Source: Rhodocyclales bacterium | GTDB lineage: Bacteria > Pseudomonadota > Gammaproteobacteria > Burkholderiales > Rhodocyclaceae | Length of the DNA: 64,000 nt | NCBI GenBank assembly: GCA_016214145.1 | Contig: JACRPA010000006.1 | Coordinates: forward strand, 186,001-250,000 | Reading direction: 5' to 3' | Part shown: positions 1 to 64,000 of the stretch, piece after piece | Layout: the number at the start of each line of letters is the position of its first letter | Numbering within the stretch: the first letter of the stretch is position 1 | Translations under genes and position numbers: made by a program | Notes under the pieces: model-generated | Seen by the model: only the letters and a program-made list of their open reading frames with translations | Database searches by the model: none | Told to the model about the DNA's origin: nothing

Positions 1-2
1 TC

Positions 3-515
3 GACCGCCTGATCGAAAACCTGCTGAAGCTCTCGCGGATATCGCAGTCGCGCATGGAGCGCGTCCCGGTGAACCTGAGCGGGATGGCCCGGGAAGTCGC
101 CATCGTCCTGCAGGAAGAGCAGCCCCAGCGCGGTGCCGAGTTCGTCATCGAGCGCCGGCTGCGCGCCGTCGGCGACCCGGTCCTGCTTCGCGCGCTGCTG
201 GAGAACCTGCTCGGCAATGCCTGGAAATACTCATCCCGCAAGGAACGGGCGCGGATCGAGTTCGGCGCGAAGCGGATCGGGGAGGAGGAAACGGCCTTCT
301 TCGTCCGCGACAACGGGGACGGCTTCGACATGGCCCTTGCCGGCAAACTGTTCGCGCCCTTCCAGCGCCTGCACGGCACGGACGAGTTCGCCGGAACGGG
401 CGTGGGACTGGCCTCCGTCGCCAGGACCGTCTCGCGCCATGGCGGCCGGGTGTGGGCGGAGGCCGCCAAGGGCGAGGGCGCGACTTTTTTCTTTACGCTG
501 CCCGATCACGGCTGA
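3..515 (+). CDS. Sensor histidine kinase, C-terminal part (5' end outside window)
   Basis: This is the end of a two-component sensor kinase; the open frame continues off the left edge. The first visible residues (DRLIENLLKLSRISQSRMER) look like the end of a HisKA dimerisation helix. The HATPase_c domain follows, with an N box (LLENLLGNAWKYS, about residues 64-76 of the visible part), a G1 box (VRDNGDGFD) and a G2 box (GTGVGLASVARTVSRHGG). The protein stops soon after the ATPase domain, so it has no attached receiver domain. The style resembles PAS or phytochrome-type kinases, but the sensor part is not visible, so the signal is unknown. The following hydrolase gene converges on it. Confidence 0.9.
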   Translation, partial: DRLIENLLKLSRISQSRMERVPVNLSGMAREVAIVLQEEQPQRGAEFVIERRLRAVGDPVLLRALLENLLGNAWKYSSRKERARIEFGAKRIGEEETAFFVRDNGDGFDMALAGKLFAPFQRLHGTDEFAGTGVGLASVARTVSRHGGRVWAEAAKGEGATFFFTLPDHG

Positions 516-550
516 GCCAGTCGCCGTATCGCGGCGACTGACTTTTCCCG

Positions 551-1441
551 TCACGGCGCGCTGCCGATGAAGCCGGCCACCTCATGGATCACCGCCGCGT
601 CGTGGAGCGCGCCGCGGTGCCCAAGTCCCTGCGTGGCGACGAGGCGCGCGCCCGGCCAGTGGCGGGCGTAGCGTTCGCCGTCACGGAAAGGATTGTCGCG
701 GTCGTCGACGTCATGCACGATCAGCGCCGGCTGCGTCAGCTTCGGCGCGGTCGCTTCCACTTCGAAATCGCTCCAGCGGATGCCGAAGCGCCGCTCGATC
801 TGCGCCTGCATCAGGGCGCGCACGCCCTCGGGCAGGCGCAGCAGGCGCGCGAAGCGGTGCGAGTAGTCGGTGAGGCTGGCCGGCGGCGCCAGCAGCACGG
901 CCTTCTTCACCGGCGCGCCGCGCGACAGCACGTAGCCCGTCACCGCGCCGCCGAGCGAATGGCCGATGACGGCTTCGACCGGGCCGACATCGCGCAGCAC
1001 GGCGTCGAGTGCGGCCGCCATGTGCACGACCGAGGATTCCCGTCCACCCGTCATGCCGTGTCCGGGCGCATCGAAGGCCACCACCGAATAGCCGCGCGCG
1101 ACGAGCGGCGCGACGTAGCCGCGCAATTGCGCGGCGCGCCCGCCCCAGCCGTGCACCAGGACCACCGGCGGATCCTTCCGCCGGCCCCAGCGCCAGCCGA
1201 TCAGGCGCCCGGTCGGCATCGAGACGGTGAAGGGCGTGGCTTCCTCCAGCGCGGCGAGCTCGGCGTCGCGGAAGCGGTGGCGCGGCGGCGTGAGGAACAG
1301 GCGTCGCGCGCGATCGCCCGCCTTTCTCGGCGAGAGGGGCGCGAGGACGCGGAAGGCCAGGCGCTGGCCTGCCAGTCCGATAATGAAACGAACGGTCGTG
1401 CTAATTCTGGGGCTAAAAAAAAGCGGCAATCGCATTTCCAT
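551..1441 (-). CDS. Alpha/beta hydrolase
   Basis: A 296-residue alpha/beta hydrolase of unknown substrate. HGWG (97-100) forms the oxyanion turn, GHSLGG (160-165) holds the nucleophile Ser162, aspartates in HDVDDRD (243-249) can complete the triad, and GLGHRG supplies His275. The ATG at 1441 was chosen because the AAAGGAG at the end of the upstream tetR is well spaced; the frame is open further upstream but that stretch overlaps tetR. It lies 5 bp behind tetR and is almost certainly co-transcribed. Codons 13-19 contain an exact 19-bp copy of the presumed tetR operator, a possible second repressor site inside this gene. Confidence 0.88.
   Translation of the reverse strand: MEMRLPLFFSPRISTTVRFIIGLAGQRLAFRVLAPLSPRKAGDRARRLFLTPPRHRFRDAELAALEEATPFTVSMPTGRLIGWRWGRRKDPPVVLVHGWGGRAAQLRGYVAPLVARGYSVVAFDAPGHGMTGGRESSVVHMAAALDAVLRDVGPVEAVIGHSLGGAVTGYVLSRGAPVKKAVLLAPPASLTDYSHRFARLLRLPEGVRALMQAQIERRFGIRWSDFEVEATAPKLTQPALIVHDVDDRDNPFRDGERYARHWPGARLVATQGLGHRGALHDAAVIHEVAGFIGSAP
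1385..1403 (+). promoter_or_regulatory. Second copy of the presumed tetR operator, inside the hydrolase gene
   Basis: GAAACGAACGGTCGTGCTA is an exact inverted copy of the 19 bp between the tetR -35 and -10 boxes. It lies in the first 60 bp of the hydrolase coding sequence and encodes part of ISTTVRF. Nineteen identical bases 660 bp apart are unlikely by chance. It may serve repression by looping or as a roadblock. Confidence 0.5.
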
Positions 1442-1446
1442 GATGG

Positions 1447-2049
1447 CTACTCCTTTTGCTGAACGGCGTAATCGCGCACCAGGCGCTCGAAGGCGTCGAG
1501 GGCGCGGCGGTTGGCATCCTTCTCCCTGAACAGGCGCTGGTTCTGCATGGCGACCAGCACGATGCCGGTGAATTCGAAGACGAACTGCTCGACGTCGATG
1601 TCCGGCCGCAACTCGCCGGCCTCGACGGCCAGGCGCACGGCGTTGGCGAGCAGGCGGCGGCCGTCGGCGAGGCCGGCTTCGACGGCATCGCGCACCGGGC
1701 CCGGCTGGTCGTCGAACTCGTTGGCGGCGGCGTTCATCGGGCAGCCGCCGGGCAGTTGCGCCCGTCGTGTCCAGTCGAGCCAGTTGGTGAGGATGGCGCG
1801 CAGGCGGGCGACGCCGCGCGGCTGTTTCAGCGCCGGCCGCACGACGGTGTCGACGAAGCGCTGCTGGCCTTCGCGGAGGACGGCAATCTGCAATTCCTCC
1901 TTGGAGCCGAAGTGCGCGAAGAGGCCGCTCTTCGACATGCCGGCCTTGTCGGCCAGCGCGCCGATGCTCAGGCCGCTGACGCCGATCCGGCTGCACAGCG
2001 ACAGCGCCTCGTCGAGGATGGTCTGCCGGGTTTCTTCGCCTTTGCCCAT
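1447..2049 (-). CDS. TetR family transcriptional regulator
   Basis: A 200-residue TetR repressor. The N-terminal helix-turn-helix is clear (LSIGALADKAGMSKSGLFAHF), followed by the usual K-E-E-L helix and a divergent ligand-binding half. It is the first gene of a two-gene operon with the alpha/beta hydrolase. A TTGACA -35 box lies 18 bp upstream of TAAAAA, and the space between is filled by a dyad (ACGACCGTTCGT core) that recurs inside the hydrolase gene. Autoregulation is therefore likely. The ligand cannot be told from sequence; an ester or lipid substrate of the hydrolase is a guess. Confidence 0.92.
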   Translation of the reverse strand: MGKGEETRQTILDEALSLCSRIGVSGLSIGALADKAGMSKSGLFAHFGSKEELQIAVLREGQQRFVDTVVRPALKQPRGVARLRAILTNWLDWTRRAQLPGGCPMNAAANEFDDQPGPVRDAVEAGLADGRRLLANAVRLAVEAGELRPDIDVEQFVFEFTGIVLVAMQNQRLFREKDANRRALDAFERLVRDYAVQQKE

Positions 2050-2056
2050 GGTTTGC

Positions 2057-2086
2057 TTTTTAGCACGACCGTTCGTTTCCTGTCAA
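2057..2086 (-). promoter_or_regulatory. tetR promoter with presumed operator
   Basis: On the minus strand, TTGACA (2081-2086) and TAAAAA (2057-2062) are 18 bp apart. The 19-mer TAGCACGACCGTTCGTTTC (plus-strand reading, 2061-2079) sits between them and has an ACGA....TCGT dyad. The same 19 bases, inverted, occur at 1385-1403. A repressor bound here would block the promoter directly. The site assignment is inference. Confidence 0.6.
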
Positions 2087-2090
2087 GACA

Positions 2091-2117
2091 TAAAAAAGGG
2101 GCGCCGAAGCGCCCCTT
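2091..2117 (-). terminator. Rho-independent terminator of the liv operon
   Basis: Read on the minus strand just after livK, GGGGCGC - TTCG - GCGCCCC forms a 7-bp GC stem with a stable UUCG tetraloop, extended by A-T pairs and followed by a run of T. It closes the liv operon before the tetR promoter. Confidence 0.88.
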
Positions 2118-2135
2118 CTTGCCGAACATGAATGC

Positions 2136-3305
2136 TCAGTTCGCCAGGTAGTCGGTGATGGTCACCCACTTGCCGTTCTGGATCTGGCTGACGCGGGACT
2201 TCTGGTTGCCGAGGTGCTGCGTCGCCGTGAACTTGTACTCCGGGCTGCCGAACATGTCGCGCGCGAAGGGCGCGCTCTCCAGCGCCTTGACGAAGCTGTC
2301 GGTGGTCAGGTTCGGCCCGGCCCGCTTGGCGGTCTGGTAGAACAGGTCGGCGATGACGTAGCCGTAGGCGGAGAACAGGCCCGGATCCTCCTTGAACTGC
2401 GCCTTGTAGGCGGCCGCCCAGTCGCGCACGTTCTTCGAGGCGTCGTCCGGATACGGCACCGAGACCTGGTGCATGCCGTAGAAGCCGTTCATGGCCGGGC
2501 CGCCCAGCTTGTGGATCAGGTCGGTGTAGGAGGCCGAGGTGCCGATGAATTCCGGGTTCCAGCCCATCTTGCGCGCCGTGCCGATGGTGCCGATCGCCTC
2601 GCGGATGATGGTGCCCATCACCACCGTGTCGCAGCCCGAGCCCTTCATCTTCGCCACCTGGGCGGAGAAGTCCGTCGCGGCGCGCTTGAAGGAGGTCTTC
2701 TCGGCGAAGGTCAGGCCGATGTCCTTCAGCCCGTCTTCCGAGCCGCGCAGCACTTCCAGGCCGTACTCGTCGTCCTGGTAGATGATGCAGAACTTCTTCG
2801 AGCCGCGCTCCTTGACCATCCATTTCACGCCCATGCGGATCTGGTCGTAGTAGGGGGCGGCGAAGGAAAACTTCAGCTTGTGCAGCGGCTCGTACATCTC
2901 GCGCGCGCCGGTCAGCGGGAAGACGTGCGGGATGTTCTTCTCGAAGAGGATCGGCATGGTGGCCATGGACACCGCCGTGCCGATGGTGCCGGCCATGGCG
3001 AAGATCTTGTCCTGCTGCACCATCTTTTGGGCGGCGAGCAGGCCCTTCTTCGGGTCGTAGCCGCTGTCCTCGACGATCAGCTTGATCTTGCGGCCGTGGA
3101 CGCCGCCGGCCGCGTTGATCTCGTCGACCCGCATCTGCATGCCGTTGCGGGCCGGCTTGCTGAAGCCGGCGAGCGGGCCGGAAAGATCCTGGATCGAGCC
3201 GAGGACCACCTGGTCCTTGGTGACGCCCTGCTGCTGCGCCTGGGCGGACCAGGCCAGGGTCGTTGCGGCGGCCAGTATGGCCACCTTGCTGACGATATTC
3301 TTCAT
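2136..3305 (-). CDS. livK: Branched-chain amino acid-type ABC transporter substrate-binding protein
   Basis: A 389-residue periplasmic binding protein of the Leu/Ile/Val (Peripla_BP_6) family. It begins with a signal peptide (MKNIVSKVAILAAATTLAWS, cleavage near AQA-QQ), and its mature N-terminus VTKDQVVLGSIQDLSGPLAG is typical. The ATG at 3305 was chosen because GGAGAGGAGA lies 6-8 bp upstream; a TTG two codons earlier is possible. It is the last gene of the livHMGF / acyl-CoA synthetase operon and is followed by a terminator. With a CoA ligase in the operon, the ligand may be an aromatic or other carboxylic acid rather than an amino acid; that is inference. Confidence 0.92.
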   Translation of the reverse strand: MKNIVSKVAILAAATTLAWSAQAQQQGVTKDQVVLGSIQDLSGPLAGFSKPARNGMQMRVDEINAAGGVHGRKIKLIVEDSGYDPKKGLLAAQKMVQQDKIFAMAGTIGTAVSMATMPILFEKNIPHVFPLTGAREMYEPLHKLKFSFAAPYYDQIRMGVKWMVKERGSKKFCIIYQDDEYGLEVLRGSEDGLKDIGLTFAEKTSFKRAATDFSAQVAKMKGSGCDTVVMGTIIREAIGTIGTARKMGWNPEFIGTSASYTDLIHKLGGPAMNGFYGMHQVSVPYPDDASKNVRDWAAAYKAQFKEDPGLFSAYGYVIADLFYQTAKRAGPNLTTDSFVKALESAPFARDMFGSPEYKFTATQHLGNQKSRVSQIQNGKWVTITDYLAN

Positions 3306-3333
3306 TTTCAAGTCTCCTCTCCTCTGGTTGCCG

Positions 3334-5205
3334 TCAGGAACGGTACATCGATTCTATAAGGTCTGCATACTTTTGGTTCACGAATTTCCGCTTCAGCTTC
3401 ATGGTCGGGGTGAGCTCCTCGTCCTCGGCGCCCAGCTTCTGCTCTATCAGGCGGAATTTCTTCACCTGCTCGACCCGGGCGAACTGCTTGTTGACCCGCT
3501 CCAGCTCGCCTTCGATCAGCCTGAGGATTTCCGGCGCCCGGCACAGGCTGGCGTAGTTGGAGAAGGGGATGTCGTGGTCCTGGGCGAATTTCTCGACGTT
3601 CTCCTGGTCGATCATGATCAGGCAGACGAGGTAGGGGCGCTTGTCGCCGATCACCACCGCGTCGGTGACGTAGGGCGAGAACTTCAGCTGGTTCTCGATC
3701 TCGGACGGCGTGATGTTCTTGCCGCCGGCCGTGATGATGATGTCCTTGAGGCGGTCGGAGATCTTGAAGAAGCCGTCGGCGTCCTTGTAGCCGACGTCGC
3801 CGGTGTGCAGCCAGCCCTCGGCGTCGATGGTCTCCGCCGTCTTCTCCGGCTGGTTGAGATAGCCCATGAAGACGCTGTCGCCGCGAATCAGCAGCTCGCC
3901 CTCGGGCGAGACGGCGACCTCGCAATAGGCGTTGGCGGTGCCGATCATGCCCGGCTTGATGCGCGAGGCCGGCGTGCAGGTGGCGCCGCCGCCCGATTCC
4001 GTCATGCCCCAGACTTCGAGCATGGGCACGCCCAGCGCCATGTACCAGCGCACCAGGTCGGGCGAGATCGGCGCTGCGCCGGTGACGAGGAAGCGGCAGC
4101 GGTGGATGCCGATCAGCTTGCGCACGTTGTTGAGGACCAGGAAGCGGCCCAGCGCGTGCAGCGCCCGCAGGCCGGCGCCGATCGGCTGACCGGCCTCGTA
4201 GAGGGCGACCATCCTGAGTCCGATGCCGATGGCCCATTTGTAGGCGAGCTTTTGCAGGCGGGTGGCTTCCGACAGGCCGATGGTGACGCCGGAGTAGAAC
4301 TTCTCCCAGATGCGCGGCACGGCGAGGAACACCGTCGGCTGGATCTCGCGGACGTTTTCCGGGATGGTTTCCGGGTTCTCGACGAAGTTGAGCACGGCGC
4401 CGGTGTACAGCGAGAAATAGGCGCCGGCCATGCGCTCGGCGACATGGCACAGCGGCAGGAAGCACATGTGCTCGTCGCCCTCGTTCTGGGCGATGATCAG
4501 GTTGAAGCCGCGGATCGAATGGATCACGTTGTGGTGCGAGAGCATCGCCCCCTTCGGCTTGCCGGTGGTGCCCGAGGTGTAGATGAGGATGGCCAGATCC
4601 CCGGCGCGCCGGCTGTCGATGCGCGCCTGCCACTCGGCTTCCGCCGCCGCGGCGCCGAGCCGCTCGATGCGCTCGCGGCCGAGTTCGCGCAGGCGCTCCA
4701 GGCTGATCACGCCGGGGTCGTCGAGGCCGCGCAGGCCCTCCATGTCCCAGACGACGATCTTGCGCAGCAGCGGCAATTGCTCGCGCGCTTCCAGCGCCTT
4801 GTCGAGCTGCTCCTCGTCCTCGACGAAGAGATAGGCGGAGCGCGAGTCTTCCGTCAGATACTGGACCTGCGTGGCCGAATCCGTCGGGTAGATGCCGGAG
4901 CTGACGCCGCCGGCGCACAGCGCGCCGAGATCGCAGAACAGCCATTCCTGCCGGGTGTTGCCGAGGATGGAGACCGCCTCGCCGGGCTGGAACCCGAGTT
5001 CGATCAGGCCCATGCCGATCTCGCGCACGATGTCCGCCAGCTGGCGCCAGGTGAGGGTCTGCCACAGGCCGTAGGACTTCTGGCGGAAGATGACCTTGTC
5101 GCCGCGCTTGTCCACGGCGTTCCAGAACAGGCGCGGGATGGTCTCGCCGGCAACGACGATCTCGTTGGAGGACCAGAACTGCGGGTTGTCTTTATGCCAC
5201 CACAT
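3334..5205 (-). CDS. AMP-binding long-chain-type acyl-CoA synthetase
   Basis: A 623-residue adenylate-forming ligase that would activate a carboxylic acid to its CoA thioester. The P-loop motif YTSGTTGKPKGAMLSHHN lies near residue 210, WGMTESGGG follows in the middle, and the A8 / C-terminal hinge reads GDVGYKDADGFFKISDRLKD then GGKNITPSEIEN. Length and motifs fit the FAA1/FadD15-like group. It is embedded in the liv operon between livF (20 bp away) and livK (28 bp away). The most natural reading is import of an acid by Liv followed by CoA activation. The substrate is not identifiable from motifs. Confidence 0.92.
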   Translation of the reverse strand: MWWHKDNPQFWSSNEIVVAGETIPRLFWNAVDKRGDKVIFRQKSYGLWQTLTWRQLADIVREIGMGLIELGFQPGEAVSILGNTRQEWLFCDLGALCAGGVSSGIYPTDSATQVQYLTEDSRSAYLFVEDEEQLDKALEAREQLPLLRKIVVWDMEGLRGLDDPGVISLERLRELGRERIERLGAAAAEAEWQARIDSRRAGDLAILIYTSGTTGKPKGAMLSHHNVIHSIRGFNLIIAQNEGDEHMCFLPLCHVAERMAGAYFSLYTGAVLNFVENPETIPENVREIQPTVFLAVPRIWEKFYSGVTIGLSEATRLQKLAYKWAIGIGLRMVALYEAGQPIGAGLRALHALGRFLVLNNVRKLIGIHRCRFLVTGAAPISPDLVRWYMALGVPMLEVWGMTESGGGATCTPASRIKPGMIGTANAYCEVAVSPEGELLIRGDSVFMGYLNQPEKTAETIDAEGWLHTGDVGYKDADGFFKISDRLKDIIITAGGKNITPSEIENQLKFSPYVTDAVVIGDKRPYLVCLIMIDQENVEKFAQDHDIPFSNYASLCRAPEILRLIEGELERVNKQFARVEQVKKFRLIEQKLGAEDEELTPTMKLKRKFVNQKYADLIESMYRS

Positions 5206-5224
5206 GGTATTTGCGCGCTCAGTC

Positions 5225-6013
5225 CTATCGCCAGGTTTTCTTCTTCTTCCAGCGCCGCGTGCCGCGCACGCCGGTGTCCTTGATGCCGAGGTAGAACTCC
5301 TTGATGTCCTCCTTCTCGCGCAGCACGGCGCAGGAATCCTCCATGACGATGCGCCCCACCTCGAGCACGTAGCCGAAATCGGCGTACTTGAGCGCGACGC
5401 GGGCGTTCTGCTCGACCACCAGGATGGTGACGCCGCGTTCGCGGTTGATGCGCACGATGATCTCGAAGATTTCCCTCGTCAGCTTGGGCGACAGGCCGAG
5501 GCTCGGCTCGTCGAGCAGCATGATCGTCGGCTTGGCCAGCAGCGCCCGGCTGATGGCCAGCATCTGCTGCTGGCCGCCGGAGAGCTGGCCGGCCGGCTGG
5601 TTCGTCCGCTCCTTGAGGATGGGGAAATAGGCATACACCTGCTCGATTTCCTGCTCGACAGCGGCTTTTTCTCCAAGCGAACGGGTGTAGGCGCCCATCA
5701 GCAGGTTCTCGCGCACCGTGAGCAGCGGGAAGATCTCGCGGCCCTCCGGCACGTGGGCGATGCCCTCGCGCACGATCCAGGCCGGATCCTTTTTCTGGAT
5801 CGGCTGGCCGTGGTAGATGACGCTGCCTTTCTGCGGATCGATGATGCCGGAGATGGTCTTGAGGATGGTCGATTTGCCGGCGCCGTTGGCGCCGAGCACC
5901 GTGACGATGCTGCCCCGATGCACCTTGAGCGAGACGCCGCGGATGGCCTTCACCGGCCCGTAGGACGATTCCACATTATTCAGTTGCAGGATGATTTCGC
6001 CGTCGAGGCTCAT
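5225..6013 (-). CDS. livF: Branched-chain ABC transporter ATP-binding protein
   Basis: A 262-residue ATPase of the LivF type. Walker A is GANGAGKST, the signature is LSGGQQQMLAISRAL, and Walker B is IMLLDEPSLGLSP, followed by the H-loop region. The start at 6013 (MSLDGEIILQLNNVESSYG) matches family N-termini. The frame stays open upstream, but that 160-bp spacer to livG shows no recognisable protein and is rich in inverted motifs such as TTGGGGTGCCCCAA. The C-terminus carries a short basic tail (RRWKKKKTWR) that is not typical and may be local. Confidence 0.92.
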   Translation of the reverse strand: MSLDGEIILQLNNVESSYGPVKAIRGVSLKVHRGSIVTVLGANGAGKSTILKTISGIIDPQKGSVIYHGQPIQKKDPAWIVREGIAHVPEGREIFPLLTVRENLLMGAYTRSLGEKAAVEQEIEQVYAYFPILKERTNQPAGQLSGGQQQMLAISRALLAKPTIMLLDEPSLGLSPKLTREIFEIIVRINRERGVTILVVEQNARVALKYADFGYVLEVGRIVMEDSCAVLREKEDIKEFYLGIKDTGVRGTRRWKKKKTWR

Positions 6014-6173
6014 TGGACTACCCGCCCCCCGGCCCCCGCCCCGAGGGCGGGGGTGACGGTTGTTCGCCGCTTCGCGGCTCCATGTGATGACTGCGCCGTC
6101 CTTGGGGCACCCCAAGAGTACTTCTTCAGTGCGGCTTCGCCAGCCCTTCTGGGCGCGGCCCGGCGGACGGCGC

Positions 6174-6977
6174 TCATGCGGCCGCTCCGGCGCTGGCGGG
6201 AAGGTCGTCCTCATCGGCGCCGCCCAGGTAGGCCTCGATCACGGCCGGATGCGCCTGCACCTCGGCGGCGGTGCCGAGCGCCAGCTCCTCGCCCTGATTG
6301 AGCGCGAAGACGCGGTCGGAGACGCGCGAGACCAGCCCCATGTCGTGCTCGACCATGATCACCGTGATGCCGAGGTCGTGCTTGATGTCCTCGATCCAGT
6401 AGCCCATGTCCTCGGTTTCATCCACGTTGAGGCCCGAGGACGGCTCGTCGAGCAGCAGCAGCTTGGGCCGCATGGACAGCGCGCGGCCGAGTTCCACCAC
6501 CTTGCGCACGCCGTAGGGCAGGCCGGCCACCATGCTGTCGCGGTAGTGCTGCAGCTCGAGGAACTCGATGACCTCCTCGACGGTGCGGCGGAACTGCAAT
6601 TCGGTGGCCCGCACCATGGGCGTGAACAGCAGGTCCTGCCACCAGGCGGTGTGGCGGTGGCAGTGGCGGCCGACCAGCAGGTTCTGCAGCACGGTGGCGT
6701 GCTCGAACAGCTCGATGTTCTGGAAGGTGCGGGCGATGCCCAGCCGCGCGATCTCGTAGGGCGCCAGATGCGAGATCTTCTCGCCCTCGAAGGTGACGAA
6801 GCCGGCGGTCGGCCGGTAGAGGCCGCTGATGAGGTTGAAGATGGTCGTCTTGCCGGCGCCGTTGGGACCGATCAGCGAGAACACCTCGTTCGGCCACACC
6901 TCGAAGGAGACGTTGTTGACGGCCTTCAAGCCGCCGAACTGCACCGACAGGTGATTTGCGGTCAATAGGGGTTTCAT
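6174..6977 (-). CDS. livG: Branched-chain ABC transporter ATP-binding protein
   Basis: A 267-residue ATPase of the LivG type: Walker A GPNGAGKTT, a degenerate signature LPYGVRKVVELGRAL (typical of LivG, where GQQR is often changed), and Walker B LLLLDEPSSGLN. It pairs with LivF as the second nucleotide-binding subunit for the LivHM channel. A perfect 27-bp inverted repeat lies between it and livM. The Ala-rich C-terminal tail (ASAGAAA) is unremarkable. Confidence 0.93.
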   Translation of the reverse strand: MKPLLTANHLSVQFGGLKAVNNVSFEVWPNEVFSLIGPNGAGKTTIFNLISGLYRPTAGFVTFEGEKISHLAPYEIARLGIARTFQNIELFEHATVLQNLLVGRHCHRHTAWWQDLLFTPMVRATELQFRRTVEEVIEFLELQHYRDSMVAGLPYGVRKVVELGRALSMRPKLLLLDEPSSGLNVDETEDMGYWIEDIKHDLGITVIMVEHDMGLVSRVSDRVFALNQGEELALGTAAEVQAHPAVIEAYLGGADEDDLPASAGAAA

Positions 6978-6995
6978 TCCGAACCCCCGGATTCA

Positions 6996-7062
6996 ACCAC
7001 GGCGGGCACGGCGACACGGCGAAAATGCAGAGTTATCGCCGTGTCGCCGTGCCCGCCGTGGT
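6996..7062. repeat. Perfect 27-bp inverted repeat between livM and livG
   Basis: Bases 6996-7022 and 7036-7062 are exact reverse complements around a 13-base loop. Each arm is built from ACGGCG-like units (ACCACGGCGGGCACGG...). It has no following T run, so it is not a standard terminator. It resembles in design the mirror-image arrays at 12790, 15768 and 35206, which use different units. Confidence 0.9.
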
Positions 7063-7080
7063 AAAGCTTTTCTTCCGTTC

Positions 7081-8157
7081 TCATTTCAGGCGTTCCGACT
7101 TCATGTAGCTCTTCTGCCGGCGGAACATGCCCTTGCGGTAGAAGGGAAAGAGCTGGAAGAAGGTGCGGACCTTCAGCCAGCGGCCGTACAGGCCCATCGG
7201 CTCGAACAGCACGAAGGCGACGAGGATCAGGCCGAAGACCGTCGGTTGCAGGCCGGTCTGCTGGCCGATGGCCGGCGGCAGCCAGTCCTTGGCCAGCACG
7301 ATGAACTGCTGCACGACGATCCAGAAGGCGGCGCCGAAGATGGCGCCGTAGATGGAACCGACGCCGCCGATCACCAGGATGATGAGCAGTTCGATGGACT
7401 GCAGGAAGGTGAACTGGTCGGGCGACAGGTAGCGCAGCTTGTGGGCGTAGAGGGCGCCGGCGATGCCGGCGACGGCGGCGGACAGCGCGAAGGCGGTGGT
7501 CTTGTAGCGCGCCAGGTTGATGCCCATGCTCTGCGCCGAGATTTCCGAGTCGCGGATGGCGACGAAGGCGCGCCCGGTCGGGCTGCGCAGCAGGTTCATG
7601 ACGCCGAGCACGACGAGCGCGAGCACGAACAGCACCAGATAGTAGAAGCGCTGCTCGCTGTCGATGGGCAGGCCGAACACCTCGAGGCTGCCGATGGACT
7701 TGCCGGCATTGCCGCCGGTGATGCTTTCGGCGCGGGCGACGCCCTCCTCGACGATGAAGCCGAAGGCCAGCGTGGCGATGGCCAGGTACATGCCCTTCAC
7801 GCGCAGCGCCGGCAGGCCGACGATGATGCCGGTGAGGCCGGCCACCAGCGCCGAGAAGGAGAGCGACAGGACGAAGGGCCAGCCGTGCTGCTGCAGGTAG
7901 GCCTCGGTATACGCGCCCATGGCGAGGAAGGCGGCATGGCCGAGCGACACCTGGCCGGTGAAGCCGACCAGGATCATGAGGCCGATGCCGGCGATGGCGT
8001 AAATCCAGATGAAGACGAGCTGCGAAACGTAGTAGTCCGGCAGCAGCCAGGGCGCCGCCACCAGGACGGCCGCGAGCAGGCCGTACCAGAACGCCTGTCC
8101 GCCGTGCTTGAAGAGGCGGACGTCCTGGTCGTAGTGCGTCTTGAAGAGGAAGCGCAT
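7081..8157 (-). CDS. livM: Branched-chain ABC transporter permease
   Basis: A 358-residue inner-membrane permease of the LivM type with about eight to nine hydrophobic helices. The family motif GFTGQVSLGHAAFLAMGAYTEA is present near residue 65, and the EAA-like cytoplasmic loop (RVKGMYLAIATLAFGFIVEE) follows. It would form the translocation pore with LivH. It ends with a basic cytoplasmic tail. A REPIN-like repeat separates it from livH. Confidence 0.93.
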   Translation of the reverse strand: MRFLFKTHYDQDVRLFKHGGQAFWYGLLAAVLVAAPWLLPDYYVSQLVFIWIYAIAGIGLMILVGFTGQVSLGHAAFLAMGAYTEAYLQQHGWPFVLSLSFSALVAGLTGIIVGLPALRVKGMYLAIATLAFGFIVEEGVARAESITGGNAGKSIGSLEVFGLPIDSEQRFYYLVLFVLALVVLGVMNLLRSPTGRAFVAIRDSEISAQSMGINLARYKTTAFALSAAVAGIAGALYAHKLRYLSPDQFTFLQSIELLIILVIGGVGSIYGAIFGAAFWIVVQQFIVLAKDWLPPAIGQQTGLQPTVFGLILVAFVLFEPMGLYGRWLKVRTFFQLFPFYRKGMFRRQKSYMKSERLK

Positions 8158-8175
8158 GGGCTATCGGCTCTACAC

Positions 8176-8246
8176 CGTCATTCCCGCGAAAGCGGGAATC
8201 CAGTCGTACACGATGCCTCTGGATTCCCGCTTTCGCGGGAATGACG
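8176..8246. repeat. REPIN of the ATTCCC...GGGAAT family between livH and livM
   Basis: Two inverted 28-bp units (8176-8203 and 8219-8246) are separated by 15 bp. Each contains its own hairpin, ATTCCCGCGAAAGCGGGAAT or its complement. This is the same unit that brackets the GIY-YIG gene at 17.5-17.9 kb. Both arms are intact here. The element sits inside an operon, so it must tolerate read-through transcription. It resembles the neisserial dRS3 consensus (ATTCCC-N8-GGGAAT). Confidence 0.9.
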
Positions 8247-8279
8247 AATATTTCGGCACATATAGGCTCACCGGTGCTC

Positions 8280-9176
8280 CTAAACTTTCTTCCGCAGGTT
8301 TTCGCCGAACAGGCCGTTCGGCTTCACCGCCAGCATGACCAGCACGACGATGTAGGCGGCGATGTCCTTGAAGCCTTCCGGCAGATAGAAGCCGGCCAGC
8401 GTTTCGACCACGCCGATGATGAGGCCGCCGACCAGCGCGCCGGGGATGCTGCCGAAGCCGCCGACGACGGCGGCGGGGAAGGCCTTCAGGCCGATGAAGC
8501 CCATGTTGGCGTGCACGAAGGTGATCGGCGCCAGCAGCAGTCCGGCGCAGGCCGACACGGCGGCGGAAATGCCCCACACCAGCATGTTGATGCGCCGCAC
8601 CGGGATGCCCATGTAGAAGGCCGCCAGCTGGTTCTGCGAGGTGGCCTGCATGGCGATGCCGATCTTGCTGTGCTTGAAGAGCAGGTACAGCGCCAGGATG
8701 AGCAGCGCCGTGACGGCGATGATGACGACGTGCTCCATCGAGAGGATCAGGCCGCCCTCCACGCCATTGCCGCCGATGCTGACGATCTCGTCCTTGTAGG
8801 GCACCGGCAGGACGTGGGTGTCGGTGCCCCACTCGGGAATCATGGTGACGAGGCCGCGCGCCAGGTAGCCGACGCCGATCGTCACCATCACCACCGTGAA
8901 GGCGGGCTGGCCGAGCAGGGGCCGCAGCACGACGCGCTCGAGCGCCATGCCGAAGAAGAGCATGAAGAGCAGGGCGGCGGCGAACGCCGCCCAGAAGGGC
9001 AGGCCCAGCGCCAGGGTGCCGGTCAGGCCGAGGAAGCCGCCCAGCATCATCAGGTCGCCCTGGGCGAAATTGATCGTTTCCGTGGCCTTGTAGATCAGCA
9101 CGAAGCCGAGTGCGATCAGGCCGTAGATGCAGCCTTGCGCAATGCCGCTCGCAATGAGTTGCAGGAATTGCAGCAA
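8280..9176 (-). CDS. livH: Branched-chain ABC transporter permease
   Basis: A 298-residue LivH-type permease and the first gene of the liv operon. The N-terminus LQLIASGIAQGCIYGLIALGFVLIYKATETINFAQGD is diagnostic (GxxYGLIALG and the NFAQG motif), and seven to eight hydrophobic helices follow. The operon promoter should lie in 9177-9308, where no clear -35/-10 pair was identified. LivH and LivM form the membrane channel served by LivF, LivG and LivK. Confidence 0.93.
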   Translation of the reverse strand: MLQFLQLIASGIAQGCIYGLIALGFVLIYKATETINFAQGDLMMLGGFLGLTGTLALGLPFWAAFAAALLFMLFFGMALERVVLRPLLGQPAFTVVMVTIGVGYLARGLVTMIPEWGTDTHVLPVPYKDEIVSIGGNGVEGGLILSMEHVVIIAVTALLILALYLLFKHSKIGIAMQATSQNQLAAFYMGIPVRRINMLVWGISAAVSACAGLLLAPITFVHANMGFIGLKAFPAAVVGGFGSIPGALVGGLIIGVVETLAGFYLPEGFKDIAAYIVVLVMLAVKPNGLFGENLRKKV

Positions 9177-9308
9177 ACCCGGCCTCCTCCGCCGTTTCGT
9201 TTGAATTATGGTCCTTGCCGGGGCGTTGGCATCAGCCGGCCGCCTCGGCGAAGACTGTTCCGCACTGCAAAATAGTCTTTCGCTATTTCGATGCGCGGCG
9301 ATTATGAC

Positions 9309-11444
9309 TTAAATCGGGAAGAATTGTGAACCCTCTGCGGTTTTTTTGCGCAGGCCCTCGGTGGGGCGGAAACGCTCGCCGCATTGTTCCGCCAAGCGGT
9401 CGCAGGCGGCGATGAAATTCGGCAAGCCCATGGTGTGGATCTGGCCGATCGGCCCGCCGCGGAAAGGCGGGTAGCCCCAGCCGAGGATGGCGCCGACGTC
9501 GGCGTCGGCCGGCGAAGTGAGCACGCCCTCTTCCAGGCAGCGCACGGTCTCGATCGACTGGATGAGGATCAGGCGCTCGACCACCGCGTCGAGGCTTGGC
9601 TGTTCCGCCTTGACGGGGAAGCGTTCGGCCAGCCCGGCCCACAGGTGCTTCTTCGCGTCGGCGGGGTACTCGTAGAAGCCGTGCCCGCTCTTCTTGCCGA
9701 GGCGGCCGAGCTTGTCCACCATCAGCGCGGCGACCTGGTCGGCCGCCCGCTCGATGTACTTGCCGCCGAGGTCGGCCCTGGTCTGTTTCGCGATCTTGTG
9801 CACCAGCTCGATGGAGACTTCGTCGGCCAGCGCCAGCGGCCCCACCGGCATGCCGGCGATGCGGCCGGCGTTGTCGATCAGCGCGGGGGCGACGCCTTCC
9901 TGCAGCAGGGCCATGCCTTCCGACAGGTAGGTGCCGAAGACGCGGCTGGTGTAGAAGCCGCGCGCGTCGTTCACCACGATCGGCGTCTTGCCGATGGCGC
10001 GGACGAAATCCATCGCGCGCGCCAGCGTCGCCGGCGAGGTCTGCCTGCCGAGGATGATTTCCACCAGCGGCATCCTGTCGGCCGGCGAGAAGAAATGCAG
10101 GCCGATGAAGTTGGCCGGACGGCTGCTCGCCTCGGCCAGCCCGGTGATGGGCAGGGTGGAGGTGTTGGAGGCGAAGATGGCGTCGGCGCCGATCACCGCC
10201 TCGGTCTTTCGCGTCACGTCGGCCTTGAGGGCGCGGTCCTCGAACACCGCCTCGACCACCAGCTCGCAGCCGGCGAAATCCTTGTAGTCGGCGCTGGACT
10301 GGATGCGCGCCAGGATGGCCGCCGCGCCGTCCTGCGAGAGCTGACTTTTGGCGACGCGCTTCTCCAGCAGCCTGGCCGAATAGGCCTTGCCCTTCTCGGC
10401 AGCCTCGCGCGAGGTGTCGAGCAGCACCACTTCAATGCCGGCCGTCGCCGCGGCGTGGGCGATGCCGGCGCCCATCATGCCGGCGCCGAGCATGCCGATC
10501 TTCGAGTACTTCTGCTGCGGCACGTCCGGCGGCCGGCGCGCCAGCTTGTTCGCCTCCTGCATGAAGAAGAACAGGCTGCGGATCATGTTCTTCGCTTCCG
10601 GGCTCTTCACCAGGTTCACGAAATAGCGCGTCTCGATGGCCAGCCCGGTGTCGATGTCGGTCTGCATCCCTTCGAAGACGCAGGAAAGGATGTGCTTCGG
10701 CGCGGGGTAGTTGCCCTGCGTCTTCTCGCGCAGCATGGCGTTGCCGGCCATGAAGGTCTGCATGCCGCCGGGCGTCATGACGCTGCCGCCGGGAATCCTG
10801 AAACCTTTCTGGTCCCACGGCTGCAATGTCTTGCCGCCCTTGGCTGCGGCTTCCAGCAGCCAGGCGCGTGCCGCTTCGCGCTCCTTGCCGGCGGGGACGA
10901 CGGCGTGGATCAGGCCCTGTTTCTGCGCCTCGGCCGCCTTGATGCGCTTGCCTTCGGTGAGGAACAGCAGCGCCGGCTGGATGCCCATCAGGCGCGGCGC
11001 GCGCTGCGTACCGCCGGCGCCCGGCAAGAGGCCGAGCGTGACTTCGGGGAAGCCGAAGCGCGCCTTCGGATTGTCCGAGGCGACGCGGTAGTGGCAGGCC
11101 AGCGCCAGTTCGAGGCCGCCGCCGAGCGTGGTGCCGTTGAGTGCCGCCGCCACCGGCTTGCCGGTGGTCTCCAGCGTGCGGAACAGCTTGTGCCACAGCT
11201 TCAGGTTGTCGCTCATGGCCTGCGCATCGGTGGCCTTCAGCAGCATGTCGAGGTCGCCGCCGGCGATGAAGTCGGCCTTCGCCGAGGCGACGAGGATGCC
11301 CTTCACGGACGCGTCGGCCAGCGCCTTCTGCGCGGCCTCGCCGAAGGCCGCCATGGTTTGTTCGTTGAGGACGTTCTGCGAGCGGCCCGGCAGATCCCAT
11401 TCGAGGGTGGCGATGCCGTCGCTGTCTACTGTGTAGTTGATCAT
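9309..11444 (-). CDS. Fused enoyl-CoA hydratase / 3-hydroxyacyl-CoA dehydrogenase (FadB/FadJ-like)
   Basis: A 711-residue bifunctional beta-oxidation enzyme. Residues 1-190 are a crotonase domain with the oxyanion-hole segments VASAKADFIAGGDLDML and GTTLGGGLELALA. Near residue 318 the Rossmann motif GMLGAGMMGAGIA opens the 3-hydroxyacyl-CoA dehydrogenase NAD domain, followed by two C-terminal 3HCDH helical domains (FYTSRVFGTYLSEG). Length matches FadB/FadJ alpha subunits. The thiolase gene upstream (112 bp away, with a REPIN between) would be its beta partner. The pair performs the last three steps of beta-oxidation. Confidence 0.92.
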   Translation of the reverse strand: MINYTVDSDGIATLEWDLPGRSQNVLNEQTMAAFGEAAQKALADASVKGILVASAKADFIAGGDLDMLLKATDAQAMSDNLKLWHKLFRTLETTGKPVAAALNGTTLGGGLELALACHYRVASDNPKARFGFPEVTLGLLPGAGGTQRAPRLMGIQPALLFLTEGKRIKAAEAQKQGLIHAVVPAGKEREAARAWLLEAAAKGGKTLQPWDQKGFRIPGGSVMTPGGMQTFMAGNAMLREKTQGNYPAPKHILSCVFEGMQTDIDTGLAIETRYFVNLVKSPEAKNMIRSLFFFMQEANKLARRPPDVPQQKYSKIGMLGAGMMGAGIAHAAATAGIEVVLLDTSREAAEKGKAYSARLLEKRVAKSQLSQDGAAAILARIQSSADYKDFAGCELVVEAVFEDRALKADVTRKTEAVIGADAIFASNTSTLPITGLAEASSRPANFIGLHFFSPADRMPLVEIILGRQTSPATLARAMDFVRAIGKTPIVVNDARGFYTSRVFGTYLSEGMALLQEGVAPALIDNAGRIAGMPVGPLALADEVSIELVHKIAKQTRADLGGKYIERAADQVAALMVDKLGRLGKKSGHGFYEYPADAKKHLWAGLAERFPVKAEQPSLDAVVERLILIQSIETVRCLEEGVLTSPADADVGAILGWGYPPFRGGPIGQIHTMGLPNFIAACDRLAEQCGERFRPTEGLRKKTAEGSQFFPI

Positions 11445-11474
11445 TCAAAACTCCAAATAGTCTATGCGGCTGTT

Positions 11475-11547
11475 CGTCATTCCCGCGAAGGCGGGAATCC
11501 AGAGGCTGCGTGGATTCCGGGTCGCGCTTCGCTCGCCCGGAATGACG
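11475..11547. repeat. REPIN of the ATTCCC...GGGAAT family between thiolase and FadB genes
   Basis: An intact unit (11475-11502, CATTCCCGCGAAGGCGGGAA core) is followed by an inverted, diverged unit (11511-11547) with TGGATTCCGGG...CCCGGAATGACG. The same intact-plus-diverged arrangement recurs at 17881-17953, suggesting both arms evolve as a unit. It lies between two co-directional genes. Confidence 0.85.
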
Positions 11548-11556
11548 GATCTGCTG

Positions 11557-12765
11557 TCACAGTCGTTCGATGATGGTGGCCGTGCCCATGCCGGCGCCGA
11601 CGCACAGCGTGGCCAGTCCGGTGGACAGGTTGCGCCGCTCCAGCTCGTCGAGCAGCGTGCCGAGGATCATGGCGCCGGTGGCGCCGAGCGGGTGACCCAT
11701 CGCTATTGAGCCGCCGTTCACGTTCATCCTGTCGTGCGGGATGTCGAGCAGCCGCATGTAGTGCACCACCACGGCGGCAAAGGCCTCGTTGAGTTCGTAG
11801 AGGTCGATGTCCTTCACCGACATGCCGGCGCGTTTCAGCGCCTTCTCCGTGGCGGGCGCCGGTCCCGTCAGCATGATCGAGGGTTCGGAGCCGATGGAGG
11901 CGAAGGCGCGGATGCGGGCGCGCGGCTTCAGCCCCAGGCGCTCGCCCATCTCCTTCGTGCCGAACAGCACGGCCGCGGCGCCGTCGACGATGCCGGAGCT
12001 GTTGCCGGCATGGTGCACGTGATTGACGCGCTCGACCTCCGGGTAGCGCTGCAGGATCACCGAGTCGAAGCCGTACTGCTCGCCCTGTTCGGTGAAGGCC
12101 GGCTTGAGCTGGGCCAGCGATTCGCGCGTGGTTTCCGGCCGCATGTACTCGTCGCGGTCGAGGATGGTGAGGCCGTTGATGTCCTTCACCGGCACGATGG
12201 ATTTCTTGAAACGGCCTTCGTCCCAGGCCTGCCTGGCGCGGCGCTGCGATTCGGCGGCGTAGGCGTCGAGTTCGCCGCGCGAGTAGCCCCACTTGGTGGC
12301 GATCAGGTCGGCCGAGACGCCCTGCGGCACGAAGTAGGTCTTCGCCGCCACCTGCGGGTCGGTCGGCCAGGCGCCGCCCGAGGAGAACATCGGCACGCGC
12401 GACATCGACTCGACGCCGCCGCCGACGACGAGGTCGGACTGGCCGGACATGATCTGCGCCGCCGCCTGGTTGCAGGCTTCCAGGCCGGAGGCGCAGAAGC
12501 GGCTGACGGTGACGCCGGAGGCGGTCAGCGCGTAGTCGGCATAGAGCGCGGCGACGCGCGCGATGTCAGCGCCCTGCTCGGCCACCGGCTCGACGCAGCC
12601 GAGGACGACGTCGTCCACCAGCGATGTGTCCAGATTGTTGCGGTCGCGCACTGCGCGCAGGGCGGTGGCCGCCAGTTCGATCGGCGTCACGCCGTGCAGC
12701 GCGCCGTCCTTGCGGCCCTTGCCGCGCGGCGTGCGCACGGCGTCGTAAATGAATGCTTCTGCCAT
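11557..12765 (-). CDS. Acetyl-CoA C-acyltransferase (thiolase)
   Basis: A 402-residue thiolase that cleaves 3-ketoacyl-CoA with CoA. The acylated cysteine is in [12 protein letters not shown] (about residue 90), the catalytic His is in [18 protein letters not shown], and the second Cys is in [13 protein letters not shown]. It stands upstream of the FadB-like gene in the same direction. Sequence style is closer to the FadA/FadI group of degradative thiolases than to biosynthetic PhbA types. Precise chain-length preference is not visible. Confidence 0.92.
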
Positions 12766-12789
12766 TTCAGCTCCCGGTTAAAAATCTTC

Positions 12790-12861
12790 AGCCGCGGATT
12801 TCGCGGATGGACGCGGATCTTTTCGAGAATTTATCCGCGTTAATCCGCGTAATCCGCGGCT
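12790..12861. repeat. Mirror-image array of CGCGGATT units
   Basis: Left arm 12790-12818 and right arm 12833-12861 are inverted copies made of three short units each (AGCCGCGGATT, then CGCGGAT variants). The arms match except for a few positions at unit joints, which fits unit-wise evolution rather than a plain terminator. It lies between the acyl-CoA dehydrogenase and thiolase genes. Confidence 0.85.
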
Positions 12862-12868
12862 ATCTGCC

Positions 12869-14005
12869 TTAAAGCGTTCGGCTGATGATTTCCTTCATGA
12901 TTTCGTTGGTGCCGCCGTAGATGCGCTGCACGCGGGCGTCGGCGTAGGCGCGCGCGATGGGGTATTCCCACATGTAGCCGTAGCCGCCGTGCAATTGCAG
13001 GCAGGCGTCGACCACCTTGCACTGCAGGTCGGTGGTCCAGTACTTCGCCATCGAGGCGTCGACGGCGTCGAGCTTGTCGGCGAGCAGCAGCTCCATGCAG
13101 CGGTCGACGAAGACGCGCGCGATCTGGATCTCGGTCTTCAGCTCGGCCAGGGTGAAGCGGGTGTGCTGGAAGTCCATCACTTCCTTGCCGAAGGCCTTGC
13201 GTTCGTGCGCGTAGGCGACGGTCCACGCCAGCGCCGCCTCGGCGCCGGCCACCGCGCCGACGGCGATCTGCATGCGCTCCCAGGGCAGCTCCTGCATCAG
13301 GTACACGAAGCCCGAGCCCTCGTCGCCGAGCAGGTTGGCGGCCGGCACCCTGACGTTGTCGAAGAACAGCTCCGCCGTGTCCTGCGACTTCATGCCGATC
13401 TTCTTCAGGCGCTTGCCCTTGGAGAAGCCGGACATGGAGGTGTCGACGACGAACAGGCTGATGCCCTTGTAGCCCTTCGCCGCATCGGTCTTGGCGACGA
13501 CGATGACGAGGTCCGCGTGCCAGCCGTTGGTGATGAAGGTTTTCGAGCCGTTGAGCACCCAGTGGTCGCCTTCTTTCACCGCCGTGGTCTTGATGCCCTG
13601 CAGGTCGCTGCCTGCGGCCGGCTCGGTCATGGCGATGGCGCCGATCATTTCGCCGCTGGCCATCTTCGGCAGGTAGGCCTGCTTGATGTGCTCGCTGCCG
13701 TAGTGCAGGAGGTAGGGCGCGACGATCTCGGAGTGCAGGCCGAAGCCGAAGCCGGAATCGCCGATGCGGTTCTGCTCCTCGATCAGCACCATGCTGTACA
13801 GCTTGCCGGCGCCGGCGCCGCCGTACTGCTCGGGCATGGAGGGGCAGAGGAAGCCGGCCGCGCCGGCCTTCTTCCATACCTCGCGATCGACATAACCCTG
13901 TTCCTCCCAGCGCTCGCGATGCGGCTGCACCTCGGTTTCCATGAAGCGCCGCACGGCGTCGCGGAACAGCGCGTGTTCTTCCTGAAACAGGGTGCGCTCG
14001 AACAT
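12869..14005 (-). CDS. Acyl-CoA dehydrogenase (LCAD / isovaleryl-type active site)
   Basis: A 378-residue FAD-dependent acyl-CoA dehydrogenase. The ATG at 14005 is preceded by GGAGGTGGTC; the frame is open for 19 more codons but without a ribosome site. MTEPAAGSDLQGIKTTA is the FAD/substrate segment and ERKAFGK the conserved loop. The C-terminal motif is YGGTNEIMKEI, with Gly where medium-chain enzymes carry the catalytic Glu. As in long-chain and isovaleryl enzymes, the base is probably Glu in GAEAAL on helix G. It begins the minus-strand beta-oxidation group and is divergent from the next dehydrogenase. Confidence 0.9.
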   Translation of the reverse strand: MFERTLFQEEHALFRDAVRRFMETEVQPHRERWEEQGYVDREVWKKAGAAGFLCPSMPEQYGGAGAGKLYSMVLIEEQNRIGDSGFGFGLHSEIVAPYLLHYGSEHIKQAYLPKMASGEMIGAIAMTEPAAGSDLQGIKTTAVKEGDHWVLNGSKTFITNGWHADLVIVVAKTDAAKGYKGISLFVVDTSMSGFSKGKRLKKIGMKSQDTAELFFDNVRVPAANLLGDEGSGFVYLMQELPWERMQIAVGAVAGAEAALAWTVAYAHERKAFGKEVMDFQHTRFTLAELKTEIQIARVFVDRCMELLLADKLDAVDASMAKYWTTDLQCKVVDACLQLHGGYGYMWEYPIARAYADARVQRIYGGTNEIMKEIISRTL

Positions 14006-14064
14006 GACCACCTCCAATTGCAATGAGCTGGGAAGGGTAGTAAAGTGCAAAAACTCTGTCAAGC

Positions 14065-14076
14065 AAGCAATTGCTT
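14065..14076. promoter_or_regulatory. 12-bp palindrome in the divergent dehydrogenase promoter region
   Basis: AAGCAATTGCTT is a perfect palindrome in the 92-bp gap between two divergent acyl-CoA dehydrogenase genes. A third AGCAA half lies just before it. It is a plausible operator for a regulator of both arms, such as the TetR encoded at 18723-19343. This is inference. Confidence 0.4.
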
Positions 14077-14097
14077 TGTACCATTCCGGAGGCCTTT

Positions 14098-15759
14098 ATG
14101 GAAGCCAAGCACCCCCCCTTGATGGCGACGCACGAGGTCATCAACCAGGCCCGCGCGCTGGAAAACTACAACGCCTACGCCCGCAACATTCCCCTGCAGG
14201 AAGCCGTCGCGCGCGAAGGCGCCGGCTGGGCGCAGGACTGGCTGGTCGCCCGCGGCGCCGAGGTCGGCAGCGCGGAATGGATCGAGCACGGCCGGCTCGC
14301 CAACGAAAACCCGCCCAGGCCGAAACTGTTCGACCGCTACGGCAACCGCCGCGACGAGGTCGAGTTCCATCCGTCCTGGCACGAATGCCTCGGCTGGCTG
14401 AAGCGCCACGGCTGCGACACCGGCCCGTGGGCCGATCCCAAGCCGGGCGCGCACGTCGCCCGCGCCGCCGCCTACATCATGTTCGCCGAGATCGAGGACG
14501 GTTCGCTCTGCCCGACCACCATGACCTATGGCGCCGTGCCGGTGCTGAAGCACGTTCCGGAGATCGCCCGCGACTGGATGCCGAAGATGCTTTCGCGCGA
14601 GTACGACAGGCGCTTCATTCCGGCGGCGCAGAAAAACGGCGTGCTGATCGGCATGGGGCTGACCGAGAAGCAGGGCGGCTCGGATGTGCGCGCGAACACG
14701 ACGAGAGCGGAACCGCTCGGCGACGGGACATGGCGCGTCGTCGGCCACAAGTGGTTTTTGTCCGCGCCGATGTGCGACGCCTTCCTCGTCACGGCGCAGT
14801 CGCCCAAGGGCCTCTCCTGCTTCTTCGTGCCGCGCTGGACGCCGGACGGGCGCTTGAACGAGATCCGCATCCAGCGCTTCAAGGACAAGATGGGCGACCG
14901 TTCCAACGCCGGCACCGAGGCCGAGTTCTGGGGATCGACGGGCTGGCTGGTCGGCGAGGAGGGGCGCGGCATCCCCACCGTGCTGGAGATGGGCGTCTAT
15001 ACCCGCCTCGACTGCGCCATCGGCAGCACGGGCATCATGCGCGCGGCGCTGTCGCAGGCGATGCACCACACCGCGCAGCGCGCCGCCTTCGGCAAGCTGC
15101 TGCGCAGCCAGCCGCTGATGATGAACGTGCTGGCCGACATGGCGCTGGAGACCGAGGCGGCCACCGCCCTGTCGCTGCGCCTGGCGCGCGCCTTCGACGC
15201 GCAGGAGGAGGGTAACGATGGAGCCGAAGGCCTGCTGCGGCGCCTGCTCACGCCGGTGGCCAAGCTGTGGATCTGCAAGCGCTGCCCGACCCTGGTGGCC
15301 GAGGCGATGGAAGCGCATGGCGGCAACGGCTATGTCGAGGAGGGTCCGATGCCGCGCCTGTTCCGGCAGAGCCCCTTGAACTCGATCTGGGAAGGCTCCG
15401 GCAACGTCATGTGCCTGGACACGCTGCGCGCGCTGGCGAAGCATCCTCGAAGTGCGGAAGTCCTGGCCGCGGAGATCGCCCCTGCGCAGGGCAGGAATGC
15501 CGCCTTCGACCGCCACGTCACGCAACTGCAGAAAGAACTGCGCGACGCCGACGGCATCGAGACGCGCGCGCGCAGCCTGACGCAGGACATCGCGCTGGCC
15601 GTGCAGGCGGCGCTGCTGCTGCGCTTCGCGCCGGCGGCCGTGAGCGAAGCTTTCTGCGCCTCGCGCCTGGCCGGCGAATGGGGCCATGTGCTCGGCACGC
15701 TGGCGAAGAACACCGATTTCGAGGCGATCCTCGAACGCGCGTGGCCGGAAAATGCCTGA
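14098..15759 (+). CDS. AidB-like acyl-CoA dehydrogenase
   Basis: A 553-residue member of the four-domain AidB branch of acyl-CoA dehydrogenases. The ATG at 14098 follows GGAGG with good spacing. The N-terminal segment DEVEFHPSWHECLGWL and the motifs GLTEKQGGSDVRANTT and NSIWEGSGNVMCLDTLR are characteristic of AidB. E. coli AidB binds DNA and has weak isovaleryl-CoA dehydrogenase activity. In this acyl-CoA and AtuA context a catabolic role on an unusual branched acyl-CoA is at least as likely as an alkylation response. It is divergent from another acyl-CoA dehydrogenase and followed by atuA. Confidence 0.88.
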   Translation: MEAKHPPLMATHEVINQARALENYNAYARNIPLQEAVAREGAGWAQDWLVARGAEVGSAEWIEHGRLANENPPRPKLFDRYGNRRDEVEFHPSWHECLGWLKRHGCDTGPWADPKPGAHVARAAAYIMFAEIEDGSLCPTTMTYGAVPVLKHVPEIARDWMPKMLSREYDRRFIPAAQKNGVLIGMGLTEKQGGSDVRANTTRAEPLGDGTWRVVGHKWFLSAPMCDAFLVTAQSPKGLSCFFVPRWTPDGRLNEIRIQRFKDKMGDRSNAGTEAEFWGSTGWLVGEEGRGIPTVLEMGVYTRLDCAIGSTGIMRAALSQAMHHTAQRAAFGKLLRSQPLMMNVLADMALETEAATALSLRLARAFDAQEEGNDGAEGLLRRLLTPVAKLWICKRCPTLVAEAMEAHGGNGYVEEGPMPRLFRQSPLNSIWEGSGNVMCLDTLRALAKHPRSAEVLAAEIAPAQGRNAAFDRHVTQLQKELRDADGIETRARSLTQDIALAVQAALLLRFAPAAVSEAFCASRLAGEWGHVLGTLAKNTDFEAILERAWPENA

Positions 15760-15767
15760 AAACCTTG

Positions 15768-15842
15768 AACCACAGAGAACACAGAGTTCACAGAGAAGCC
15801 ACCATTCTTGTTTACTCTGTGAACTCTGTGTTCTCTGTGGTT
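15768..15842. repeat. Mirror-image array of CACAGAG units
   Basis: Arms 15768-15795 and 15815-15842 are exact 28-base inverted copies around a 19-base loop, and partial matching continues outward (AAAACC / GGTTTT). Each arm repeats ACACAGAG-like units (AACCACAGAGAACACAGAG...). It fills the gap between the AidB-like gene and atuA and ends 11 bp before the atuA start, so it could affect translation of atuA. Confidence 0.9.
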
Positions 15843-15853
15843 AAGGGTTTTCC

Positions 15854-17236
15854 ATGAAAACCGTCCGCATCGGCGCCGGCCTCGGCTTCTACGGCGACTC
15901 GTGGCGGCCGGTGGCGGCGAGCATCGAGCGCGGCGGCGTGCAGTACATCGGCTCGGACCATCTTTCCGAGTTGACCCTGGCGATCCTGCAGAAGGACCGC
16001 ATGAAGGACCCGTCCGCCGGCTACACCCGCGACCTGCTGCCGATGCTGACGGCGCTGTGGCCGCTGGCGCAGAAGCACGGCGTGAAGTTCCTGCTGAACG
16101 CCGGCGGCCTCAACCCCGAGGGCGCGAGAGATGCCCTGGTCGCGGAATTCAACAAGCGCGGCTGGCAGGCGAAGATCGCCACCGTCACCGGTGACGCCGT
16201 GATCGATCGCATCGATACGCTGCGTGCGGCCGGCGAACCGCTAGCCCACCTCGACACCGGCGCGCCGATCGACAGCGTGCGCGAGCGGCTGCTCTTCGCC
16301 AACGCCTACCTGGGTGCGCAACCGCTGCTGCGGGCGCTGGAGAGCGGCGCCGACATCGTGCTGACCGGCCGCGTCGCCGACGCCGCACTATTCCTGGCGC
16401 CGCTGATCCACGAGTTCGGCTGGGCGGCGGACGACTGGGACCGCCTCGCCGCCGGCCTCACCGTCGGCCATCTTCTGGAGTGCTCGGGCCAGGGCAGCGG
16501 CGGCAACTTCAATTCCTATCTCGCCAACGGCTGGGAGTCGGTGCCCGACCTGGGGCACATCGGCTATCCCATCGCAGAAGTCAGTCCCGATGGCACGGCG
16601 ATCGTCACCAAGGCGCCGGACACCGGCGGGCGGGTGGACTTCGACACGGTGCGCCAGCAATTGCTCTACGAAGTGCACAACCCGCATGCGTATTTTTCAC
16701 CGGATGTCGTGCTCGACATGGGCACGCTCAAGCTCGACGATCTCGGTGGCGATCGCGTGCGCGTCAGCGGCGCCAGCGGCCGGCCGCGCCCGGAAAAGCT
16801 GAAGATCGTCGCCGGCTACGATGACGGCTGGGCCGGCACCGCCACCATCGGCTATTCCTGGCCCGGCGCCATGAAGAAGGCGCGCGCCACCGAGGCCATC
16901 GTGCGCCGGCAGCTTGCGGAGACGAAGCTTCAGTACGACGAGACCCACACCGAGTTCCTCGGCTATGATTCGCTGCTCGGCGACCTGGCCGACGATTCGC
17001 GCATCGAGGAACTCAACGAGGTGTACCTGAAGATGTCGGTGCGAGCGAAGGACCGCCGCCTGGCCGAGGCCTTCCCGCGCCAGTTCCCCTGGCTGGCGCT
17101 GTCCGGCCCGCCGACGGCGAGCGGCTTCTCCGGCATCGAGCCGGCGCGGCAGCTACTCGGCCTGTGGCCGACGCTGGTGCGGCGCGACCTCGTCGAGCCG
17201 GAAGTAAAAGTCAGTCTGCAGGAGACGGCGGCATGA
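15854..17236 (+). CDS. atuA: AtuA family protein (DUF1446, acyclic terpene utilisation)
   Basis: A 460-residue protein of the AtuA/DUF1446 family (RIGAGLGFYGDSWRPVAAS; LLNAGGLNPEGARDAL; LTGRVADAALFLAPL; LECSGQGSGGNF). AtuA is required for citronellol and geraniol catabolism in pseudomonads, but the biochemical reaction is unclear and family members occur in other acyl-CoA clusters. Here the usual C-terminal ferredoxin-like domain is a separate gene, overlapping by ATGA. The absence of a geranyl-CoA carboxylase in this window argues against calling the full Atu pathway. Confidence 0.88.
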   Translation: MKTVRIGAGLGFYGDSWRPVAASIERGGVQYIGSDHLSELTLAILQKDRMKDPSAGYTRDLLPMLTALWPLAQKHGVKFLLNAGGLNPEGARDALVAEFNKRGWQAKIATVTGDAVIDRIDTLRAAGEPLAHLDTGAPIDSVRERLLFANAYLGAQPLLRALESGADIVLTGRVADAALFLAPLIHEFGWAADDWDRLAAGLTVGHLLECSGQGSGGNFNSYLANGWESVPDLGHIGYPIAEVSPDGTAIVTKAPDTGGRVDFDTVRQQLLYEVHNPHAYFSPDVVLDMGTLKLDDLGGDRVRVSGASGRPRPEKLKIVAGYDDGWAGTATIGYSWPGAMKKARATEAIVRRQLAETKLQYDETHTEFLGYDSLLGDLADDSRIEELNEVYLKMSVRAKDRRLAEAFPRQFPWLALSGPPTASGFSGIEPARQLLGLWPTLVRRDLVEPEVKVSLQETAA

Positions 17237-17592
17237 AGCGGCGATTGGTGGACATCGCCCACGCCCGCAGCGGCGACAAGGGCGACCGCTGCGACCTCGG
17301 CCTGTTCGCGCCCGACGCGGCAACCTACGCCGTGCTGAAGCGCGAAGTCACGCCGGAGCGCATCGCGCGGCACTTCGCCGGCATGGCCAGCGGCCCGATC
17401 GAGCTGTATCCGCTCGACAACCTGCTGGCGCTGAAGATCGTGCTCAACGGCGCGCTGCAGGGCGGCGCGGCGCGTTCCCTGCGCAGCGACAATCTGGGAA
17501 AATGCGCCGCCGCGGCGTTGCTGCGCATGGAGATAGTGATACCACCGGATTTCGTCATTCCCGCGAAAGCGGGAATCCAGAACAATGCGTGA
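17233..17592 (+). CDS. AtuA-type ferredoxin-fold partner protein with repeat-derived C-terminus
   Basis: A 119-residue protein matching the C-terminal domain of long AtuA proteins (DIAHARSGDKGDRCDLGLFA). Its start overlaps the atuA stop as ATGA, so the two are translationally coupled. The native fold probably ends near residue 105. The last residues, FVIPAKAGIQNNA, are the translation of a palindromic repeat unit (17553-17580) that has replaced the original end of the gene. Function presumably follows AtuA. The stop codon overlaps the start region of the GIY-YIG gene. Confidence 0.85.
   Translation: MKRRLVDIAHARSGDKGDRCDLGLFAPDAATYAVLKREVTPERIARHFAGMASGPIELYPLDNLLALKIVLNGALQGGAARSLRSDNLGKCAAAALLRMEIVIPPDFVIPAKAGIQNNA
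17553..17580 (+). repeat. ATTCCC...GGGAAT unit upstream of the GIY-YIG gene
   Basis: A 28-bp unit with the hairpin ATTCCCGCGAAAGCGGGAAT, identical to the left unit at 8176-8203. It encodes FVIPAKAGIQ at the end of the AtuA partner and stops 4 bp before the GIY-YIG start codon. Confidence 0.9.
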
Positions 17593-17878
17593 AATGCGGC
17601 CATGCGTATATATCCTGGCAAGCAAGAGAAACGGCACGCTTTACATAGGTGTGACCAGCGACCTCCTCAAACGCGTCTGGGAGCACAAGAACAATCTGGT
17701 TGAGGGGTTCACGAAGAAGTACGCCGTGCATCGGCTTGTGTACTACGAGATGCTTGAGGATATGGAATCAGCCATCCAGCGCGAGAAGCAATTGAAGAAA
17801 TGGAATCGTGATTGGAAGATCGATTTGATCGAAAAGGACAACCCGGAATGGACCGATTTGCACGATTCGCTAATTTAA
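17585..17878 (+). CDS. Small GIY-YIG nuclease domain protein
   Basis: A 97-residue single-domain protein of the GIY-YIG superfamily (YhbQ/UPF0213-like). The core reads YIL (9-11), then YIG (20-22), Arg30 and His34, followed by the helix with REKQLKKWNR, so the catalytic residues seem intact. Start is the first ATG at 17585, with an alternative Met at residue 4. Its base composition is lower in GC than its neighbours. It lies between palindromic repeats of one family and interrupts the atuA operon. A nuclease acting on those hairpins is a plausible role, but this is inference; the cellular role of small GIY-YIG proteins is generally poorly known. Confidence 0.85.
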   Translation: MREMRPCVYILASKRNGTLYIGVTSDLLKRVWEHKNNLVEGFTKKYAVHRLVYYEMLEDMESAIQREKQLKKWNRDWKIDLIEKDNPEWTDLHDSLI

Positions 17879-17880
17879 CT

Positions 17881-17953
17881 CGTCATTCCCGCGAACGCGG
17901 GAATCCAGCAACAACCTGGATTCCGGGTTCCGCTTCGCGGCCCCGGAATGACG
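17881..17953. repeat. REPIN downstream of the GIY-YIG gene
   Basis: An intact unit (17881-17908, ATTCCCGCGAACGCGGGAAT) is followed by an inverted diverged unit (17916-17953, TGGATTCCGGG...CCCCGGAATGACG). The ATG in the terminal GGAATGACG is the first possible start of the following enoyl-CoA hydratase gene. Confidence 0.88.
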
Positions 17954-18736
17954 GCAAATTACGGTGACGAAGTGAACGTCCGCATCGAAAAGAAGGACCG
18001 CGTCACCACGGTGATCCTCGACCGCCCGCAGAAGCGCAACGCCGTCGACCGGCCGACGGCCACGGCGCTGGCCGAGGCCTTCCGCGCCTTCGAGGCCGAT
18101 CCCGAATCGGATGTCGCCGTGCTGTGGGGCGCGGGCGGACACTTCTGCGCCGGCGCCGACCTGCAGGGCTTCGCCGGCGAGGCGACGCGCAACAGCCTCT
18201 CGCCGGAAGGCGACGGGCCGATGGGGCCGACGCGCATGCTGCTGTCGAAGCCGGTGATCGCTGCCGTCTCCGGCTACTGCGTCGCCGGCGGACTGGAGCT
18301 GGCTTGCTGGTGCGACCTGCGCGTGGCGGAGCGGAGCGCAGTGTTCGGCGTTTTCTGCCGCCGCTTCGGCGTGCCGCTCATCGACGGCGGCACGCTGCGG
18401 CTGCCGCGGCTGATCGGCCAGTCGCGCGCGCTCGACATGATCCTCACCGGCCGGCCGGTCGGCGCCGAGGAGGCGCTGGCGATGGGGCTGGCCAACCGCG
18501 TCGTCGCCGACGGCGCGGCGCGCGCAGCGGCCGAGGCGCTGGCGGCGGAATTGGTGCGATACCCGCAGGCCTGCCTGCGCCACGACCGGCTGTCCAGCTA
18601 CGAACAATGGAGCCTGCCGCTGCCGCAGGCCATGGCAAACGAGTTCAAACACGGCCAGGCGACACTGGAAAGCGGCGAATGGCTGGCAGGCGCCGCCCGC
18701 TTCGGCAAGGGGGAAGGAAAACATGGCGCGTTCTGA
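17948..18736 (+). CDS. Enoyl-CoA hydratase / isomerase family protein
   Basis: A 262-residue crotonase. The oxyanion-hole segments are GAGGHFCAGADLQGF and SGYCVAGGLELACW. The position where classical hydratases carry a catalytic Glu reads CRRFGVPLIDGG, so the exact reaction is uncertain. The ATG at 17948 lies inside the flanking REPIN; a GTG eight codons downstream (17972, reading VNVRIEKKDRV) fits family N-termini better and may be the ancestral start. It overlaps the following tetR by 14 bp. Confidence 0.88.
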   Translation: MTANYGDEVNVRIEKKDRVTTVILDRPQKRNAVDRPTATALAEAFRAFEADPESDVAVLWGAGGHFCAGADLQGFAGEATRNSLSPEGDGPMGPTRMLLSKPVIAAVSGYCVAGGLELACWCDLRVAERSAVFGVFCRRFGVPLIDGGTLRLPRLIGQSRALDMILTGRPVGAEEALAMGLANRVVADGAARAAAEALAAELVRYPQACLRHDRLSSYEQWSLPLPQAMANEFKHGQATLESGEWLAGAARFGKGEGKHGAF

Positions 18737-19343
18737 AAGAAAACCGGCACCGCGCAAGGCGGTGGCGGCCGACGAGGGCAACCGCCGCTCGGAACTGATC
18801 CGCGCGGCCGGCCGGCTGTTCGTCGACAAGGGCTTCGATGCCACCACCATCCGCGACATCGCCGACGCCGTCGGCATGCGCTCAGGCAGCCCCTTCTACC
18901 ATTTCAAGAGCAAGCAGGACATGCTCAAGGCGGTGATGATCGAGGGCCTGCAGGCGGCGCTTGACGCCCAGCAGGAAGCGGTGGCCGGCCTGAAGGATCC
19001 CGAGGAGAAGTTCCGCGCCCTGGTGAAGAGCCACCTGCGCATCATCCTCGAGGACCACACCGAGTTCCCGGTGCTGCTCTACGAATGGCGCGCCCTGTCG
19101 GAGGAATCGCGCGCGGAGGTGATCGCCGTCAAGGACCGCTACGAGGCGGTCTGGCAACCTGTGCTGCGCGATTTGAAGAAGGCCGGCCGCATCGGCGACG
19201 ACGGCAAGGTGGCGCGCCTGCTGCTCTTCGGCGCGCTCAACTGGACCGTGCAGTGGTACCGGCCGGACGGCGGCTTCACCCTCGACCAGATCGCCGAACG
19301 GGCCATCGACTTCTTTCTCTGCAACATGACCGGCAAACGCTGA
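18723..19343 (+). CDS. TetR family transcriptional regulator
   Basis: A 206-residue TetR regulator with an N-terminal basic tail (ARSERKPAPRKAVAADEG) and a clear helix-turn-helix (TTIRDIADAVGMRSGSPFYHF). The SGSPFYHFKSKQDML pattern resembles regulators of acyl-CoA pathways such as FadR/PsrA-like TetR proteins, so it probably senses an acyl-CoA and controls the surrounding catabolic genes. It overlaps the hydratase gene by 14 bp and is followed by a coupled small membrane protein gene. Confidence 0.9.
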   Translation: MARSERKPAPRKAVAADEGNRRSELIRAAGRLFVDKGFDATTIRDIADAVGMRSGSPFYHFKSKQDMLKAVMIEGLQAALDAQQEAVAGLKDPEEKFRALVKSHLRIILEDHTEFPVLLYEWRALSEESRAEVIAVKDRYEAVWQPVLRDLKKAGRIGDDGKVARLLLFGALNWTVQWYRPDGGFTLDQIAERAIDFFLCNMTGKR

Positions 19344-19687
19344 TGATCTTCGCCCTCACCCTCCTGCTGCCGCTGCTGGCGCTCGCTGTCTGGGCCTTCT
19401 GGCGCCTGTCGCCGCAGCCGGCGGATCCGCGGCCGGTGCTCTGGTTCAACTGGGCGGTGACGATTCTGTCCCTGGCGCTCTGCGTGGCGGTCGTGATTTA
19501 CGTGCGGCTGACGATGACCGGATCGACGGATCACGCCTGGTGGCCGGTGGTGTCGGCCTTCTACGGCCTGGTGGCGATTCCGCTCTGCCTCGCCGTCGGT
19601 GGCGGCATCCGCCGCTTGATCTTCGGCAGCCGCGAAACGGCCAAGCCGCTGGAGATTTCGCAGGACCTTTCGAAGACGCGGTTTTAA
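19343..19687 (+). CDS. Small membrane protein, unknown function
   Basis: A 114-residue protein with three predicted membrane helices (IFALTLLLPLLALAVWAF; WAVTILSLALCVAVVIYV; VVSAFYGLVAIPLCLAVGGG) and a charged C-terminal tail. I do not recognise a family. Its ATG overlaps the tetR stop (TGATGA), so it is translationally coupled. Its stop overlaps the end of the convergent nitronate monooxygenase gene by 4 bp. Confidence 0.8.
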   Translation: MIFALTLLLPLLALAVWAFWRLSPQPADPRPVLWFNWAVTILSLALCVAVVIYVRLTMTGSTDHAWWPVVSAFYGLVAIPLCLAVGGGIRRLIFGSRETAKPLEISQDLSKTRF

Positions 19688-20643
19688 GCGACGGCCGGAC
19701 TCGCCGGCAGCGCGCAGGCGGCGCGATATTCCGCGGCGAGCCGCGCCACCAGTTCAGACGTTGTCGGAATGTCGTGGATGGTCGACACGCCGTGGCCGGC
19801 GCTCCAGGTGTCTCGCCAGGCCTTCGCCCCCGAGCCGAAATCCTCCTTGGCGGAGGTCGAGCCCAGCATGTCCTTGCTGTAGCCGGCCTGCTCCAGGCTG
19901 GGCCAGAGAAAGTTGGCGTAGGTGCCGGTGATGGCCGGGGTGTAGACGATGTCCTTCGCCGTGCAGTCGAGGATCATCTGCTTGTAGTCCGCCGTCGCCA
20001 TGGATTCCTGCGTGGCGATGAAGCGCGTGCCCATGTAGGCGAAGTCGGCGCCCACGACTTCCGCCGCGCGCACCGAGGCGCCGTCGGAAATCGCCCCGCC
20101 GAGCACCAGCGGACCGTCCCAGAATTCGCGGATCTCGCGCACCAGCGAGAAGGCGCTCTGCGTGCCGGCATGCCCGCCGGCGCCGCCGGCGACGCAGACG
20201 ATGCCGTCCACGCCGGCCGCGATGGCCTTCTTCGCGTGGTAGGCGTGGATGACGTCGCTGAAGACCACCCCGCCGTAGCCGTGCACCGCCTTCACCACCT
20301 CGCCGGGATGGCCGAGGCTGGTGATGACGAAGGGCACCTTGTGCTTCACCACCAGGGCGAAATCCTGCGCCAGGCGCTGGTTCGAGTGGTGCAGGATGAG
20401 ATTGACTCCATAAGGCGCAATCGCAGCCGAGGGATTGGCGGCCATCGCCGCGCCCAGCTCGGCGTTGATCAGCGTCAGCCACTCGTCGAGCACCTCGATC
20501 GGGCGCGCATTCAGCGTCGGGAAAGTGCCCGCCACGCCGGCCTTGCAGGCGGCAATGACCAGATGCGGGCCTGAAACGAGAAACATTGGCGCAGCGATGA
20601 CCGGTGCGGTCATGCGACCGCGAAAGAGTGACGGAACTGTCAT
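19684..20643 (-). CDS. Nitronate monooxygenase family flavoprotein
   Basis: A 319-residue FMN-dependent TIM-barrel protein of the nitronate monooxygenase / 2-nitropropane dioxygenase family. Supporting segments are APMFLVSGPHLVIAACKAG at the start, VAGGAGGHAG near residue 170 and VLGGAISDGASVRAAEVVGADFAYMGTRFIAT for the phosphate-binding end. Members oxidise alkyl nitronates, but many in catabolic clusters have unknown substrates. The start codon follows the preceding 44-codon gene after one base (TGACATG), so it is translationally coupled to it and to the MFS gene. Confidence 0.9.
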   Translation of the reverse strand: MTVPSLFRGRMTAPVIAAPMFLVSGPHLVIAACKAGVAGTFPTLNARPIEVLDEWLTLINAELGAAMAANPSAAIAPYGVNLILHHSNQRLAQDFALVVKHKVPFVITSLGHPGEVVKAVHGYGGVVFSDVIHAYHAKKAIAAGVDGIVCVAGGAGGHAGTQSAFSLVREIREFWDGPLVLGGAISDGASVRAAEVVGADFAYMGTRFIATQESMATADYKQMILDCTAKDIVYTPAITGTYANFLWPSLEQAGYSKDMLGSTSAKEDFGSGAKAWRDTWSAGHGVSTIHDIPTTSELVARLAAEYRAACALPASPAVA

Positions 20644-20644
20644 G

Positions 20645-20779
20645 TCAGTTGCAGAAGAAAATGCGGTTCGCGAAATCTACCACGGCTTCGGGCTGCAGGT
20701 AGGCGCGGAAGGCCCAGCCGGAGACGAAGGCGGCGACGGCAATCGCCGCGACGGCCATGACAAGCCGGAGCGGCTTCAT
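20645..20779 (-). CDS. 44-residue membrane peptide coupled to MFS and nitronate monooxygenase genes
   Basis: The reading frame MKPLRLVMAVAAIAVAAFVS... runs 44 codons. It has one membrane helix near the N-terminus and a short periplasmic or cytoplasmic tail ending DFANRIFFCN. Its ATG overlaps the MFS stop (ATGA) and its TGA is one base before the nitronate monooxygenase ATG. This double coupling, with no unused bases, is the main evidence that it is a real gene. No family is recognised; the layout suggests a small subunit or membrane anchor. Confidence 0.7.
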   Translation of the reverse strand: MKPLRLVMAVAAIAVAAFVSGWAFRAYLQPEAVVDFANRIFFCN

Positions 20780-22002
20780 GATCGCGCTGGCTGCGTCGAG
20801 AGGCGCGCCATGGGCCGCTCGTCCACCGGCAGGTTGAGCAGCGCCGCCACCGCGCCCAGCGCGATGCAGATCATCCAGACGATGTCGTAGGAGCCGGTCT
20901 TGTCGTAGAGCAGGCCGCCCAGCCAGACGCCGAGGAAGCTGCCGACCTGGTGGCTGAAGAAGACGAAGCCCGACAGCATGGCGAGGTAGCGCACGCCGAA
21001 GATCTGCGCCACCAGGCCGTTGGTCAGCGGCACCGTGCCGAGCCAGAGGAAGCCCATCGCCGCCGCGAAGACGCCCACCGACCACGACGACAGCGGCGCG
21101 GCGAGGAAGCCGACGATGACGGCGCTGCGCGCGAGATAGATCACCGCCAGCAGTTTCTTCTTCGACCAGCGGCCGCCGAGCTGGCCGAAGCCGTAGGTGC
21201 CGAAGATGTTGAACAGGCCGATCAGCGCCAGCGCCAGCATGCCGACATTGGCCGGCAGCCCCTTGTCGAGGACATAGGAGGGCAGGTGCGCGCCGATGAA
21301 CACCACCTGGAAGCCGCAGACGAAAAAGCCCAGCGTCAGCAGCCAGAAGCCGCGGTGCGAGAAGGCCTCGCGCAGCGCCTCCGCGGTGGATTGCGGGACG
21401 GCATGGCCGCCTTGCTCCGGCCGCACTTCCCTGTTGCCGAAGGCGAGCGGGATCATCATGGCGCCGGCCACTGCCAGGCCGATCAGCGCGCCGTACCAGC
21501 CGAGCGAGCCGATCATGCTCTGGCCGACCGGCACCAGCAGGAACTGGCCGAAGGAGCCCGCCGCGCCGACGATGGCCAGCGCGGAAGCGCGCCGCGCCGG
21601 ATCGACCGCCCGTCCCACCGCGCCGTAGATGGTGGAGAAGGTGGTGCCGGACAGGCCCATGCCGACCAGGATGCCGGCCGAGAAGACGAAGAAGGCGGGG
21701 GTCGTCGAATGCGCCATCAGCACCAGGCCCAGCGCATAGAGCAGGCCGGCGCCGAACACCACGCGCCCGGCGCCGTAGCGGTCCGCCAGCCAGCCGGCGA
21801 AGGGCGCCGCCGCGCCCCACACCAGGTTCTGCACGGCGATGGCGAAGGAGAAGGCCTCGCGGCTCCAGCCGAGCGAGGTCGTCATCGGCTGCATGAAGAG
21901 GCCGAAGGTGTGGCGCAGGCCGAGGCCGAGCGACACGACGATGCTGCCGCAGACGATGAGCCGCAGGGCGTAGCGGCGTGAATCGAAATTCGAAGGGTTC
22001 AC
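20776..22002 (-). CDS. MFS transporter
   Basis: A 408-residue major facilitator with about 12 helices. The GTG start at 22002 (VNPSNFDSRRYALRLIVCG) gives the usual length; longer in-frame starts run into the divergent aldehyde dehydrogenase leader. The first-loop motif reads GWLADRYGAGRV. The family resembles oxalate/formate antiporter-like and monocarboxylate MFS transporters, so an organic acid is a reasonable substrate guess. It heads a three-gene coupled operon with a 44-residue peptide and a nitronate monooxygenase. Confidence 0.88.
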   Translation of the reverse strand: MNPSNFDSRRYALRLIVCGSIVVSLGLGLRHTFGLFMQPMTTSLGWSREAFSFAIAVQNLVWGAAAPFAGWLADRYGAGRVVFGAGLLYALGLVLMAHSTTPAFFVFSAGILVGMGLSGTTFSTIYGAVGRAVDPARRASALAIVGAAGSFGQFLLVPVGQSMIGSLGWYGALIGLAVAGAMMIPLAFGNREVRPEQGGHAVPQSTAEALREAFSHRGFWLLTLGFFVCGFQVVFIGAHLPSYVLDKGLPANVGMLALALIGLFNIFGTYGFGQLGGRWSKKKLLAVIYLARSAVIVGFLAAPLSSWSVGVFAAAMGFLWLGTVPLTNGLVAQIFGVRYLAMLSGFVFFSHQVGSFLGVWLGGLLYDKTGSYDIVWMICIALGAVAALLNLPVDERPMARLSTQPARS

Positions 22003-22106
22003 TTGAGCGGTCGCGCGAATCGGGAATTCCGAATATACACGGGTTGGCCGGTCGAAAAACCCTGCGGCTGGTGTGCTTTCCCGCCGAGGGGTTAAACTGC
22101 AGCATC

Positions 22107-22132
22107 GGCCCCGATCGGGGCCCTGATTTTTT
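22107..22132 (+). terminator. Terminator-like hairpin in the aldehyde dehydrogenase leader
   Basis: GGCCCCGATCGGGGCC (22107-22122) is a perfect 16-bp palindrome followed by CTGATTTTTT, ending 4 bp before the ATG at 22136. It looks like an intrinsic terminator placed inside the leader of the gene it precedes, which could mean attenuation. It may also block transcription entering from upstream. Confidence 0.5.
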
Positions 22133-22135
22133 GAG

Positions 22136-23601
<1,466 letters not shown>

Positions 23602-23605
<4 letters not shown>

Positions 23606-23655
23606 GTCGGGCTTCAGCCCGACAACGGCCTAAGTCGGGCTGAAGCCCGACCTAC
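23602..23655. repeat. REP pair (type A / type A) between aldehyde and alcohol dehydrogenase genes
   Basis: Unit 23602-23623 is GTAG plus stem GTCGGGC, loop TTCA, stem GCCCGAC. Unit 23634-23655 is its inverted copy. The stop codon of the upstream gene is positions 2-4 of the first GTAG. Confidence 0.93.
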
Positions 23656-23668
23656 GACAGGAGAAACA

Positions 23669-24802
23669 ATGAGGATTCGTGCCGCAGTCCTAGACGAGAT
23701 GGGCCGCCCCGGCCCCTATGCGCAGACGCGCCCCGTCGCCATCGAGACCATCGAACTCGATGCGCCCGGCCCGGGCGAGGTGCTGGTGAAGATCACCGCC
23801 GCCGGCCTCTGCCACTCCGATCTGTCCATCATCAACGGCGACCGGCCGCGCGTCATGCCGATGGTGCTCGGCCACGAGGCGGCGGGCATCGTCGAGGCGT
23901 GCGGGCCCGGCGTCACCGATTTGCAGCGCGGCGATGCCGTGGCCCTGGTCTTCGTGCCGAGCTGCGGCCACTGCGCGCCCTGCATGGAGGGGCGCCCCGC
24001 CCTGTGCGAACCGGGCGCCGCCGCCAATGGCGCCGGCACGCTGCTCGGCGGCGGACGCCGCCTGCATCGGCCGGACGGTTCGCAGCTGAACCACCAGGTC
24101 GGCGTCTCCTGCTTCGCCGAATACGCCGTCGTCTCGCGCGGCACGCTGGTGAAGGTCGATGCGGACCTGCCGGCGGACGTCGCCGCGGTGTTCGGCTGCG
24201 CCGTGCTGACCGGCGTCGGCGCCGTCATCAATTCGGCGCGCATTCCGCTCGGCGCCACGGTGGCGATCATCGGCCTCGGCGGCGTCGGCCTCGCCGCGCT
24301 GCTCGGCGCGCATGCCGCCGGCGCGCGCCAGATCGTCGCCATCGACCGCCTCGACGACAAGCTGGAGCGCGCCTACGCCCTCGGCGCCACGCACGCCTTC
24401 AACGCGGACGATCCGGATCTGCTGGCGCAGGTGAAGGCGGCGACGAACGGCGGGGTGGAGTACGCCATCGAGGCGGCGAGTTCGGTGGATGCGCTGGAGG
24501 TCGCCTACAGGATCACGCGACGCGGCGGCACCACGGTGACCTGCAGCCTGCCGCACCCCGACCACCGCTTCCAATTGCAGGCGGTGAACCTGGTAGCCGA
24601 GGAAAGAACGATCAAGGGCTGCTATCTTGGCTCGGCCGTGCCGGCGCGCGACATCCCGCACTACATCGCGCTCTACCACGCGGGCAAGCTGCCGGTGGAC
24701 AAGCTGATCACCTCGAGGATTTCACTTGACGACATCAATGCCGGCTTCGACCGCCTGGCGGCGGGCGAAGCGGTGCGGCAGGTGATCGTTTTTCCTGATT
24801 AG
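23669..24802 (+). CDS. Zinc-dependent alcohol dehydrogenase
   Basis: A 377-residue medium-chain dehydrogenase. Catalytic zinc ligands are in GLCHSD and GHEAAG; the structural zinc cysteines are in CGHCAPCMEGRPALC. The NAD Rossmann motif is GLGGVGLAALLG. The pattern resembles class III-like and aryl or allyl alcohol dehydrogenases. With the adjacent aldehyde dehydrogenase it would turn an alcohol into an acid. Ribosome site AGGAGAAAC lies just after the REP pair. Confidence 0.92.
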   Translation: MRIRAAVLDEMGRPGPYAQTRPVAIETIELDAPGPGEVLVKITAAGLCHSDLSIINGDRPRVMPMVLGHEAAGIVEACGPGVTDLQRGDAVALVFVPSCGHCAPCMEGRPALCEPGAAANGAGTLLGGGRRLHRPDGSQLNHQVGVSCFAEYAVVSRGTLVKVDADLPADVAAVFGCAVLTGVGAVINSARIPLGATVAIIGLGGVGLAALLGAHAAGARQIVAIDRLDDKLERAYALGATHAFNADDPDLLAQVKAATNGGVEYAIEAASSVDALEVAYRITRRGGTTVTCSLPHPDHRFQLQAVNLVAEERTIKGCYLGSAVPARDIPHYIALYHAGKLPVDKLITSRISLDDINAGFDRLAAGEAVRQVIVFPD

Positions 24803-24841
24803 CAATGAACCTCAGCTACGCACGGAAGAGCGTTTTCCTGA

Positions 24842-24903
24842 TGTGGGAGCGGCCTACTGGCCGCGATTGCAGCGAATATCGCGGCCAGTAGGCCGCTCCC
24901 ACA
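24842..24903. repeat. GGAG-type REPIN (second REP class)
   Basis: Arms 24842-24867 and 24878-24903 are perfect 26-bp inverted copies around a 10-base loop. Each arm also folds on itself: GGAG followed by GCGGCC-TACT-GGCCGC. GGAG is the known alternative to GTAG at the foot of REP hairpins, so a different RAYT from the one in this window should act on it. Confidence 0.88.
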
Positions 24904-24927
24904 AAGTCTGCTGAAGATAGTCGCTTA

Positions 24928-25299
24928 TCAGGCGGCGACTGCGGTTTGACGGCGCTTCGGCCGGCGTTCGCCGGCCAGTACGAAATCCGCATCGAGCGAA
25001 CGGATCGGAATGTCGAGATCCGCCGGAATGCGGCCGGATGCCTGCAATGACAGATAGCGCCCGCAGCAGACACGCAGGAAGGACGTGAAGTTGGCGACAT
25101 CGCCGCCGGCTTCAGCGAGTTCGTCGTAGAGCCGGGTGATGAGCTGCGTGACGTTCATGCCGTCGCGCGCGCCGATTTCCTCCAGCACCTGCCAGAAAAG
25201 ATTCTCCAGGCGGAGGCTGGTGGAGACGCCATGCAGGCGCAGCGAGCGGGAACGGCTGCGGTAAAGATCCGGGTCGGCGTTGATGAAGATGCGGCACAT
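24928..25299 (-). CDS. Ribbon-helix-helix domain protein
   Basis: A 123-residue protein with a ribbon-helix-helix core (STSLRLENLFWQVLEEIGARDGMNVTQLITRLYDEL, described here by its end residues S36-L61 region) as in the RHH_4 family. Such proteins are small, probably DNA-binding, and of unknown target. It stands alone between an alcohol dehydrogenase and a PfpI-family gene. The C-terminus is basic (GERRPKRRQ). Start at 25299 follows a GAGGAGGGCG ribosome site. Confidence 0.78.
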   Translation of the reverse strand: MCRIFINADPDLYRSRSRSLRLHGVSTSLRLENLFWQVLEEIGARDGMNVTQLITRLYDELAEAGGDVANFTSFLRVCCGRYLSLQASGRIPADLDIPIRSLDADFVLAGERRPKRRQTAVAA

Positions 25300-25359
25300 C
25301 GCTCGCCCTCCTCTGATTGGACGAGGGCAGGACGCCCTCGCCGGTCAATCTAGCACGCT

Positions 25360-25941
25360 TCAATGGACAATGCGCGTGCCCAGCACCTGCAGGAACTGGG
25401 CAATCCAGTCGGGATGGGCCGGCCAGGCCGGCGCCGTCACCAGGTTGCCGTCGGTGGCCGCGGCGGTGATGGCGATGTCGGCGTAGCTGCCGCCGGCCAG
25501 TTCCACTTCGGCGCGGCAGGCCGGGTAGGCCGAGCACTTGCGGCCCTTCAGCACGCCCGCCGCGGCCAGCACTTGCGCGCCATGGCAGATCGCCGCCACC
25601 GGCTTCTTCGCGTCGAAGAAGTGGCGCACGACATCGAGCACTTTCGGATTCAGCCGCAGGTATTCGGGCGCCCGCCCGCCGGGGATGACCAGCGCGTCGT
25701 ATTCGGCCGGCTTGACGTCATCGAAGGTCGCGTTGAGGCTGAAGTTGTGGCCGCGCTTCTCGGAATAGGTCTGCTGCCCCTCGAAGTCGTGGATGGCAGT
25801 GGCGACGGCGTCGCCCGACTTCTTGTCCGGGCAGACGGCGTGCACGGTGTGGCCCACCGCCTGCAGCGCCTGGAAAGGCACCATGATTTCGTAGTCCTCG
25901 CCGAAGTCGCCGACGAGCATGAGTATGCGTTTGCCTGACAT
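25360..25941 (-). CDS. DJ-1/PfpI family protein
   Basis: A 193-residue class I glutamine-amidotransferase-like protein. The nucleophile elbow reads [14 protein letters not shown] with the conserved Cys, and the early Glu/Asp region [14 protein letters not shown] fits the PfpI/YhbO group. Members act as proteases, deglycases or chaperones, and their true role is debated. The 54-codon later half ([20 protein letters not shown]) is typical. It appears monocistronic. Confidence 0.9.
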
Positions 25942-26043
25942 GTTCTGTCTCCTGTGAATGGATGGGGCGCCTCCCGCGGAAGCGTACCGGCCATTCTTTC
26001 AGGCGCAGGAAGGGGCAGGGTGGTAAGGGAATACCGCAGCCGG

Positions 26044-26493
26044 CTAGCGGCAGTGGGCGTCGGCCTGCTGCTGCCAGCCGGCGATCAGGCGGCGGCGCTC
26101 TTCGTCTTCCATGAAGGAGCGCTCGCCTTCCTTGTCGACGCGATAGAGCGGGCGCTCCTGCTTCAGGGAATCCAGGGCGTAGCGTGCGCGCTGGCATTTC
26201 TGCTCGGCCTCCTGCGCTTTCTGCTGCGCCTCCTTCTGCTGCTTTTCCTCCTGGAAGCGGCGCTCGTTGGAATCCTGCAACTGCTCCTGCCAGCCGCGGC
26301 TGCGCGGCGCCGCCTGCGTGCTGTCCAGGGACGGCTGGGGCTTGGCCTTGAGCTTTTCACCCGCCTTGCCGGGAGGCGGCGCGTCCGAGTAATGCACGAC
26401 GCCCTTCTCGTCCACCCACTTGTAGAGGCCGCCCTGGGCCTGCGCATTCAGCGCGAGAAGCAGCATGCCCATGCAGGCGACAAGCCGGATCAT
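26044..26493 (-). CDS. DUF4124 domain-containing periplasmic protein
   Basis: A 149-residue exported protein. A signal peptide (MIRLVACMGMLLLALNAQA) is followed by the DUF4124 motif LYKWVDEKGVVHYSDAPPP. The middle is a long charged coiled coil (QEQLQDSNERRFQEEKQQKE...) and the C-terminus ends HCR. The family is common in betaproteobacteria and its function is unknown. The start at 26493 follows GGAGGAAACG. It lies 11 bp downstream of thiC and may be co-transcribed. Confidence 0.85.
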   Translation of the reverse strand: MIRLVACMGMLLLALNAQAQGGLYKWVDEKGVVHYSDAPPPGKAGEKLKAKPQPSLDSTQAAPRSRGWQEQLQDSNERRFQEEKQQKEAQQKAQEAEQKCQRARYALDSLKQERPLYRVDKEGERSFMEDEERRRLIAGWQQQADAHCR

Positions 26494-26504
26494 CGTTTCC
26501 TCCT

Positions 26505-28697
<2,193 letters not shown>

Positions 28698-28942
28698 AAA
28701 GCGGGACGCGATGCAAGGTGACGGCAAACCCGGGAGACCCATGACGATCGGCGTGATCCTGATGGCGGCGCTGCCCTACCCATGACCCGCCTGCTCCCTT
28801 TCGCCGTTCTCCGGGGACTGACTTTTGCGGCCGACGCCAGGGTGTGCGGCGAAGCCATCCGCAGCTTCGGCGCGCTGATCCGGCGGCGGATGGTGAATGG
28901 CGCGCCAAATTACCGGGGAGGGATGGCAATGGAGGTTTTCCG

Positions 28943-29173
28943 ATGAGCAATCCGCGCCGACGCGCCTGGCTCTTCTCGCTGCTGGCCTTCCTTGTCTGCC
29001 TGCCGCCGGCGTTCTTCCTCGGCATCCTGCTGATCGGCCACGCCCGGCCGCTTCCTTACGTATCGGTCTGGCTCGACCGCATCGTGCTGGCCGGCGTGGT
29101 GCTGGGGCTGCCCGCGCTGGCCGCCCGCATCGTTTACCGGCGCCTTTCTCCGCGGCCGGAAGAAGCGGAGTAG
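28943..29173 (+). CDS. Small membrane protein, unknown function
   Basis: A 76-residue protein with two hydrophobic helices (AWLFSLLAFLVCLPPAFFLG and IVLAGVVLGLPALAARIV) and charged ends. The ATG at 28943 follows GGAGG with 7-bp spacing; an in-frame upstream extension has no ribosome site. It is divergent from thiC and 196 bp before the RND operon regulator. I do not recognise a family. Confidence 0.7.
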   Translation: MSNPRRRAWLFSLLAFLVCLPPAFFLGILLIGHARPLPYVSVWLDRIVLAGVVLGLPALAARIVYRRLSPRPEEAE

Positions 29174-29307
29174 CGCGATCCGGCAGTCCCCCGGCCGCGC
29201 CCACGGCGCGTTTCACACCTTCGTTTCCGCGTTTCGTCGCACGGCACTTGTCCGGCTGGCCCGGCTGCCTGAGAGTGCCGCCCATAAGCTGGGCCCGAAT
29301 AGAAGGA

Positions 29308-29352
29308 TTGACAGCGCCACGTTTTCCAAATAAATTACCGACCAGTCAGTTA
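29308..29352 (+). promoter_or_regulatory. RND operon promoter with dyad operator
   Basis: TTGACA (29308-29313) and TAAATT (29331-29336) are exactly 17 bp apart. The 18-bp dyad TTACCGACCAGTCAGTTA (29335-29352; T-n-AC-n-GAC-nn-GTC-n-GT-n-A) overlaps the -10 box and the likely start site. It lies just before the tetR gene, so autorepression of the whole pump operon is the simplest reading. Confidence 0.65.
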
Positions 29353-29369
29353 TTAATAAGCAGGCTCCA

Positions 29370-30008
29370 ATGAGTTGCCCAATCAAGGAATTGCGCTGGC
29401 GCAGGCGCAAGGAGGCGCGGCCTTCCGAGCTGACGGCGGCGGCCCTCGATCTCTTTGTCGAGAAGGGCTTCGCCGCGACGCGCCTCGACGAGGTGGCGGC
29501 ACGGGCCGGCGTGTCCAAGGGCACGCTGTATCTCTACTTCGACAGCAAGGAAGAGCTCTTCAAGGCGGTGATCCGCGAGGGCCTGCTGCCCCTGCTGGCG
29601 GAGGGCGAGGAACTGGTGGCCAGGATGCCGGGCTCCGCCGGCGAGCTGTTCAAGGCGATCGTCATGCGCTGGTGGGAGATCGTCGGCGAAGGCCCGATCG
29701 GCGGCATCCCCAAGCTGATCTTCTCCGAGGCGCGCAATTTTCCCGAGATCGCCCGCTTCTACGCCGACGAAGTGATCGAGCGCGGCAAGCGCCTTTTCGT
29801 CGTGGTATTCCAGCGCGGCATCGATTCGGGGGAATTCCGCCCCTTCGATCCGCATGCGCTGGTGCACATCGTCATTTCGCCGCTGATCATGCGGGTGATC
29901 TGGAAGCACTCGCTCGACTGCTGCGGCGTCACCACCGTTCCGATCGACATCTATCTCAGGGAATACCTCGAACTGACGCTGCGCGGCCTGCGCCGCGATC
30001 CCGCATGA
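29370..30008 (+). CDS. TetR family regulator of the RND efflux operon
   Basis: A 212-residue AcrR/TetR-type repressor: helix-turn-helix ATRLDEVAARAGVSKGTLYLYFDSKEELF and a C-terminal domain of the TetR_C type often seen beside RND pumps. It is the first gene of an operon that continues through two adaptor/pump pairs. A promoter with a dyad operator lies immediately upstream. The inducer is unknown. Confidence 0.92.
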   Translation: MSCPIKELRWRRRKEARPSELTAAALDLFVEKGFAATRLDEVAARAGVSKGTLYLYFDSKEELFKAVIREGLLPLLAEGEELVARMPGSAGELFKAIVMRWWEIVGEGPIGGIPKLIFSEARNFPEIARFYADEVIERGKRLFVVVFQRGIDSGEFRPFDPHALVHIVISPLIMRVIWKHSLDCCGVTTVPIDIYLREYLELTLRGLRRDPA

Positions 30009-30024
30009 ACAAGGAGAAAAAACC

Positions 30025-31032
30025 GTGCGCCGAATCCTTCCGCTTCTAGCGCTCGTCACGCTGCCCGCTCTGGCGCAGCAGCCGGCGCAGCCGCCCACTG
30101 TCAGCGCGAAAAGCTTCAAGGAGCTTGCGCTGCATCCCGAGCGCGAGGCGCCGGCCTCGGCGGTGAGCCTGAACGAGAGCCGCCTCTCGGCCGAAGTGAC
30201 TGCGACGGTGAAGGAGGTCGCCTTCGACGTCGGCCAGGTGGCGCCCAAGGGCGCGGTGCTGATCCGGCTGGAGACGCGCGACCACGAGCTCGGCGTGGCC
30301 CGCGCGCAGGCGGCGCTGGATTCCTCGCGCGCCCGCGCCCGCCTGGCCGAGCAGCAGCTCAACCGCGCACGCGAACTGGCGAAACAGAACTTCTACTCCG
30401 CCGAGGCGCTGACGCAAAAGGAGACCGAACTGGCGGTGCAACAGGCCCAGGTGAAACTCGACGCGGCGCAGCTCGCCCAGGCCGGCCGCAATCTGGAGAA
30501 ATGCACCCTGCGCGCGCCCTTCCAGGCCATCGTGCGGAGCCGCCAGGCCCAGGTCGGCGAGCTGGCATCGCCCGGCGCGCCGCTGATGACGCTGTCCGAG
30601 GCGACGCGCGTCGAAATCGCCGCCCAGGTGCCGCCGCGCGATGTCGCCTCGCTGCAAGGCGCCGGCGAGGTGCGCTTCACCGGTTCCGGCGGTGAGCACG
30701 CGGTGAAGCTGCTGAGAATCTCGCCGGCGATCAGCCGCGAGGCGCGCAGCGTCGATGTGCGCCTGGCCTTCGACGGCAAGCCGGCCGCGCCGGGCGCCGA
30801 CGGCCGCATCCTCTGGCGCGATCCGCAGCCGCATCTGCCGGCCGAGTTCGTTTCCAAGCGCGGCGCGACGTTCGGCGTCTTCGTGCTGGACGGCGCGACG
30901 GCGCGCTTCCTGCCGCTGCCGGGCGCGCAGGAAGGCCGGCCGGTGGCCGCGGCCATGCTGGCCGACAAGATGGTCGTCATCGACGGCCGCCACGGCCTCG
31001 CCGACGGCCAGGCGGTGCAGGCGAAAAAATGA
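30025..31032 (+). CDS. RND efflux periplasmic adaptor protein (first of two)
   Basis: A 335-residue membrane fusion protein. A GTG start at 30025 follows AAGGAG by 8 bp. The signal peptide MRRILPLLALVTLPALAQ lacks a lipobox. Barrel-sandwich halves (EVTATVKEVAFDVGQVAPKGAVLIRL and CTLRAPFQAIVRSRQAQVGELASPG) flank a coiled-coil hairpin. Its stop overlaps the pump start as ATGA. It would bridge the RND pump to TolC. It differs from the second adaptor, which is a lipoprotein. Confidence 0.9.
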   Translation: MRRILPLLALVTLPALAQQPAQPPTVSAKSFKELALHPEREAPASAVSLNESRLSAEVTATVKEVAFDVGQVAPKGAVLIRLETRDHELGVARAQAALDSSRARARLAEQQLNRARELAKQNFYSAEALTQKETELAVQQAQVKLDAAQLAQAGRNLEKCTLRAPFQAIVRSRQAQVGELASPGAPLMTLSEATRVEIAAQVPPRDVASLQGAGEVRFTGSGGEHAVKLLRISPAISREARSVDVRLAFDGKPAAPGADGRILWRDPQPHLPAEFVSKRGATFGVFVLDGATARFLPLPGAQEGRPVAAAMLADKMVVIDGRHGLADGQAVQAKK

Positions 31033-34000
31033 AGCTGTTCGAAAGCCTCATCCGCAACCACCCGCTGGCGAACATCACCTTCGCCCTGGTGCTGATCCTC
31101 GGCTTCCTCGCCTACGCGGCGATGCCGCGCGAGCGCGATCCGGAGATCAACTTCAACTGGGTGATCGTCACCACGGCGCTGCCCGGCGCCTCGGCCGAGG
31201 ACGTCGAGAAGCGCGTCACCCAGCCGCTGGAGGACGCCATCAAGGGCGTGGCCGACATCAAGTTCGTCGCCTCCAACAGCCGCGAGGGCATCGCCTCGAT
31301 GCTGATCCGCTTCAGCGACATCAGCGAGCGCGTCTTCGACAAGCGGGTGAACGACCTGCGCCGCGAGATCCAGAACCGCGCCAAGATCGAACTGCCGTCC
31401 GAATCCAAGGAGCCGCGCATCATCGAGGTCACCACCTCGAACGGCTTCCCGACGGCGATGGTGCTGGTCACCGGCAGCGCCGACGACGAGCACCTGCGCC
31501 TGGCGGCGAAGAACCTGCGCGACGACATCGAGCGCATGCCGGGCGTCGACCGGGTCTACGCCAACGGCCTCAACGACCCCGAGCTGCGCGTCGAATTCCT
31601 GCCGGCGGCGGCCCAGGCGCGCGGGGTCACCGCCGCCGACATCGCCGACGGCGTCGGCGGCTGGTTCCGCGACACCTTCGCCGGCAAGGCGCGCGTCGGC
31701 GAGGACGAATGGCTGGTGCGCCTGGTCGGCCAGGAAGTCGATCCGGCCTATCTGGCGCGGCTGACCGTGGCGCCGGCCCTCAATCCGCGCGAGAAGGTGC
31801 CGCTCGATGCCCTGGCCACCGCTGCGCGCACCCGCGTCAAGCCCGACCGCCTCGCCGCCTCGAACGGCCGTCAGGCCGTGGTGCTGTCGGTGACCAAGAA
31901 GAGCAAGGTGAACACCGTCGAGCTGGTGGAGAAGATCAACCGCCATATCGCCGAGCAGAACCCGACGCTGGCCAAGGCCGGCGTCTCGGCCATGCTGATG
32001 GACGACCAGACGGTGGTGACGCGCGAGGCCATCCGCGTCATGGAGTCCAATGCCCTGCAGGGGCTGCTGGTGGTGCTGGGGATCTGCTGGCTGTTCCTCG
32101 GCACGCGCATCGCGCTCCTCGTCAGCCTGGGCATCCCCTTCGCCCTGGCCGGCACCTTCGGCGTGCTGCACGCGCTGGGCTACACCCTCAACATCTCGGT
32201 GCTGCTCGGCGTGGTGATCGCCCTCGGCATGCTGGTGGACGACGCGGTGGTGGTGGTCGAGGCGATCTACTACCGCATCCAGCGCGGCCAGGACTACTTC
32301 AGCGCGGCGGTGGACGCCCTGCGCGAGGTGATCGCGCCGGTGACCTCCTCGGTGGCGACCACCGTGGCGGCCTTCCTGCCGCTGATGCTGCTGCCCGGCA
32401 TCGTCGGCAAGTTCATGTTCATCATCCCCTTCGTCGTCACGCTGGCGCTATGCATAAGCTTGATCGAGGCCTACTGGATGCTGCCGGCCCACGTCACGGC
32501 GCTGCGCCTGAACCTCGACAACCCCTCGCGCATACAGCGCTGGCGCATCGATTTCCTGCATACCCTGCGCGTGAAATATGCGCGGCTGCTGATCCGCGTC
32601 ATGCGCTGGCCGAAGCTGTCGCTGGCTGTGTCGGGCGGCATGCTGCTGATCGCCGTCGCCGCCATGGCGACGGGGGTGATCCGCGTGCAGTTCTTCGCCA
32701 TGGATCCGCTGCGCCTCTTCTACGTGAACGTGGACATGCCGGCCGGCGCGCCGGTGGATGCCACGCTGGCCAAGGTGCAGGCGGTCGAGGCGCGCGTGCG
32801 CAGCCAACTCAAGGCAGGCGAGGCGCGCGAGATGGCGTCTGTGGCCGGCATCAAGTTCACCGACACCGAGCCGCTTTACGGCGACGCCTATGGCCAGGTC
32901 TTCGTCTCGCTCAATCCGGGCAACGGCGGCTCGCGCAGCGTGCCGGAGCTGATCGAGGCCATGCGCGCCGAGGTCGAGGCCACGCCCGGTCCCGGCAAGG
33001 TGACCTTCACCATCCTCTCCGGCGGTCCGCCGCTGTCCAAGGCGGTGCGGGTGCGGGCGCGCGGCGACGACCAGAATGCGCTGCGCACGGCCGCCGACGA
33101 GCTGCTGCGCATCGTGCGCGCCATCCCCGGCGCCAAGGACGTCGCCGACGACGAAGTGCCGGGCCGCCCCGAGATGGTGCTGGCGCTCGACCGCGAGGCG
33201 GTGCGCAACGCAGGCCTCAACCCGGCCCAGGTGGCGCGCATCGTGCGTCTGCACGTCGACGGCGAGATCGTCGCCCTTGCCCGCGACAAGGGCGAGAAGG
33301 TCGAGGTGCGGGTGCGGGCGAAACGCGAGGGAATCGCGGACATCGCCTCGATCCTCGCCGACCCGGTGGCCCTGCCCGGCGGCGGCAGCACCACGCTCGG
33401 CGCCCTGGTGCGCGAGGAGACGCGCAGCGGCCCCGGCATCGTCAAGCACTACAACCTGAAGCGCGCCATCGCGGTGGAGGCCGACCTCGACAAGCAGCAG
33501 ACCGACACGGTGAAGGCCAACCGCATCATCGCCGAAGAATGGAGGAAGGTGCAGGCCAATCATCCCGGCGTCTCGCTCGACTTCTCCGGCGAGCTGGACG
33601 ACATCCAGGAAAGCCTCGACGCCATGGCGGTGCTGTTCCTCGTCGGCGTCGGCCTGATCTACATGATCCTCGCCGCGCAGTTCAGGAGCTACTGGCAGCC
33701 GCTCCTGATCCTCGTCACCGTGCCGCTGGCCTTCACCGGCGTGGCGCTGGGCCTGATCATCTCGCGCGACCCGCTGTCGCTGTACACCATGTACGGCGTC
33801 ATCGCGCTCACCGGCATCGCGGTGAATTCGGCCATCGTGCTGATCGACGCCGCCAACGAGCGCCTGAAGTCCGGCATGGGCGTGCTGCACGCCGCGGTGT
33901 ATGCCGCGCGCCGCCGCGTCGTGCCGATCATCATCACCAGCGTCACCACCGTCGGCGGCCTCTTCTCGCTGGCCTTCGGCCTCGGCGGCAAGTCCATGCT

Positions 34001-34154
34001 GTGGGGGCCGGTGGCGGGCGCCATCGTCTGGGGCCTCGGCTTCGCCACCGTGCTGACCCTCTTCGTCATCCCGCTGCTCTACTGGCTGACCATGCGCCCG
34101 CGCGCGGCGCGGCGCGGCGGCCGGTGGCGCTTATCGTTTGGAAGGCAATCATGA
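31029..34154 (+). CDS. RND efflux transporter permease (first of two)
   Basis: A 1041-residue inner-membrane pump of the AcrB/HAE-RND superfamily, with the standard 12-helix, two-large-loop layout. Proton-relay aspartates are in helix 4 (IALGMLVDDAVVVVEAIYYR). The second half has VGLIYMILAAQFRSYWQPLLIL and GIAVNSAIVLIDAANERL. Both ends overlap neighbours by ATGA, giving tight coupling with one adaptor on each side. Substrate cannot be deduced. Confidence 0.95.
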   Translation: MKLFESLIRNHPLANITFALVLILGFLAYAAMPRERDPEINFNWVIVTTALPGASAEDVEKRVTQPLEDAIKGVADIKFVASNSREGIASMLIRFSDISERVFDKRVNDLRREIQNRAKIELPSESKEPRIIEVTTSNGFPTAMVLVTGSADDEHLRLAAKNLRDDIERMPGVDRVYANGLNDPELRVEFLPAAAQARGVTAADIADGVGGWFRDTFAGKARVGEDEWLVRLVGQEVDPAYLARLTVAPALNPREKVPLDALATAARTRVKPDRLAASNGRQAVVLSVTKKSKVNTVELVEKINRHIAEQNPTLAKAGVSAMLMDDQTVVTREAIRVMESNALQGLLVVLGICWLFLGTRIALLVSLGIPFALAGTFGVLHALGYTLNISVLLGVVIALGMLVDDAVVVVEAIYYRIQRGQDYFSAAVDALREVIAPVTSSVATTVAAFLPLMLLPGIVGKFMFIIPFVVTLALCISLIEAYWMLPAHVTALRLNLDNPSRIQRWRIDFLHTLRVKYARLLIRVMRWPKLSLAVSGGMLLIAVAAMATGVIRVQFFAMDPLRLFYVNVDMPAGAPVDATLAKVQAVEARVRSQLKAGEAREMASVAGIKFTDTEPLYGDAYGQVFVSLNPGNGGSRSVPELIEAMRAEVEATPGPGKVTFTILSGGPPLSKAVRVRARGDDQNALRTAADELLRIVRAIPGAKDVADDEVPGRPEMVLALDREAVRNAGLNPAQVARIVRLHVDGEIVALARDKGEKVEVRVRAKREGIADIASILADPVALPGGGSTTLGALVREETRSGPGIVKHYNLKRAIAVEADLDKQQTDTVKANRIIAEEWRKVQANHPGVSLDFSGELDDIQESLDAMAVLFLVGVGLIYMILAAQFRSYWQPLLILVTVPLAFTGVALGLIISRDPLSLYTMYGVIALTGIAVNSAIVLIDAANERLKSGMGVLHAAVYAARRRVVPIIITSVTTVGGLFSLAFGLGGKSMLWGPVAGAIVWGLGFATVLTLFVIPLLYWLTMRPRAARRGGRWRLSFGRQS

Positions 34155-35188
34155 AACACAGGATCCTCGCCGCGGCCATCCTCGCCGCGCTGGCCTTGGC
34201 CGGTTGTTCGCCGAAGGAAGAGCCGGCGCAGCCGCTGCGCACCGTCCGCGTCATGAAGATCGACGGCGCCGCCGTATCCGGCGGACTGACTTTTCCCGGC
34301 GAGGTGCGCGCCCGCTACGAGAGCCGGCTCGGCTTCCGCCTCGGCGGCAAGATCGTCGAGCGGCGCGTCGATGTCGGCGCGGTAGTGAAGCGCGGCCAGG
34401 TGCTGGCGCGACTCGATGCGCAGGATGCGGCGCTGCAATCGGCGCAGGCGGAGGCGAACCGCGCGCTGGCCGAGGCGGAGGCGAAGCGCTACCGCGAGCT
34501 GCGCGAGAAGAATTTCGTCAGCCAGGCCGTGCTCGACGCCAGGGAGACGGCGCTGAAGACGGCCACGGCGCAGGCCGGCGTGGCGCGCAACCAGGCCGCC
34601 TATGCCACGCTGGTGGCCGACCGCGACGGCGTGGTGACAGCGGTGGAGGCCGAGGCCGGCCAGGTGGTGGCCGCCGGCCAGACGGTGGTGCGCGTGGCCG
34701 AAGGCAACGAGAAGGAAGTCGTCATCGCCGTGCCGGAGGGCGAAGTCGAGAAGCTGCGCGCCGCCACCGGCTTCACTGTCACGCTGAACAGCCTGCCCGG
34801 CCGCGTCTGGGCCGGCCGCCTGCGCGAACTTGCGCCGAGCGCCGACGCGGCGACGCGCACCTTCGCGGCGCGCATCGGCGTGGCGCAGGCCGACGAATCG
34901 GTGCGCCTCGGCATGAGCGCCAGCGTGCAGGCGAAAGTCAGCTCCGGCGATACGGCGGCGCTGCGCCTGCCGCTGTCCGCCTTCTTCACGCGCAACGACC
35001 AGCCGAACGTGTGGGTCGTCGATCCGGCCACGCAGACCGTGAGCCTGAGGAAGGTCGACACCGACGGCGTCGTCGGCAACGACATGCGCGTCAAGGGCGG
35101 CCTCGAGTCCGGCATGCTGGTCGTCACCGCCGGCGCCAACCTGCTGGAGCCGGGGCAGAAAGTGCGCCTGCCGGAGCAGCCGAAATGA
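34151..35188 (+). CDS. RND efflux periplasmic adaptor lipoprotein (second of two)
   Basis: A 345-residue membrane fusion protein with a lipoprotein signal (AILAALALAGC, lipobox LAGC). Barrel-sandwich halves GFRLGGKIVERRVDVGAVVKRGQ and ATLVADRDGVVTAVEAEAGQ flank the coiled coil, and the beta-barrel and membrane-proximal domains follow. An open frame extends far upstream through the first pump gene in another phase, but the ATGA overlap and lipobox fix the start at 34151. It pairs with the second pump after a repeat-filled gap. Confidence 0.92.
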   Translation: MKHRILAAAILAALALAGCSPKEEPAQPLRTVRVMKIDGAAVSGGLTFPGEVRARYESRLGFRLGGKIVERRVDVGAVVKRGQVLARLDAQDAALQSAQAEANRALAEAEAKRYRELREKNFVSQAVLDARETALKTATAQAGVARNQAAYATLVADRDGVVTAVEAEAGQVVAAGQTVVRVAEGNEKEVVIAVPEGEVEKLRAATGFTVTLNSLPGRVWAGRLRELAPSADAATRTFAARIGVAQADESVRLGMSASVQAKVSSGDTAALRLPLSAFFTRNDQPNVWVVDPATQTVSLRKVDTDGVVGNDMRVKGGLESGMLVVTAGANLLEPGQKVRLPEQPK

Positions 35189-35205
35189 CATACGAAAACG
35201 CCTTT

Positions 35206-35337
35206 AACGCAAAGGCCGCAAAGGCGCAAAGGACGCAAAGAACAGCAAGAAACGAAGTATGTTTTTCTTTGCGCTCTTTGCGCTCTTTGCGCTCTTTGCG
35301 CTCTTTGCGCTCTTTGCGTCTTTGCGGCCTTTGCGTT
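35206..35337. repeat. Mirror-image array of CGCAAAGG units, one arm expanded as 9-bp tandem repeats
   Basis: The left arm (35206-35241) reads AACGCAAAGGCCGCAAAG... and the right arm (35265-35337) is its inverse. The right arm is lengthened by five perfect tandem copies of CTCTTTGCG (35274-35318). The arms match unit by unit, and only the right arm has expanded, as expected of slippage. It lies between the second adaptor and second pump genes. Confidence 0.9.
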
Positions 35338-35354
35338 GAAAGCGCTTCTTTGCC

Positions 35355-38300
35355 ATGAACCCCGACGGCCGTTTCAATCTAACTGCCGCGGCGCTGCGCC
35401 ACCGCGAGCTGACGCTGTTCTTCATCCTGGTCATCGCCATCGCCGGTTTCTCCTCCTATTTCAAGCTCGGCCAGCGCGAGGATCCGGACTTCACCTTCCG
35501 CGCCATGGTCATCCGCACGATGTGGCCGGGCGCCACGGCGGAGCAGGTGGACAAGCAGGTCACCGACCGCATCGAGAAGAAGCTGCAGGAGATCCCCTAC
35601 TTCCGCCACACGCGCAGCTATTCCAAGCCGGGCGAGTCGCTCATCCTGCTCGAGCTGCACGACACGGCGCGCGGGCCGGCGGTGGCCGACGCCTGGTACC
35701 AGGTGCGCAAGAAGATCGGCGACATCCGCCATACCCTGCCCGAGGGCGTCGCCGGGCCGTTCTACAACGACGAATTCGGCGACGTCTTCGGCTCGATCTA
35801 CGCCTTCACCGCCGACGGCTTCACGCATTCCGAATTGCGCGACCACGTCGAGGCGGCGCGCCAGCGCCTGCTCAAGCTGAAGAACGTCGCCAAGATCGAC
35901 TTGATCGGCATCCAGGACGACCGCATCTTCATCGAACTGTCGCAGCAGAAGCTGGCCTCGCTCGGTCTGGACGCGCAGCAGGTCGGCCAGGCCCTGGCGA
36001 CGCAGAATGCCGTGGCGCCGGCCGGCGCGGTGAATTCCGCGACCCACGCGATTCCCCTGCGCGTCACCGGCGGGCTGGCCTCGGTGGCCGCCGTCGCCGA
36101 CACGCGCGTGGCGGTGGCCGGCCGCAGCCTGCGCATCGGCGACATCGCACGGGTCTGGCGCGACTACGTCGACCCGCCGGTCTCCAAGATGTACTACCGC
36201 GGCCAGCAGGCCATCGGCCTGGCCGTCTCCATGGTGAAGGACGGCGACGTGCTCAAGCTGGGCGAGGACCTCGACCGGGAAATGGCGGCGATCCTGGCCG
36301 ACCTGCCGGTCGGCATCGAGTTCGCCCAGGTCTCCAACCAGCCGCGCATCGTCAAGACGGCGGTGGGCGACTTCATGCGCGTCTTCCTCGAGGCGCTCGG
36401 CATCGTGCTGGTGGTGAGCTTCCTCAGCCTCGGCCTGCGCACCGGCCTGGTGGTGGCCATCACCATCCCCTGGGTGGTGGCGGCGACCTTCCTCGGCATG
36501 CGCTACTTCGGCATCGACCTGCACCGCATTTCCACCGGCGCGCTGATCATCGCGCTCGGCCTGCTGGTGGACGACGCCATGATCGCCGTCGAGATGATGT
36601 CGCGCAAGATCGAGCAGGGCCTCGGCAAGCTGGCCGCCGCCGCCTTCGCCTGGCGCAGCACGGCCTTTCCGATGCTCACCGGCACGCTGATCACCGCGGC
36701 CGGCTTCCTGCCGATCGGCACCGCCAAGTCGGCCACCGGCGAATACACCTTTGCCATCTTCGCCGTGGTGACGCTGGCGCTGCTGATCTCCTGGGTGGCC
36801 GCCGTCACCGTCACGCCCTTCATCGGCAACTGGCTGCTGAAGGGGCCGCGCCACGAGCATGCCATCGCCGGCCACGACGTCTTCAATACCCGCTTCTACA
36901 ACCGCCTGCGCGGCGTCATCGAGTGGTGCCTGGCGCACCGCCGGCTGACCATGCTCGCCACGCTCGGCCTGTTCGTCCTCGGTGTGGCCGGCATGGGCCT
37001 CACCGAGAAGCAGTTCTTCCCCAACTCGAACCGCAACGAAGTGCTGGTCGAGCTGTGGCTGCCCGAGGGATCCAGTTTCGCCGCGACGGAGAAGGAAGCG
37101 AAGCGGCTGGAGGCGGTCATCGCGCGGGACGAGGACGTGGCTTCCTGGGTCACCTACGTCGGCAACGGCTCGCCGCGCTACTTCCTCTCGCTCGACCAGC
37201 AGCTCTTCCGCGCCAACTTCGCCCAGACGGTGATTCTGAGCAAGGACATCGAGGGGCGCGAGCGCATCGTCGCCCGCCTGCGCACCCTCCTCGCCGAGGA
37301 CTTTCCCGGCGTGCGCGCCCGCGCCAACCGGGTCGCGCTCGGCCCGCCGGTGTCCTATCCGCTGCAGTTCCGCGTCAGCGGCACGGACATCCCGCAGATC
37401 AAGGAAATCGCCAATGCGGTGGCCGATGCGATGCGCGCATCGAAGCACACCATGGACGTCAACCACGAATGGGGCGCGCGCGCGCCGATGCTGCGCGTCG
37501 ACGTGGACCAGGACAAGGCGCGCGCACTGGGCGTGTCCACCTCAAGCGTCTCGCGCGCCCTGCAGGGCGCCATCAGCGGCATCGCGGTGGCGCAGTTCCG
37601 CGAGAATGATCGCCTCATCGACATCGTTCTGCGCGCGCCGGAAGGCGAGCGCGACGCCATGGAGCGGGTGCTCGGCGTCCAGGTGCCGACCGCCTCGGGA
37701 CGCTATGTGCCGATCGTCCAGGTGGCGACGGTGCGCGAAGCCTTCGAGGAGCCGATCCTCTGGCGCCGCAGCCGCGAACTCACCCTCACCGTGCGCGCCG
37801 ACATCGTCGACGGCGTGCAGGCGCCGGACGTGGCGATGGCCATCGACCGCGAACTGGCGCCGCTGCGCGCCAAGCTGCCGGCGGGCTACCGCATCGAGAT
37901 CGGCGGCTCGCTGGAGGAATCCGGCCGGGCGCAGGAATCCATCAACGCCGGCATGCCGATGATGCTGGTGGCGGTGCTGGCGCTGCTGATGATCCAGCTG
38001 CAGAGCTTCGCGCGCACCTTCATGGTGCTGCTGACGGCGCCGCTCGGCCTCATCGGCGTGGCGCTGGCGCTGCTCGTCTTCCGCCAGCCCTTCGGCTTCG
38101 TCGCCATGCTCGGCACCATCGCGCTGGGCGGCATGATCATGCGCAACACGGTGATCCTGGTCGACCAGATCGAGCAGGACATCAAGGCCGGCGAGCCGCC
38201 CTGGGTGGCGATCCGCGAGGCCACCGTGCGCCGCTTCCGGCCGATCATGCTGACGGCCGCCGCGGCGATGCTGGCGATGATCCCGCTCACGCGCAACGTG

Positions 38301-38426
38301 CTGTGGGGGCCGATGGCCTTCGCCATCATGGGCGGCCTGCTGGTGGCCACCGTGCTGACGGTGCTGTTCGTGCCGGCGCTGTACGCGGCGTGGTTCAGGG
38401 TGAAAAGGGTCGGGGATGCTAACTAG
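35355..38426 (+). CDS. RND efflux transporter permease (second of two)
   Basis: A 1023-residue RND pump with the same architecture as the first but clearly divergent. The helix-4 motif reads IALGLLVDDAMIAVEMMSRK, and the C-terminal half has LGTIALGGMIMRNTVILVDQIEQ. The start MNPDGRFNLTAAALRHRELTLFF places a short cytoplasmic N-terminus before helix 1. It follows the lipoprotein adaptor across a 166-bp gap. The two pumps may form alternative or mixed complexes with the shared TolC downstream. Confidence 0.95.
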   Translation: MNPDGRFNLTAAALRHRELTLFFILVIAIAGFSSYFKLGQREDPDFTFRAMVIRTMWPGATAEQVDKQVTDRIEKKLQEIPYFRHTRSYSKPGESLILLELHDTARGPAVADAWYQVRKKIGDIRHTLPEGVAGPFYNDEFGDVFGSIYAFTADGFTHSELRDHVEAARQRLLKLKNVAKIDLIGIQDDRIFIELSQQKLASLGLDAQQVGQALATQNAVAPAGAVNSATHAIPLRVTGGLASVAAVADTRVAVAGRSLRIGDIARVWRDYVDPPVSKMYYRGQQAIGLAVSMVKDGDVLKLGEDLDREMAAILADLPVGIEFAQVSNQPRIVKTAVGDFMRVFLEALGIVLVVSFLSLGLRTGLVVAITIPWVVAATFLGMRYFGIDLHRISTGALIIALGLLVDDAMIAVEMMSRKIEQGLGKLAAAAFAWRSTAFPMLTGTLITAAGFLPIGTAKSATGEYTFAIFAVVTLALLISWVAAVTVTPFIGNWLLKGPRHEHAIAGHDVFNTRFYNRLRGVIEWCLAHRRLTMLATLGLFVLGVAGMGLTEKQFFPNSNRNEVLVELWLPEGSSFAATEKEAKRLEAVIARDEDVASWVTYVGNGSPRYFLSLDQQLFRANFAQTVILSKDIEGRERIVARLRTLLAEDFPGVRARANRVALGPPVSYPLQFRVSGTDIPQIKEIANAVADAMRASKHTMDVNHEWGARAPMLRVDVDQDKARALGVSTSSVSRALQGAISGIAVAQFRENDRLIDIVLRAPEGERDAMERVLGVQVPTASGRYVPIVQVATVREAFEEPILWRRSRELTLTVRADIVDGVQAPDVAMAIDRELAPLRAKLPAGYRIEIGGSLEESGRAQESINAGMPMMLVAVLALLMIQLQSFARTFMVLLTAPLGLIGVALALLVFRQPFGFVAMLGTIALGGMIMRNTVILVDQIEQDIKAGEPPWVAIREATVRRFRPIMLTAAAAMLAMIPLTRNVLWGPMAFAIMGGLLVATVLTVLFVPALYAAWFRVKRVGDAN

Positions 38427-38448
38427 GTTAAAATCGCATGGTTGCGCC

Positions 38449-38517
38449 GTAGGTCGGGCTGTAGGTCGGGCTTCAGCCCGACTTGGGCCGTTGTTGTCGG
38501 CCTGAAGGCCGACCTGC
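38449..38517. repeat. REP cluster upstream of pcm (partial, type A, type B)
   Basis: A partial unit (38449-38460) directly precedes a full type A unit (38461-38482), with an inverted type B unit at 38496-38517 whose foot reads CTGC instead of CTAC. The head-to-tail partial copy suggests a second insertion at the GTAG of the first. Confidence 0.9.
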
Positions 38518-38568
38518 AGTGGCCATCTTTATTAGAATTTGCTAATATATAATATCCGGAGCAAGGTC

Positions 38569-39222
38569 ATGAACCTGGAACAAGCCCGCTACAACATGGT
38601 CGAGCAGCAGATCCGCACCTGGGAGGTGCTGGATCAGGAAGTGCTCGATCTGCTGATGACCGTCAAGCGCGAGGCGTTCGTGCCGCCGGCCTGCCTCAAG
38701 CTGGCCTTCGCCGACACGGCGATCCCGCTGGGCCACGGCGCGGCGATGCTGCATCCGGCCATCGAGGCGAAGATGCTGCAGGCGCTGCAGCTGCGCAAGT
38801 CGGACAAGGTGCTGGAGATCGGCACCGGCTCGGGCTACATGGCGGCCCTGCTCGGCGCGCGCAGCGACCATGTGTTTACGGTCGAGATCGAGCCGGAGCT
38901 GGCCGCGCGCGCGAGAGAGAGCCTGCAGCGCGAGTGCGCCGACAACGTTACGGTGGTCGACGGCGACGGCGCGCAGGGCTGGCCCGCCCAGGCGCCCTAC
39001 GACGCCATCGTCCTGTCCGGCTCCGTGCCGGAAATTCCGGACGCGCTGCTCGCGCAGCTGAAGGTGGGCGGCCGCCTGCTGGCGGTGGTGGGCGAGGCGC
39101 CGCTGATGCAGGCGCGGCTCGTCACCTGCGTGGCCGAGGGGCAGTTCCAGAGCGTCAACCTGTTCGAAACCAGCATCCCGCGGCTGCGCAACCTGGCGGA
39201 GCGGGGAAAGTTCGTTTTCTGA
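38569..39222 (+). CDS. pcm: Protein-L-isoaspartate O-methyltransferase family
   Basis: A 217-residue SAM-dependent methyltransferase that repairs isoaspartyl residues in damaged proteins. Motif I reads VLEIGTGSGYMAALLGA, with DNVTVVDGDGAQGWP and YDAIVLSGSVPEIPDALLAQLKVGG following. The ATG at 38569 has GGAGCAAGG upstream, and a TATAAT box lies at 38548-38553 in an AT-rich stretch, so it probably has its own promoter. It leads into rhodanese and tolC, an order often seen in betaproteobacteria. Confidence 0.92.
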   Translation: MNLEQARYNMVEQQIRTWEVLDQEVLDLLMTVKREAFVPPACLKLAFADTAIPLGHGAAMLHPAIEAKMLQALQLRKSDKVLEIGTGSGYMAALLGARSDHVFTVEIEPELAARARESLQRECADNVTVVDGDGAQGWPAQAPYDAIVLSGSVPEIPDALLAQLKVGGRLLAVVGEAPLMQARLVTCVAEGQFQSVNLFETSIPRLRNLAERGKFVF

Positions 39223-39231
39223 GGAACGGAA

Positions 39232-39549
39232 ATGGTACAGATCACTGCAGTCGAACTGAACGAATGGCTGAATGACGAAGGGCGTCCCGCCCCGCTGTTG
39301 CTCGACGTGCGCGAGCCCGACGAGTTCGCCGCCTACCGCATCGAAGGATCGACGCTCGTTCCCATGCGGGCCATCCCGGCGCGCATGCACGAACTGGACC
39401 GCGCCGCCCATGTGGTGATGATCTGCCGCTCCGGCGCGCGCAGCCATCACGCCGGCCAGTTCCTCAGGCAGAACGGCTTCGAGCGCGTCTATAACCTGGC
39501 CGGCGGCGTGATCGCCTGGTCGCGCGACGTCGAACGCGCAGCGGCGTGA
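39232..39549 (+). CDS. Rhodanese-like domain protein
   Basis: A 105-residue single rhodanese domain. LLDVREPDEFAAYRIEGS and the active-site loop VMICRSGARSHHAG, with its Cys, are intact, so sulfur transfer is possible. It sits between pcm (9 bp) and tolC (overlapping or close). The biological acceptor is unknown. Confidence 0.92.
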   Translation: MVQITAVELNEWLNDEGRPAPLLLDVREPDEFAAYRIEGSTLVPMRAIPARMHELDRAAHVVMICRSGARSHHAGQFLRQNGFERVYNLAGGVIAWSRDVERAAA

Positions 39550-39572
39550 CAAACCTGGATATGAGGCCGTTC

Positions 39573-40916
39573 ATGAAGAGAAAACTGCTGATGCTTGCGC
39601 TGGCCCTTGCCGGTGCGCCGGCCGAGTCTGCTTTTGCCGCCGACCTGCTGCAGGTCTATCGCGATGCGCTCGAATACGATGCCCAGTACGCCTCGGCGCG
39701 GGCGGCGCGCGACGCCGGACAGGAAAAACTGCCCCAGGGCCGCGCCGGCCTGCTGCCGGTGATTTCGGCCTCGGCCAGCACCACCTGGAACGAGGTCGAT
39801 TTCCAGCGCCGCACGCCCGGCGCTCCCACGGTCGACACCCAGTACAACACCAACGGCTACCAGATCACCCTGACCCAGCCGATTTTCCGCTGGCAGAACA
39901 TCGAGCAGTACGGCCAATCCAAGCTGCAGGTCGTGCTGGCCGATGCGCAGTTCGCCCAGGCCAGCCAGGATATCGTGCTGCGCGCTTCGCAAGCCTACTT
40001 CGACGTGCTGCTGGCGCAGGACAGCCTGAGCCTGGCGCAGGCGCAGAAGAAAGCCATCGCCGAGCAATTGGAGGCGGCCAAGCGAAACTTCGAGGTCGGC
40101 ACCGCCACCATCACCGACACCCACGAGGCCCAGGCGCGCTACGACCTCGCCACGGCGCAGGAACTGGCCTCGCTGAACGACCTGGAGATCAAGCGCCAGG
40201 CGCTGCGCCAGGTGATCGGCAAGGTGCCCGAGTCGCTGGCGTCCCTGCGCGCCCAGGTGCAGTTGCAGCGGCCGCAGCCCGACGACATGACGAAATGGGT
40301 GGAAGCCGCCGAAGCCGGCAGCCCCCTGGTCGCCGCGCAGCAGGCCGCCCTGGAGATTGCCGACAAGGAAATCAACAAGCAGCGTGCCGGCCACCTGCCG
40401 ACGCTGGACCTGGTGGCCACGCGCGGCCGCAGTTCGGCCACCGGCGGGTTGTCTACCGGGGTGGTGGTTCCCTTCGGCAGCGACACGCATACCTCCACGG
40501 TCGGCCTGCAGCTCAGCCTGCCGATCTTCGCCGGCGGCGCGGTGATGTCGAGGGATCGCGAAGCCGTGGCCCTGCGCGAGAAGGCGCGGGCCGACCTCGA
40601 CAACACGCGGCGCAGCGCCGCGCTGAATGCGCGACAGGCCTACCTCGGCGTGACCAACGGCATGGCCCAGGTGAAGGCCTTCGAACAGGCGCTGGTGTCC
40701 AGCCAGTCGGCCCTCGATTCGAACAAGCTGGGGTATGAAGTCGGCGTGCGCATCAACATCGACGTGCTGAACGCCCAGCAGCAGCTCTTCTCCACCCGCC
40801 GCGACCTGGCCAAGGCGCGCTACGACACCCTGCTGGCGCAGCTGCGCCTGAAGGCCGCCGCCGGCAGCCTCGGCGAAGAAGACGTCCAGGCCATCAACGC
40901 ATTGCTCGAGAAATAG
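39573..40916 (+). CDS. tolC: TolC family outer membrane efflux channel
   Basis: A 447-residue outer membrane factor. The ATG at 39573 has GAGG upstream and starts a signal peptide (MKRKLLMLALALAGAPAESAFA); a GTG at 39546 and ATG at 39561 are alternatives. The mature start DLLQVYRDALEYDAQYASAR and the repeated hairpins (ARSSATGG region; YEVGVRINIDVLNAQQQLFS) are characteristic. It would serve the two RND systems encoded just upstream. Three REP units follow the stop. Confidence 0.92.
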   Translation: MKRKLLMLALALAGAPAESAFAADLLQVYRDALEYDAQYASARAARDAGQEKLPQGRAGLLPVISASASTTWNEVDFQRRTPGAPTVDTQYNTNGYQITLTQPIFRWQNIEQYGQSKLQVVLADAQFAQASQDIVLRASQAYFDVLLAQDSLSLAQAQKKAIAEQLEAAKRNFEVGTATITDTHEAQARYDLATAQELASLNDLEIKRQALRQVIGKVPESLASLRAQVQLQRPQPDDMTKWVEAAEAGSPLVAAQQAALEIADKEINKQRAGHLPTLDLVATRGRSSATGGLSTGVVVPFGSDTHTSTVGLQLSLPIFAGGAVMSRDREAVALREKARADLDNTRRSAALNARQAYLGVTNGMAQVKAFEQALVSSQSALDSNKLGYEVGVRINIDVLNAQQQLFSTRRDLAKARYDTLLAQLRLKAAAGSLGEEDVQAINALLEK

Positions 40917-40924
40917 AAGCTGTT

Positions 40925-41018
40925 GTCGGGCTGAAGCCCGACCTACATGGGTATCGCACACGTAGGTCGGCCTTCAGGCCGACACCAACCGCCCAAGTCG
41001 GCCTGAAGGCCGACCTAC
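40925..41018. repeat. REP units downstream of tolC
   Basis: Type A inverted (40925-40946), type B (40962-40983) and type B inverted (40997-41018). They stand between the convergent tolC and RAYT genes. Confidence 0.93.
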
Positions 41019-41024
41019 GAAGGG

Positions 41025-41474
41025 TCACAGCCAGACCGCATCCCAGTGCGGGTACTCCGCCAGCGATTCAACCAGCCCCGCACGCAACGGATTGGCCACG
41101 ATATAGCGGGCTATTTCGTGCAGATCCTCCTCCTTGCGCAAAGCATGGTCGTGAAATGCGGCCTGCCACAGCGCGCCACTCTGGTTCAAATATTGGTTGA
41201 TCAGACGGCCGCTGCGGCCTTTCAGCAAGCCGATCATCTTCGCGAGGGCCACGTTGTCCCCCAGTTGGAACAGCCAATGCAGATGGTCCGGCATGACGAC
41301 CCACGCCAGAGAACTGACCATCCCGCCATGGTGAAGGACGCGCATTTCCTGAACCAATAGTCTGGCTATCCGGAGGTCCGCGAAAACCGGGCGTCTTCCT
41401 CGAATAACAGCGGTAACGAAGTAGGCGCGGCTCGGTTCGGAGACCCTGCCCTTGCGGAGTGCGTTGTAGGTCAT
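41025..41474 (-). CDS. REP-associated tyrosine transposase (RAYT, IS200-like)
   Basis: A 149-residue Y1 transposase domain. The HUH motif is WVVMPDHLHWLF (His64, His66). The C-terminal signature ARYIVANPLRAGLV contains Tyr124, the likely catalytic residue, and AYFVTAVIRGRRPVF opens the fold. RAYTs bind REP hairpins, with GTAG at the foot, as single-stranded DNA and nick them. Seven such REP units flank this gene, so it is probably the agent of the family seen here. It appears intact. The gene is read toward tolC. Confidence 0.93.
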   Translation of the reverse strand: MTYNALRKGRVSEPSRAYFVTAVIRGRRPVFADLRIARLLVQEMRVLHHGGMVSSLAWVVMPDHLHWLFQLGDNVALAKMIGLLKGRSGRLINQYLNQSGALWQAAFHDHALRKEEDLHEIARYIVANPLRAGLVESLAEYPHWDAVWL

Positions 41475-41492
41475 GCAGGGCTTAACGTTTGT

Positions 41493-41629
41493 GTCGGCCT
41501 GAAGGCCGACCTACAGAGGGGTTTAGAGGGCTTGTAGGTCGGGCTTCAGCCCGACAACAGCCGCCGAAGTCGGCCTGAAGGCCGACCTACCAGACAGTCT
41601 TTCCCCTGTAGGTCGGCCTTCAGGCCGAC
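41493..41629. repeat. REP units between RAYT and waaA
   Basis: Type B inverted (41493-41514), type A (41534-41555), type B inverted (41569-41590) and type B (41608-41629). The waaA stop codon TGA (41620-41622, minus strand) is inside the last unit. Confidence 0.93.
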
Positions 41630-42894
41630 AATGACGGCAGGTACCGACCGACCATCTCCAGCGTCCGCTCCGTCGCGCCGCGGTGGCGCGCGGCGAATTC
41701 CCGTCCCGTTTCGCCCATGCGCTTGCGCGCAGCGTCATCGCGCAGCAGGGCGTCGGCCGCCTCCAGCAGTTCCCCCGCCGTGCCGATCTGCCGCGCCGCG
41801 CCGCATTCCAGCGCCTGCTCGGCCGCCAGCGAAAAATTGTAGGTTGAGCGTCCAATCAATACCGGCTTGCCCACCGCGCAGGCCTCGATCAGGTTCTGGC
41901 TGCCGTAGTCGAGCAGGCTGCCGCCGATGAAGGCCACATCGCAGGCGGCGTAGTAGGCGAACATCTCGCCCATGCTGTCGCCGAGCAGGATTTCCGCAGG
42001 AGCGGGCAAGCCCGCTCCTGCGGCGATTTCGGAGCGTCGGAGGACAGCAAATCCGGCCTTGCCGGCGAGCGCGGCGACCTCCTCGAAGCGCTGCGGGTGG
42101 CGCGGCACGACGACGAGCAGCGCGTCGCCCGGCGGATGCTTCGCCAGCGCCTCGAACAGCAGGGCTTCCTCGCCCTCGCGCGTGCTGGCGGCCAGCAGCA
42201 CCGGGCGCGCCCCGATTGTCCGGCGCAGGGTTTCACCGAGCGCGAGCTGCTCCGGCGGCGGCAGGGTGTCGAACTTCACGTTGCCGAGCACGTCGGCCTT
42301 CTGCGCCCCCAGCGCGAGCAGGCGGGCGGCGTCCTCTTCCGTCTGCGCGGCGACGGCGGCGAGGCCCTGCAGCGCGCCGCGCGTCAGATTGGGGAAGCGG
42401 GCGTAGCGCCGCGCCGATTTCTCCGACAATCGGGCGTTCGCCAGCAGCAGGGGAACGCCCCGCTCCCTGCAGGCCGCCACCAGGTTCGGCCAGATCTCCG
42501 TTTCCATGATGACGCCGACGGCCGGCCTGAAATGCCGCAGGAAGCGCCGCACGGCGAACGGGTAGTCGTAGGGCAGGTAGGCGCGCAGCACGTCGTCGCC
42601 GAGCAGTTCCTCGGACGTCTTTCGTCCGGTCGGCGTCATGTGCGTGAGCAGGATGCGGTGGCCCGGATAGCGTTCCTTCAATGCCGCCACCAGCGGCAGC
42701 GCGGCGCGCGTCTCGCCGACCGAGACGGCGTGCAGCCAGATCAGCGGTTGCCCGCCGGTGAAGCCGTAGCGGCCGAAGCGCTCGCCGAGGTGCGCGAGAT
42801 ATTCCGGCTGGCGCCGGCTGCGCAGGAGCAGATGCAGTCCGACGTAGGGCAGCAGGAGCAGCAGCGCCAGGTTGTAGAAGAAGCGCGCCATCAT
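41620..42894 (-). CDS. waaA: 3-deoxy-D-manno-octulosonic acid (Kdo) transferase
   Basis: A 424-residue WaaA/KdtA that adds Kdo to lipid IVA in lipopolysaccharide core synthesis. It has an N-terminal membrane anchor (FFYNLALLLLLPYVGLHLLL), HAVSVGETRAALPL, METEIWPNL and the donor-binding segment VAFIGGSLLDYGSQNLIEACA. Two repeat events mark it: the stop codon is in a REP, and 30 bp of GGAG-type hairpin (41994-42023) are in frame, encoding AAGAGLPAPA-like residues in a variable loop. Start 42894 overlaps the waaC stop. Confidence 0.93.
   Translation of the reverse strand: MMARFFYNLALLLLLPYVGLHLLLRSRRQPEYLAHLGERFGRYGFTGGQPLIWLHAVSVGETRAALPLVAALKERYPGHRILLTHMTPTGRKTSEELLGDDVLRAYLPYDYPFAVRRFLRHFRPAVGVIMETEIWPNLVAACRERGVPLLLANARLSEKSARRYARFPNLTRGALQGLAAVAAQTEEDAARLLALGAQKADVLGNVKFDTLPPPEQLALGETLRRTIGARPVLLAASTREGEEALLFEALAKHPPGDALLVVVPRHPQRFEEVAALAGKAGFAVLRRSEIAAGAGLPAPAEILLGDSMGEMFAYYAACDVAFIGGSLLDYGSQNLIEACAVGKPVLIGRSTYNFSLAAEQALECGAARQIGTAGELLEAADALLRDDAARKRMGETGREFAARHRGATERTLEMVGRYLPSLSA
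41994..42023. repeat. In-frame GGAG-type REP hairpin inside waaA
   Basis: CCGCAGGAGCGGGC and GCCCGCTCCTGCGG are 14-bp exact inverted arms separated by AA. The 30 bp are a whole number of codons and fall in the loop before ILLGDSMGEM, where KdtA proteins vary. On the coding strand it reads GGAG then CGGGC-TT-GCCCG, resembling REPs known from pseudomonads. Confidence 0.75.
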
Positions 42895-43925
42895 TCCGCA
42901 GGTCGGCCCGTAGGTCGGGCTTCAGCCCGACTATGGCGGTTGATCGGCGCCAGGAGTCGGCCTGAAGGCCGACCTACATGCGCGTCGACTGCCTCGATGA
43001 CCTGTTCGGCCGCAGGCGGCGCGCCGGCGTCGCCCAGGTTGATCGCCGTTTCTCCGGCGTAGACGCCGGTCAGTTCCGGGCGCGAACCGGAAAACAGGCA
43101 CAAAGTCAGCCTCCCCAGGGCGGCGGCGATGTGGCTCAGGCCGGTGTCGACGCCGACCACGATCTGCGCGCCGGCCAGCAGCTGCGCCAGCTCGGCGATG
43201 CTCAGGGGCGGCGCGGCGACCGCCTTCTCCATTCCTGCGGCCAGTCGCGCCGCGCGTTCGCGTTCCTCGGCGCTGCCGCCCGGCAGCACGCAGGCCAGGC
43301 CGCGCGCATTGAGCGCCGCGGCCAGCGCCAGCCAGTCGGCCTCGGGCCACAGCTTGTCGGCGCGGCTGCTGGCGGTGAGCAGCACGCAGTAGGGGCCGTC
43401 CGGCAGCCAGGGCGCGGCAAGCGGCGCGGCGGCGATGCCGTAATCGAGCGGCAGGTTCGGCTCGTAGCCGAGCGCGGCGGCGGCCAGCCAGCGGTTGCGC
43501 TCCACCGCATGCTGATTCTTCGGGATGACGAAAGTGGCGTCGTAGAAGCGCGCCGCCAGCGGTTCGCGCGCAACCTCGGCGGCATAGCCGGCGCGCCGGC
43601 CCTGCGCCTGGCGGGCCAGCAGGGCGCTCTTGACGAGCCCCTGCGTGTCCAGCACCAGGTCGTAGCGTTCGGCGCGCACCGCGTCGCGGAAGGCGCGCAG
43701 TTCCCGCCAGGTGGCGGCGGACAGCAGGGTGCGGCGCCAGCGCCGCACGGCGACCGGGATCACCTTGCCGACGGCCGGATGCAGGCGCGGGATGTCGGCG
43801 CAGCCTTCCTCCACCACCCAGTCGATGCGGGCCTGCGGAAAACGCGCATGGATGTCGCTGACCACCGGCAGGTTATGCACGACGTCGCCGAGCGAGGAGG
43901 TTTTGACGAGGAGAATGGAGCGCAT
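42891..43925 (-). CDS. waaC: Lipopolysaccharide heptosyltransferase I with REP-encoded C-terminus
   Basis: A 344-residue WaaC that adds the first heptose to Kdo. ILLVKTSSLGDVVHNLPVVSDI opens it, WVVEEGCADIPRLHP follows, and the donor site is VGVDTGLSHIAAALG. The family part ends near VIEAVDAH. The last 28 or so residues (GRPSGRLLAPINRHSRAEAR and on) are translated from a REP pair at 42910-42977. The stop still overlaps the waaA start as ATGA, so coupling is preserved despite the insertion. Confidence 0.92.
   Translation of the reverse strand: MRSILLVKTSSLGDVVHNLPVVSDIHARFPQARIDWVVEEGCADIPRLHPAVGKVIPVAVRRWRRTLLSAATWRELRAFRDAVRAERYDLVLDTQGLVKSALLARQAQGRRAGYAAEVAREPLAARFYDATFVIPKNQHAVERNRWLAAAALGYEPNLPLDYGIAAAPLAAPWLPDGPYCVLLTASSRADKLWPEADWLALAAALNARGLACVLPGGSAEERERAARLAAGMEKAVAAPPLSIAELAQLLAGAQIVVGVDTGLSHIAAALGRLTLCLFSGSRPELTGVYAGETAINLGDAGAPPAAEQVIEAVDAHVGRPSGRLLAPINRHSRAEARPTGRPAE
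42910..42977. repeat. REP pair (type A / type B) translated as the end of waaC
   Basis: Type A unit 42910-42931 and inverted type B unit 42956-42977, with a partial copy (GGTCGGCC) at 42901. Both are read through by waaC without a stop on the minus strand. Confidence 0.93.
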
Positions 43926-44035
43926 GCGGGGCGCCTGTGTAGGCTTGTCGTTTAGAATGAGCGCCTGAAAACGGAATTATAAGCCATGCCCCCTCGCCGT
44001 TCCCCGGTGCAGGGCGCAACGCTTGGGGACACCGA

Positions 44036-45040
44036 ATGAAAGTGCTCATCACCGGCGCCGCCGGCTTTATCGGCATGCATGTCGCGCAGCGCCTGCTGGC
44101 GCGCGGCGACGAGGTCGTCGGCATCGACAACCTGAACGACTACTACGACGTCGGCCTCAAGGAGGCGCGTCTCCAGCAACTGGCCGGTTTGCCCGGCTTC
44201 CGCTTCGTCAGGCTCGACATCGCCGATACGGCCGGCGTTGCCGCCCTCTTCGCGCAGGAGCGCTTCGAGGGCGTCATCAACCTCGCCGCGCAGGCCGGCG
44301 TGCGCTACTCGCTGACCAACCCGCATGCCTACGCGCAGACCAACCTGGTCGGCTTCGTGAACCTGCTCGAAGGCTGCCGCCACGGCAAGGTCGGCCACTT
44401 CGTCTATGCCAGCAGCTCCAGCGTGTACGGCGGCAATACCAAGATGCCGTTCTCCGAGCACGACAGCGTCGACCATCCCGTCAGCCTGTACGCCGCCACC
44501 AAGAAGTCCAACGAGCTGATGGCGCACGCCTACAGCCACCTCTTCGGCCTGCCGGCCACCGGCCTGCGCTTCTTCACCGTCTATGGACCGTGGGGGCGTC
44601 CGGACATGTCGTATTTCCTGTTTGCCGACGCCATCCTGGCGGGACGACCGATCGATGTCTTCAACCACGGCAGGATGCAGCGCGACTTCACCTACATCGA
44701 CGACATCGCCGAAGGCGTGGTGCGCGTGCTCGATCGCCCTGCCGCGCCCGATCCGGATTTCGTCAAGGACCGCCCCGATCCCGCCACCAGCTGGGCGCCG
44801 TACCGCATTTTCAACATCGGCAACCACCAGCCGGTCGAACTGATGGCGTTCATCGAGGCGCTCGAAGCGGCGCTGGGGCGCAAGGCCGAGAAGAATTTCC
44901 TGCCCATGCAGGACGGCGACGTGCCGGCGACCTATGCCGACACGGCCGAACTGCGCGCGGCCACCGGCTTCAATCCCTCAACGCCGGTGCCGGAAGGCGT
45001 GCGCCGCTTCGTCGAGTGGTATCGCAGCTATTACAAGTAG
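44036..45040 (+). CDS. NAD-dependent UDP-sugar epimerase (UDP-glucuronate 4-epimerase type)
   Basis: A 334-residue extended SDR. The NAD motif is GAAGFIG, the catalytic Ser-Tyr-Lys are in ASSSSVYG and YAATKK, and [18 protein letters not shown] plus [20 protein letters not shown] are typical of UDP-glucuronate 4-epimerases. It would make UDP-galacturonate for the surface polysaccharide. It is divergent from waaC. Its stop TAG is the TAG of a REP GTAG that begins exactly there. Confidence 0.9.
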
Positions 45041-45058
45041 GTCGGGCTTCAGCCCGAC
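45037..45058 (+). repeat. Single type A REP overlapping the epimerase stop codon
   Basis: GTAG (45037-45040) plus stem GTCGGGC, loop TTCA, stem GCCCGAC. The gene reads ...TAC AAG TAG, so the last G of the Lys codon and the stop form the GTAG foot. Confidence 0.93.
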
Positions 45059-45111
45059 ACAGCGGCTTTTTTTGCAGGGAGGCGCCGCCGTCCTGCGGAG
45101 ACTGACTTTTT

Positions 45112-45136
45112 ATTTATCCTTTTTAAAAGGATAAAT
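45112..45136. promoter_or_regulatory. 25-bp AT-rich palindrome before the ATPase gene
   Basis: ATTTATCCTTTT (45112-45123) and AAAAGGATAAAT (45125-45136) are perfect inverted arms around one base. A third partial copy (ATATCCTATAAA) runs to the ATG at 45147. With only 10 bp between palindrome and ATG, there is no room for a normal leader, so it probably overlaps the promoter and acts as an operator. Confidence 0.65.
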
Positions 45137-45146
45137 ATCCTATAAA

Positions 45147-46484
45147 ATGTCCTTCATGGAAAGCCAATTCAGGGACGTTGTCCGCCAGAAGATCGTCGAC
45201 AGCCAGGCGGCGCCGCTGCCGGCGCTGACGCGCCGGGATGTCCGTCTGCCGAAGATCCGCAACAAGGCGATGACGGTCATCGGCATGCGGCGCAGCGGCA
45301 AGACGAGCTTTCTCTGGCAGGAGCTGGCCCGCCGTCATGCGGGCGGCGTCGGGCGGGAGGGGCTGCTCTACTTCAGCTTCGAGGACGAGCGGCTTGCCGG
45401 CATGACGGCGCGCGAGCTCGGTCTCGTGGTGGAGGAGTATTACCGCCTCAATCCGGACTGGCGGGGCGGTCGGCGCGCGACGTTCTTCTTCGACGAAATC
45501 CAGGCCGTTCCCGGCTGGGAAAGCTTCGCCCGTCGCCTGCTCGACAGCGAGGCGATCGATCTCTTCCTGTCCGGCTCCTCTGCCAAGCTGCTCTCCCGCG
45601 AGGTGGCGACCAGCATGCGCGGGCGCGCCGTCGAGGCCGTCGTCTACCCGTTCAGCTTCCGCGAATACCTGCGCCATCATGGGCGCGAGCCGAGGAAGCC
45701 GGCAGAACGCCTGACCAAAGCCGAGCGCTCCTCGCTCGACCGGCAGTTGCTGAACTATCTCGTGACGGGCGGCTTCCCCGAGGCGCAGGGCCTGGATGCC
45801 CGCGACCGGCTGGAACTGCTGAAGGGATACGTCGACGTCGTCCTGCTGCGCGACATCATCGAGCGTCATGCGGTTTCGCATCCGCTGGCCTTGCGCTGGC
45901 TGGTGCGCCAGTTGCTCGGCAATCCGGCAGGCTCCTTCAGCATCAGCAAGTTCTACGGCGACCTCAAGTCACAGGGCATTGCCGTCGCCAAGGACACCCT
46001 GCATGGTTTTCTCGGCCATCTGGAGGACGCCTTTCTCGTGCGCGTGGTTTCCCTCGCCACGGATTCGGAGCGCCGCCGCATGGTCAATCCGCGCAAGGTG
46101 TATCCGATCGATCCCGGCCTGATCCCGGTTTTCGATCGATCGGGCAAGAGCAATCTCGGTCATGCGCTGGAAACGTGCGTACTGCTCGAGCTCGACCGGC
46201 GCGGCGCGGAGGTGAGTTACGTGCGCACACCGGGAGGCAGCGAAGTCGATTTCCTGGTCCGCTACCCGGCCGGCGGGGAGGAACTGATCCAGGTCTGTGC
46301 CAGCCTGGACGATCCTGCCCCGCGCGAGCGCGAACTGCGAGCCCTGGCCGAAGCTGCCGCGATCCATCCGCGCGCCGCCCGTAGCCTGATCGCGCTCGAC
46401 ATGCCGGCAGCGCCGGACATCCCGTCCGGCGTTACCCTGCACACGGCCGCCGGCTGGATGCTCGGTGAAGGCGATCATCGGTAG
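45147..46484 (+). CDS. AAA family ATPase with DUF4143 (AAA_14 type)
   Basis: A 445-residue P-loop ATPase. Walker A is GMRRSGKTS, Walker B is RRATFFFDEIQAVPGWESF, and SGSSAKLLSREVATSMRGR is the sensor segment; the C-terminal half is DUF4143 with a PD-(D/E)xK-like strand (GGSEVDFLVRYPAGGEELIQV). The family is very common and poorly understood, and often looks horizontally moved. It has no link to polysaccharide synthesis. A palindromic operator abuts the start and a REP forms the stop codon (CGG TAG). An alternative start is the Met at 45156. Confidence 0.88.
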   Translation: MSFMESQFRDVVRQKIVDSQAAPLPALTRRDVRLPKIRNKAMTVIGMRRSGKTSFLWQELARRHAGGVGREGLLYFSFEDERLAGMTARELGLVVEEYYRLNPDWRGGRRATFFFDEIQAVPGWESFARRLLDSEAIDLFLSGSSAKLLSREVATSMRGRAVEAVVYPFSFREYLRHHGREPRKPAERLTKAERSSLDRQLLNYLVTGGFPEAQGLDARDRLELLKGYVDVVLLRDIIERHAVSHPLALRWLVRQLLGNPAGSFSISKFYGDLKSQGIAVAKDTLHGFLGHLEDAFLVRVVSLATDSERRRMVNPRKVYPIDPGLIPVFDRSGKSNLGHALETCVLLELDRRGAEVSYVRTPGGSEVDFLVRYPAGGEELIQVCASLDDPAPRERELRALAEAAAIHPRAARSLIALDMPAAPDIPSGVTLHTAAGWMLGEGDHR

Positions 46485-46561
46485 GTCGGCCTTCAGGCCG
46501 ACTTGGGCGGTCGTTGTCCCACGGGGATTTCCTTTGGTCGTCGGCCTGAAGGCCGACCTAC
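46481..46561. repeat. REP pair (type B / type B) at the end of the ATPase gene
   Basis: Type B unit 46481-46502 and inverted type B 46540-46561. The first GTAG includes the stop codon of the ATPase gene. Confidence 0.93.
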
Positions 46562-46607
46562 AGGACCCCACCCTTGCCCAACCCCATGATGTCGTGCTAG
46601 ATTCCAG

Positions 46608-46628
46608 TCCGTTCAACAATTGAACGGA
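46608..46628. promoter_or_regulatory. Palindrome at the start of the EPS regulator gene
   Basis: TCCGTTCAA and TTGAACGGA are 9-bp perfect arms separated by three bases, ending on the first base of the regulator's ATG. It is a likely autoregulatory site for the MarR-type protein it precedes and might also be used elsewhere in the locus. Confidence 0.6.
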
Positions 46629-47019
46629 TGTCTGTGACCCCTCGGGAAACCGCCCATTACCGTGTACTTCGCCTGATCGAGGAGCAGCCCGAGATCAGCC
46701 AGCGGGAGCTGGCGCGCGCCCTCGGCGTCAGCCTCGGCAAGACCCATTACCTGCTCAAGGCCCTGCTCGACAAGGGACTGGTCAAGGCCGACAACTTCCG
46801 CCGCAGCGACAACAAGCTGGCCTACGCCTATCTGCTCACCCCCAGCGGCATTGCCGCCAAGCTGGATCTGACCCGGGCCTTCCTGCACTGCAAGGAAAGC
46901 GAGTACCAGGCGGCGCGCGAGGAGATCGAGCGGCTGCGCAAGGAACTGGGCACGGCGGCCCACCCGATCGAGGCCGGGACCGCCGCTGCCGAGGTCAATG
47001 TTTCCACAGGGGAGGCCGT

Positions 47020-47023
<4 letters not shown>
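46628..47023 (+). CDS. MarR family EPS-associated transcriptional regulator
   Basis: A 131-residue winged-helix protein matching the EPS-associated MarR type: HYRVLRLIEEQPEISQRELARALGVS, then KTHYLLKALLDKGLVKADNF and a coiled C-terminus (AREEIERLRKELG). Such genes usually open exopolysaccharide or O-antigen loci in proteobacteria. It precedes the nucleotide sugar dehydrogenase with overlapping stop and start (GTGTGA). A palindromic site covers its start. Confidence 0.9.
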
Positions 47024-48309
<1,286 letters not shown>

Positions 48310-48378
48310 TGCCGGCAAAATCCTCTTTGGGGCTTGCCGCCCCCCCGATTTCTTAACCTAGCAAGGGCATTGACACTC

Positions 48379-49116
48379 ATGGATCCGATTTCCCAGTTCA
48401 AGCAGGAACGCGCCGCCGATATCGCCGCCATGGCCGGCGATGAAGATCTGAAGCAGAAGTCCCTCGACTGGATGCTGCACGCCGACAAGTACAAGTACAC
48501 GTACAACTACACATGGCTGGGCCGGCCGATCATCAAGTTCCCCAGCGACATCGTCGCCACCCAGCAAATCGTCTGGGACGTAAAGCCGGACCTCATCATC
48601 GAGACCGGGATTGCGCACGGCGGGAGCCTGATCCTTTCGGCGTCGCTGCTGGAACTGATCGGCGGGCCGGGCAGGGTCCTCGGCATCGACATCGACATCC
48701 GCGAACACAACCGCAAGGAGATCGAGGCGCATCCGATGATGAAGCGCATCGACATGATCGAAGGATCCTCGGTGGCCGAGGACGTGATGGCGCGCGTCAG
48801 GGCGGCTGCCGCAAAGGCGAAATGCGTGATGGTTTTTCTCGACTCCCTGCACACGCACGACCATGTCCTGAAGGAACTCGAACTCTATGCGCCGCTGGTG
48901 TCGGTCGGTTCCTACATGGTATTGCCGGACACCTTCATCGAATACTTTCCGAAAGGCTACTACGCCCACAACCGCCCCTGGGACGTCGGCAACAACCCGA
49001 TGACGGCGCTGCGCGCCTTCCTGGAAAAGAACAGGGATTTCGAGATCGATCGCGAACTGTGCGACAAGCTCATGATCACGGAAGCCTTCGACGGCTACCT
49101 TCGCCGCGTCAGATAG
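48379..49116 (+). CDS. Cephalosporin hydroxylase-type SAM-dependent protein (CmcI family)
   Basis: A 245-residue protein of the CmcI / rhamnosyl O-methyltransferase family. IIETGIAHGGSLILSASLLELIG is the cofactor loop, VLGIDIDIREHNRKEI and FLDSLHTHDHVLKELELY follow. In polysaccharide clusters such proteins probably methylate a sugar. ATG 48379 was chosen from alignment-like features; an upstream in-frame start lacks a clear ribosome site. Confidence 0.85.
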   Translation: MDPISQFKQERAADIAAMAGDEDLKQKSLDWMLHADKYKYTYNYTWLGRPIIKFPSDIVATQQIVWDVKPDLIIETGIAHGGSLILSASLLELIGGPGRVLGIDIDIREHNRKEIEAHPMMKRIDMIEGSSVAEDVMARVRAAAAKAKCVMVFLDSLHTHDHVLKELELYAPLVSVGSYMVLPDTFIEYFPKGYYAHNRPWDVGNNPMTALRAFLEKNRDFEIDRELCDKLMITEAFDGYLRRVR

Positions 49117-49138
49117 CCAGCCGGGTCGATTGCGGACC

Positions 49139-50041
49139 ATGCGCGTCTTGCTGAGCGGAGCCACGGGCCTGATCGGAGCTTCGGTCGCCGCCCGTTTGCG
49201 GCCGCAGCACACGCTGCATACATTGGGGCGGCAGGCCAGGCTGGTCGACGAGGCCGTAGACCTGTCGGATCCCGCGCAGATAGCCCGGCTGAAGCTGCCG
49301 GCGTCCGATTGCCTGGTGCATTGCGCGGGGGTCATCGACGAAGACTTCAAGTCCGACCCGATGGCGGCCTACCGGCGCGCCACGCTCGGCGCCGAAGCGC
49401 TGTTGAATGCCGCGGCGAAATCGGGCAGCAGGCGGTTCATTTATATTTCCAGCACGCATGTGTATGGCGCGCAGGCGGGCATGAAATCCGAGGACTCGCC
49501 CGCGGATCCGCAATCGCACTACGCGCTGGCGCACTTCTGCACCGAGCAGCTCTTCCGGCGCCAGGCCGGCGGCGGCATGGGTTCGTTTGCGGCATTGCGC
49601 CCCAACGCCGTTTACGGACTGCCGGCGCATCCGGAATCGTTCCAGCGCTGGTCACTCATCCCCTTCAGCTTCCCCCGCGAAGCAAAGGGAGAGGGGCGCA
49701 TCACCCTCAAGTCCAGCGGCCTGCAAAGGCGCAATTTCGTCAGCACGGCGGCGATAGCGGATATCGTCGCCCGCTGCGTGGAGGGCGATCTGGCCGAGGC
49801 GTCCGGCGCCATCAATGTCCTGGGATCGGAGACCGAAAGCGTTTACGAATTCGCCCAGCGCTGCCGGCAGATCGCCGAGGAGCAGCTCGGGCGCCCCTGC
49901 AAGGTCGAGCGCCCCCAGTCCGGCCTGGATTCGCCCAATGCCGGGATCGGATCCGATTTCTCCCTCGTCAGCCGGTTCCACCAGCAGCGCCCCGCCGAGG
50001 AGCTGAACGACTTCATCAGACGGTTCATCACGCTATGTTGA
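49139..50041 (+). CDS. NAD-dependent epimerase/dehydratase (extended SDR)
   Basis: A 300-residue extended SDR: LLSGATGLIGASVAARL, YISSTHVYG, and Tyr-Lys replaced by YALAHFCTE, so Lys of the usual YxxxK is His here. That substitution makes classical epimerase chemistry uncertain. ALRPNAVYGLPAHPES is the substrate region. It overlaps the acyltransferase gene by 7 bp. The product is not predictable, and it may be a non-catalytic or altered-reaction member. Confidence 0.82.
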   Translation: MRVLLSGATGLIGASVAARLRPQHTLHTLGRQARLVDEAVDLSDPAQIARLKLPASDCLVHCAGVIDEDFKSDPMAAYRRATLGAEALLNAAAKSGSRRFIYISSTHVYGAQAGMKSEDSPADPQSHYALAHFCTEQLFRRQAGGGMGSFAALRPNAVYGLPAHPESFQRWSLIPFSFPREAKGEGRITLKSSGLQRRNFVSTAAIADIVARCVEGDLAEASGAINVLGSETESVYEFAQRCRQIAEEQLGRPCKVERPQSGLDSPNAGIGSDFSLVSRFHQQRPAEELNDFIRRFITLC

Positions 50042-50523
50042 TCATCTCGCCTACCGCCAGAATCTCCCCGCTTGCCCATATCGAAGACTCCGTGCGCGGC
50101 ACGAGAATCGAGATCGGCGACGAGGTCCTGATCGATTCCTTCGTTCGCATCAACCCCAGCGGCGGCAGCGGCGACCTGATTATCGGCGCCCGCTGCTACA
50201 TCAACGCCGGCACGGTGATCTATACGGGCAACGGCATCGTCATGGGCGAGGGCGCGCTGATCGCCGCCAATTGCACGATAGCGCCGACCAACCACGAGTA
50301 CCGGCTGCGCTCGAAAACCCTCCTGGAGCAGGGATTCCTGCCCTCGAAGGGCGGCATCAGGATCGGCGCGGATGCCTGGATCGGCGCCAACAGCGTGGTT
50401 CTGGATGGCGCCGATATCGGCCAGGGAGCGATCATCGGGGCGGGCAGCGTCGTGTCCGGCGTGATTGAGCCATACAGCATCAACGTCGGCAATCCCCTCC
50501 GCAAGATCGGGGAGCGGCGGTAA
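50035..50523 (+). CDS. Hexapeptide-repeat acyltransferase
   Basis: A 162-residue left-handed beta-helix transferase, with repeats such as ISPLAHIEDSV, IEIGDEVLI, LIIGARCYI, IVMGEGALI, IRIGADAWIGANSVVLDG and the CatB/WbbJ-like TNHEY segment. It would O- or N-acetylate a sugar. Start ATG at 50035 overlaps the SDR gene. The flippase gene follows after 8 bp. Confidence 0.9.
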   Translation: MLIISPTARISPLAHIEDSVRGTRIEIGDEVLIDSFVRINPSGGSGDLIIGARCYINAGTVIYTGNGIVMGEGALIAANCTIAPTNHEYRLRSKTLLEQGFLPSKGGIRIGADAWIGANSVVLDGADIGQGAIIGAGSVVSGVIEPYSINVGNPLRKIGERR

Positions 50524-50531
50524 CCCGGGCA

Positions 50532-52034
50532 ATGCGCAAGAACCTGCTAGCAGCCTATTCCGGCATGTTGCTGAACATGCTGGTGCCGCTGATCGTCACC
50601 CCTTTCGTGCTCAAGGCGCTCGGCACGGAAGCCTACGGCCTGATCGGCATCGGCCTGATGCTCCAGTCGATACTGGCGTTCATGGAGGTGGGCTTGTCCG
50701 CCTCGCTTTCGCGCGCCTTCGCCGAGAGAACGGCCGCGCTGGATGACGCCGGCAGCCAGGCCGGCATGCACGACCTGCTGCGCACCCTGGAGTATTTCTA
50801 CCTGGCCCTGGTCGGCTTTGTCTGCCTTCTCGTGCTGTTCGTCTCGCCCCTCATTGCGCGCTACTGGATCACCGACCACGGGCTGCCCTATGCCATGGTC
50901 TGGCAATCCATCGCCCTGATCGGCCTGATGATCGCCATGCGTTTCTTCGTCTCCCTTTACGGGGGCGGGCTGGCCGGGCTGCAGCGCCAGGTCATGCTCA
51001 ATGCAACATCGATCGCGCTGAACGTGATCGGCAATGTCGGCGCGGTCGTCGTCCTGTTCTGGGTCTCCTCCGATCCGCGCGCCTATTTTTCCTGGCTTGC
51101 CCTGATGGGGGCGCTGACGGCCGTTGCCTTGCGCCTTGCCCTCGCCGCCGCGCTGCCGGCCCTGCCCAGGCCCGCCCGATTCGATTGGGACCAATGGCGC
51201 AGCATCAGGAAGTTTTCCGTCGGCATCAGCTCCCTCACCGTCACTTCCCTGGCGGTGACGCAGGCCGACAAGCTGCTCCTCAGCCGGTTGCTGCCACTGC
51301 GGGATTTCGGGTTCTATTCCATTGCATCGAACGTGGCGAATTTCGTGCAGCTCATCACCATTCCGGTGCAGACGGTCTATTACCCGCGGATGACGCAATG
51401 CCAGGCAAAGGGCGATGCGGTTGAATTGATCGGCACCTACCGGTTCGCCTCGCGCATGGTGGCGCTGCTGGTCTTTCCCCTGGGCTTCACCCTGGCCCTG
51501 TTCAGCCAGGACATTCTTCTTCTGTGGCTGCGGGACCCCATGGTGGCGGAACGGGTCCACGCGATCCTCAGCCTGCTGGTGATCGGCAGCACGCTGCTCA
51601 CCAGCCTGATGATGATGCCCTACGCCCTGACGCTGGCGCATGCGGATACCAGGATCACGCTCAGGCTGCACATTTTCCTGCTTTGCATCCAGGTGCCGGC
51701 GGTCATCCTTGCCGCCATCGAGTTTGGCGCGGTGGGCGCCGCCAGCCTGTGGTGCGCGCTGTTCTCCATCTACGGGCCGCTCTATGCATGGCGGGTCAAC
51801 CGGAAATACCTGCCCTCCAGCCATGTTCAATGGCTCTGGGCCTGCGTTCTCAGGCCGGCCCTGCCCGCGCTCGCCGCGGCCGTCGCCGTCAAGCAGGCGG
51901 TGACCGGTTTTGCCATACCGGCCAACTTTGCGATTCTGTACCTGCCGCTGGCCTGGGGACTGTCGCAGATGGCCGCATGGCTGGTTGCGCCGCTGCCCGG
52001 GCTCAAGCTGCGGACGCTGTTGCGCCCGGCGTGA
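50532..52034 (+). CDS. Wzx-like oligosaccharide flippase
   Basis: A 500-residue polytopic protein with about 12-14 helices and the polysaccharide-synthesis family N-terminus (NLLAAYSGMLLNMLVPLIVTP; EAYGLIGIGLMLQSILAFM). It would flip lipid-linked oligosaccharides across the inner membrane. An ABC exporter is encoded 1.4 kb downstream in the same locus, so the cluster seems to carry parts of two export routes. No Wzy polymerase is visible in the window. Confidence 0.9.
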   Translation: MRKNLLAAYSGMLLNMLVPLIVTPFVLKALGTEAYGLIGIGLMLQSILAFMEVGLSASLSRAFAERTAALDDAGSQAGMHDLLRTLEYFYLALVGFVCLLVLFVSPLIARYWITDHGLPYAMVWQSIALIGLMIAMRFFVSLYGGGLAGLQRQVMLNATSIALNVIGNVGAVVVLFWVSSDPRAYFSWLALMGALTAVALRLALAAALPALPRPARFDWDQWRSIRKFSVGISSLTVTSLAVTQADKLLLSRLLPLRDFGFYSIASNVANFVQLITIPVQTVYYPRMTQCQAKGDAVELIGTYRFASRMVALLVFPLGFTLALFSQDILLLWLRDPMVAERVHAILSLLVIGSTLLTSLMMMPYALTLAHADTRITLRLHIFLLCIQVPAVILAAIEFGAVGAASLWCALFSIYGPLYAWRVNRKYLPSSHVQWLWACVLRPALPALAAAVAVKQAVTGFAIPANFAILYLPLAWGLSQMAAWLVAPLPGLKLRTLLRPA

Positions 52035-52064
52035 ACCGCGACAGGCCGGGCCAGCGTTTCGGGT

Positions 52065-52093
52065 TTGGATCGCCGGTCGGTTGAGGCTATAAT
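52065..52093 (+). promoter_or_regulatory. Promoter inside the polysaccharide locus
   Basis: TTGGAT (52065-52070) and TATAAT (52088-52093) are 17 bp apart, 27 bp before the glycosyltransferase start. The -10 box is perfect and the -35 partial. It would start a unit from the glycosyltransferase through the ABC exporter. Confidence 0.55.
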
Positions 52094-52119
52094 GGCGTCA
52101 TATTTCAGCAAGCAGGAAG

Positions 52120-53433
52120 ATGTGGTTCAAAGGTGAATCCCCGCCCCGAATCGCCGGGATCCCCCGCCATCAACCCCGATCATTGTCGCGCATCGCAGTG
52201 AACAGCCCAACCTCCCCGGTTTTGCCCGCACAGGAGCAGGTGACGATTACAGTCGTCATCCCCACTTTCAACCGCTCCGCCCTGCTGTCGCGCGCCATCG
52301 AGAGCGTCAGAAGGCAAACCTACCCGAACTGGAAGCTCGTTGTCGTCGATAACGCCTCGCCCGACGACACCGCCGCGGTCGTGGCGGAAGCCATGCAACG
52401 CGACGGCAGAATCGGCTATCACCGCCACGACGAGAACATCGGCATGCTTGCCAACTGGGAATTCGCGATCTCCCGGGTGGATACCGACTATTTTTCCCTG
52501 TTGTGCGACGACGATTACCTGCTGCCGGATTTCTTCCAGGCGGCTGTCCGCGAGATCGCCCGCCATCCCGAAATTGGCCTCTGTTTCGGCCTGACCAACG
52601 TCGTTGACGACGACGGCAAGCACCTTTCCGTGGCGCCCAACGAAATGGCCACCGGCTATTACCCGGCCGGCGCAGGCGCGGCGGCCATGATGACCCTGCA
52701 GCATCCCGCCACTCCGGCGATCGTCTTCCGCACGGCCTGCTTCAAGGCGGTGGGCGGATTCGACCGGCGCTCCCTCTATGTGGCCGATCTGGACATGATC
52801 TTGCGCGTTGCCTTCAGGTATCCCGTCGAATTCTTCGAGGAGGAAGCGGCCTGCTATGTGGTGCATGCGAACAACAGCTTCAAGGACGTGACGGGATGGC
52901 ACCCCGGCCTGCTGAACCTGGTCAGAAACCTGAAGAAGCTGGATGCCGTCGAGCCGGCGCATGTCCGGAAAGTATTCGGCAGTTTCAGCCAGCACGCCGT
53001 AGTGCCGCTGTTCGCCCAATTCCTGAAAAGCCCGATAGGGAAATTCAACCCCGATATCCTCCTCAGCGCCTGTCGATGCTCGATCGAGATGCGGCAGGTG
53101 TCGAACACCTTCCTGGGCTTGCTGCTTGCCGTCTTCAGGCGGATCGGGTGGGCGATAAAGTGGCGCTGGAACCATCTGTTGCAGATAATGGCCGCCATGG
53201 CGGCAGTTTTGGCGGGTTTCAGGCAGCCCGCCCAGCGCGGGCAAGACGCCCCGGCAAAGGATATGCGCCGGTCTGCATGGGTGCTGGCGCCTTTTTACTG
53301 GGTAGGATTGGCCGCGTTTCTCGTTGTTTTCGGGATGGTGGAATTTGCCGCGACGTATCTGCTGGTCAAGCCGCTGGCGAAAGGCGGCGAATTGCTGGGC
53401 CGTTTGCGGCAGCGCTTCCTTAAGTCCGGTTAG
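52120..53433 (+). CDS. Family 2 glycosyltransferase with C-terminal membrane segment
   Basis: A 437-residue protein. The GT-A fold begins near residue 40: ITVVIPTFNRSALLSRAIES, VVVDNASPDDT, and the metal-binding LLCDDDYLLP; GGFDRRSLYVADLDMILRVA is the acceptor side. A hydrophobic segment near the end (VLAPFYWVGLAAFLVVFGMV) anchors it. The first 35 residues look non-conserved, and a GTG at 52198 is an alternative start. The ABC permease gene begins 3 bp after the stop. Confidence 0.88.
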   Translation: MWFKGESPPRIAGIPRHQPRSLSRIAVNSPTSPVLPAQEQVTITVVIPTFNRSALLSRAIESVRRQTYPNWKLVVVDNASPDDTAAVVAEAMQRDGRIGYHRHDENIGMLANWEFAISRVDTDYFSLLCDDDYLLPDFFQAAVREIARHPEIGLCFGLTNVVDDDGKHLSVAPNEMATGYYPAGAGAAAMMTLQHPATPAIVFRTACFKAVGGFDRRSLYVADLDMILRVAFRYPVEFFEEEAACYVVHANNSFKDVTGWHPGLLNLVRNLKKLDAVEPAHVRKVFGSFSQHAVVPLFAQFLKSPIGKFNPDILLSACRCSIEMRQVSNTFLGLLLAVFRRIGWAIKWRWNHLLQIMAAMAAVLAGFRQPAQRGQDAPAKDMRRSAWVLAPFYWVGLAAFLVVFGMVEFAATYLLVKPLAKGGELLGRLRQRFLKSG

Positions 53434-53436
53434 GCC

Positions 53437-54207
53437 GTGATCGAACATTTCGCCGCGCTCTATCGCTCCCTGCCGCTGATTTTGTATTTCGCATGGGGGG
53501 ACACCAAGGCCCGCTACCGCCGCAGCGTGCTGGGCCCCTTTTGGCTTGTCATCGGCACGGCCGTCGGGGTGGCCGGCTTGAGCTTTCTCTGGAGCGGGTT
53601 GCTCAAGGTCGACCGGGCCACCTTTGTGCCCACGCTGGCCGTCGGCATTGTCGTTTGGCAGTTCATTGCCGGCTGCGTTGCCGAAAGCCCGTCCGCCTTT
53701 ACGCGCAACGCGGCGATAATGCGAAACCTGAAAACGCCCTACCTGATCTTTCCCCTGCAGCTCCTGCTCAGGCAGCTGATAAATTTTGCGCACAACCTGG
53801 TCGTCGTCCTGGTCGTGCTGATCGTCTTCCCGCCCCCCCTTGGCGCCGCGCAGCTCCTCGTCATCCCCGGGATGCTGCTGCTGGCCGGCAACCTGTTATG
53901 GATTGCGATTCTGTTCGGCATGCTGGGCGCGCGTTTCCGCGACCTCGAGCAAATCATCGGGGTTCTCATCCCTCTGCTGTTCTTTCTGAGCCCCGTCCTG
54001 TATCGCCCCGACCAGCTGGGCGTCTTGGAACAGTTCATCTGGCTGAATCCATTCACCTACATGATCGGCCTGATACGGGATCCCATCCAGGGATTCGTCC
54101 CGGCGCCCTTCGTTTACGTGGTTTCCGCCGGCATGCTTCTGGCGGGCTGGGGGGCGACCCTCTGGCTGTACGGCCGCAGGCACAGCCGAATCCCGTTCTG
54201 GGTTTGA
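53437..54207 (+). CDS. ABC-2 type polysaccharide exporter permease
   Basis: A 256-residue permease of the Wzm/RfbA type with six hydrophobic helices; DTKARYRRSVLGPFWLVIGT is the conserved N-terminal amphipathic segment and LIPLLFFLSPVLYRPDQL the typical later loop. GTG start 3 bp after the glycosyltransferase. It forms the exporter with the fused ATPase gene that follows 3 bp later. Confidence 0.92.
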   Translation: MIEHFAALYRSLPLILYFAWGDTKARYRRSVLGPFWLVIGTAVGVAGLSFLWSGLLKVDRATFVPTLAVGIVVWQFIAGCVAESPSAFTRNAAIMRNLKTPYLIFPLQLLLRQLINFAHNLVVVLVVLIVFPPPLGAAQLLVIPGMLLLAGNLLWIAILFGMLGARFRDLEQIIGVLIPLLFFLSPVLYRPDQLGVLEQFIWLNPFTYMIGLIRDPIQGFVPAPFVYVVSAGMLLAGWGATLWLYGRRHSRIPFWV

Positions 54208-54210
54208 GCG

Positions 54211-55737
54211 ATGGCGCACATCCGATTCGAGAACGTAACGGTTCAATACCCCATCTACAACGCGCACAGCCTGTCCCTGCGCAATCAGCTGGTTCGGATC
54301 GGGACCGGCGGCCGCCTGGCGAAGGAAAGCTCGAACATCGTCACCATCACCGCGCTGGACAGCGTGAGCTTCGAGCTGAACGAAGGCGATACCGTCGGCC
54401 TGGTCGGCCACAACGGCGCCGGCAAGACGACCCTGCTGCGCACCATGGCCGGCATCTATCCGCCGGTCGTCGGGGAGGTCCGGCGCCAGGGCAAGGTGTC
54501 CACCATCATCGAACTGGGCGCGGGCCTGGATGTCGAGCTGTCGGGCTACGAGAACATCGTGCGCATGGGCATGCTGCTCGGCTCCTCGCGGCGGGAAATG
54601 GAGGCGGCCATACCGAGCATAGAAGCGTTCACCGAGCTGGGCGATTTTCTGTCCATGCCCGTGCGAACCTACTCGTCCGGCATGATCATGCGGCTGATGT
54701 TCGCCGTCGGGACGGCCATCCGCCCGGAGATACTGCTGATCGACGAGATGTTCGGCACGGGCGACGCCGCCTTTCAGGAAAAAGCCCAGAGCCGCATGCA
54801 GGAGCTGATCAGCGCGGCCAAGATTTTCGTCTTTGCCAGCCATTCGCCGGAGCTGATCAAGAAATACTGCCGCCGCGTCTTTTCGCTCGAGCACGGTTCG
54901 CTGACGGAACTGAATGCGCCGGTCAGCGTGGCGGTTGCACGGCCCGGCCCGGATGCGCCCCCTCCCGCCGCCAGCCAGCCGGTTTCAGCGCCGCCCCCGA
55001 ATGCGGAGGAAAAGAGGCCGGGCGCCAATGCATTCGTTGCAAATCCGACCTACGCCCAGGACGGCCTGTATACCATCCATTGCGCCGACTTCATGAAGGA
55101 CGAACGCTTCGCCAGGGCCTATGCCGCCGGCGAGGCGACGGGATCCTGGAGCGGCGCCGCGGTGCATTGGCGGGTCTATGTGGCCTGCTGGCTTGCCGAG
55201 CGCGCCAGCAGCCTCGAAGGCGACCTGATCGAGTGCGGGGTCAATCGCGGGGGCATTTCCCGCGCCATTGTTTCGTATCTGGGCGCAAAATTGCAGGGCA
55301 GGCGCTTTTACCTGCTCGACACGTTCCAGGGCATTCCCGTCTCGATCCTTTCCGACCGCGAGATGCTGCATAACAAGTATTTCAAGGAGAACTACACGGA
55401 GTGCTACCAGGACGTGCTGAACACCTTCAGGGAATTTCCGCAGGTGTCGGTCGTCAGGGGGCTCGTGCCGGACACATTCGGCAGCGTCGATTCCGGGCGG
55501 TTCTGCTTTGCGCACATCGACATGAATAACGCGATCTCCGAAATAGCGGCCGCCGAATACCTGTGGCCAAGGCTGGCCGTGGGCGGATTCATGCTGCTCG
55601 ACGATTACGCCTGGGAGATCAATGTCGATCAGCGCCGGGCCTTCGACCGCTTTGCCGGGGAACGGGACATGACGGTGCTGGCCTTGCCGACGGGCCAGGG
55701 CCTGCTGATGAAAACCCGGGAGGCCGGGGAAGCCTAG
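54211..55737 (+). CDS. Fusion: polysaccharide ABC exporter ATPase plus TylF-type methyltransferase
   Basis: A 508-residue two-domain protein. Residues 1-240 are a Wzt-like ATPase: Walker A GHNGAGKT (66-73), signature YSSGMIMRL near 154, Walker B ILLIDEMFGTGDAAF, H-loop FASHSPE. A Pro/Ala-rich linker (about 245-270) leads to a TylF/MycF (macrocin O-methyltransferase) domain: GDLIECGVNRGGISRAIVSY, FYLLDTFQGIP, FAHIDMNNAISEIAAAEYLW, GGFMLLDDYAW. Wzt proteins that cap chains normally end in a sugar-binding domain; here a methyltransferase takes that place. No frameshift is needed. Confidence 0.92.
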   Translation: MAHIRFENVTVQYPIYNAHSLSLRNQLVRIGTGGRLAKESSNIVTITALDSVSFELNEGDTVGLVGHNGAGKTTLLRTMAGIYPPVVGEVRRQGKVSTIIELGAGLDVELSGYENIVRMGMLLGSSRREMEAAIPSIEAFTELGDFLSMPVRTYSSGMIMRLMFAVGTAIRPEILLIDEMFGTGDAAFQEKAQSRMQELISAAKIFVFASHSPELIKKYCRRVFSLEHGSLTELNAPVSVAVARPGPDAPPPAASQPVSAPPPNAEEKRPGANAFVANPTYAQDGLYTIHCADFMKDERFARAYAAGEATGSWSGAAVHWRVYVACWLAERASSLEGDLIECGVNRGGISRAIVSYLGAKLQGRRFYLLDTFQGIPVSILSDREMLHNKYFKENYTECYQDVLNTFREFPQVSVVRGLVPDTFGSVDSGRFCFAHIDMNNAISEIAAAEYLWPRLAVGGFMLLDDYAWEINVDQRRAFDRFAGERDMTVLALPTGQGLLMKTREAGEA

Positions 55738-55779
55738 GTCGAGGCATTTTCCAATTCACAGGCATTTGCGAGAGGTTGT

Positions 55780-56547
55780 ATGAAAGCTGTCATCCTTGCC
55801 GGGGGACTCGGCACACGCATCAGCGAAGAGTCCCACCTGAAGCCCAAGCCGATGATCGAGATCGGGGGCAAGCCCATTCTCTGGCACATCCTGAAGCTCT
55901 ATTCCTATTACGGAATCAACGATTTCGTGATCTGCCTGGGCTACAAGGGCTACATCATCAAGGAATACTTCGCCAACTATTTTCTCCACATGTCGGACGT
56001 CACCTTCGACATGGCCAGCAACCGCATGGAGGTGCACCAGCAATATGCCGAGCCCTGGCGCGTGACGATCGTCGATACGGGCGACGCCACCATGACCGGC
56101 GGGCGCCTGAAGCGGGTGAAGGAATACATCGGCGGCGAGACGTTCTGCTTCACCTACGGCGACGGCGTCTCGGACATCGACATCGGCAAGGCGATTGCCT
56201 TCCATCGCCGGCACGGGAAAACCGCCACCGTAACGGCCATCCAGCCGCCGGGCCGCTATGGCGCCCTGAATATCGATCGTGAAATCGTGCGCAGCTTCCA
56301 GGAGAAGCCGGCCGGAGACGGCTCCTGGATAAACGGGGGCTTCTTCGTGCTCGAGCCCGAAGCGCTCGACTATATCGAGGGAGACCAGACCAGCTGGGAA
56401 CTGCAGCCCCTGCAGCGGCTCGCGACCGAAGGCCAGTTGATGGCCTACGAACACCGCGGCTTCTGGCAGGCCATGGACACCCTGCGCGACAAAAACCACC
56501 TCGAAGAGTTGTGGAGCACCAACCCGCCCTGGAAAGTCTGGAAATGA
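55780..56547 (+). CDS. rfbF: Glucose-1-phosphate cytidylyltransferase
   Basis: A 255-residue nucleotidyltransferase making CDP-glucose from CTP and glucose-1-phosphate. The N-terminal [20 protein letters not shown] and [20 protein letters not shown] are diagnostic of RfbF. GAGAGG precedes the ATG. It overlaps rfbG by ATGA. First step of CDP-dideoxyhexose or CDP-6-deoxyhexose synthesis. Confidence 0.95.
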
Positions 56548-57629
56548 AACCGGCTGCGGTTCCGGCGGGCTTCTGGCCGGGGAAGAGGGTGTTCGTCACG
56601 GGGCATACCGGCTTCAAGGGAGGCTGGCTGTCGCTGTGGCTGCAGAAGCTCGGCGCGGAAGTTCACGGCTATGCGCTCGCGCCGCCGACCGAGCCGAACC
56701 TGTTTTCCGTCGCGAGCGTCTCGACCGGCATGGCCGGCAGCACGATTGCCGACATCCGGGATGCCGACGAATTGTCCCGGGCCATGCGCGCCGCCCGGCC
56801 GGACATCGTTTTCCATCTGGCCGCCCAGCCGCTGGTGCGCTACTCCTACGCCGAGCCGGGCGAGACCTATGCCACCAACGTCATGGGCACGGTCAATCTG
56901 CTCGAAGCTGCGCGAAACACCCCCTCGGTCAAGTCGATCGTCGTCGTCACGAGCGACAAATGCTACGAGAACCGCGAATGGGTCTGGCCCTACCGCGAGG
57001 ACGAAGCCATGGGCGGCTACGATCCCTATTCCAGCAGCAAGGCCTGCGCCGAGATCGTGACCGCCGCGTACCGGCGTTCCTTTCTGGAGGCGGCAGGCGT
57101 TGGCGTCGCCAGCGCCCGGGCGGGGAATGTCATCGGCGGCGGCGACTGGGCGGCCGACCGCCTGCTGCCGGACTTCTTCCGGGCGCTGGATGCCGGGCAG
57201 CCGCTGGTGATACGCGCGCCCAACGCCGTGCGCCCCTGGCAGCATGTCCTGGAGCCGCTTTCCGGCTACCTCACGCTGGCCGAGCGCCTGTTCGCCGACC
57301 GCGCCGCCTTTGCGGAAGCGTGGAATTTCGGTCCCGCGGATGGCGACGCCCGTCCCGTCGGCTGGATCGTCGAGCAACTGACGGCCGCCCGGCAGGGCGC
57401 CTCTTGGCAGCTCGACAGGAATCCGCAGCTGCATGAAGCCAGCTACCTGAAACTCGACAGCAGCAAGGCGCGCGCGCGCCTGGGCTGGCAGCCCCGCTGG
57501 AATCTGCAAGCCGCGCTCGGAAAAACCATGGAATGGCATCAGGGCTGGCGCGACAGGCGCGACATGAAGGAATTCACCCTGGCGCAGATCGAGGCCTATC
57601 AGGCGGAAGAAGGGCATGTCTCGCTTTGA
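56544..57629 (+). CDS. rfbG: CDP-glucose 4,6-dehydratase
   Basis: A 361-residue extended SDR that converts CDP-glucose to CDP-4-keto-6-deoxyglucose. [19 protein letters not shown] is the NAD motif, [19 protein letters not shown] and [12 protein letters not shown] hold the catalytic Tyr/Lys, and [19 protein letters not shown] is characteristic. The start at 56544 overlaps the rfbF stop. The 3,5-epimerase gene overlaps its end by 14 bp. Confidence 0.95.
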
Positions 57630-58179
57630 AATAATCGATACGCCGATAGCCGGCCTGAAAGTTGTCCAGCGCAAGCCGATTCGGGATGCGCGCGGCTATT
57701 TCAGCCGCTTCTTCTGCGCCGAGGAATTCCGCCAGGCCGGACTGGGCAGCGCCATCTCGCAGATCAACCATTCATACTCGAAAAATGCCGGGACGGTGCG
57801 CGGCATGCATTTCCAGATGCCGCCCCATGCCGAAAGGAAATTCGTCAGCTGCATTCGCGGGGAGATTTTCGATGTCGCCGTGGACCTGCGCAGGAACTCG
57901 CCGACGTTCCTGCAATGGCACGGCGAGCTGCTGTCGGCCGAGAACCAGCGCAGCCTGCTCATCCCGGAAGGCTTCGCGCACGGCTTCCAGACCCTGGCCG
58001 ACGATTGCGAACTGCTCTACCTGGTCTCGGCCGCCTACGAACCCACGGCGGAAAAGGGATTGAATGCAGCCGACCCCCTCCTGAAAATCAAATGGCCGCT
58101 GCCCATCACCGAGATGTCGGACAAGGACCGCAACAATGCCGCTTTGTCCTCTGGGTATAGCGGGATAGCTCTCGATTAA
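57616..58179 (+). CDS. dTDP-4-dehydrorhamnose 3,5-epimerase family protein (RfbC-like cupin)
   Basis: A 187-residue cupin of the RmlC family: GYFSRFFCAEEF, NHSYSKNAGTVRGMHFQ with the conserved His, and RSLLIPEGFAHGFQTL. In this operon its substrate is probably CDP-4-keto-6-deoxyglucose rather than the dTDP sugar, since no dTDP enzymes are present. No reductase or RfbH dehydratase for the last step follows directly, so the final sugar is unknown. Confidence 0.9.
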   Translation: MSRFEIIDTPIAGLKVVQRKPIRDARGYFSRFFCAEEFRQAGLGSAISQINHSYSKNAGTVRGMHFQMPPHAERKFVSCIRGEIFDVAVDLRRNSPTFLQWHGELLSAENQRSLLIPEGFAHGFQTLADDCELLYLVSAAYEPTAEKGLNAADPLLKIKWPLPITEMSDKDRNNAALSSGYSGIALD

Positions 58180-58419
58180 TAAGCTGGCAACGTTACGCAG
58201 CGGGAAATTTTCTGTTAATAGCCGCGTCGCCATTTTATGGCGAACATTCCTACTCGCCCTCTGATAGCTGCGCTTTAACGATAGGCCAGATACGTGCCGA
58301 AGCGTTTCCGCAGCATTACACAGACTCCGCTCGTTTACCCGAAAGGGAGAAATGTACTAAGCAAAGCTCGGCTCATCTCGCCTTGGGATTGAACCTTGGC
58401 TTCTTCGAGCTGAGATAAA

Positions 58420-59262
58420 ATGCCCGTCAGAATTCCCAAGAAAACCGTGATGCTTAAAAATAAATTGCATGTTGTATTGATTGCGCTGATTGCGTTTTAC
58501 AGTGTCATTTCTGCGCATGCAAAAGAAATAGACCTGTTTGTAATGGCGGGTCAATCAAACATGATGGGTTATGGAGGGGATGCCAGTTTTTATCCTGCCG
58601 ATTCTGAAAAACTGGATGGTTTGATCGGGTTTTACTGGATTGCGCCCGGGATTAGTTCATCAAAGGGCATGTGGACGCATATGCAACCTCAGGCGGGATT
58701 GTTCCGCAAGGGGCATTTCGGCCTTGAAGTGTCGTTTGCCCGCGGTTTGGTTCGGGCTGGCATCCGGCCATACATTTTTAAGTATTCCCTCGGTTCGACG
58801 AGCCTAGCAAAGAACTGGCTGGCACCTGGCCAGCACGGACTCTATGACGATATGGTTGCCGAATTGCGGAAGGCCATCCTGCTCCAGGAAAAGCTCGGGA
58901 ACAAGGTGAAGATACGGGCGCTGATATGGATACAGGGCGAGAGCGATGCGGAGACGAGCGAAATGGCCCATGAGTATCGCAATAGGCTCAACAAACTGCT
59001 AAGGAACTTCAGGGAGCGTGTAGTAAAAAATCCAAGACTGCCAATCGTCCTGGGCCTTGATGAACAACACCCATGGGTCAAGGTGAATCCTGTTGTTGTT
59101 GAATCGCAGAAACAGATAGTGGCTGCTGAGGCCTGTCAGACTTTCACTTCGATGGTCGGATTGCAGAAGGCTGATGTCTCCCACCTGGCTCCGGCCGGCC
59201 TTGTGGCACATGGAAAATTGGTTCTAGAGGCTTACCTTAAACTCAGCGGCAAATGCATTTAG
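58420..59262 (+). CDS. Secreted SGNH carbohydrate acetylesterase (SASA family)
   Basis: A 280-residue exported esterase. A signal peptide ends at SAHA-KE (residues 31-34); ATG 58450 is an alternative start. Block I is FVMAGQSNMMGYGG (nucleophile Ser), then WIQGESDAET and the catalytic pair in DVSHLAPAG. The family removes acetyl groups from sugars such as sialic acid or xylan. It is the first gene of the AT-richer block and is preceded by a 240-bp gap without recognisable features. Confidence 0.85.
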   Translation: MPVRIPKKTVMLKNKLHVVLIALIAFYSVISAHAKEIDLFVMAGQSNMMGYGGDASFYPADSEKLDGLIGFYWIAPGISSSKGMWTHMQPQAGLFRKGHFGLEVSFARGLVRAGIRPYIFKYSLGSTSLAKNWLAPGQHGLYDDMVAELRKAILLQEKLGNKVKIRALIWIQGESDAETSEMAHEYRNRLNKLLRNFRERVVKNPRLPIVLGLDEQHPWVKVNPVVVESQKQIVAAEACQTFTSMVGLQKADVSHLAPAGLVAHGKLVLEAYLKLSGKCI

Positions 59263-59299
59263 ACATCTTCAATTCTCATCCGATCCGGGCGTCTCGGTC

Positions 59300-60700
59300 A
59301 TGACCATCACCTCATGGAGCTTTATCGCCTTCGTGGCGATGGCGGCTCTTGTATCCAATCTCGCGTCCGGAAATTGGCGTGCCCGCGTACTGTTCCCGAC
59401 CACTACGCTACTTTTTATTGTTCTGGTAATGCCTAGCATGCTAGCCGTGTCGGCGCTGCTGGGATTTGTCGGACTTATCTGGCTGGCTACCGAGCTTACT
59501 TATAGGCTGCGGGCACGCACCCCGCTGATACTGATCCTGGCAGTAATCTTGGCCATATTCGGTTGGATGAAGGCGTATGAGTTCCTGGCTTTTCTGCCTT
59601 TTGCGAGCCAGGTGCCAGTAGTGATTGGCCTGTCCTACATTCTGATTCGTGCATTGCAGCTACTGATCGATATGGCAGAGACGCCTTCGCTCCGTCCGGG
59701 TCTCTTGCCCCTGTTCAGCTTTTTGACTTCTTGGCCCTGCCTGATTTCCGGCCCGATCCAGCGTTTTCAGGATTTCCATGAGCAACTGGAGTCAATTGGA
59801 ACCTTCAAGCTTAGCGAAGAGGTGTTCGTAGCTGCCGCCCACAGAATGGCCAAGGGTTATTTCATGGTTCTGGTGCTGGCTGACATGTTCAAGCATCTAT
59901 GGACTGGCCTCGAGGGCATCGCGCTTGGCAATGCCAATCCGCTTGCTCTTGCAGGTGCGCAGGGGGCTTTTCTGGCGCATCTGTTTTTCGATTTTGCAGG
60001 CTACACACACATCGTCATAGGTGCTGCGTATGTCTTCGGATTCCGTCTGCCTGAAAACTTCGACCGCCCTTGGCAGTCGAAAAGCTTTCTGGAATTCTGG
60101 GGCCGGTGGCATATGACCATGTCCAACTGGTTCAAGACGTACGTTTTCAACTCGCTGCTCATGCAGCTGGTCAAACGTTGGCCTAGCTCGAAGCTAACGA
60201 GCTTTCATGGCGTAGCGGCTTTCTTCCTAACTTTCTTCCTTGTTGGCCTCTGGCATGGAACCACATGGGCGTATGTGATTTGCGGACTCCTGCTCGGTGT
60301 AGGTGCCAGCGCAAACCAGTTGTACCGGATTGCGCTGCGGAGTTGGTTGGGGAAGAGTCGGATGCATGAACTCTCGGCAAAGCAAACATACATTCTGGCT
60401 TCCGCAGCACTTACCTTTACATATATTTGCTTTAGCGTGTCTCCGCTTTGGCTGAGCTATGAACAGATCCGACTCGTTGCCAAAAGTTACGGTTTAATCG
60501 GCTTGATTCTGGCCCAAGGCGGCTTGTTTTTGATGATGCTTACTGTCCTTCCCATCATCCAAAGGAGTTCATTTGCCATCCCCATTTCAGGGGCAACCTG
60601 GTGGCGTCCGTTGCAGATAGGGTTGTTATGCGCCGTTATTGATGCCTACACATTCCTGTTCCCTGCATTTGGCGGTGCGTTTTTCTACGAGCGGTTTTAA
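59300..60700 (+). CDS. MBOAT family O-acyltransferase (AlgI-like)
   Basis: A 466-residue membrane-bound O-acyltransferase with many helices. FWGRWHMTMSNWFKTYVF and the catalytic His region FFLVGLWHGTTWAYVICG are diagnostic. AlgI-type proteins pass acetyl groups across the membrane for alginate or other polysaccharides. The next gene shares a base with its stop and encodes an SGNH partner, the usual AlgI/AlgJ pairing. Confidence 0.92.
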   Translation: MTITSWSFIAFVAMAALVSNLASGNWRARVLFPTTTLLFIVLVMPSMLAVSALLGFVGLIWLATELTYRLRARTPLILILAVILAIFGWMKAYEFLAFLPFASQVPVVIGLSYILIRALQLLIDMAETPSLRPGLLPLFSFLTSWPCLISGPIQRFQDFHEQLESIGTFKLSEEVFVAAAHRMAKGYFMVLVLADMFKHLWTGLEGIALGNANPLALAGAQGAFLAHLFFDFAGYTHIVIGAAYVFGFRLPENFDRPWQSKSFLEFWGRWHMTMSNWFKTYVFNSLLMQLVKRWPSSKLTSFHGVAAFFLTFFLVGLWHGTTWAYVICGLLLGVGASANQLYRIALRSWLGKSRMHELSAKQTYILASAALTFTYICFSVSPLWLSYEQIRLVAKSYGLIGLILAQGGLFLMMLTVLPIIQRSSFAIPISGATWWRPLQIGLLCAVIDAYTFLFPAFGGAFFYERF

Positions 60701-61821
60701 TGAAACACCTCAGTCTCGCCCTAATTGTCGCCGCGCTTGTTTCGCTCCTGATACAGGGGGCGATCGTAATCATGGTTGGTCGGCCAGCAGCTCCTTGGCC
60801 GGTTGAGGTGCTGAGCCATCCGAGGGTGAGTTTTGCAGAAGAGGCTCGGCGAGCAATATTTTTCACTCCAGATTTGGCCAAGACCGAGCGCTCAATGATT
60901 GCCATTGTTGGTGCTTCTGCAGCACAAGAGGGGTTTCAACCTGCCATAGCCAAGGCAGAGGCACCTGATCTTCTAATCCATAACCTCTCCATGGGGGGGG
61001 CAAATATCACCGAGACAGATCAGATTATTGATATTGCAATCAAAGCAACCCCATCGCAGATTGTCCAACGGTCGGTACTGGTTCTTGCGGTCAGTTACCC
61101 CATGTTTGTTCCCGATAGCAAAAGATGGAGTGACCCCGTTTTTGTTCCTCCCGATGCAATTGCGGAGGGGAAGATTATTTCTGATATTCAGCGCGAAGCA
61201 ATGCGCTGCAGCAGCATCTGCGACCCGTCAAGCTTGTTGTTTAAATACGCGCCGGAATGGTTGATTTCCCTTTCCAGGGATCGTTACGCCTTAAATCTTC
61301 GCTTGGTGCCACGTTTGCCGGCACATATAACTGACCCCATTCTTAAATGGAATCTGTGGCGCTACGATCCAAGGAGAAAGCTTGAATCCAAGCGAGCAAA
61401 GAAGTCACCGGGGAATGCGTCACCAGCGCCAGACGAACCCTTTTTGGTCATAGCCCATCGGCAAATGGATTTTTTGACCAAGTACATGGGACAACCTGAG
61501 GGCGTGCTCCAGGAGGAACAATTTGATAAGTTGAGAATGCTCATCGACAAAGCCAAGGGCGTCGGTTTTCACGTTGTTGTCGTGGATATGCCGCTGCCAT
61601 CGTGGCATAGGCAAAATAGCCCGTTTTTTGCGCCCTATGAAACTAAACTCCGGGACGTCCTTGCGAGCTATACAAGTGCAGGAACGATCGATTTTGTGAG
61701 CCTGGTTGATGCCATTCCTGATGATGAATTCAGAGACAGCATCCATCCCAATGCAGAAGCGGCCAGTCACTGGGCAAGGATACTTATTGAACGACTACGC
61801 GTATTACATCGTTTTGATTGA
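60700..61821 (+). CDS. AlgJ/AlgX-like SGNH acyltransferase partner
   Basis: A 373-residue protein with an N-terminal membrane anchor (LALIVAALVSLLIQGAIVIM) and a periplasmic SGNH-like domain. Block I is weak (IAIVGASAAQEGF with Ser), a middle Asn-containing NLSMGGANI follows, and the Asp-His pair is DSIHPNAEAASHW. It should take acetyl from the MBOAT partner and place it on a polymer. Start ATG uses the last base of the MBOAT stop. Confidence 0.8.
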   Translation: MKHLSLALIVAALVSLLIQGAIVIMVGRPAAPWPVEVLSHPRVSFAEEARRAIFFTPDLAKTERSMIAIVGASAAQEGFQPAIAKAEAPDLLIHNLSMGGANITETDQIIDIAIKATPSQIVQRSVLVLAVSYPMFVPDSKRWSDPVFVPPDAIAEGKIISDIQREAMRCSSICDPSSLLFKYAPEWLISLSRDRYALNLRLVPRLPAHITDPILKWNLWRYDPRRKLESKRAKKSPGNASPAPDEPFLVIAHRQMDFLTKYMGQPEGVLQEEQFDKLRMLIDKAKGVGFHVVVVDMPLPSWHRQNSPFFAPYETKLRDVLASYTSAGTIDFVSLVDAIPDDEFRDSIHPNAEAASHWARILIERLRVLHRFD

Positions 61822-61898
61822 TTAGGCGGCTAAGAGAGAAGCTGGAAACCTGCCCGGCCAAGAAGAATCCGAGCCAGACGGGTTGGTAATTTGTTGCG

Positions 61899-62840
61899 TC
61901 ATTCTGGCTTTTCCGCAATGACAACGCAGGAAATTGTTGCGGATTTTCTTTCCGCCTTCTCCAAGGAATAGCCTGTAGCCGGGCAGCAGTGCGTTTCCGT
62001 GATTCTGAATCCGGCAGCATCGATTAAGTTCCAGACCTCCGCGGGCTTTCGTAGCAGATATATATGATCAGGGGCAGGGCTATTAATCGGCATATTGACG
62101 AACAGGCGGCCTCCAGGACGCATGACATCAAAGATGCATGAGAGCGCAGTTTGCGGTGATTCCAAATGTTCCAGCACCTCCGAAATAACCACGCTGTCAA
62201 AGGCAGGGGGATCCGTATTGAATCTGATTTGAATGTCACGCAACGAAAGCTCCGCCTTCTTGCGCGTCTCTAGAAAATCCAATATTGCAGCTGTCTTGGC
62301 TATGCTGGTTTGACTGACATCCCAACCAGAAACCGATTTGCAGCGATTGTCATTGATCGCCTGGTATAGCCAGAGACCATGCCCGGGGCCAATTTCCAAA
62401 TGGTCGTAGTCCGCAACATTCTTTGGAAGAAATGCTGTCACGTAGAGGTAAAACGCGCGCGCGTGATTGGCCCAGAGCGCCTGAGACATTAGCAGGCCGT
62501 TAATGTAGCGGCCCATAAAGCCCGGATTGTTGTACACCTCATCTAAAACATTCTGGAATTTTGTGCGCCTATAGGAACCTGTTCGTCTAAAATGCAGTTC
62601 TTCTTCGACAAGCTGCTCGCATGTCCAGCGATAGTCTTCCGCCATGCAATCAAGATGGTCGCCCGCTATTCGCGTTATGAGTTCTGCCAGGTCGTCGATA
62701 ACCCGAGTCTCATCGTCGCTGAGCGTTTTGGTGGCTTTGTCGAGAAACCCCTTGTGCTCCGGCCAGATGGACAAGACTTTGTTGGCCAGGCACCCCCAAT
62801 TGGCCATGGATTGCTGACTAGTTGTTGCTGTTGTAGTCAT
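61899..62840 (-). CDS. SAM-dependent methyltransferase (class I)
   Basis: A 313-residue protein on the opposite strand to the locus. An N-terminal helical part (about 130 residues) is followed by a Rossmann methyltransferase: YDHLEIGPGHGLWLYQAI, SVSGWDVSQTSIAKTA, FDSVVISEVLEHLESP and MRPGGRLFVNMPI. The ATG at 62840 was chosen because longer forms overlap the divergent acyl carrier gene. Its role may be methylation of a polyketide-like or acyl intermediate, given the ACP next to it; this is inference. Confidence 0.85.
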   Translation of the reverse strand: MTTTATTSQQSMANWGCLANKVLSIWPEHKGFLDKATKTLSDDETRVIDDLAELITRIAGDHLDCMAEDYRWTCEQLVEEELHFRRTGSYRRTKFQNVLDEVYNNPGFMGRYINGLLMSQALWANHARAFYLYVTAFLPKNVADYDHLEIGPGHGLWLYQAINDNRCKSVSGWDVSQTSIAKTAAILDFLETRKKAELSLRDIQIRFNTDPPAFDSVVISEVLEHLESPQTALSCIFDVMRPGGRLFVNMPINSPAPDHIYLLRKPAEVWNLIDAAGFRITETHCCPATGYSLEKAERKSATISCVVIAEKPE

Positions 62841-62907
62841 CTGATTTGAGTCGCTGCTTATTTGGCAGTGGTGATTGTCCGGACATACCAATGATTTGGA
62901 GAACAAC

Positions 62908-63159
62908 TTGACCGAGGAACAAGTTTTTGAACATCTGACCCCCATATTCAGGGATGTGTTTGATGATGACGATCTCATCCCAACGGCGGAAACGACCGCC
63001 GCGGATGTTCCTGAATGGGATAGTCTCAGTCATATCAGGTTGATCGTTTCAGTAGAGCAGCATTTTAAAATCAAATTCACTACCGCAGAAGTTTCGAGTT
63101 TTGTGAATGTCGGGCATTTTGTGCGGACGATTCACGCAAAAGTTCTTGCTCATGGCTGA
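62908..63159 (+). CDS. Acyl carrier protein
   Basis: An 83-residue carrier protein. The phosphopantetheine Ser is in EWDSLSHIRLIVSVEQHF. The TTG at 62908 is chosen because GGAG lies 6 bp upstream; no ATG is available. It overlaps the next gene by 8 bp. Together with MaoC and SDR genes it forms a mini fatty-acid-like cassette probably supplying an unusual acyl group. Confidence 0.88.
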   Translation: MTEEQVFEHLTPIFRDVFDDDDLIPTAETTAADVPEWDSLSHIRLIVSVEQHFKIKFTTAEVSSFVNVGHFVRTIHAKVLAHG

Positions 63160-63601
63160 CACCGAAAGTTCGTCGCATCCGACAGAAGAGCTTGAAGGAT
63201 TCAAGCTGGGGGACAGGTTTGAATTCGAATTCTGTATCAGCGATGACCATCAGCGAATATTTGCCGAGCTCTCGGGCGACCACAACCCCATCCATTTGGA
63301 CGCGGAATATGCCAGGATTCATGGGTATGAGGGGCCGGTTGTTTATGGGGGGCTCATCATTGGGAAAATATCTCAACTCATCGGGATGATGGTACCCGGA
63401 AGATCCGGCCTCTGGGCTGGATTAAAAATTGATTTTCATAGGCCACTTTACCTGAACCAAACCGCCCTATTGTCTTCCGAGGTGTCGCATATTTCCGCGG
63501 GTACGAGAAGTCTGATGCTTAAGGTTCGCATCTCCACGAGTGGCAGGCTTGTAGCGGCTGGAACCGCGATGACCACGCTCCATTCCAAGCACGAACAATG
63601 A
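63152..63601 (+). CDS. MaoC-like (R)-hydratase
   Basis: A 149-residue hot-dog protein. The hydratase motif is FAELSGDHNPIHLDAEYA, with catalytic Asp and His, followed by GPVVYGGLIIGKIS. It would hydrate or dehydrate an acyl-ACP or acyl-CoA intermediate. Start overlaps the ACP gene and its stop overlaps the SDR start (ATGA), so three genes are coupled. Confidence 0.9.
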   Translation: MADTESSSHPTEELEGFKLGDRFEFEFCISDDHQRIFAELSGDHNPIHLDAEYARIHGYEGPVVYGGLIIGKISQLIGMMVPGRSGLWAGLKIDFHRPLYLNQTALLSSEVSHISAGTRSLMLKVRISTSGRLVAAGTAMTTLHSKHEQ

Positions 63602-64000
63602 CGGGCGGGCGGGTACTGGTTACCGGTGCGACCGGAGGGATTGGGAGTCAGGTTTGCCGGCTTCTATCCGCAAGCGGCTATACCCCGCTGGTCGGCTATC
63701 GTTCCGCAAAGATTCAGGAGGCCTCGAAATTGGCGTCCGAATGCGGCGGGGTGCCTGTTCTTCTCGACATGTTGGACAGCTTTAGCATTGAAAAGGCACT
63801 TGCAGAGCTGGCCGCTGATGATAGACCGCTTGTGGGGGCAGTAATTGGAGCATCTCCGCCGCCGATGATCGGGCCCTTTTCGCGTATTAACGGGGCACAG
63901 ATGGATCTTTTCTGGAAGACAAACGTAGAAGGTCCCCGGCAACTTCTTGCAGGGCTTGTAAAAGGTTTTTTCCGCAGGCAAAAGCAGGGAAGTATCGTTT
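63598..64000 (+). CDS. Short-chain dehydrogenase/reductase, partial (3' end outside window)
   Basis: The open frame from ATG 63598 (MTGGRVLVTGATGGIGSQVC) runs off the right edge with no stop, 134 codons visible. The NAD(P) motif TGATGGIG and the later segment VIGASPPPMIGPFSRI and NVEGPRQLLAGL fit an SDR of the 3-oxoacyl-ACP reductase type (NAG replaced by IGAS). It is the third coupled gene after ACP and MaoC and would reduce the keto group of the same acyl chain. Confidence 0.85.
   Translation, partial: MTGGRVLVTGATGGIGSQVCRLLSASGYTPLVGYRSAKIQEASKLASECGGVPVLLDMLDSFSIEKALAELAADDRPLVGAVIGASPPPMIGPFSRINGAQMDLFWKTNVEGPRQLLAGLVKGFFRRQKQGSIV

Follow-up and report, generated by a model that had tools for sequence, protein, structure and literature searches.

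The window (the whole 64,000-nt stretch of DNA analysed here) contains three consecutive genes on the forward strand. The first is an ORF with an AtuA ferredoxin-like domain (17233..17592; Pfam PF23544, 84.2 bits on 17233-17550; the ORF list gives its frame from a GTG at 17164), the second encodes a 97-aa single-domain GIY-YIG nuclease (17585..17878; ORF list and Pfam), and the third a crotonase/enoyl-CoA hydratase (17948..18736). The GIY-YIG gene lies in a candidate element of 399 bp (17554..17952, forward strand) that runs from an outer GTC to an outer GAC. On its left is a CGTC-type palindrome of 27 nt (17554..17580, forward strand), which in DNA folding forms an 8-bp stem with a 4-nt loop, leaving GTC unpaired on the outside and a CCAG tail on the gene side; its single-strand fold of -9.0 kcal/mol was matched in stability by 0/200 shuffles. 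The GIY-YIG ATG follows 4 bases 3' of this palindrome, and 3 bases past the stop begins a 71-nt heterodimer (17882-17952), composed of a direct copy of the left unit in the same orientation (17882..17908, forward strand; 97% over 29 nt), 7 bp, and an inverted unit with a divergent, longer stem (17916..17952, reverse strand) whose outer GAC ends the module. The 3' end of the upstream ORF enters the left palindrome and the first bases of the called hydratase ORF lie in the right one, so that the palindromes supply protein ends: the upstream ORF terminates in VIPAKAGIQNNA (17550-17592), and the called hydratase start is at 17948.

An earlier sequence-only reading of this DNA had described a GIY-YIG gene between palindromic repeats, and this arrangement is real, given the 97-residue ORF, its Pfam GIY-YIG match (63.7 bits against a cut-off of 22.6, the sole domain found) and the palindrome units on both sides. 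Exact ATTCCC-N8-GGGAAT sites lie where that reading placed them, at 8180, 8223, 11479, 17557, and 17885, and the nuclease-free copies it had noted are present as gene-free pairs at 8177-8245 and 11476-11546. The former is an inverted, REPIN-like pair of the module's CGTC family (forward strand; fold -36.4 kcal/mol, z -12.8), and the latter a heterodimer of the same kind as that at 17882-17952 (forward strand; pattern and fold). Shuffles of the window contain a mean of 0.01 exact sites and none reached the observed five; with two mismatches allowed, the window count is weak, being reached by 7/100 shuffles. The window's own genome holds 75 exact sites versus 0 for the reversed pattern.

This repeat fits the published CGTC superfamily of REPs. 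As described in the available text of Di Nocera et al. (2013, PMC3733652), CGTC-tagged REPs possess a CGTC or TGTC tag, an 8-9 bp stem starting AT, a 4-5 nt loop and a CCA tail, and occur mostly as head-to-head dimers; the superfamily includes dRS3 of Neisseria and RPE-6 and RPE-4 of Rickettsia. The same text reports no associated transposase gene, and the count of the term GIY-YIG in it is zero. The tag, 8-9 bp stem, short loop and CCA tail are found in the window units and in 56 modules flanked left and right by strict palindromes (median length 401 bp); GTC and CCA were preset in the latter, so that the C/T preceding GTC and the AT at the start of the stem are the features tested there. The window's module stands outside those 56 because its right stem is divergent. 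Head-to-head dimers are present in the window, and a repeat listing contains many additional plus/minus neighbors. In the left palindrome of L048, compared with that of L025, and also in L019, L024, L049, L054, and L064, a second hairpin of approximately 27 nt lies within the loop, as if palindrome loops were insertion points. GIY-YIG genes of lower identity (L165, L168, L172, L173, and L290) lie among GTCATTGCGAG-, GTCATCCCGAG- or GTCATTCTGAG-type repeats, so that the system may include further palindrome families. At position 1501 of L283 (N. gonorrhoeae, filed as a plasmid) there is an open GIY-YIG copy of 64% identity with dRS3-type repeats nearby; this copy is unannotated in the plasmid collection, and at 2.17 Mb the record is probably a chromosome with the wrong label.

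Homologues of the GIY-YIG protein were gathered by protein sequence alone, comprising 80 of 325 GTDB relatives, many from metagenome-assembled genomes, and 53 loci read from an order-level search that matched 50/250 genomes at E 1e-8. Of 133 loci in this first flank set, 128 were usable, five being dropped for contig ends or N runs; a second set drawn from a phylum sample provided 65 usable loci of 66. ORFs throughout are simple longest-frame calls, and control ORFs were at least 60 aa long. A strict CGTC palindrome lies within 150 bp of 101/128 GIY-YIG loci versus 38/286 other ORFs of the same loci, and palindromes bracket the gene in inverted orientation at 46/128 loci versus 3/286 controls. 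Small control ORFs (60-150 aa) give 17/148 on either side and 1/148 for the bracket, and only 1/1280 shuffled flanks contained any strict palindrome. Removing eight duplicate or window-insertion loci leaves 93/120 with a palindrome on either side and 41/120 with a bracket. In the second sample the strict palindrome is found at 47/65 loci versus 11/57 controls, and the bracket at 24/65 versus 0/57. The sequence-only reading would have been undermined by homologues lacking flanking repeats as a rule; they carry them at these rates, well above those of control ORFs.

The strict palindrome is missing at 27/128 loci. A looser definition (GTC[AG][TC]...C[CT]) detects palindromes at 120/128 and 57/65 loci versus 67/286 and 20/57 controls, with a higher chance rate of 62/1290 shuffles. 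By these counts a variant palindrome is present at most loci where the strict one is missing, with stems such as TTGCGAG, CCCGAG, and TTTCGAC. Four of eight loci from the plasmid collection have the strict form; of the other four (L285, L286, L288, and L290), L288 and L290 have variant palindromes and none was seen in L286. A comparison free of any motif gave inverted flank matches of at least 11 bp at 72/127 GIY-YIG loci versus 10/271 controls, and direct flank matches of at least 11 bp are also common (49/127 versus 17/271). Palindromes that collect in any intergenic gap would place some near any gene, as at the 38/286 control ORFs above, and this could in principle produce the association as an artefact; the bracket counts and the small-ORF controls, together with the motif-free comparison and the second sample, disfavour chance or intergenic clustering so strongly that we give this explanation hardly any credence. 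A GIY-YIG gene bracketed by matched palindromes is a real and general arrangement that occurs across many phyla.

The two palindromes of a locus resemble each other more closely than they resemble those of other loci. Left and right stems are identical over eight bases at 59 of the 92 loci with both ends read, among which there are 42 different left stems, and the mean mismatch between left and right is 0.77 versus 2.47 when shuffled (0/5000 as low). In ten genomes with several readable copies, stem mismatch is 0.19 within loci (n=16) and 1.58 between loci (n=19). Paralogues in one genome mostly have different stems, as in G125 (CCCGGC, CCCCGC, and TCCCGC), whereas the copies within each of G384, G529, and G490 share a stem or nearly so. 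Stem similarity follows protein identity (Mantel r -0.36, n=149, 0/2000), and when the nearest protein comes from a different host family the stem mismatch is 1.87 versus 2.65 in permutations (0/5000). Cross-phylum co-variation among the named GTDB loci alone is not significant, with 261/2000 permutations as extreme; these loci are dominated by one stem, and the protein tree, built on 95 columns, has many open forks. Overall, palindrome sequence varies with the GIY-YIG protein.

The module also splits an otherwise coupled operon, as had been proposed from the window alone. In G317 and G259, two genomes of the same genus, the AtuA ferredoxin-like gene and the hydratase gene are directly adjacent or overlap, and neither module nor palindrome lies there. 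The upstream ORF of the window gains a repeat-encoded tail, and ends in MEIDT or MEIET in genomes without the module. In the outgroup loci L197-L199 the upstream protein has a similarly short C-terminus; that of L196 is longer, yet it has no module, and the insertion point therefore cannot be placed to the base. Seven loci (the window's copy L093, L013-L017, and L052) represent one operon insertion. One of them, L017, is labelled Bacteroidia and carries the Rhodocyclaceae operon; labels of metagenome-assembled genomes can be wrong.

Alignment of 23 sequences, the window's included, shows invariant Y9, Y20, G22, R30, H34, E67, and N86, which supply the two Tyr motifs, the central Arg, the later Glu and the Asn, present in some lineages, of the GIY-YIG superfamily. 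The invariant set is in line with the superfamily motifs as given in the accessible portion of PMC1564403. An AlphaFold2 model of the protein is confident (mean pLDDT 91). A Foldseek search of this model against the PDB returned nothing at E 0.001 or below; UPF0213, Slx1, and the UvrC N-domain are among its best rows, with I-TevI lower in the list. The nearest GIY-YIG structure by sequence, which is also first by fold, is 1zg2 (UPF0213) at 26% identity, and the lowest E-value in the PDB sequence search belongs to a WD-40 protein chain, 2ymu, in which no single stretch passes alone. The protein thus resembles the small UPF0213/COG2827-like GIY-YIG proteins in being a single domain of approximately 95 aa, but is only distantly related to them. 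Domain profiles find GIY-YIG only, with no HUH tyrosine transposase domain. No PADLOC family matched, so a defence gene is disfavoured, and phage carriage is likewise disfavoured by 50,697 phage records without a match at E 1e-10. Plasmid records matching the protein number 31, several of which look like chromosomes by length.

The window-type copies represent orthologous insertions and evolve under purifying selection: dN/dS is 0.05-0.13 in 14/15 pairs, one pair not being estimable, at synonymous divergences of approximately 0.6 to 2 that bring synonymous sites near saturation. A host function would explain a low dN/dS at a fixed site just as well. The gene may then encode a host structure-specific nuclease that resolves or trims hairpins and cruciforms, with the flanking palindromes regulating it or hitching along. 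The best Foldseek rows, none of which reaches E 0.001, would agree with such a role, as would the SOS box at one of three C. crescentus COG2827 genes mentioned in the accessible portion of PMC1839093. The presence of the gene is patchy, however: it is found in 7/16 genomes of the window's genus and, defining the clade gene as a match at E 1e-20, in 42/250 genomes of the order, the window's own genome included. Near relatives also occur in unrelated contexts, and broken copies exist. We consider the host-nuclease reading improbable. The broken copies (L295, L057, L111, and L163) carry a single-base deletion or an in-frame stop, as expected of mobile-element turnover.

The number of palindromes in a genome was compared with the presence of the clade gene in tables for the order, the phylum and within genera, compiled by hand from separate search outputs. 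By a CGTC pattern that covers only some stems, at least two units are counted in 29/42 order genomes with the clade gene versus 24/208 without (OR 17), and 926/1314 of the counted units fall in those 42 genomes. For 365 genomes of the phylum outside the order, the corresponding figures are 46/96 and 27/269 (OR 8.2). In the window's genus, the median number of units is 70 with the gene (n=7) versus 5 without (n=9; p 0.0007), a comparison to which the window's own genome and several incomplete ones contribute; restricting it to genomes at least 90% complete leaves 4 versus 3 (p 0.029). Within-genus contrasts for 18 genera of the order are positive in 13, opposite in three and tied in two (13/16 informative, p 0.021).

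Repeats also occur without the gene. Sixteen order genomes have at least five CGTC units yet no clade gene, and when 14 gene-less genomes (11 repeat-rich, three of the same genus) were rechecked at E 1e-3, nine gave no match. The match-free, repeat-rich genomes include G372 (155 copies), G218 (90), and G496 (114; 75% complete); in the other five rechecked genomes, frames of 91 to 1030 aa matched at E 6e-16 to 3e-6. Conversely, the counted pattern is absent from 10/42 clade genomes of the order and 45/96 of the phylum sample. Thus, of the sequence-only reading's condition that an abundant repeat in gene-less genomes together with no copy-number correlation would speak against it, the first half is seen in 16 genomes, while the correlation itself stands. 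Neither this check nor that on flanking repeats refuted the sequence-only reading, which is supported, and which is broadened by the place of the repeat in the CGTC superfamily and by the co-variation of palindrome and protein.

Genes of the Y1_Tnp (RAYT) type are the known partners to be considered for such palindromes. Their presence also correlates with the repeats, more weakly across the order (OR 3.8), and in genomes without the GIY-YIG clade at OR 5.6 (p 0.016, at least five units). Since Y1_Tnp genes are present in 34/42 clade genomes, the GIY-YIG gene might be a small passenger caught between palindromes mobilised by a RAYT or other transposase. We inspected 50 Y1_Tnp genes, three from the window's own genome, 30 top-scoring ones (probably of IS200 type) and 17 hand-picked mainly from CGTC-repeat genomes, and a strict CGTC palindrome lies near 0/50; the looser palindrome is found at 4/42, and inverted flank matches of at least 11 bp at 9/39. 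On flanks, a RAYT is therefore disfavoured as the partner of CGTC palindromes. The same GIY-YIG gene, with co-varying palindromes, moreover recurs across phyla, and the RAYT in the window is itself flanked left and right by GTAG palindromes, which together make the passenger explanation very unlikely. That RAYT-like gene (41025-41474, reverse strand; Y1_Tnp 41.9 bits on 41028-41474) is bracketed within 40925-41629 by GTAG-tagged GTAGGTCGGCCTTCAGGCCGAC units within approximately 20 bases of both ends, and with 16 GTAG-tagged units in total the window holds both systems, GTAG-REP/RAYT and CGTC/GIY-YIG. Ten other GIY-YIG loci from the window's own and repeat-rich genomes were also read; the ORF could be delimited in six, with a palindrome near 0/6.

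Comparison of related modules provides signs of movement. In unrelated surroundings, L160 and L161, and likewise L030 and L109, share sequence essentially from palindrome to palindrome. In the Nitrospirota loci L059, L080, and L092 the shared stretch reaches approximately 100 bp upstream of the left palindrome, an extension that is possibly a promoter or part of a larger element. Among Sphingobium plasmids, the module is present in L288, L295, and L296; at its place L294 has one symmetric palindrome made up of the left outer arm, the right loop and the right outer arm, L292 has a degenerate palindrome, and L293 and L297 have other sequence. Symmetric palindromes are rare among the loci (6 versus 457 asymmetric), and for this reason that of L294 looks like a collapsed module or dimer; alternatively it may be a site for insertion, and it is suggestive either way. 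Sinorhizobium L285/L291, considered as an empty site from its span, was rejected as both carry the gene. In three Shinella relatives the corresponding position has neither the gene nor palindromes, but the gap has diverged too far to define a junction to the base. For the Rhizobium tumorigenes copy, the eight records compared that span most of the stretch are all annotated with the gene (157 others lay outside the comparison), and Rhizobium CIAT894 offered no usable empty site. Terminal inverted repeats, a trait of insertion sequences, are present as judged by flank matches, stems and the 56 modules, and no exact abutting target duplication was found at 53/56 modules.

Several of these features would also follow from homing, in which palindromes that spread by other means are the target and a free-standing GIY-YIG homing endonuclease is copied into them by double-strand-break repair. 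The GIY-YIG domain was first identified in homing endonucleases, according to the accessible portion of PMC1564403, and homing and intron endonuclease profiles match the protein weakly (PHROG 22.6 bits; NCBIfam 21 bits, below its cut-off of 56). Entry of the gene into a former dimer would by itself yield matched ends, target duplications would be lacking, and the lone palindrome of Sphingobium L294 lies exactly at the module's place. On the other hand, the operon site of G317 and G259 offers no palindrome to home into, a rise in palindrome copy number with the gene is not predicted by homing alone, and the protein, at 97 aa with the GIY-YIG domain alone in Pfam, lacks a NUMOD-type or C-terminal targeting domain. 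Homing explains only part of the data, because the palindrome-free operon site and the copy-number link are left over, and we regard it as a possible but rather unlikely account.

We favour the reading that the module belongs to a family of minimal mobile elements, each consisting of a GIY-YIG gene and two inverted CGTC-type palindromes that would serve as its ends and recognition sites, and assign it a probability of roughly 0.6. Comparison shows the layout, the matched and co-varying ends, related modules at unrelated sites, presence and absence at one site, and purifying selection; from these we infer recognition and cleavage of the palindromes by the GIY-YIG enzyme and movement driven by that cleavage. 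The nuclease would recognise its own stem, either in a hairpin formed by single-stranded DNA or in a cruciform, and cut at or near it; host repair and replication would then bring the palindrome-ended DNA to other sites, by copying or insertion, leaving no target duplication. GIY-YIG enzymes are hydrolases that are not known to carry out strand transfer, which weighs against the reading; the lack of target duplications fits an enzyme not known to join strands. The gene-free pairs would be non-autonomous derivatives of the element, comparable to the REPINs of RAYT systems and the MITEs of insertion sequences.

Such an element shares much with the RAYT/REP and REPIN systems (REPtrons). In both, palindromes dispersed in the genome bracket a nuclease gene, the repeats are of REP type and carry an unpaired tag, inverted dimers and copies lacking the gene occur, and particular genes pair with particular repeats. 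Unlike the module, with its GIY-YIG enzyme and CGTC/TGTC tag, those systems use an HUH tyrosine transposase and a GTAG tag. The enzyme being unrelated to HUH transposases, the palindromes, if mobilised, would be mobilised by a different kind of system, one working like RAYT/REP but not belonging to it. IS200/IS605 elements are similar in being short, with one small enzyme, hairpins near both ends and no known target duplication, and different in their HUH enzyme and a length of approximately 0.7 kb versus 0.4 kb. With GIY-YIG homing endonucleases of the I-TevI type the module has in common the catalytic domain and selfish-looking behaviour; unlike them, it has palindromic ends, and no intron or NUMOD-type domain was seen in it. 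Tag, stem, loop, CCA tail and head-to-head dimers are those of the CGTC-tagged REPs, which in the available text of PMC3733652 lacked a gene pairing, and the pairing with GIY-YIG is the new part. Both the repeat and the GIY-YIG domain were known before, and the analogy with RAYTs is likewise not new. Among the matches listed in open-licence PMC, none links GIY-YIG to REP palindromes; an earlier report of the pairing under another name, such as UvrC-like or URI domain, is possible.

In conclusion, CGTC-type palindromes are widespread in bacteria, and the paper that defined them, in its available text, left their mover open (PMC3733652). The sequence comparisons presented here make the GIY-YIG gene a strong candidate for the driver, so far missing, of the spread of CGTC repeats. 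Whether there is a whole class of transposable elements with a GIY-YIG protein of 90-100 aa as sole enzyme and no strand-transferring transposase, driving dRS3, RPE, and related CGTC-type palindromes and probably additional ones of the GTCAT..ATC type, we regard as an evenly balanced proposition; at approximately 0.4 kb, its members would be among the smallest autonomous elements known. A dedicated gene with co-varying ends makes the question of the mover testable with short oligonucleotides and a 97-residue protein. If the reading of the module as a mobile element is true, it would provide a role for many small GIY-YIG genes annotated as hypothetical or UvrC-like, represent a second, independent solution to hairpin mobilisation beside the HUH enzymes, and furnish very compact hairpin-directed nucleases.
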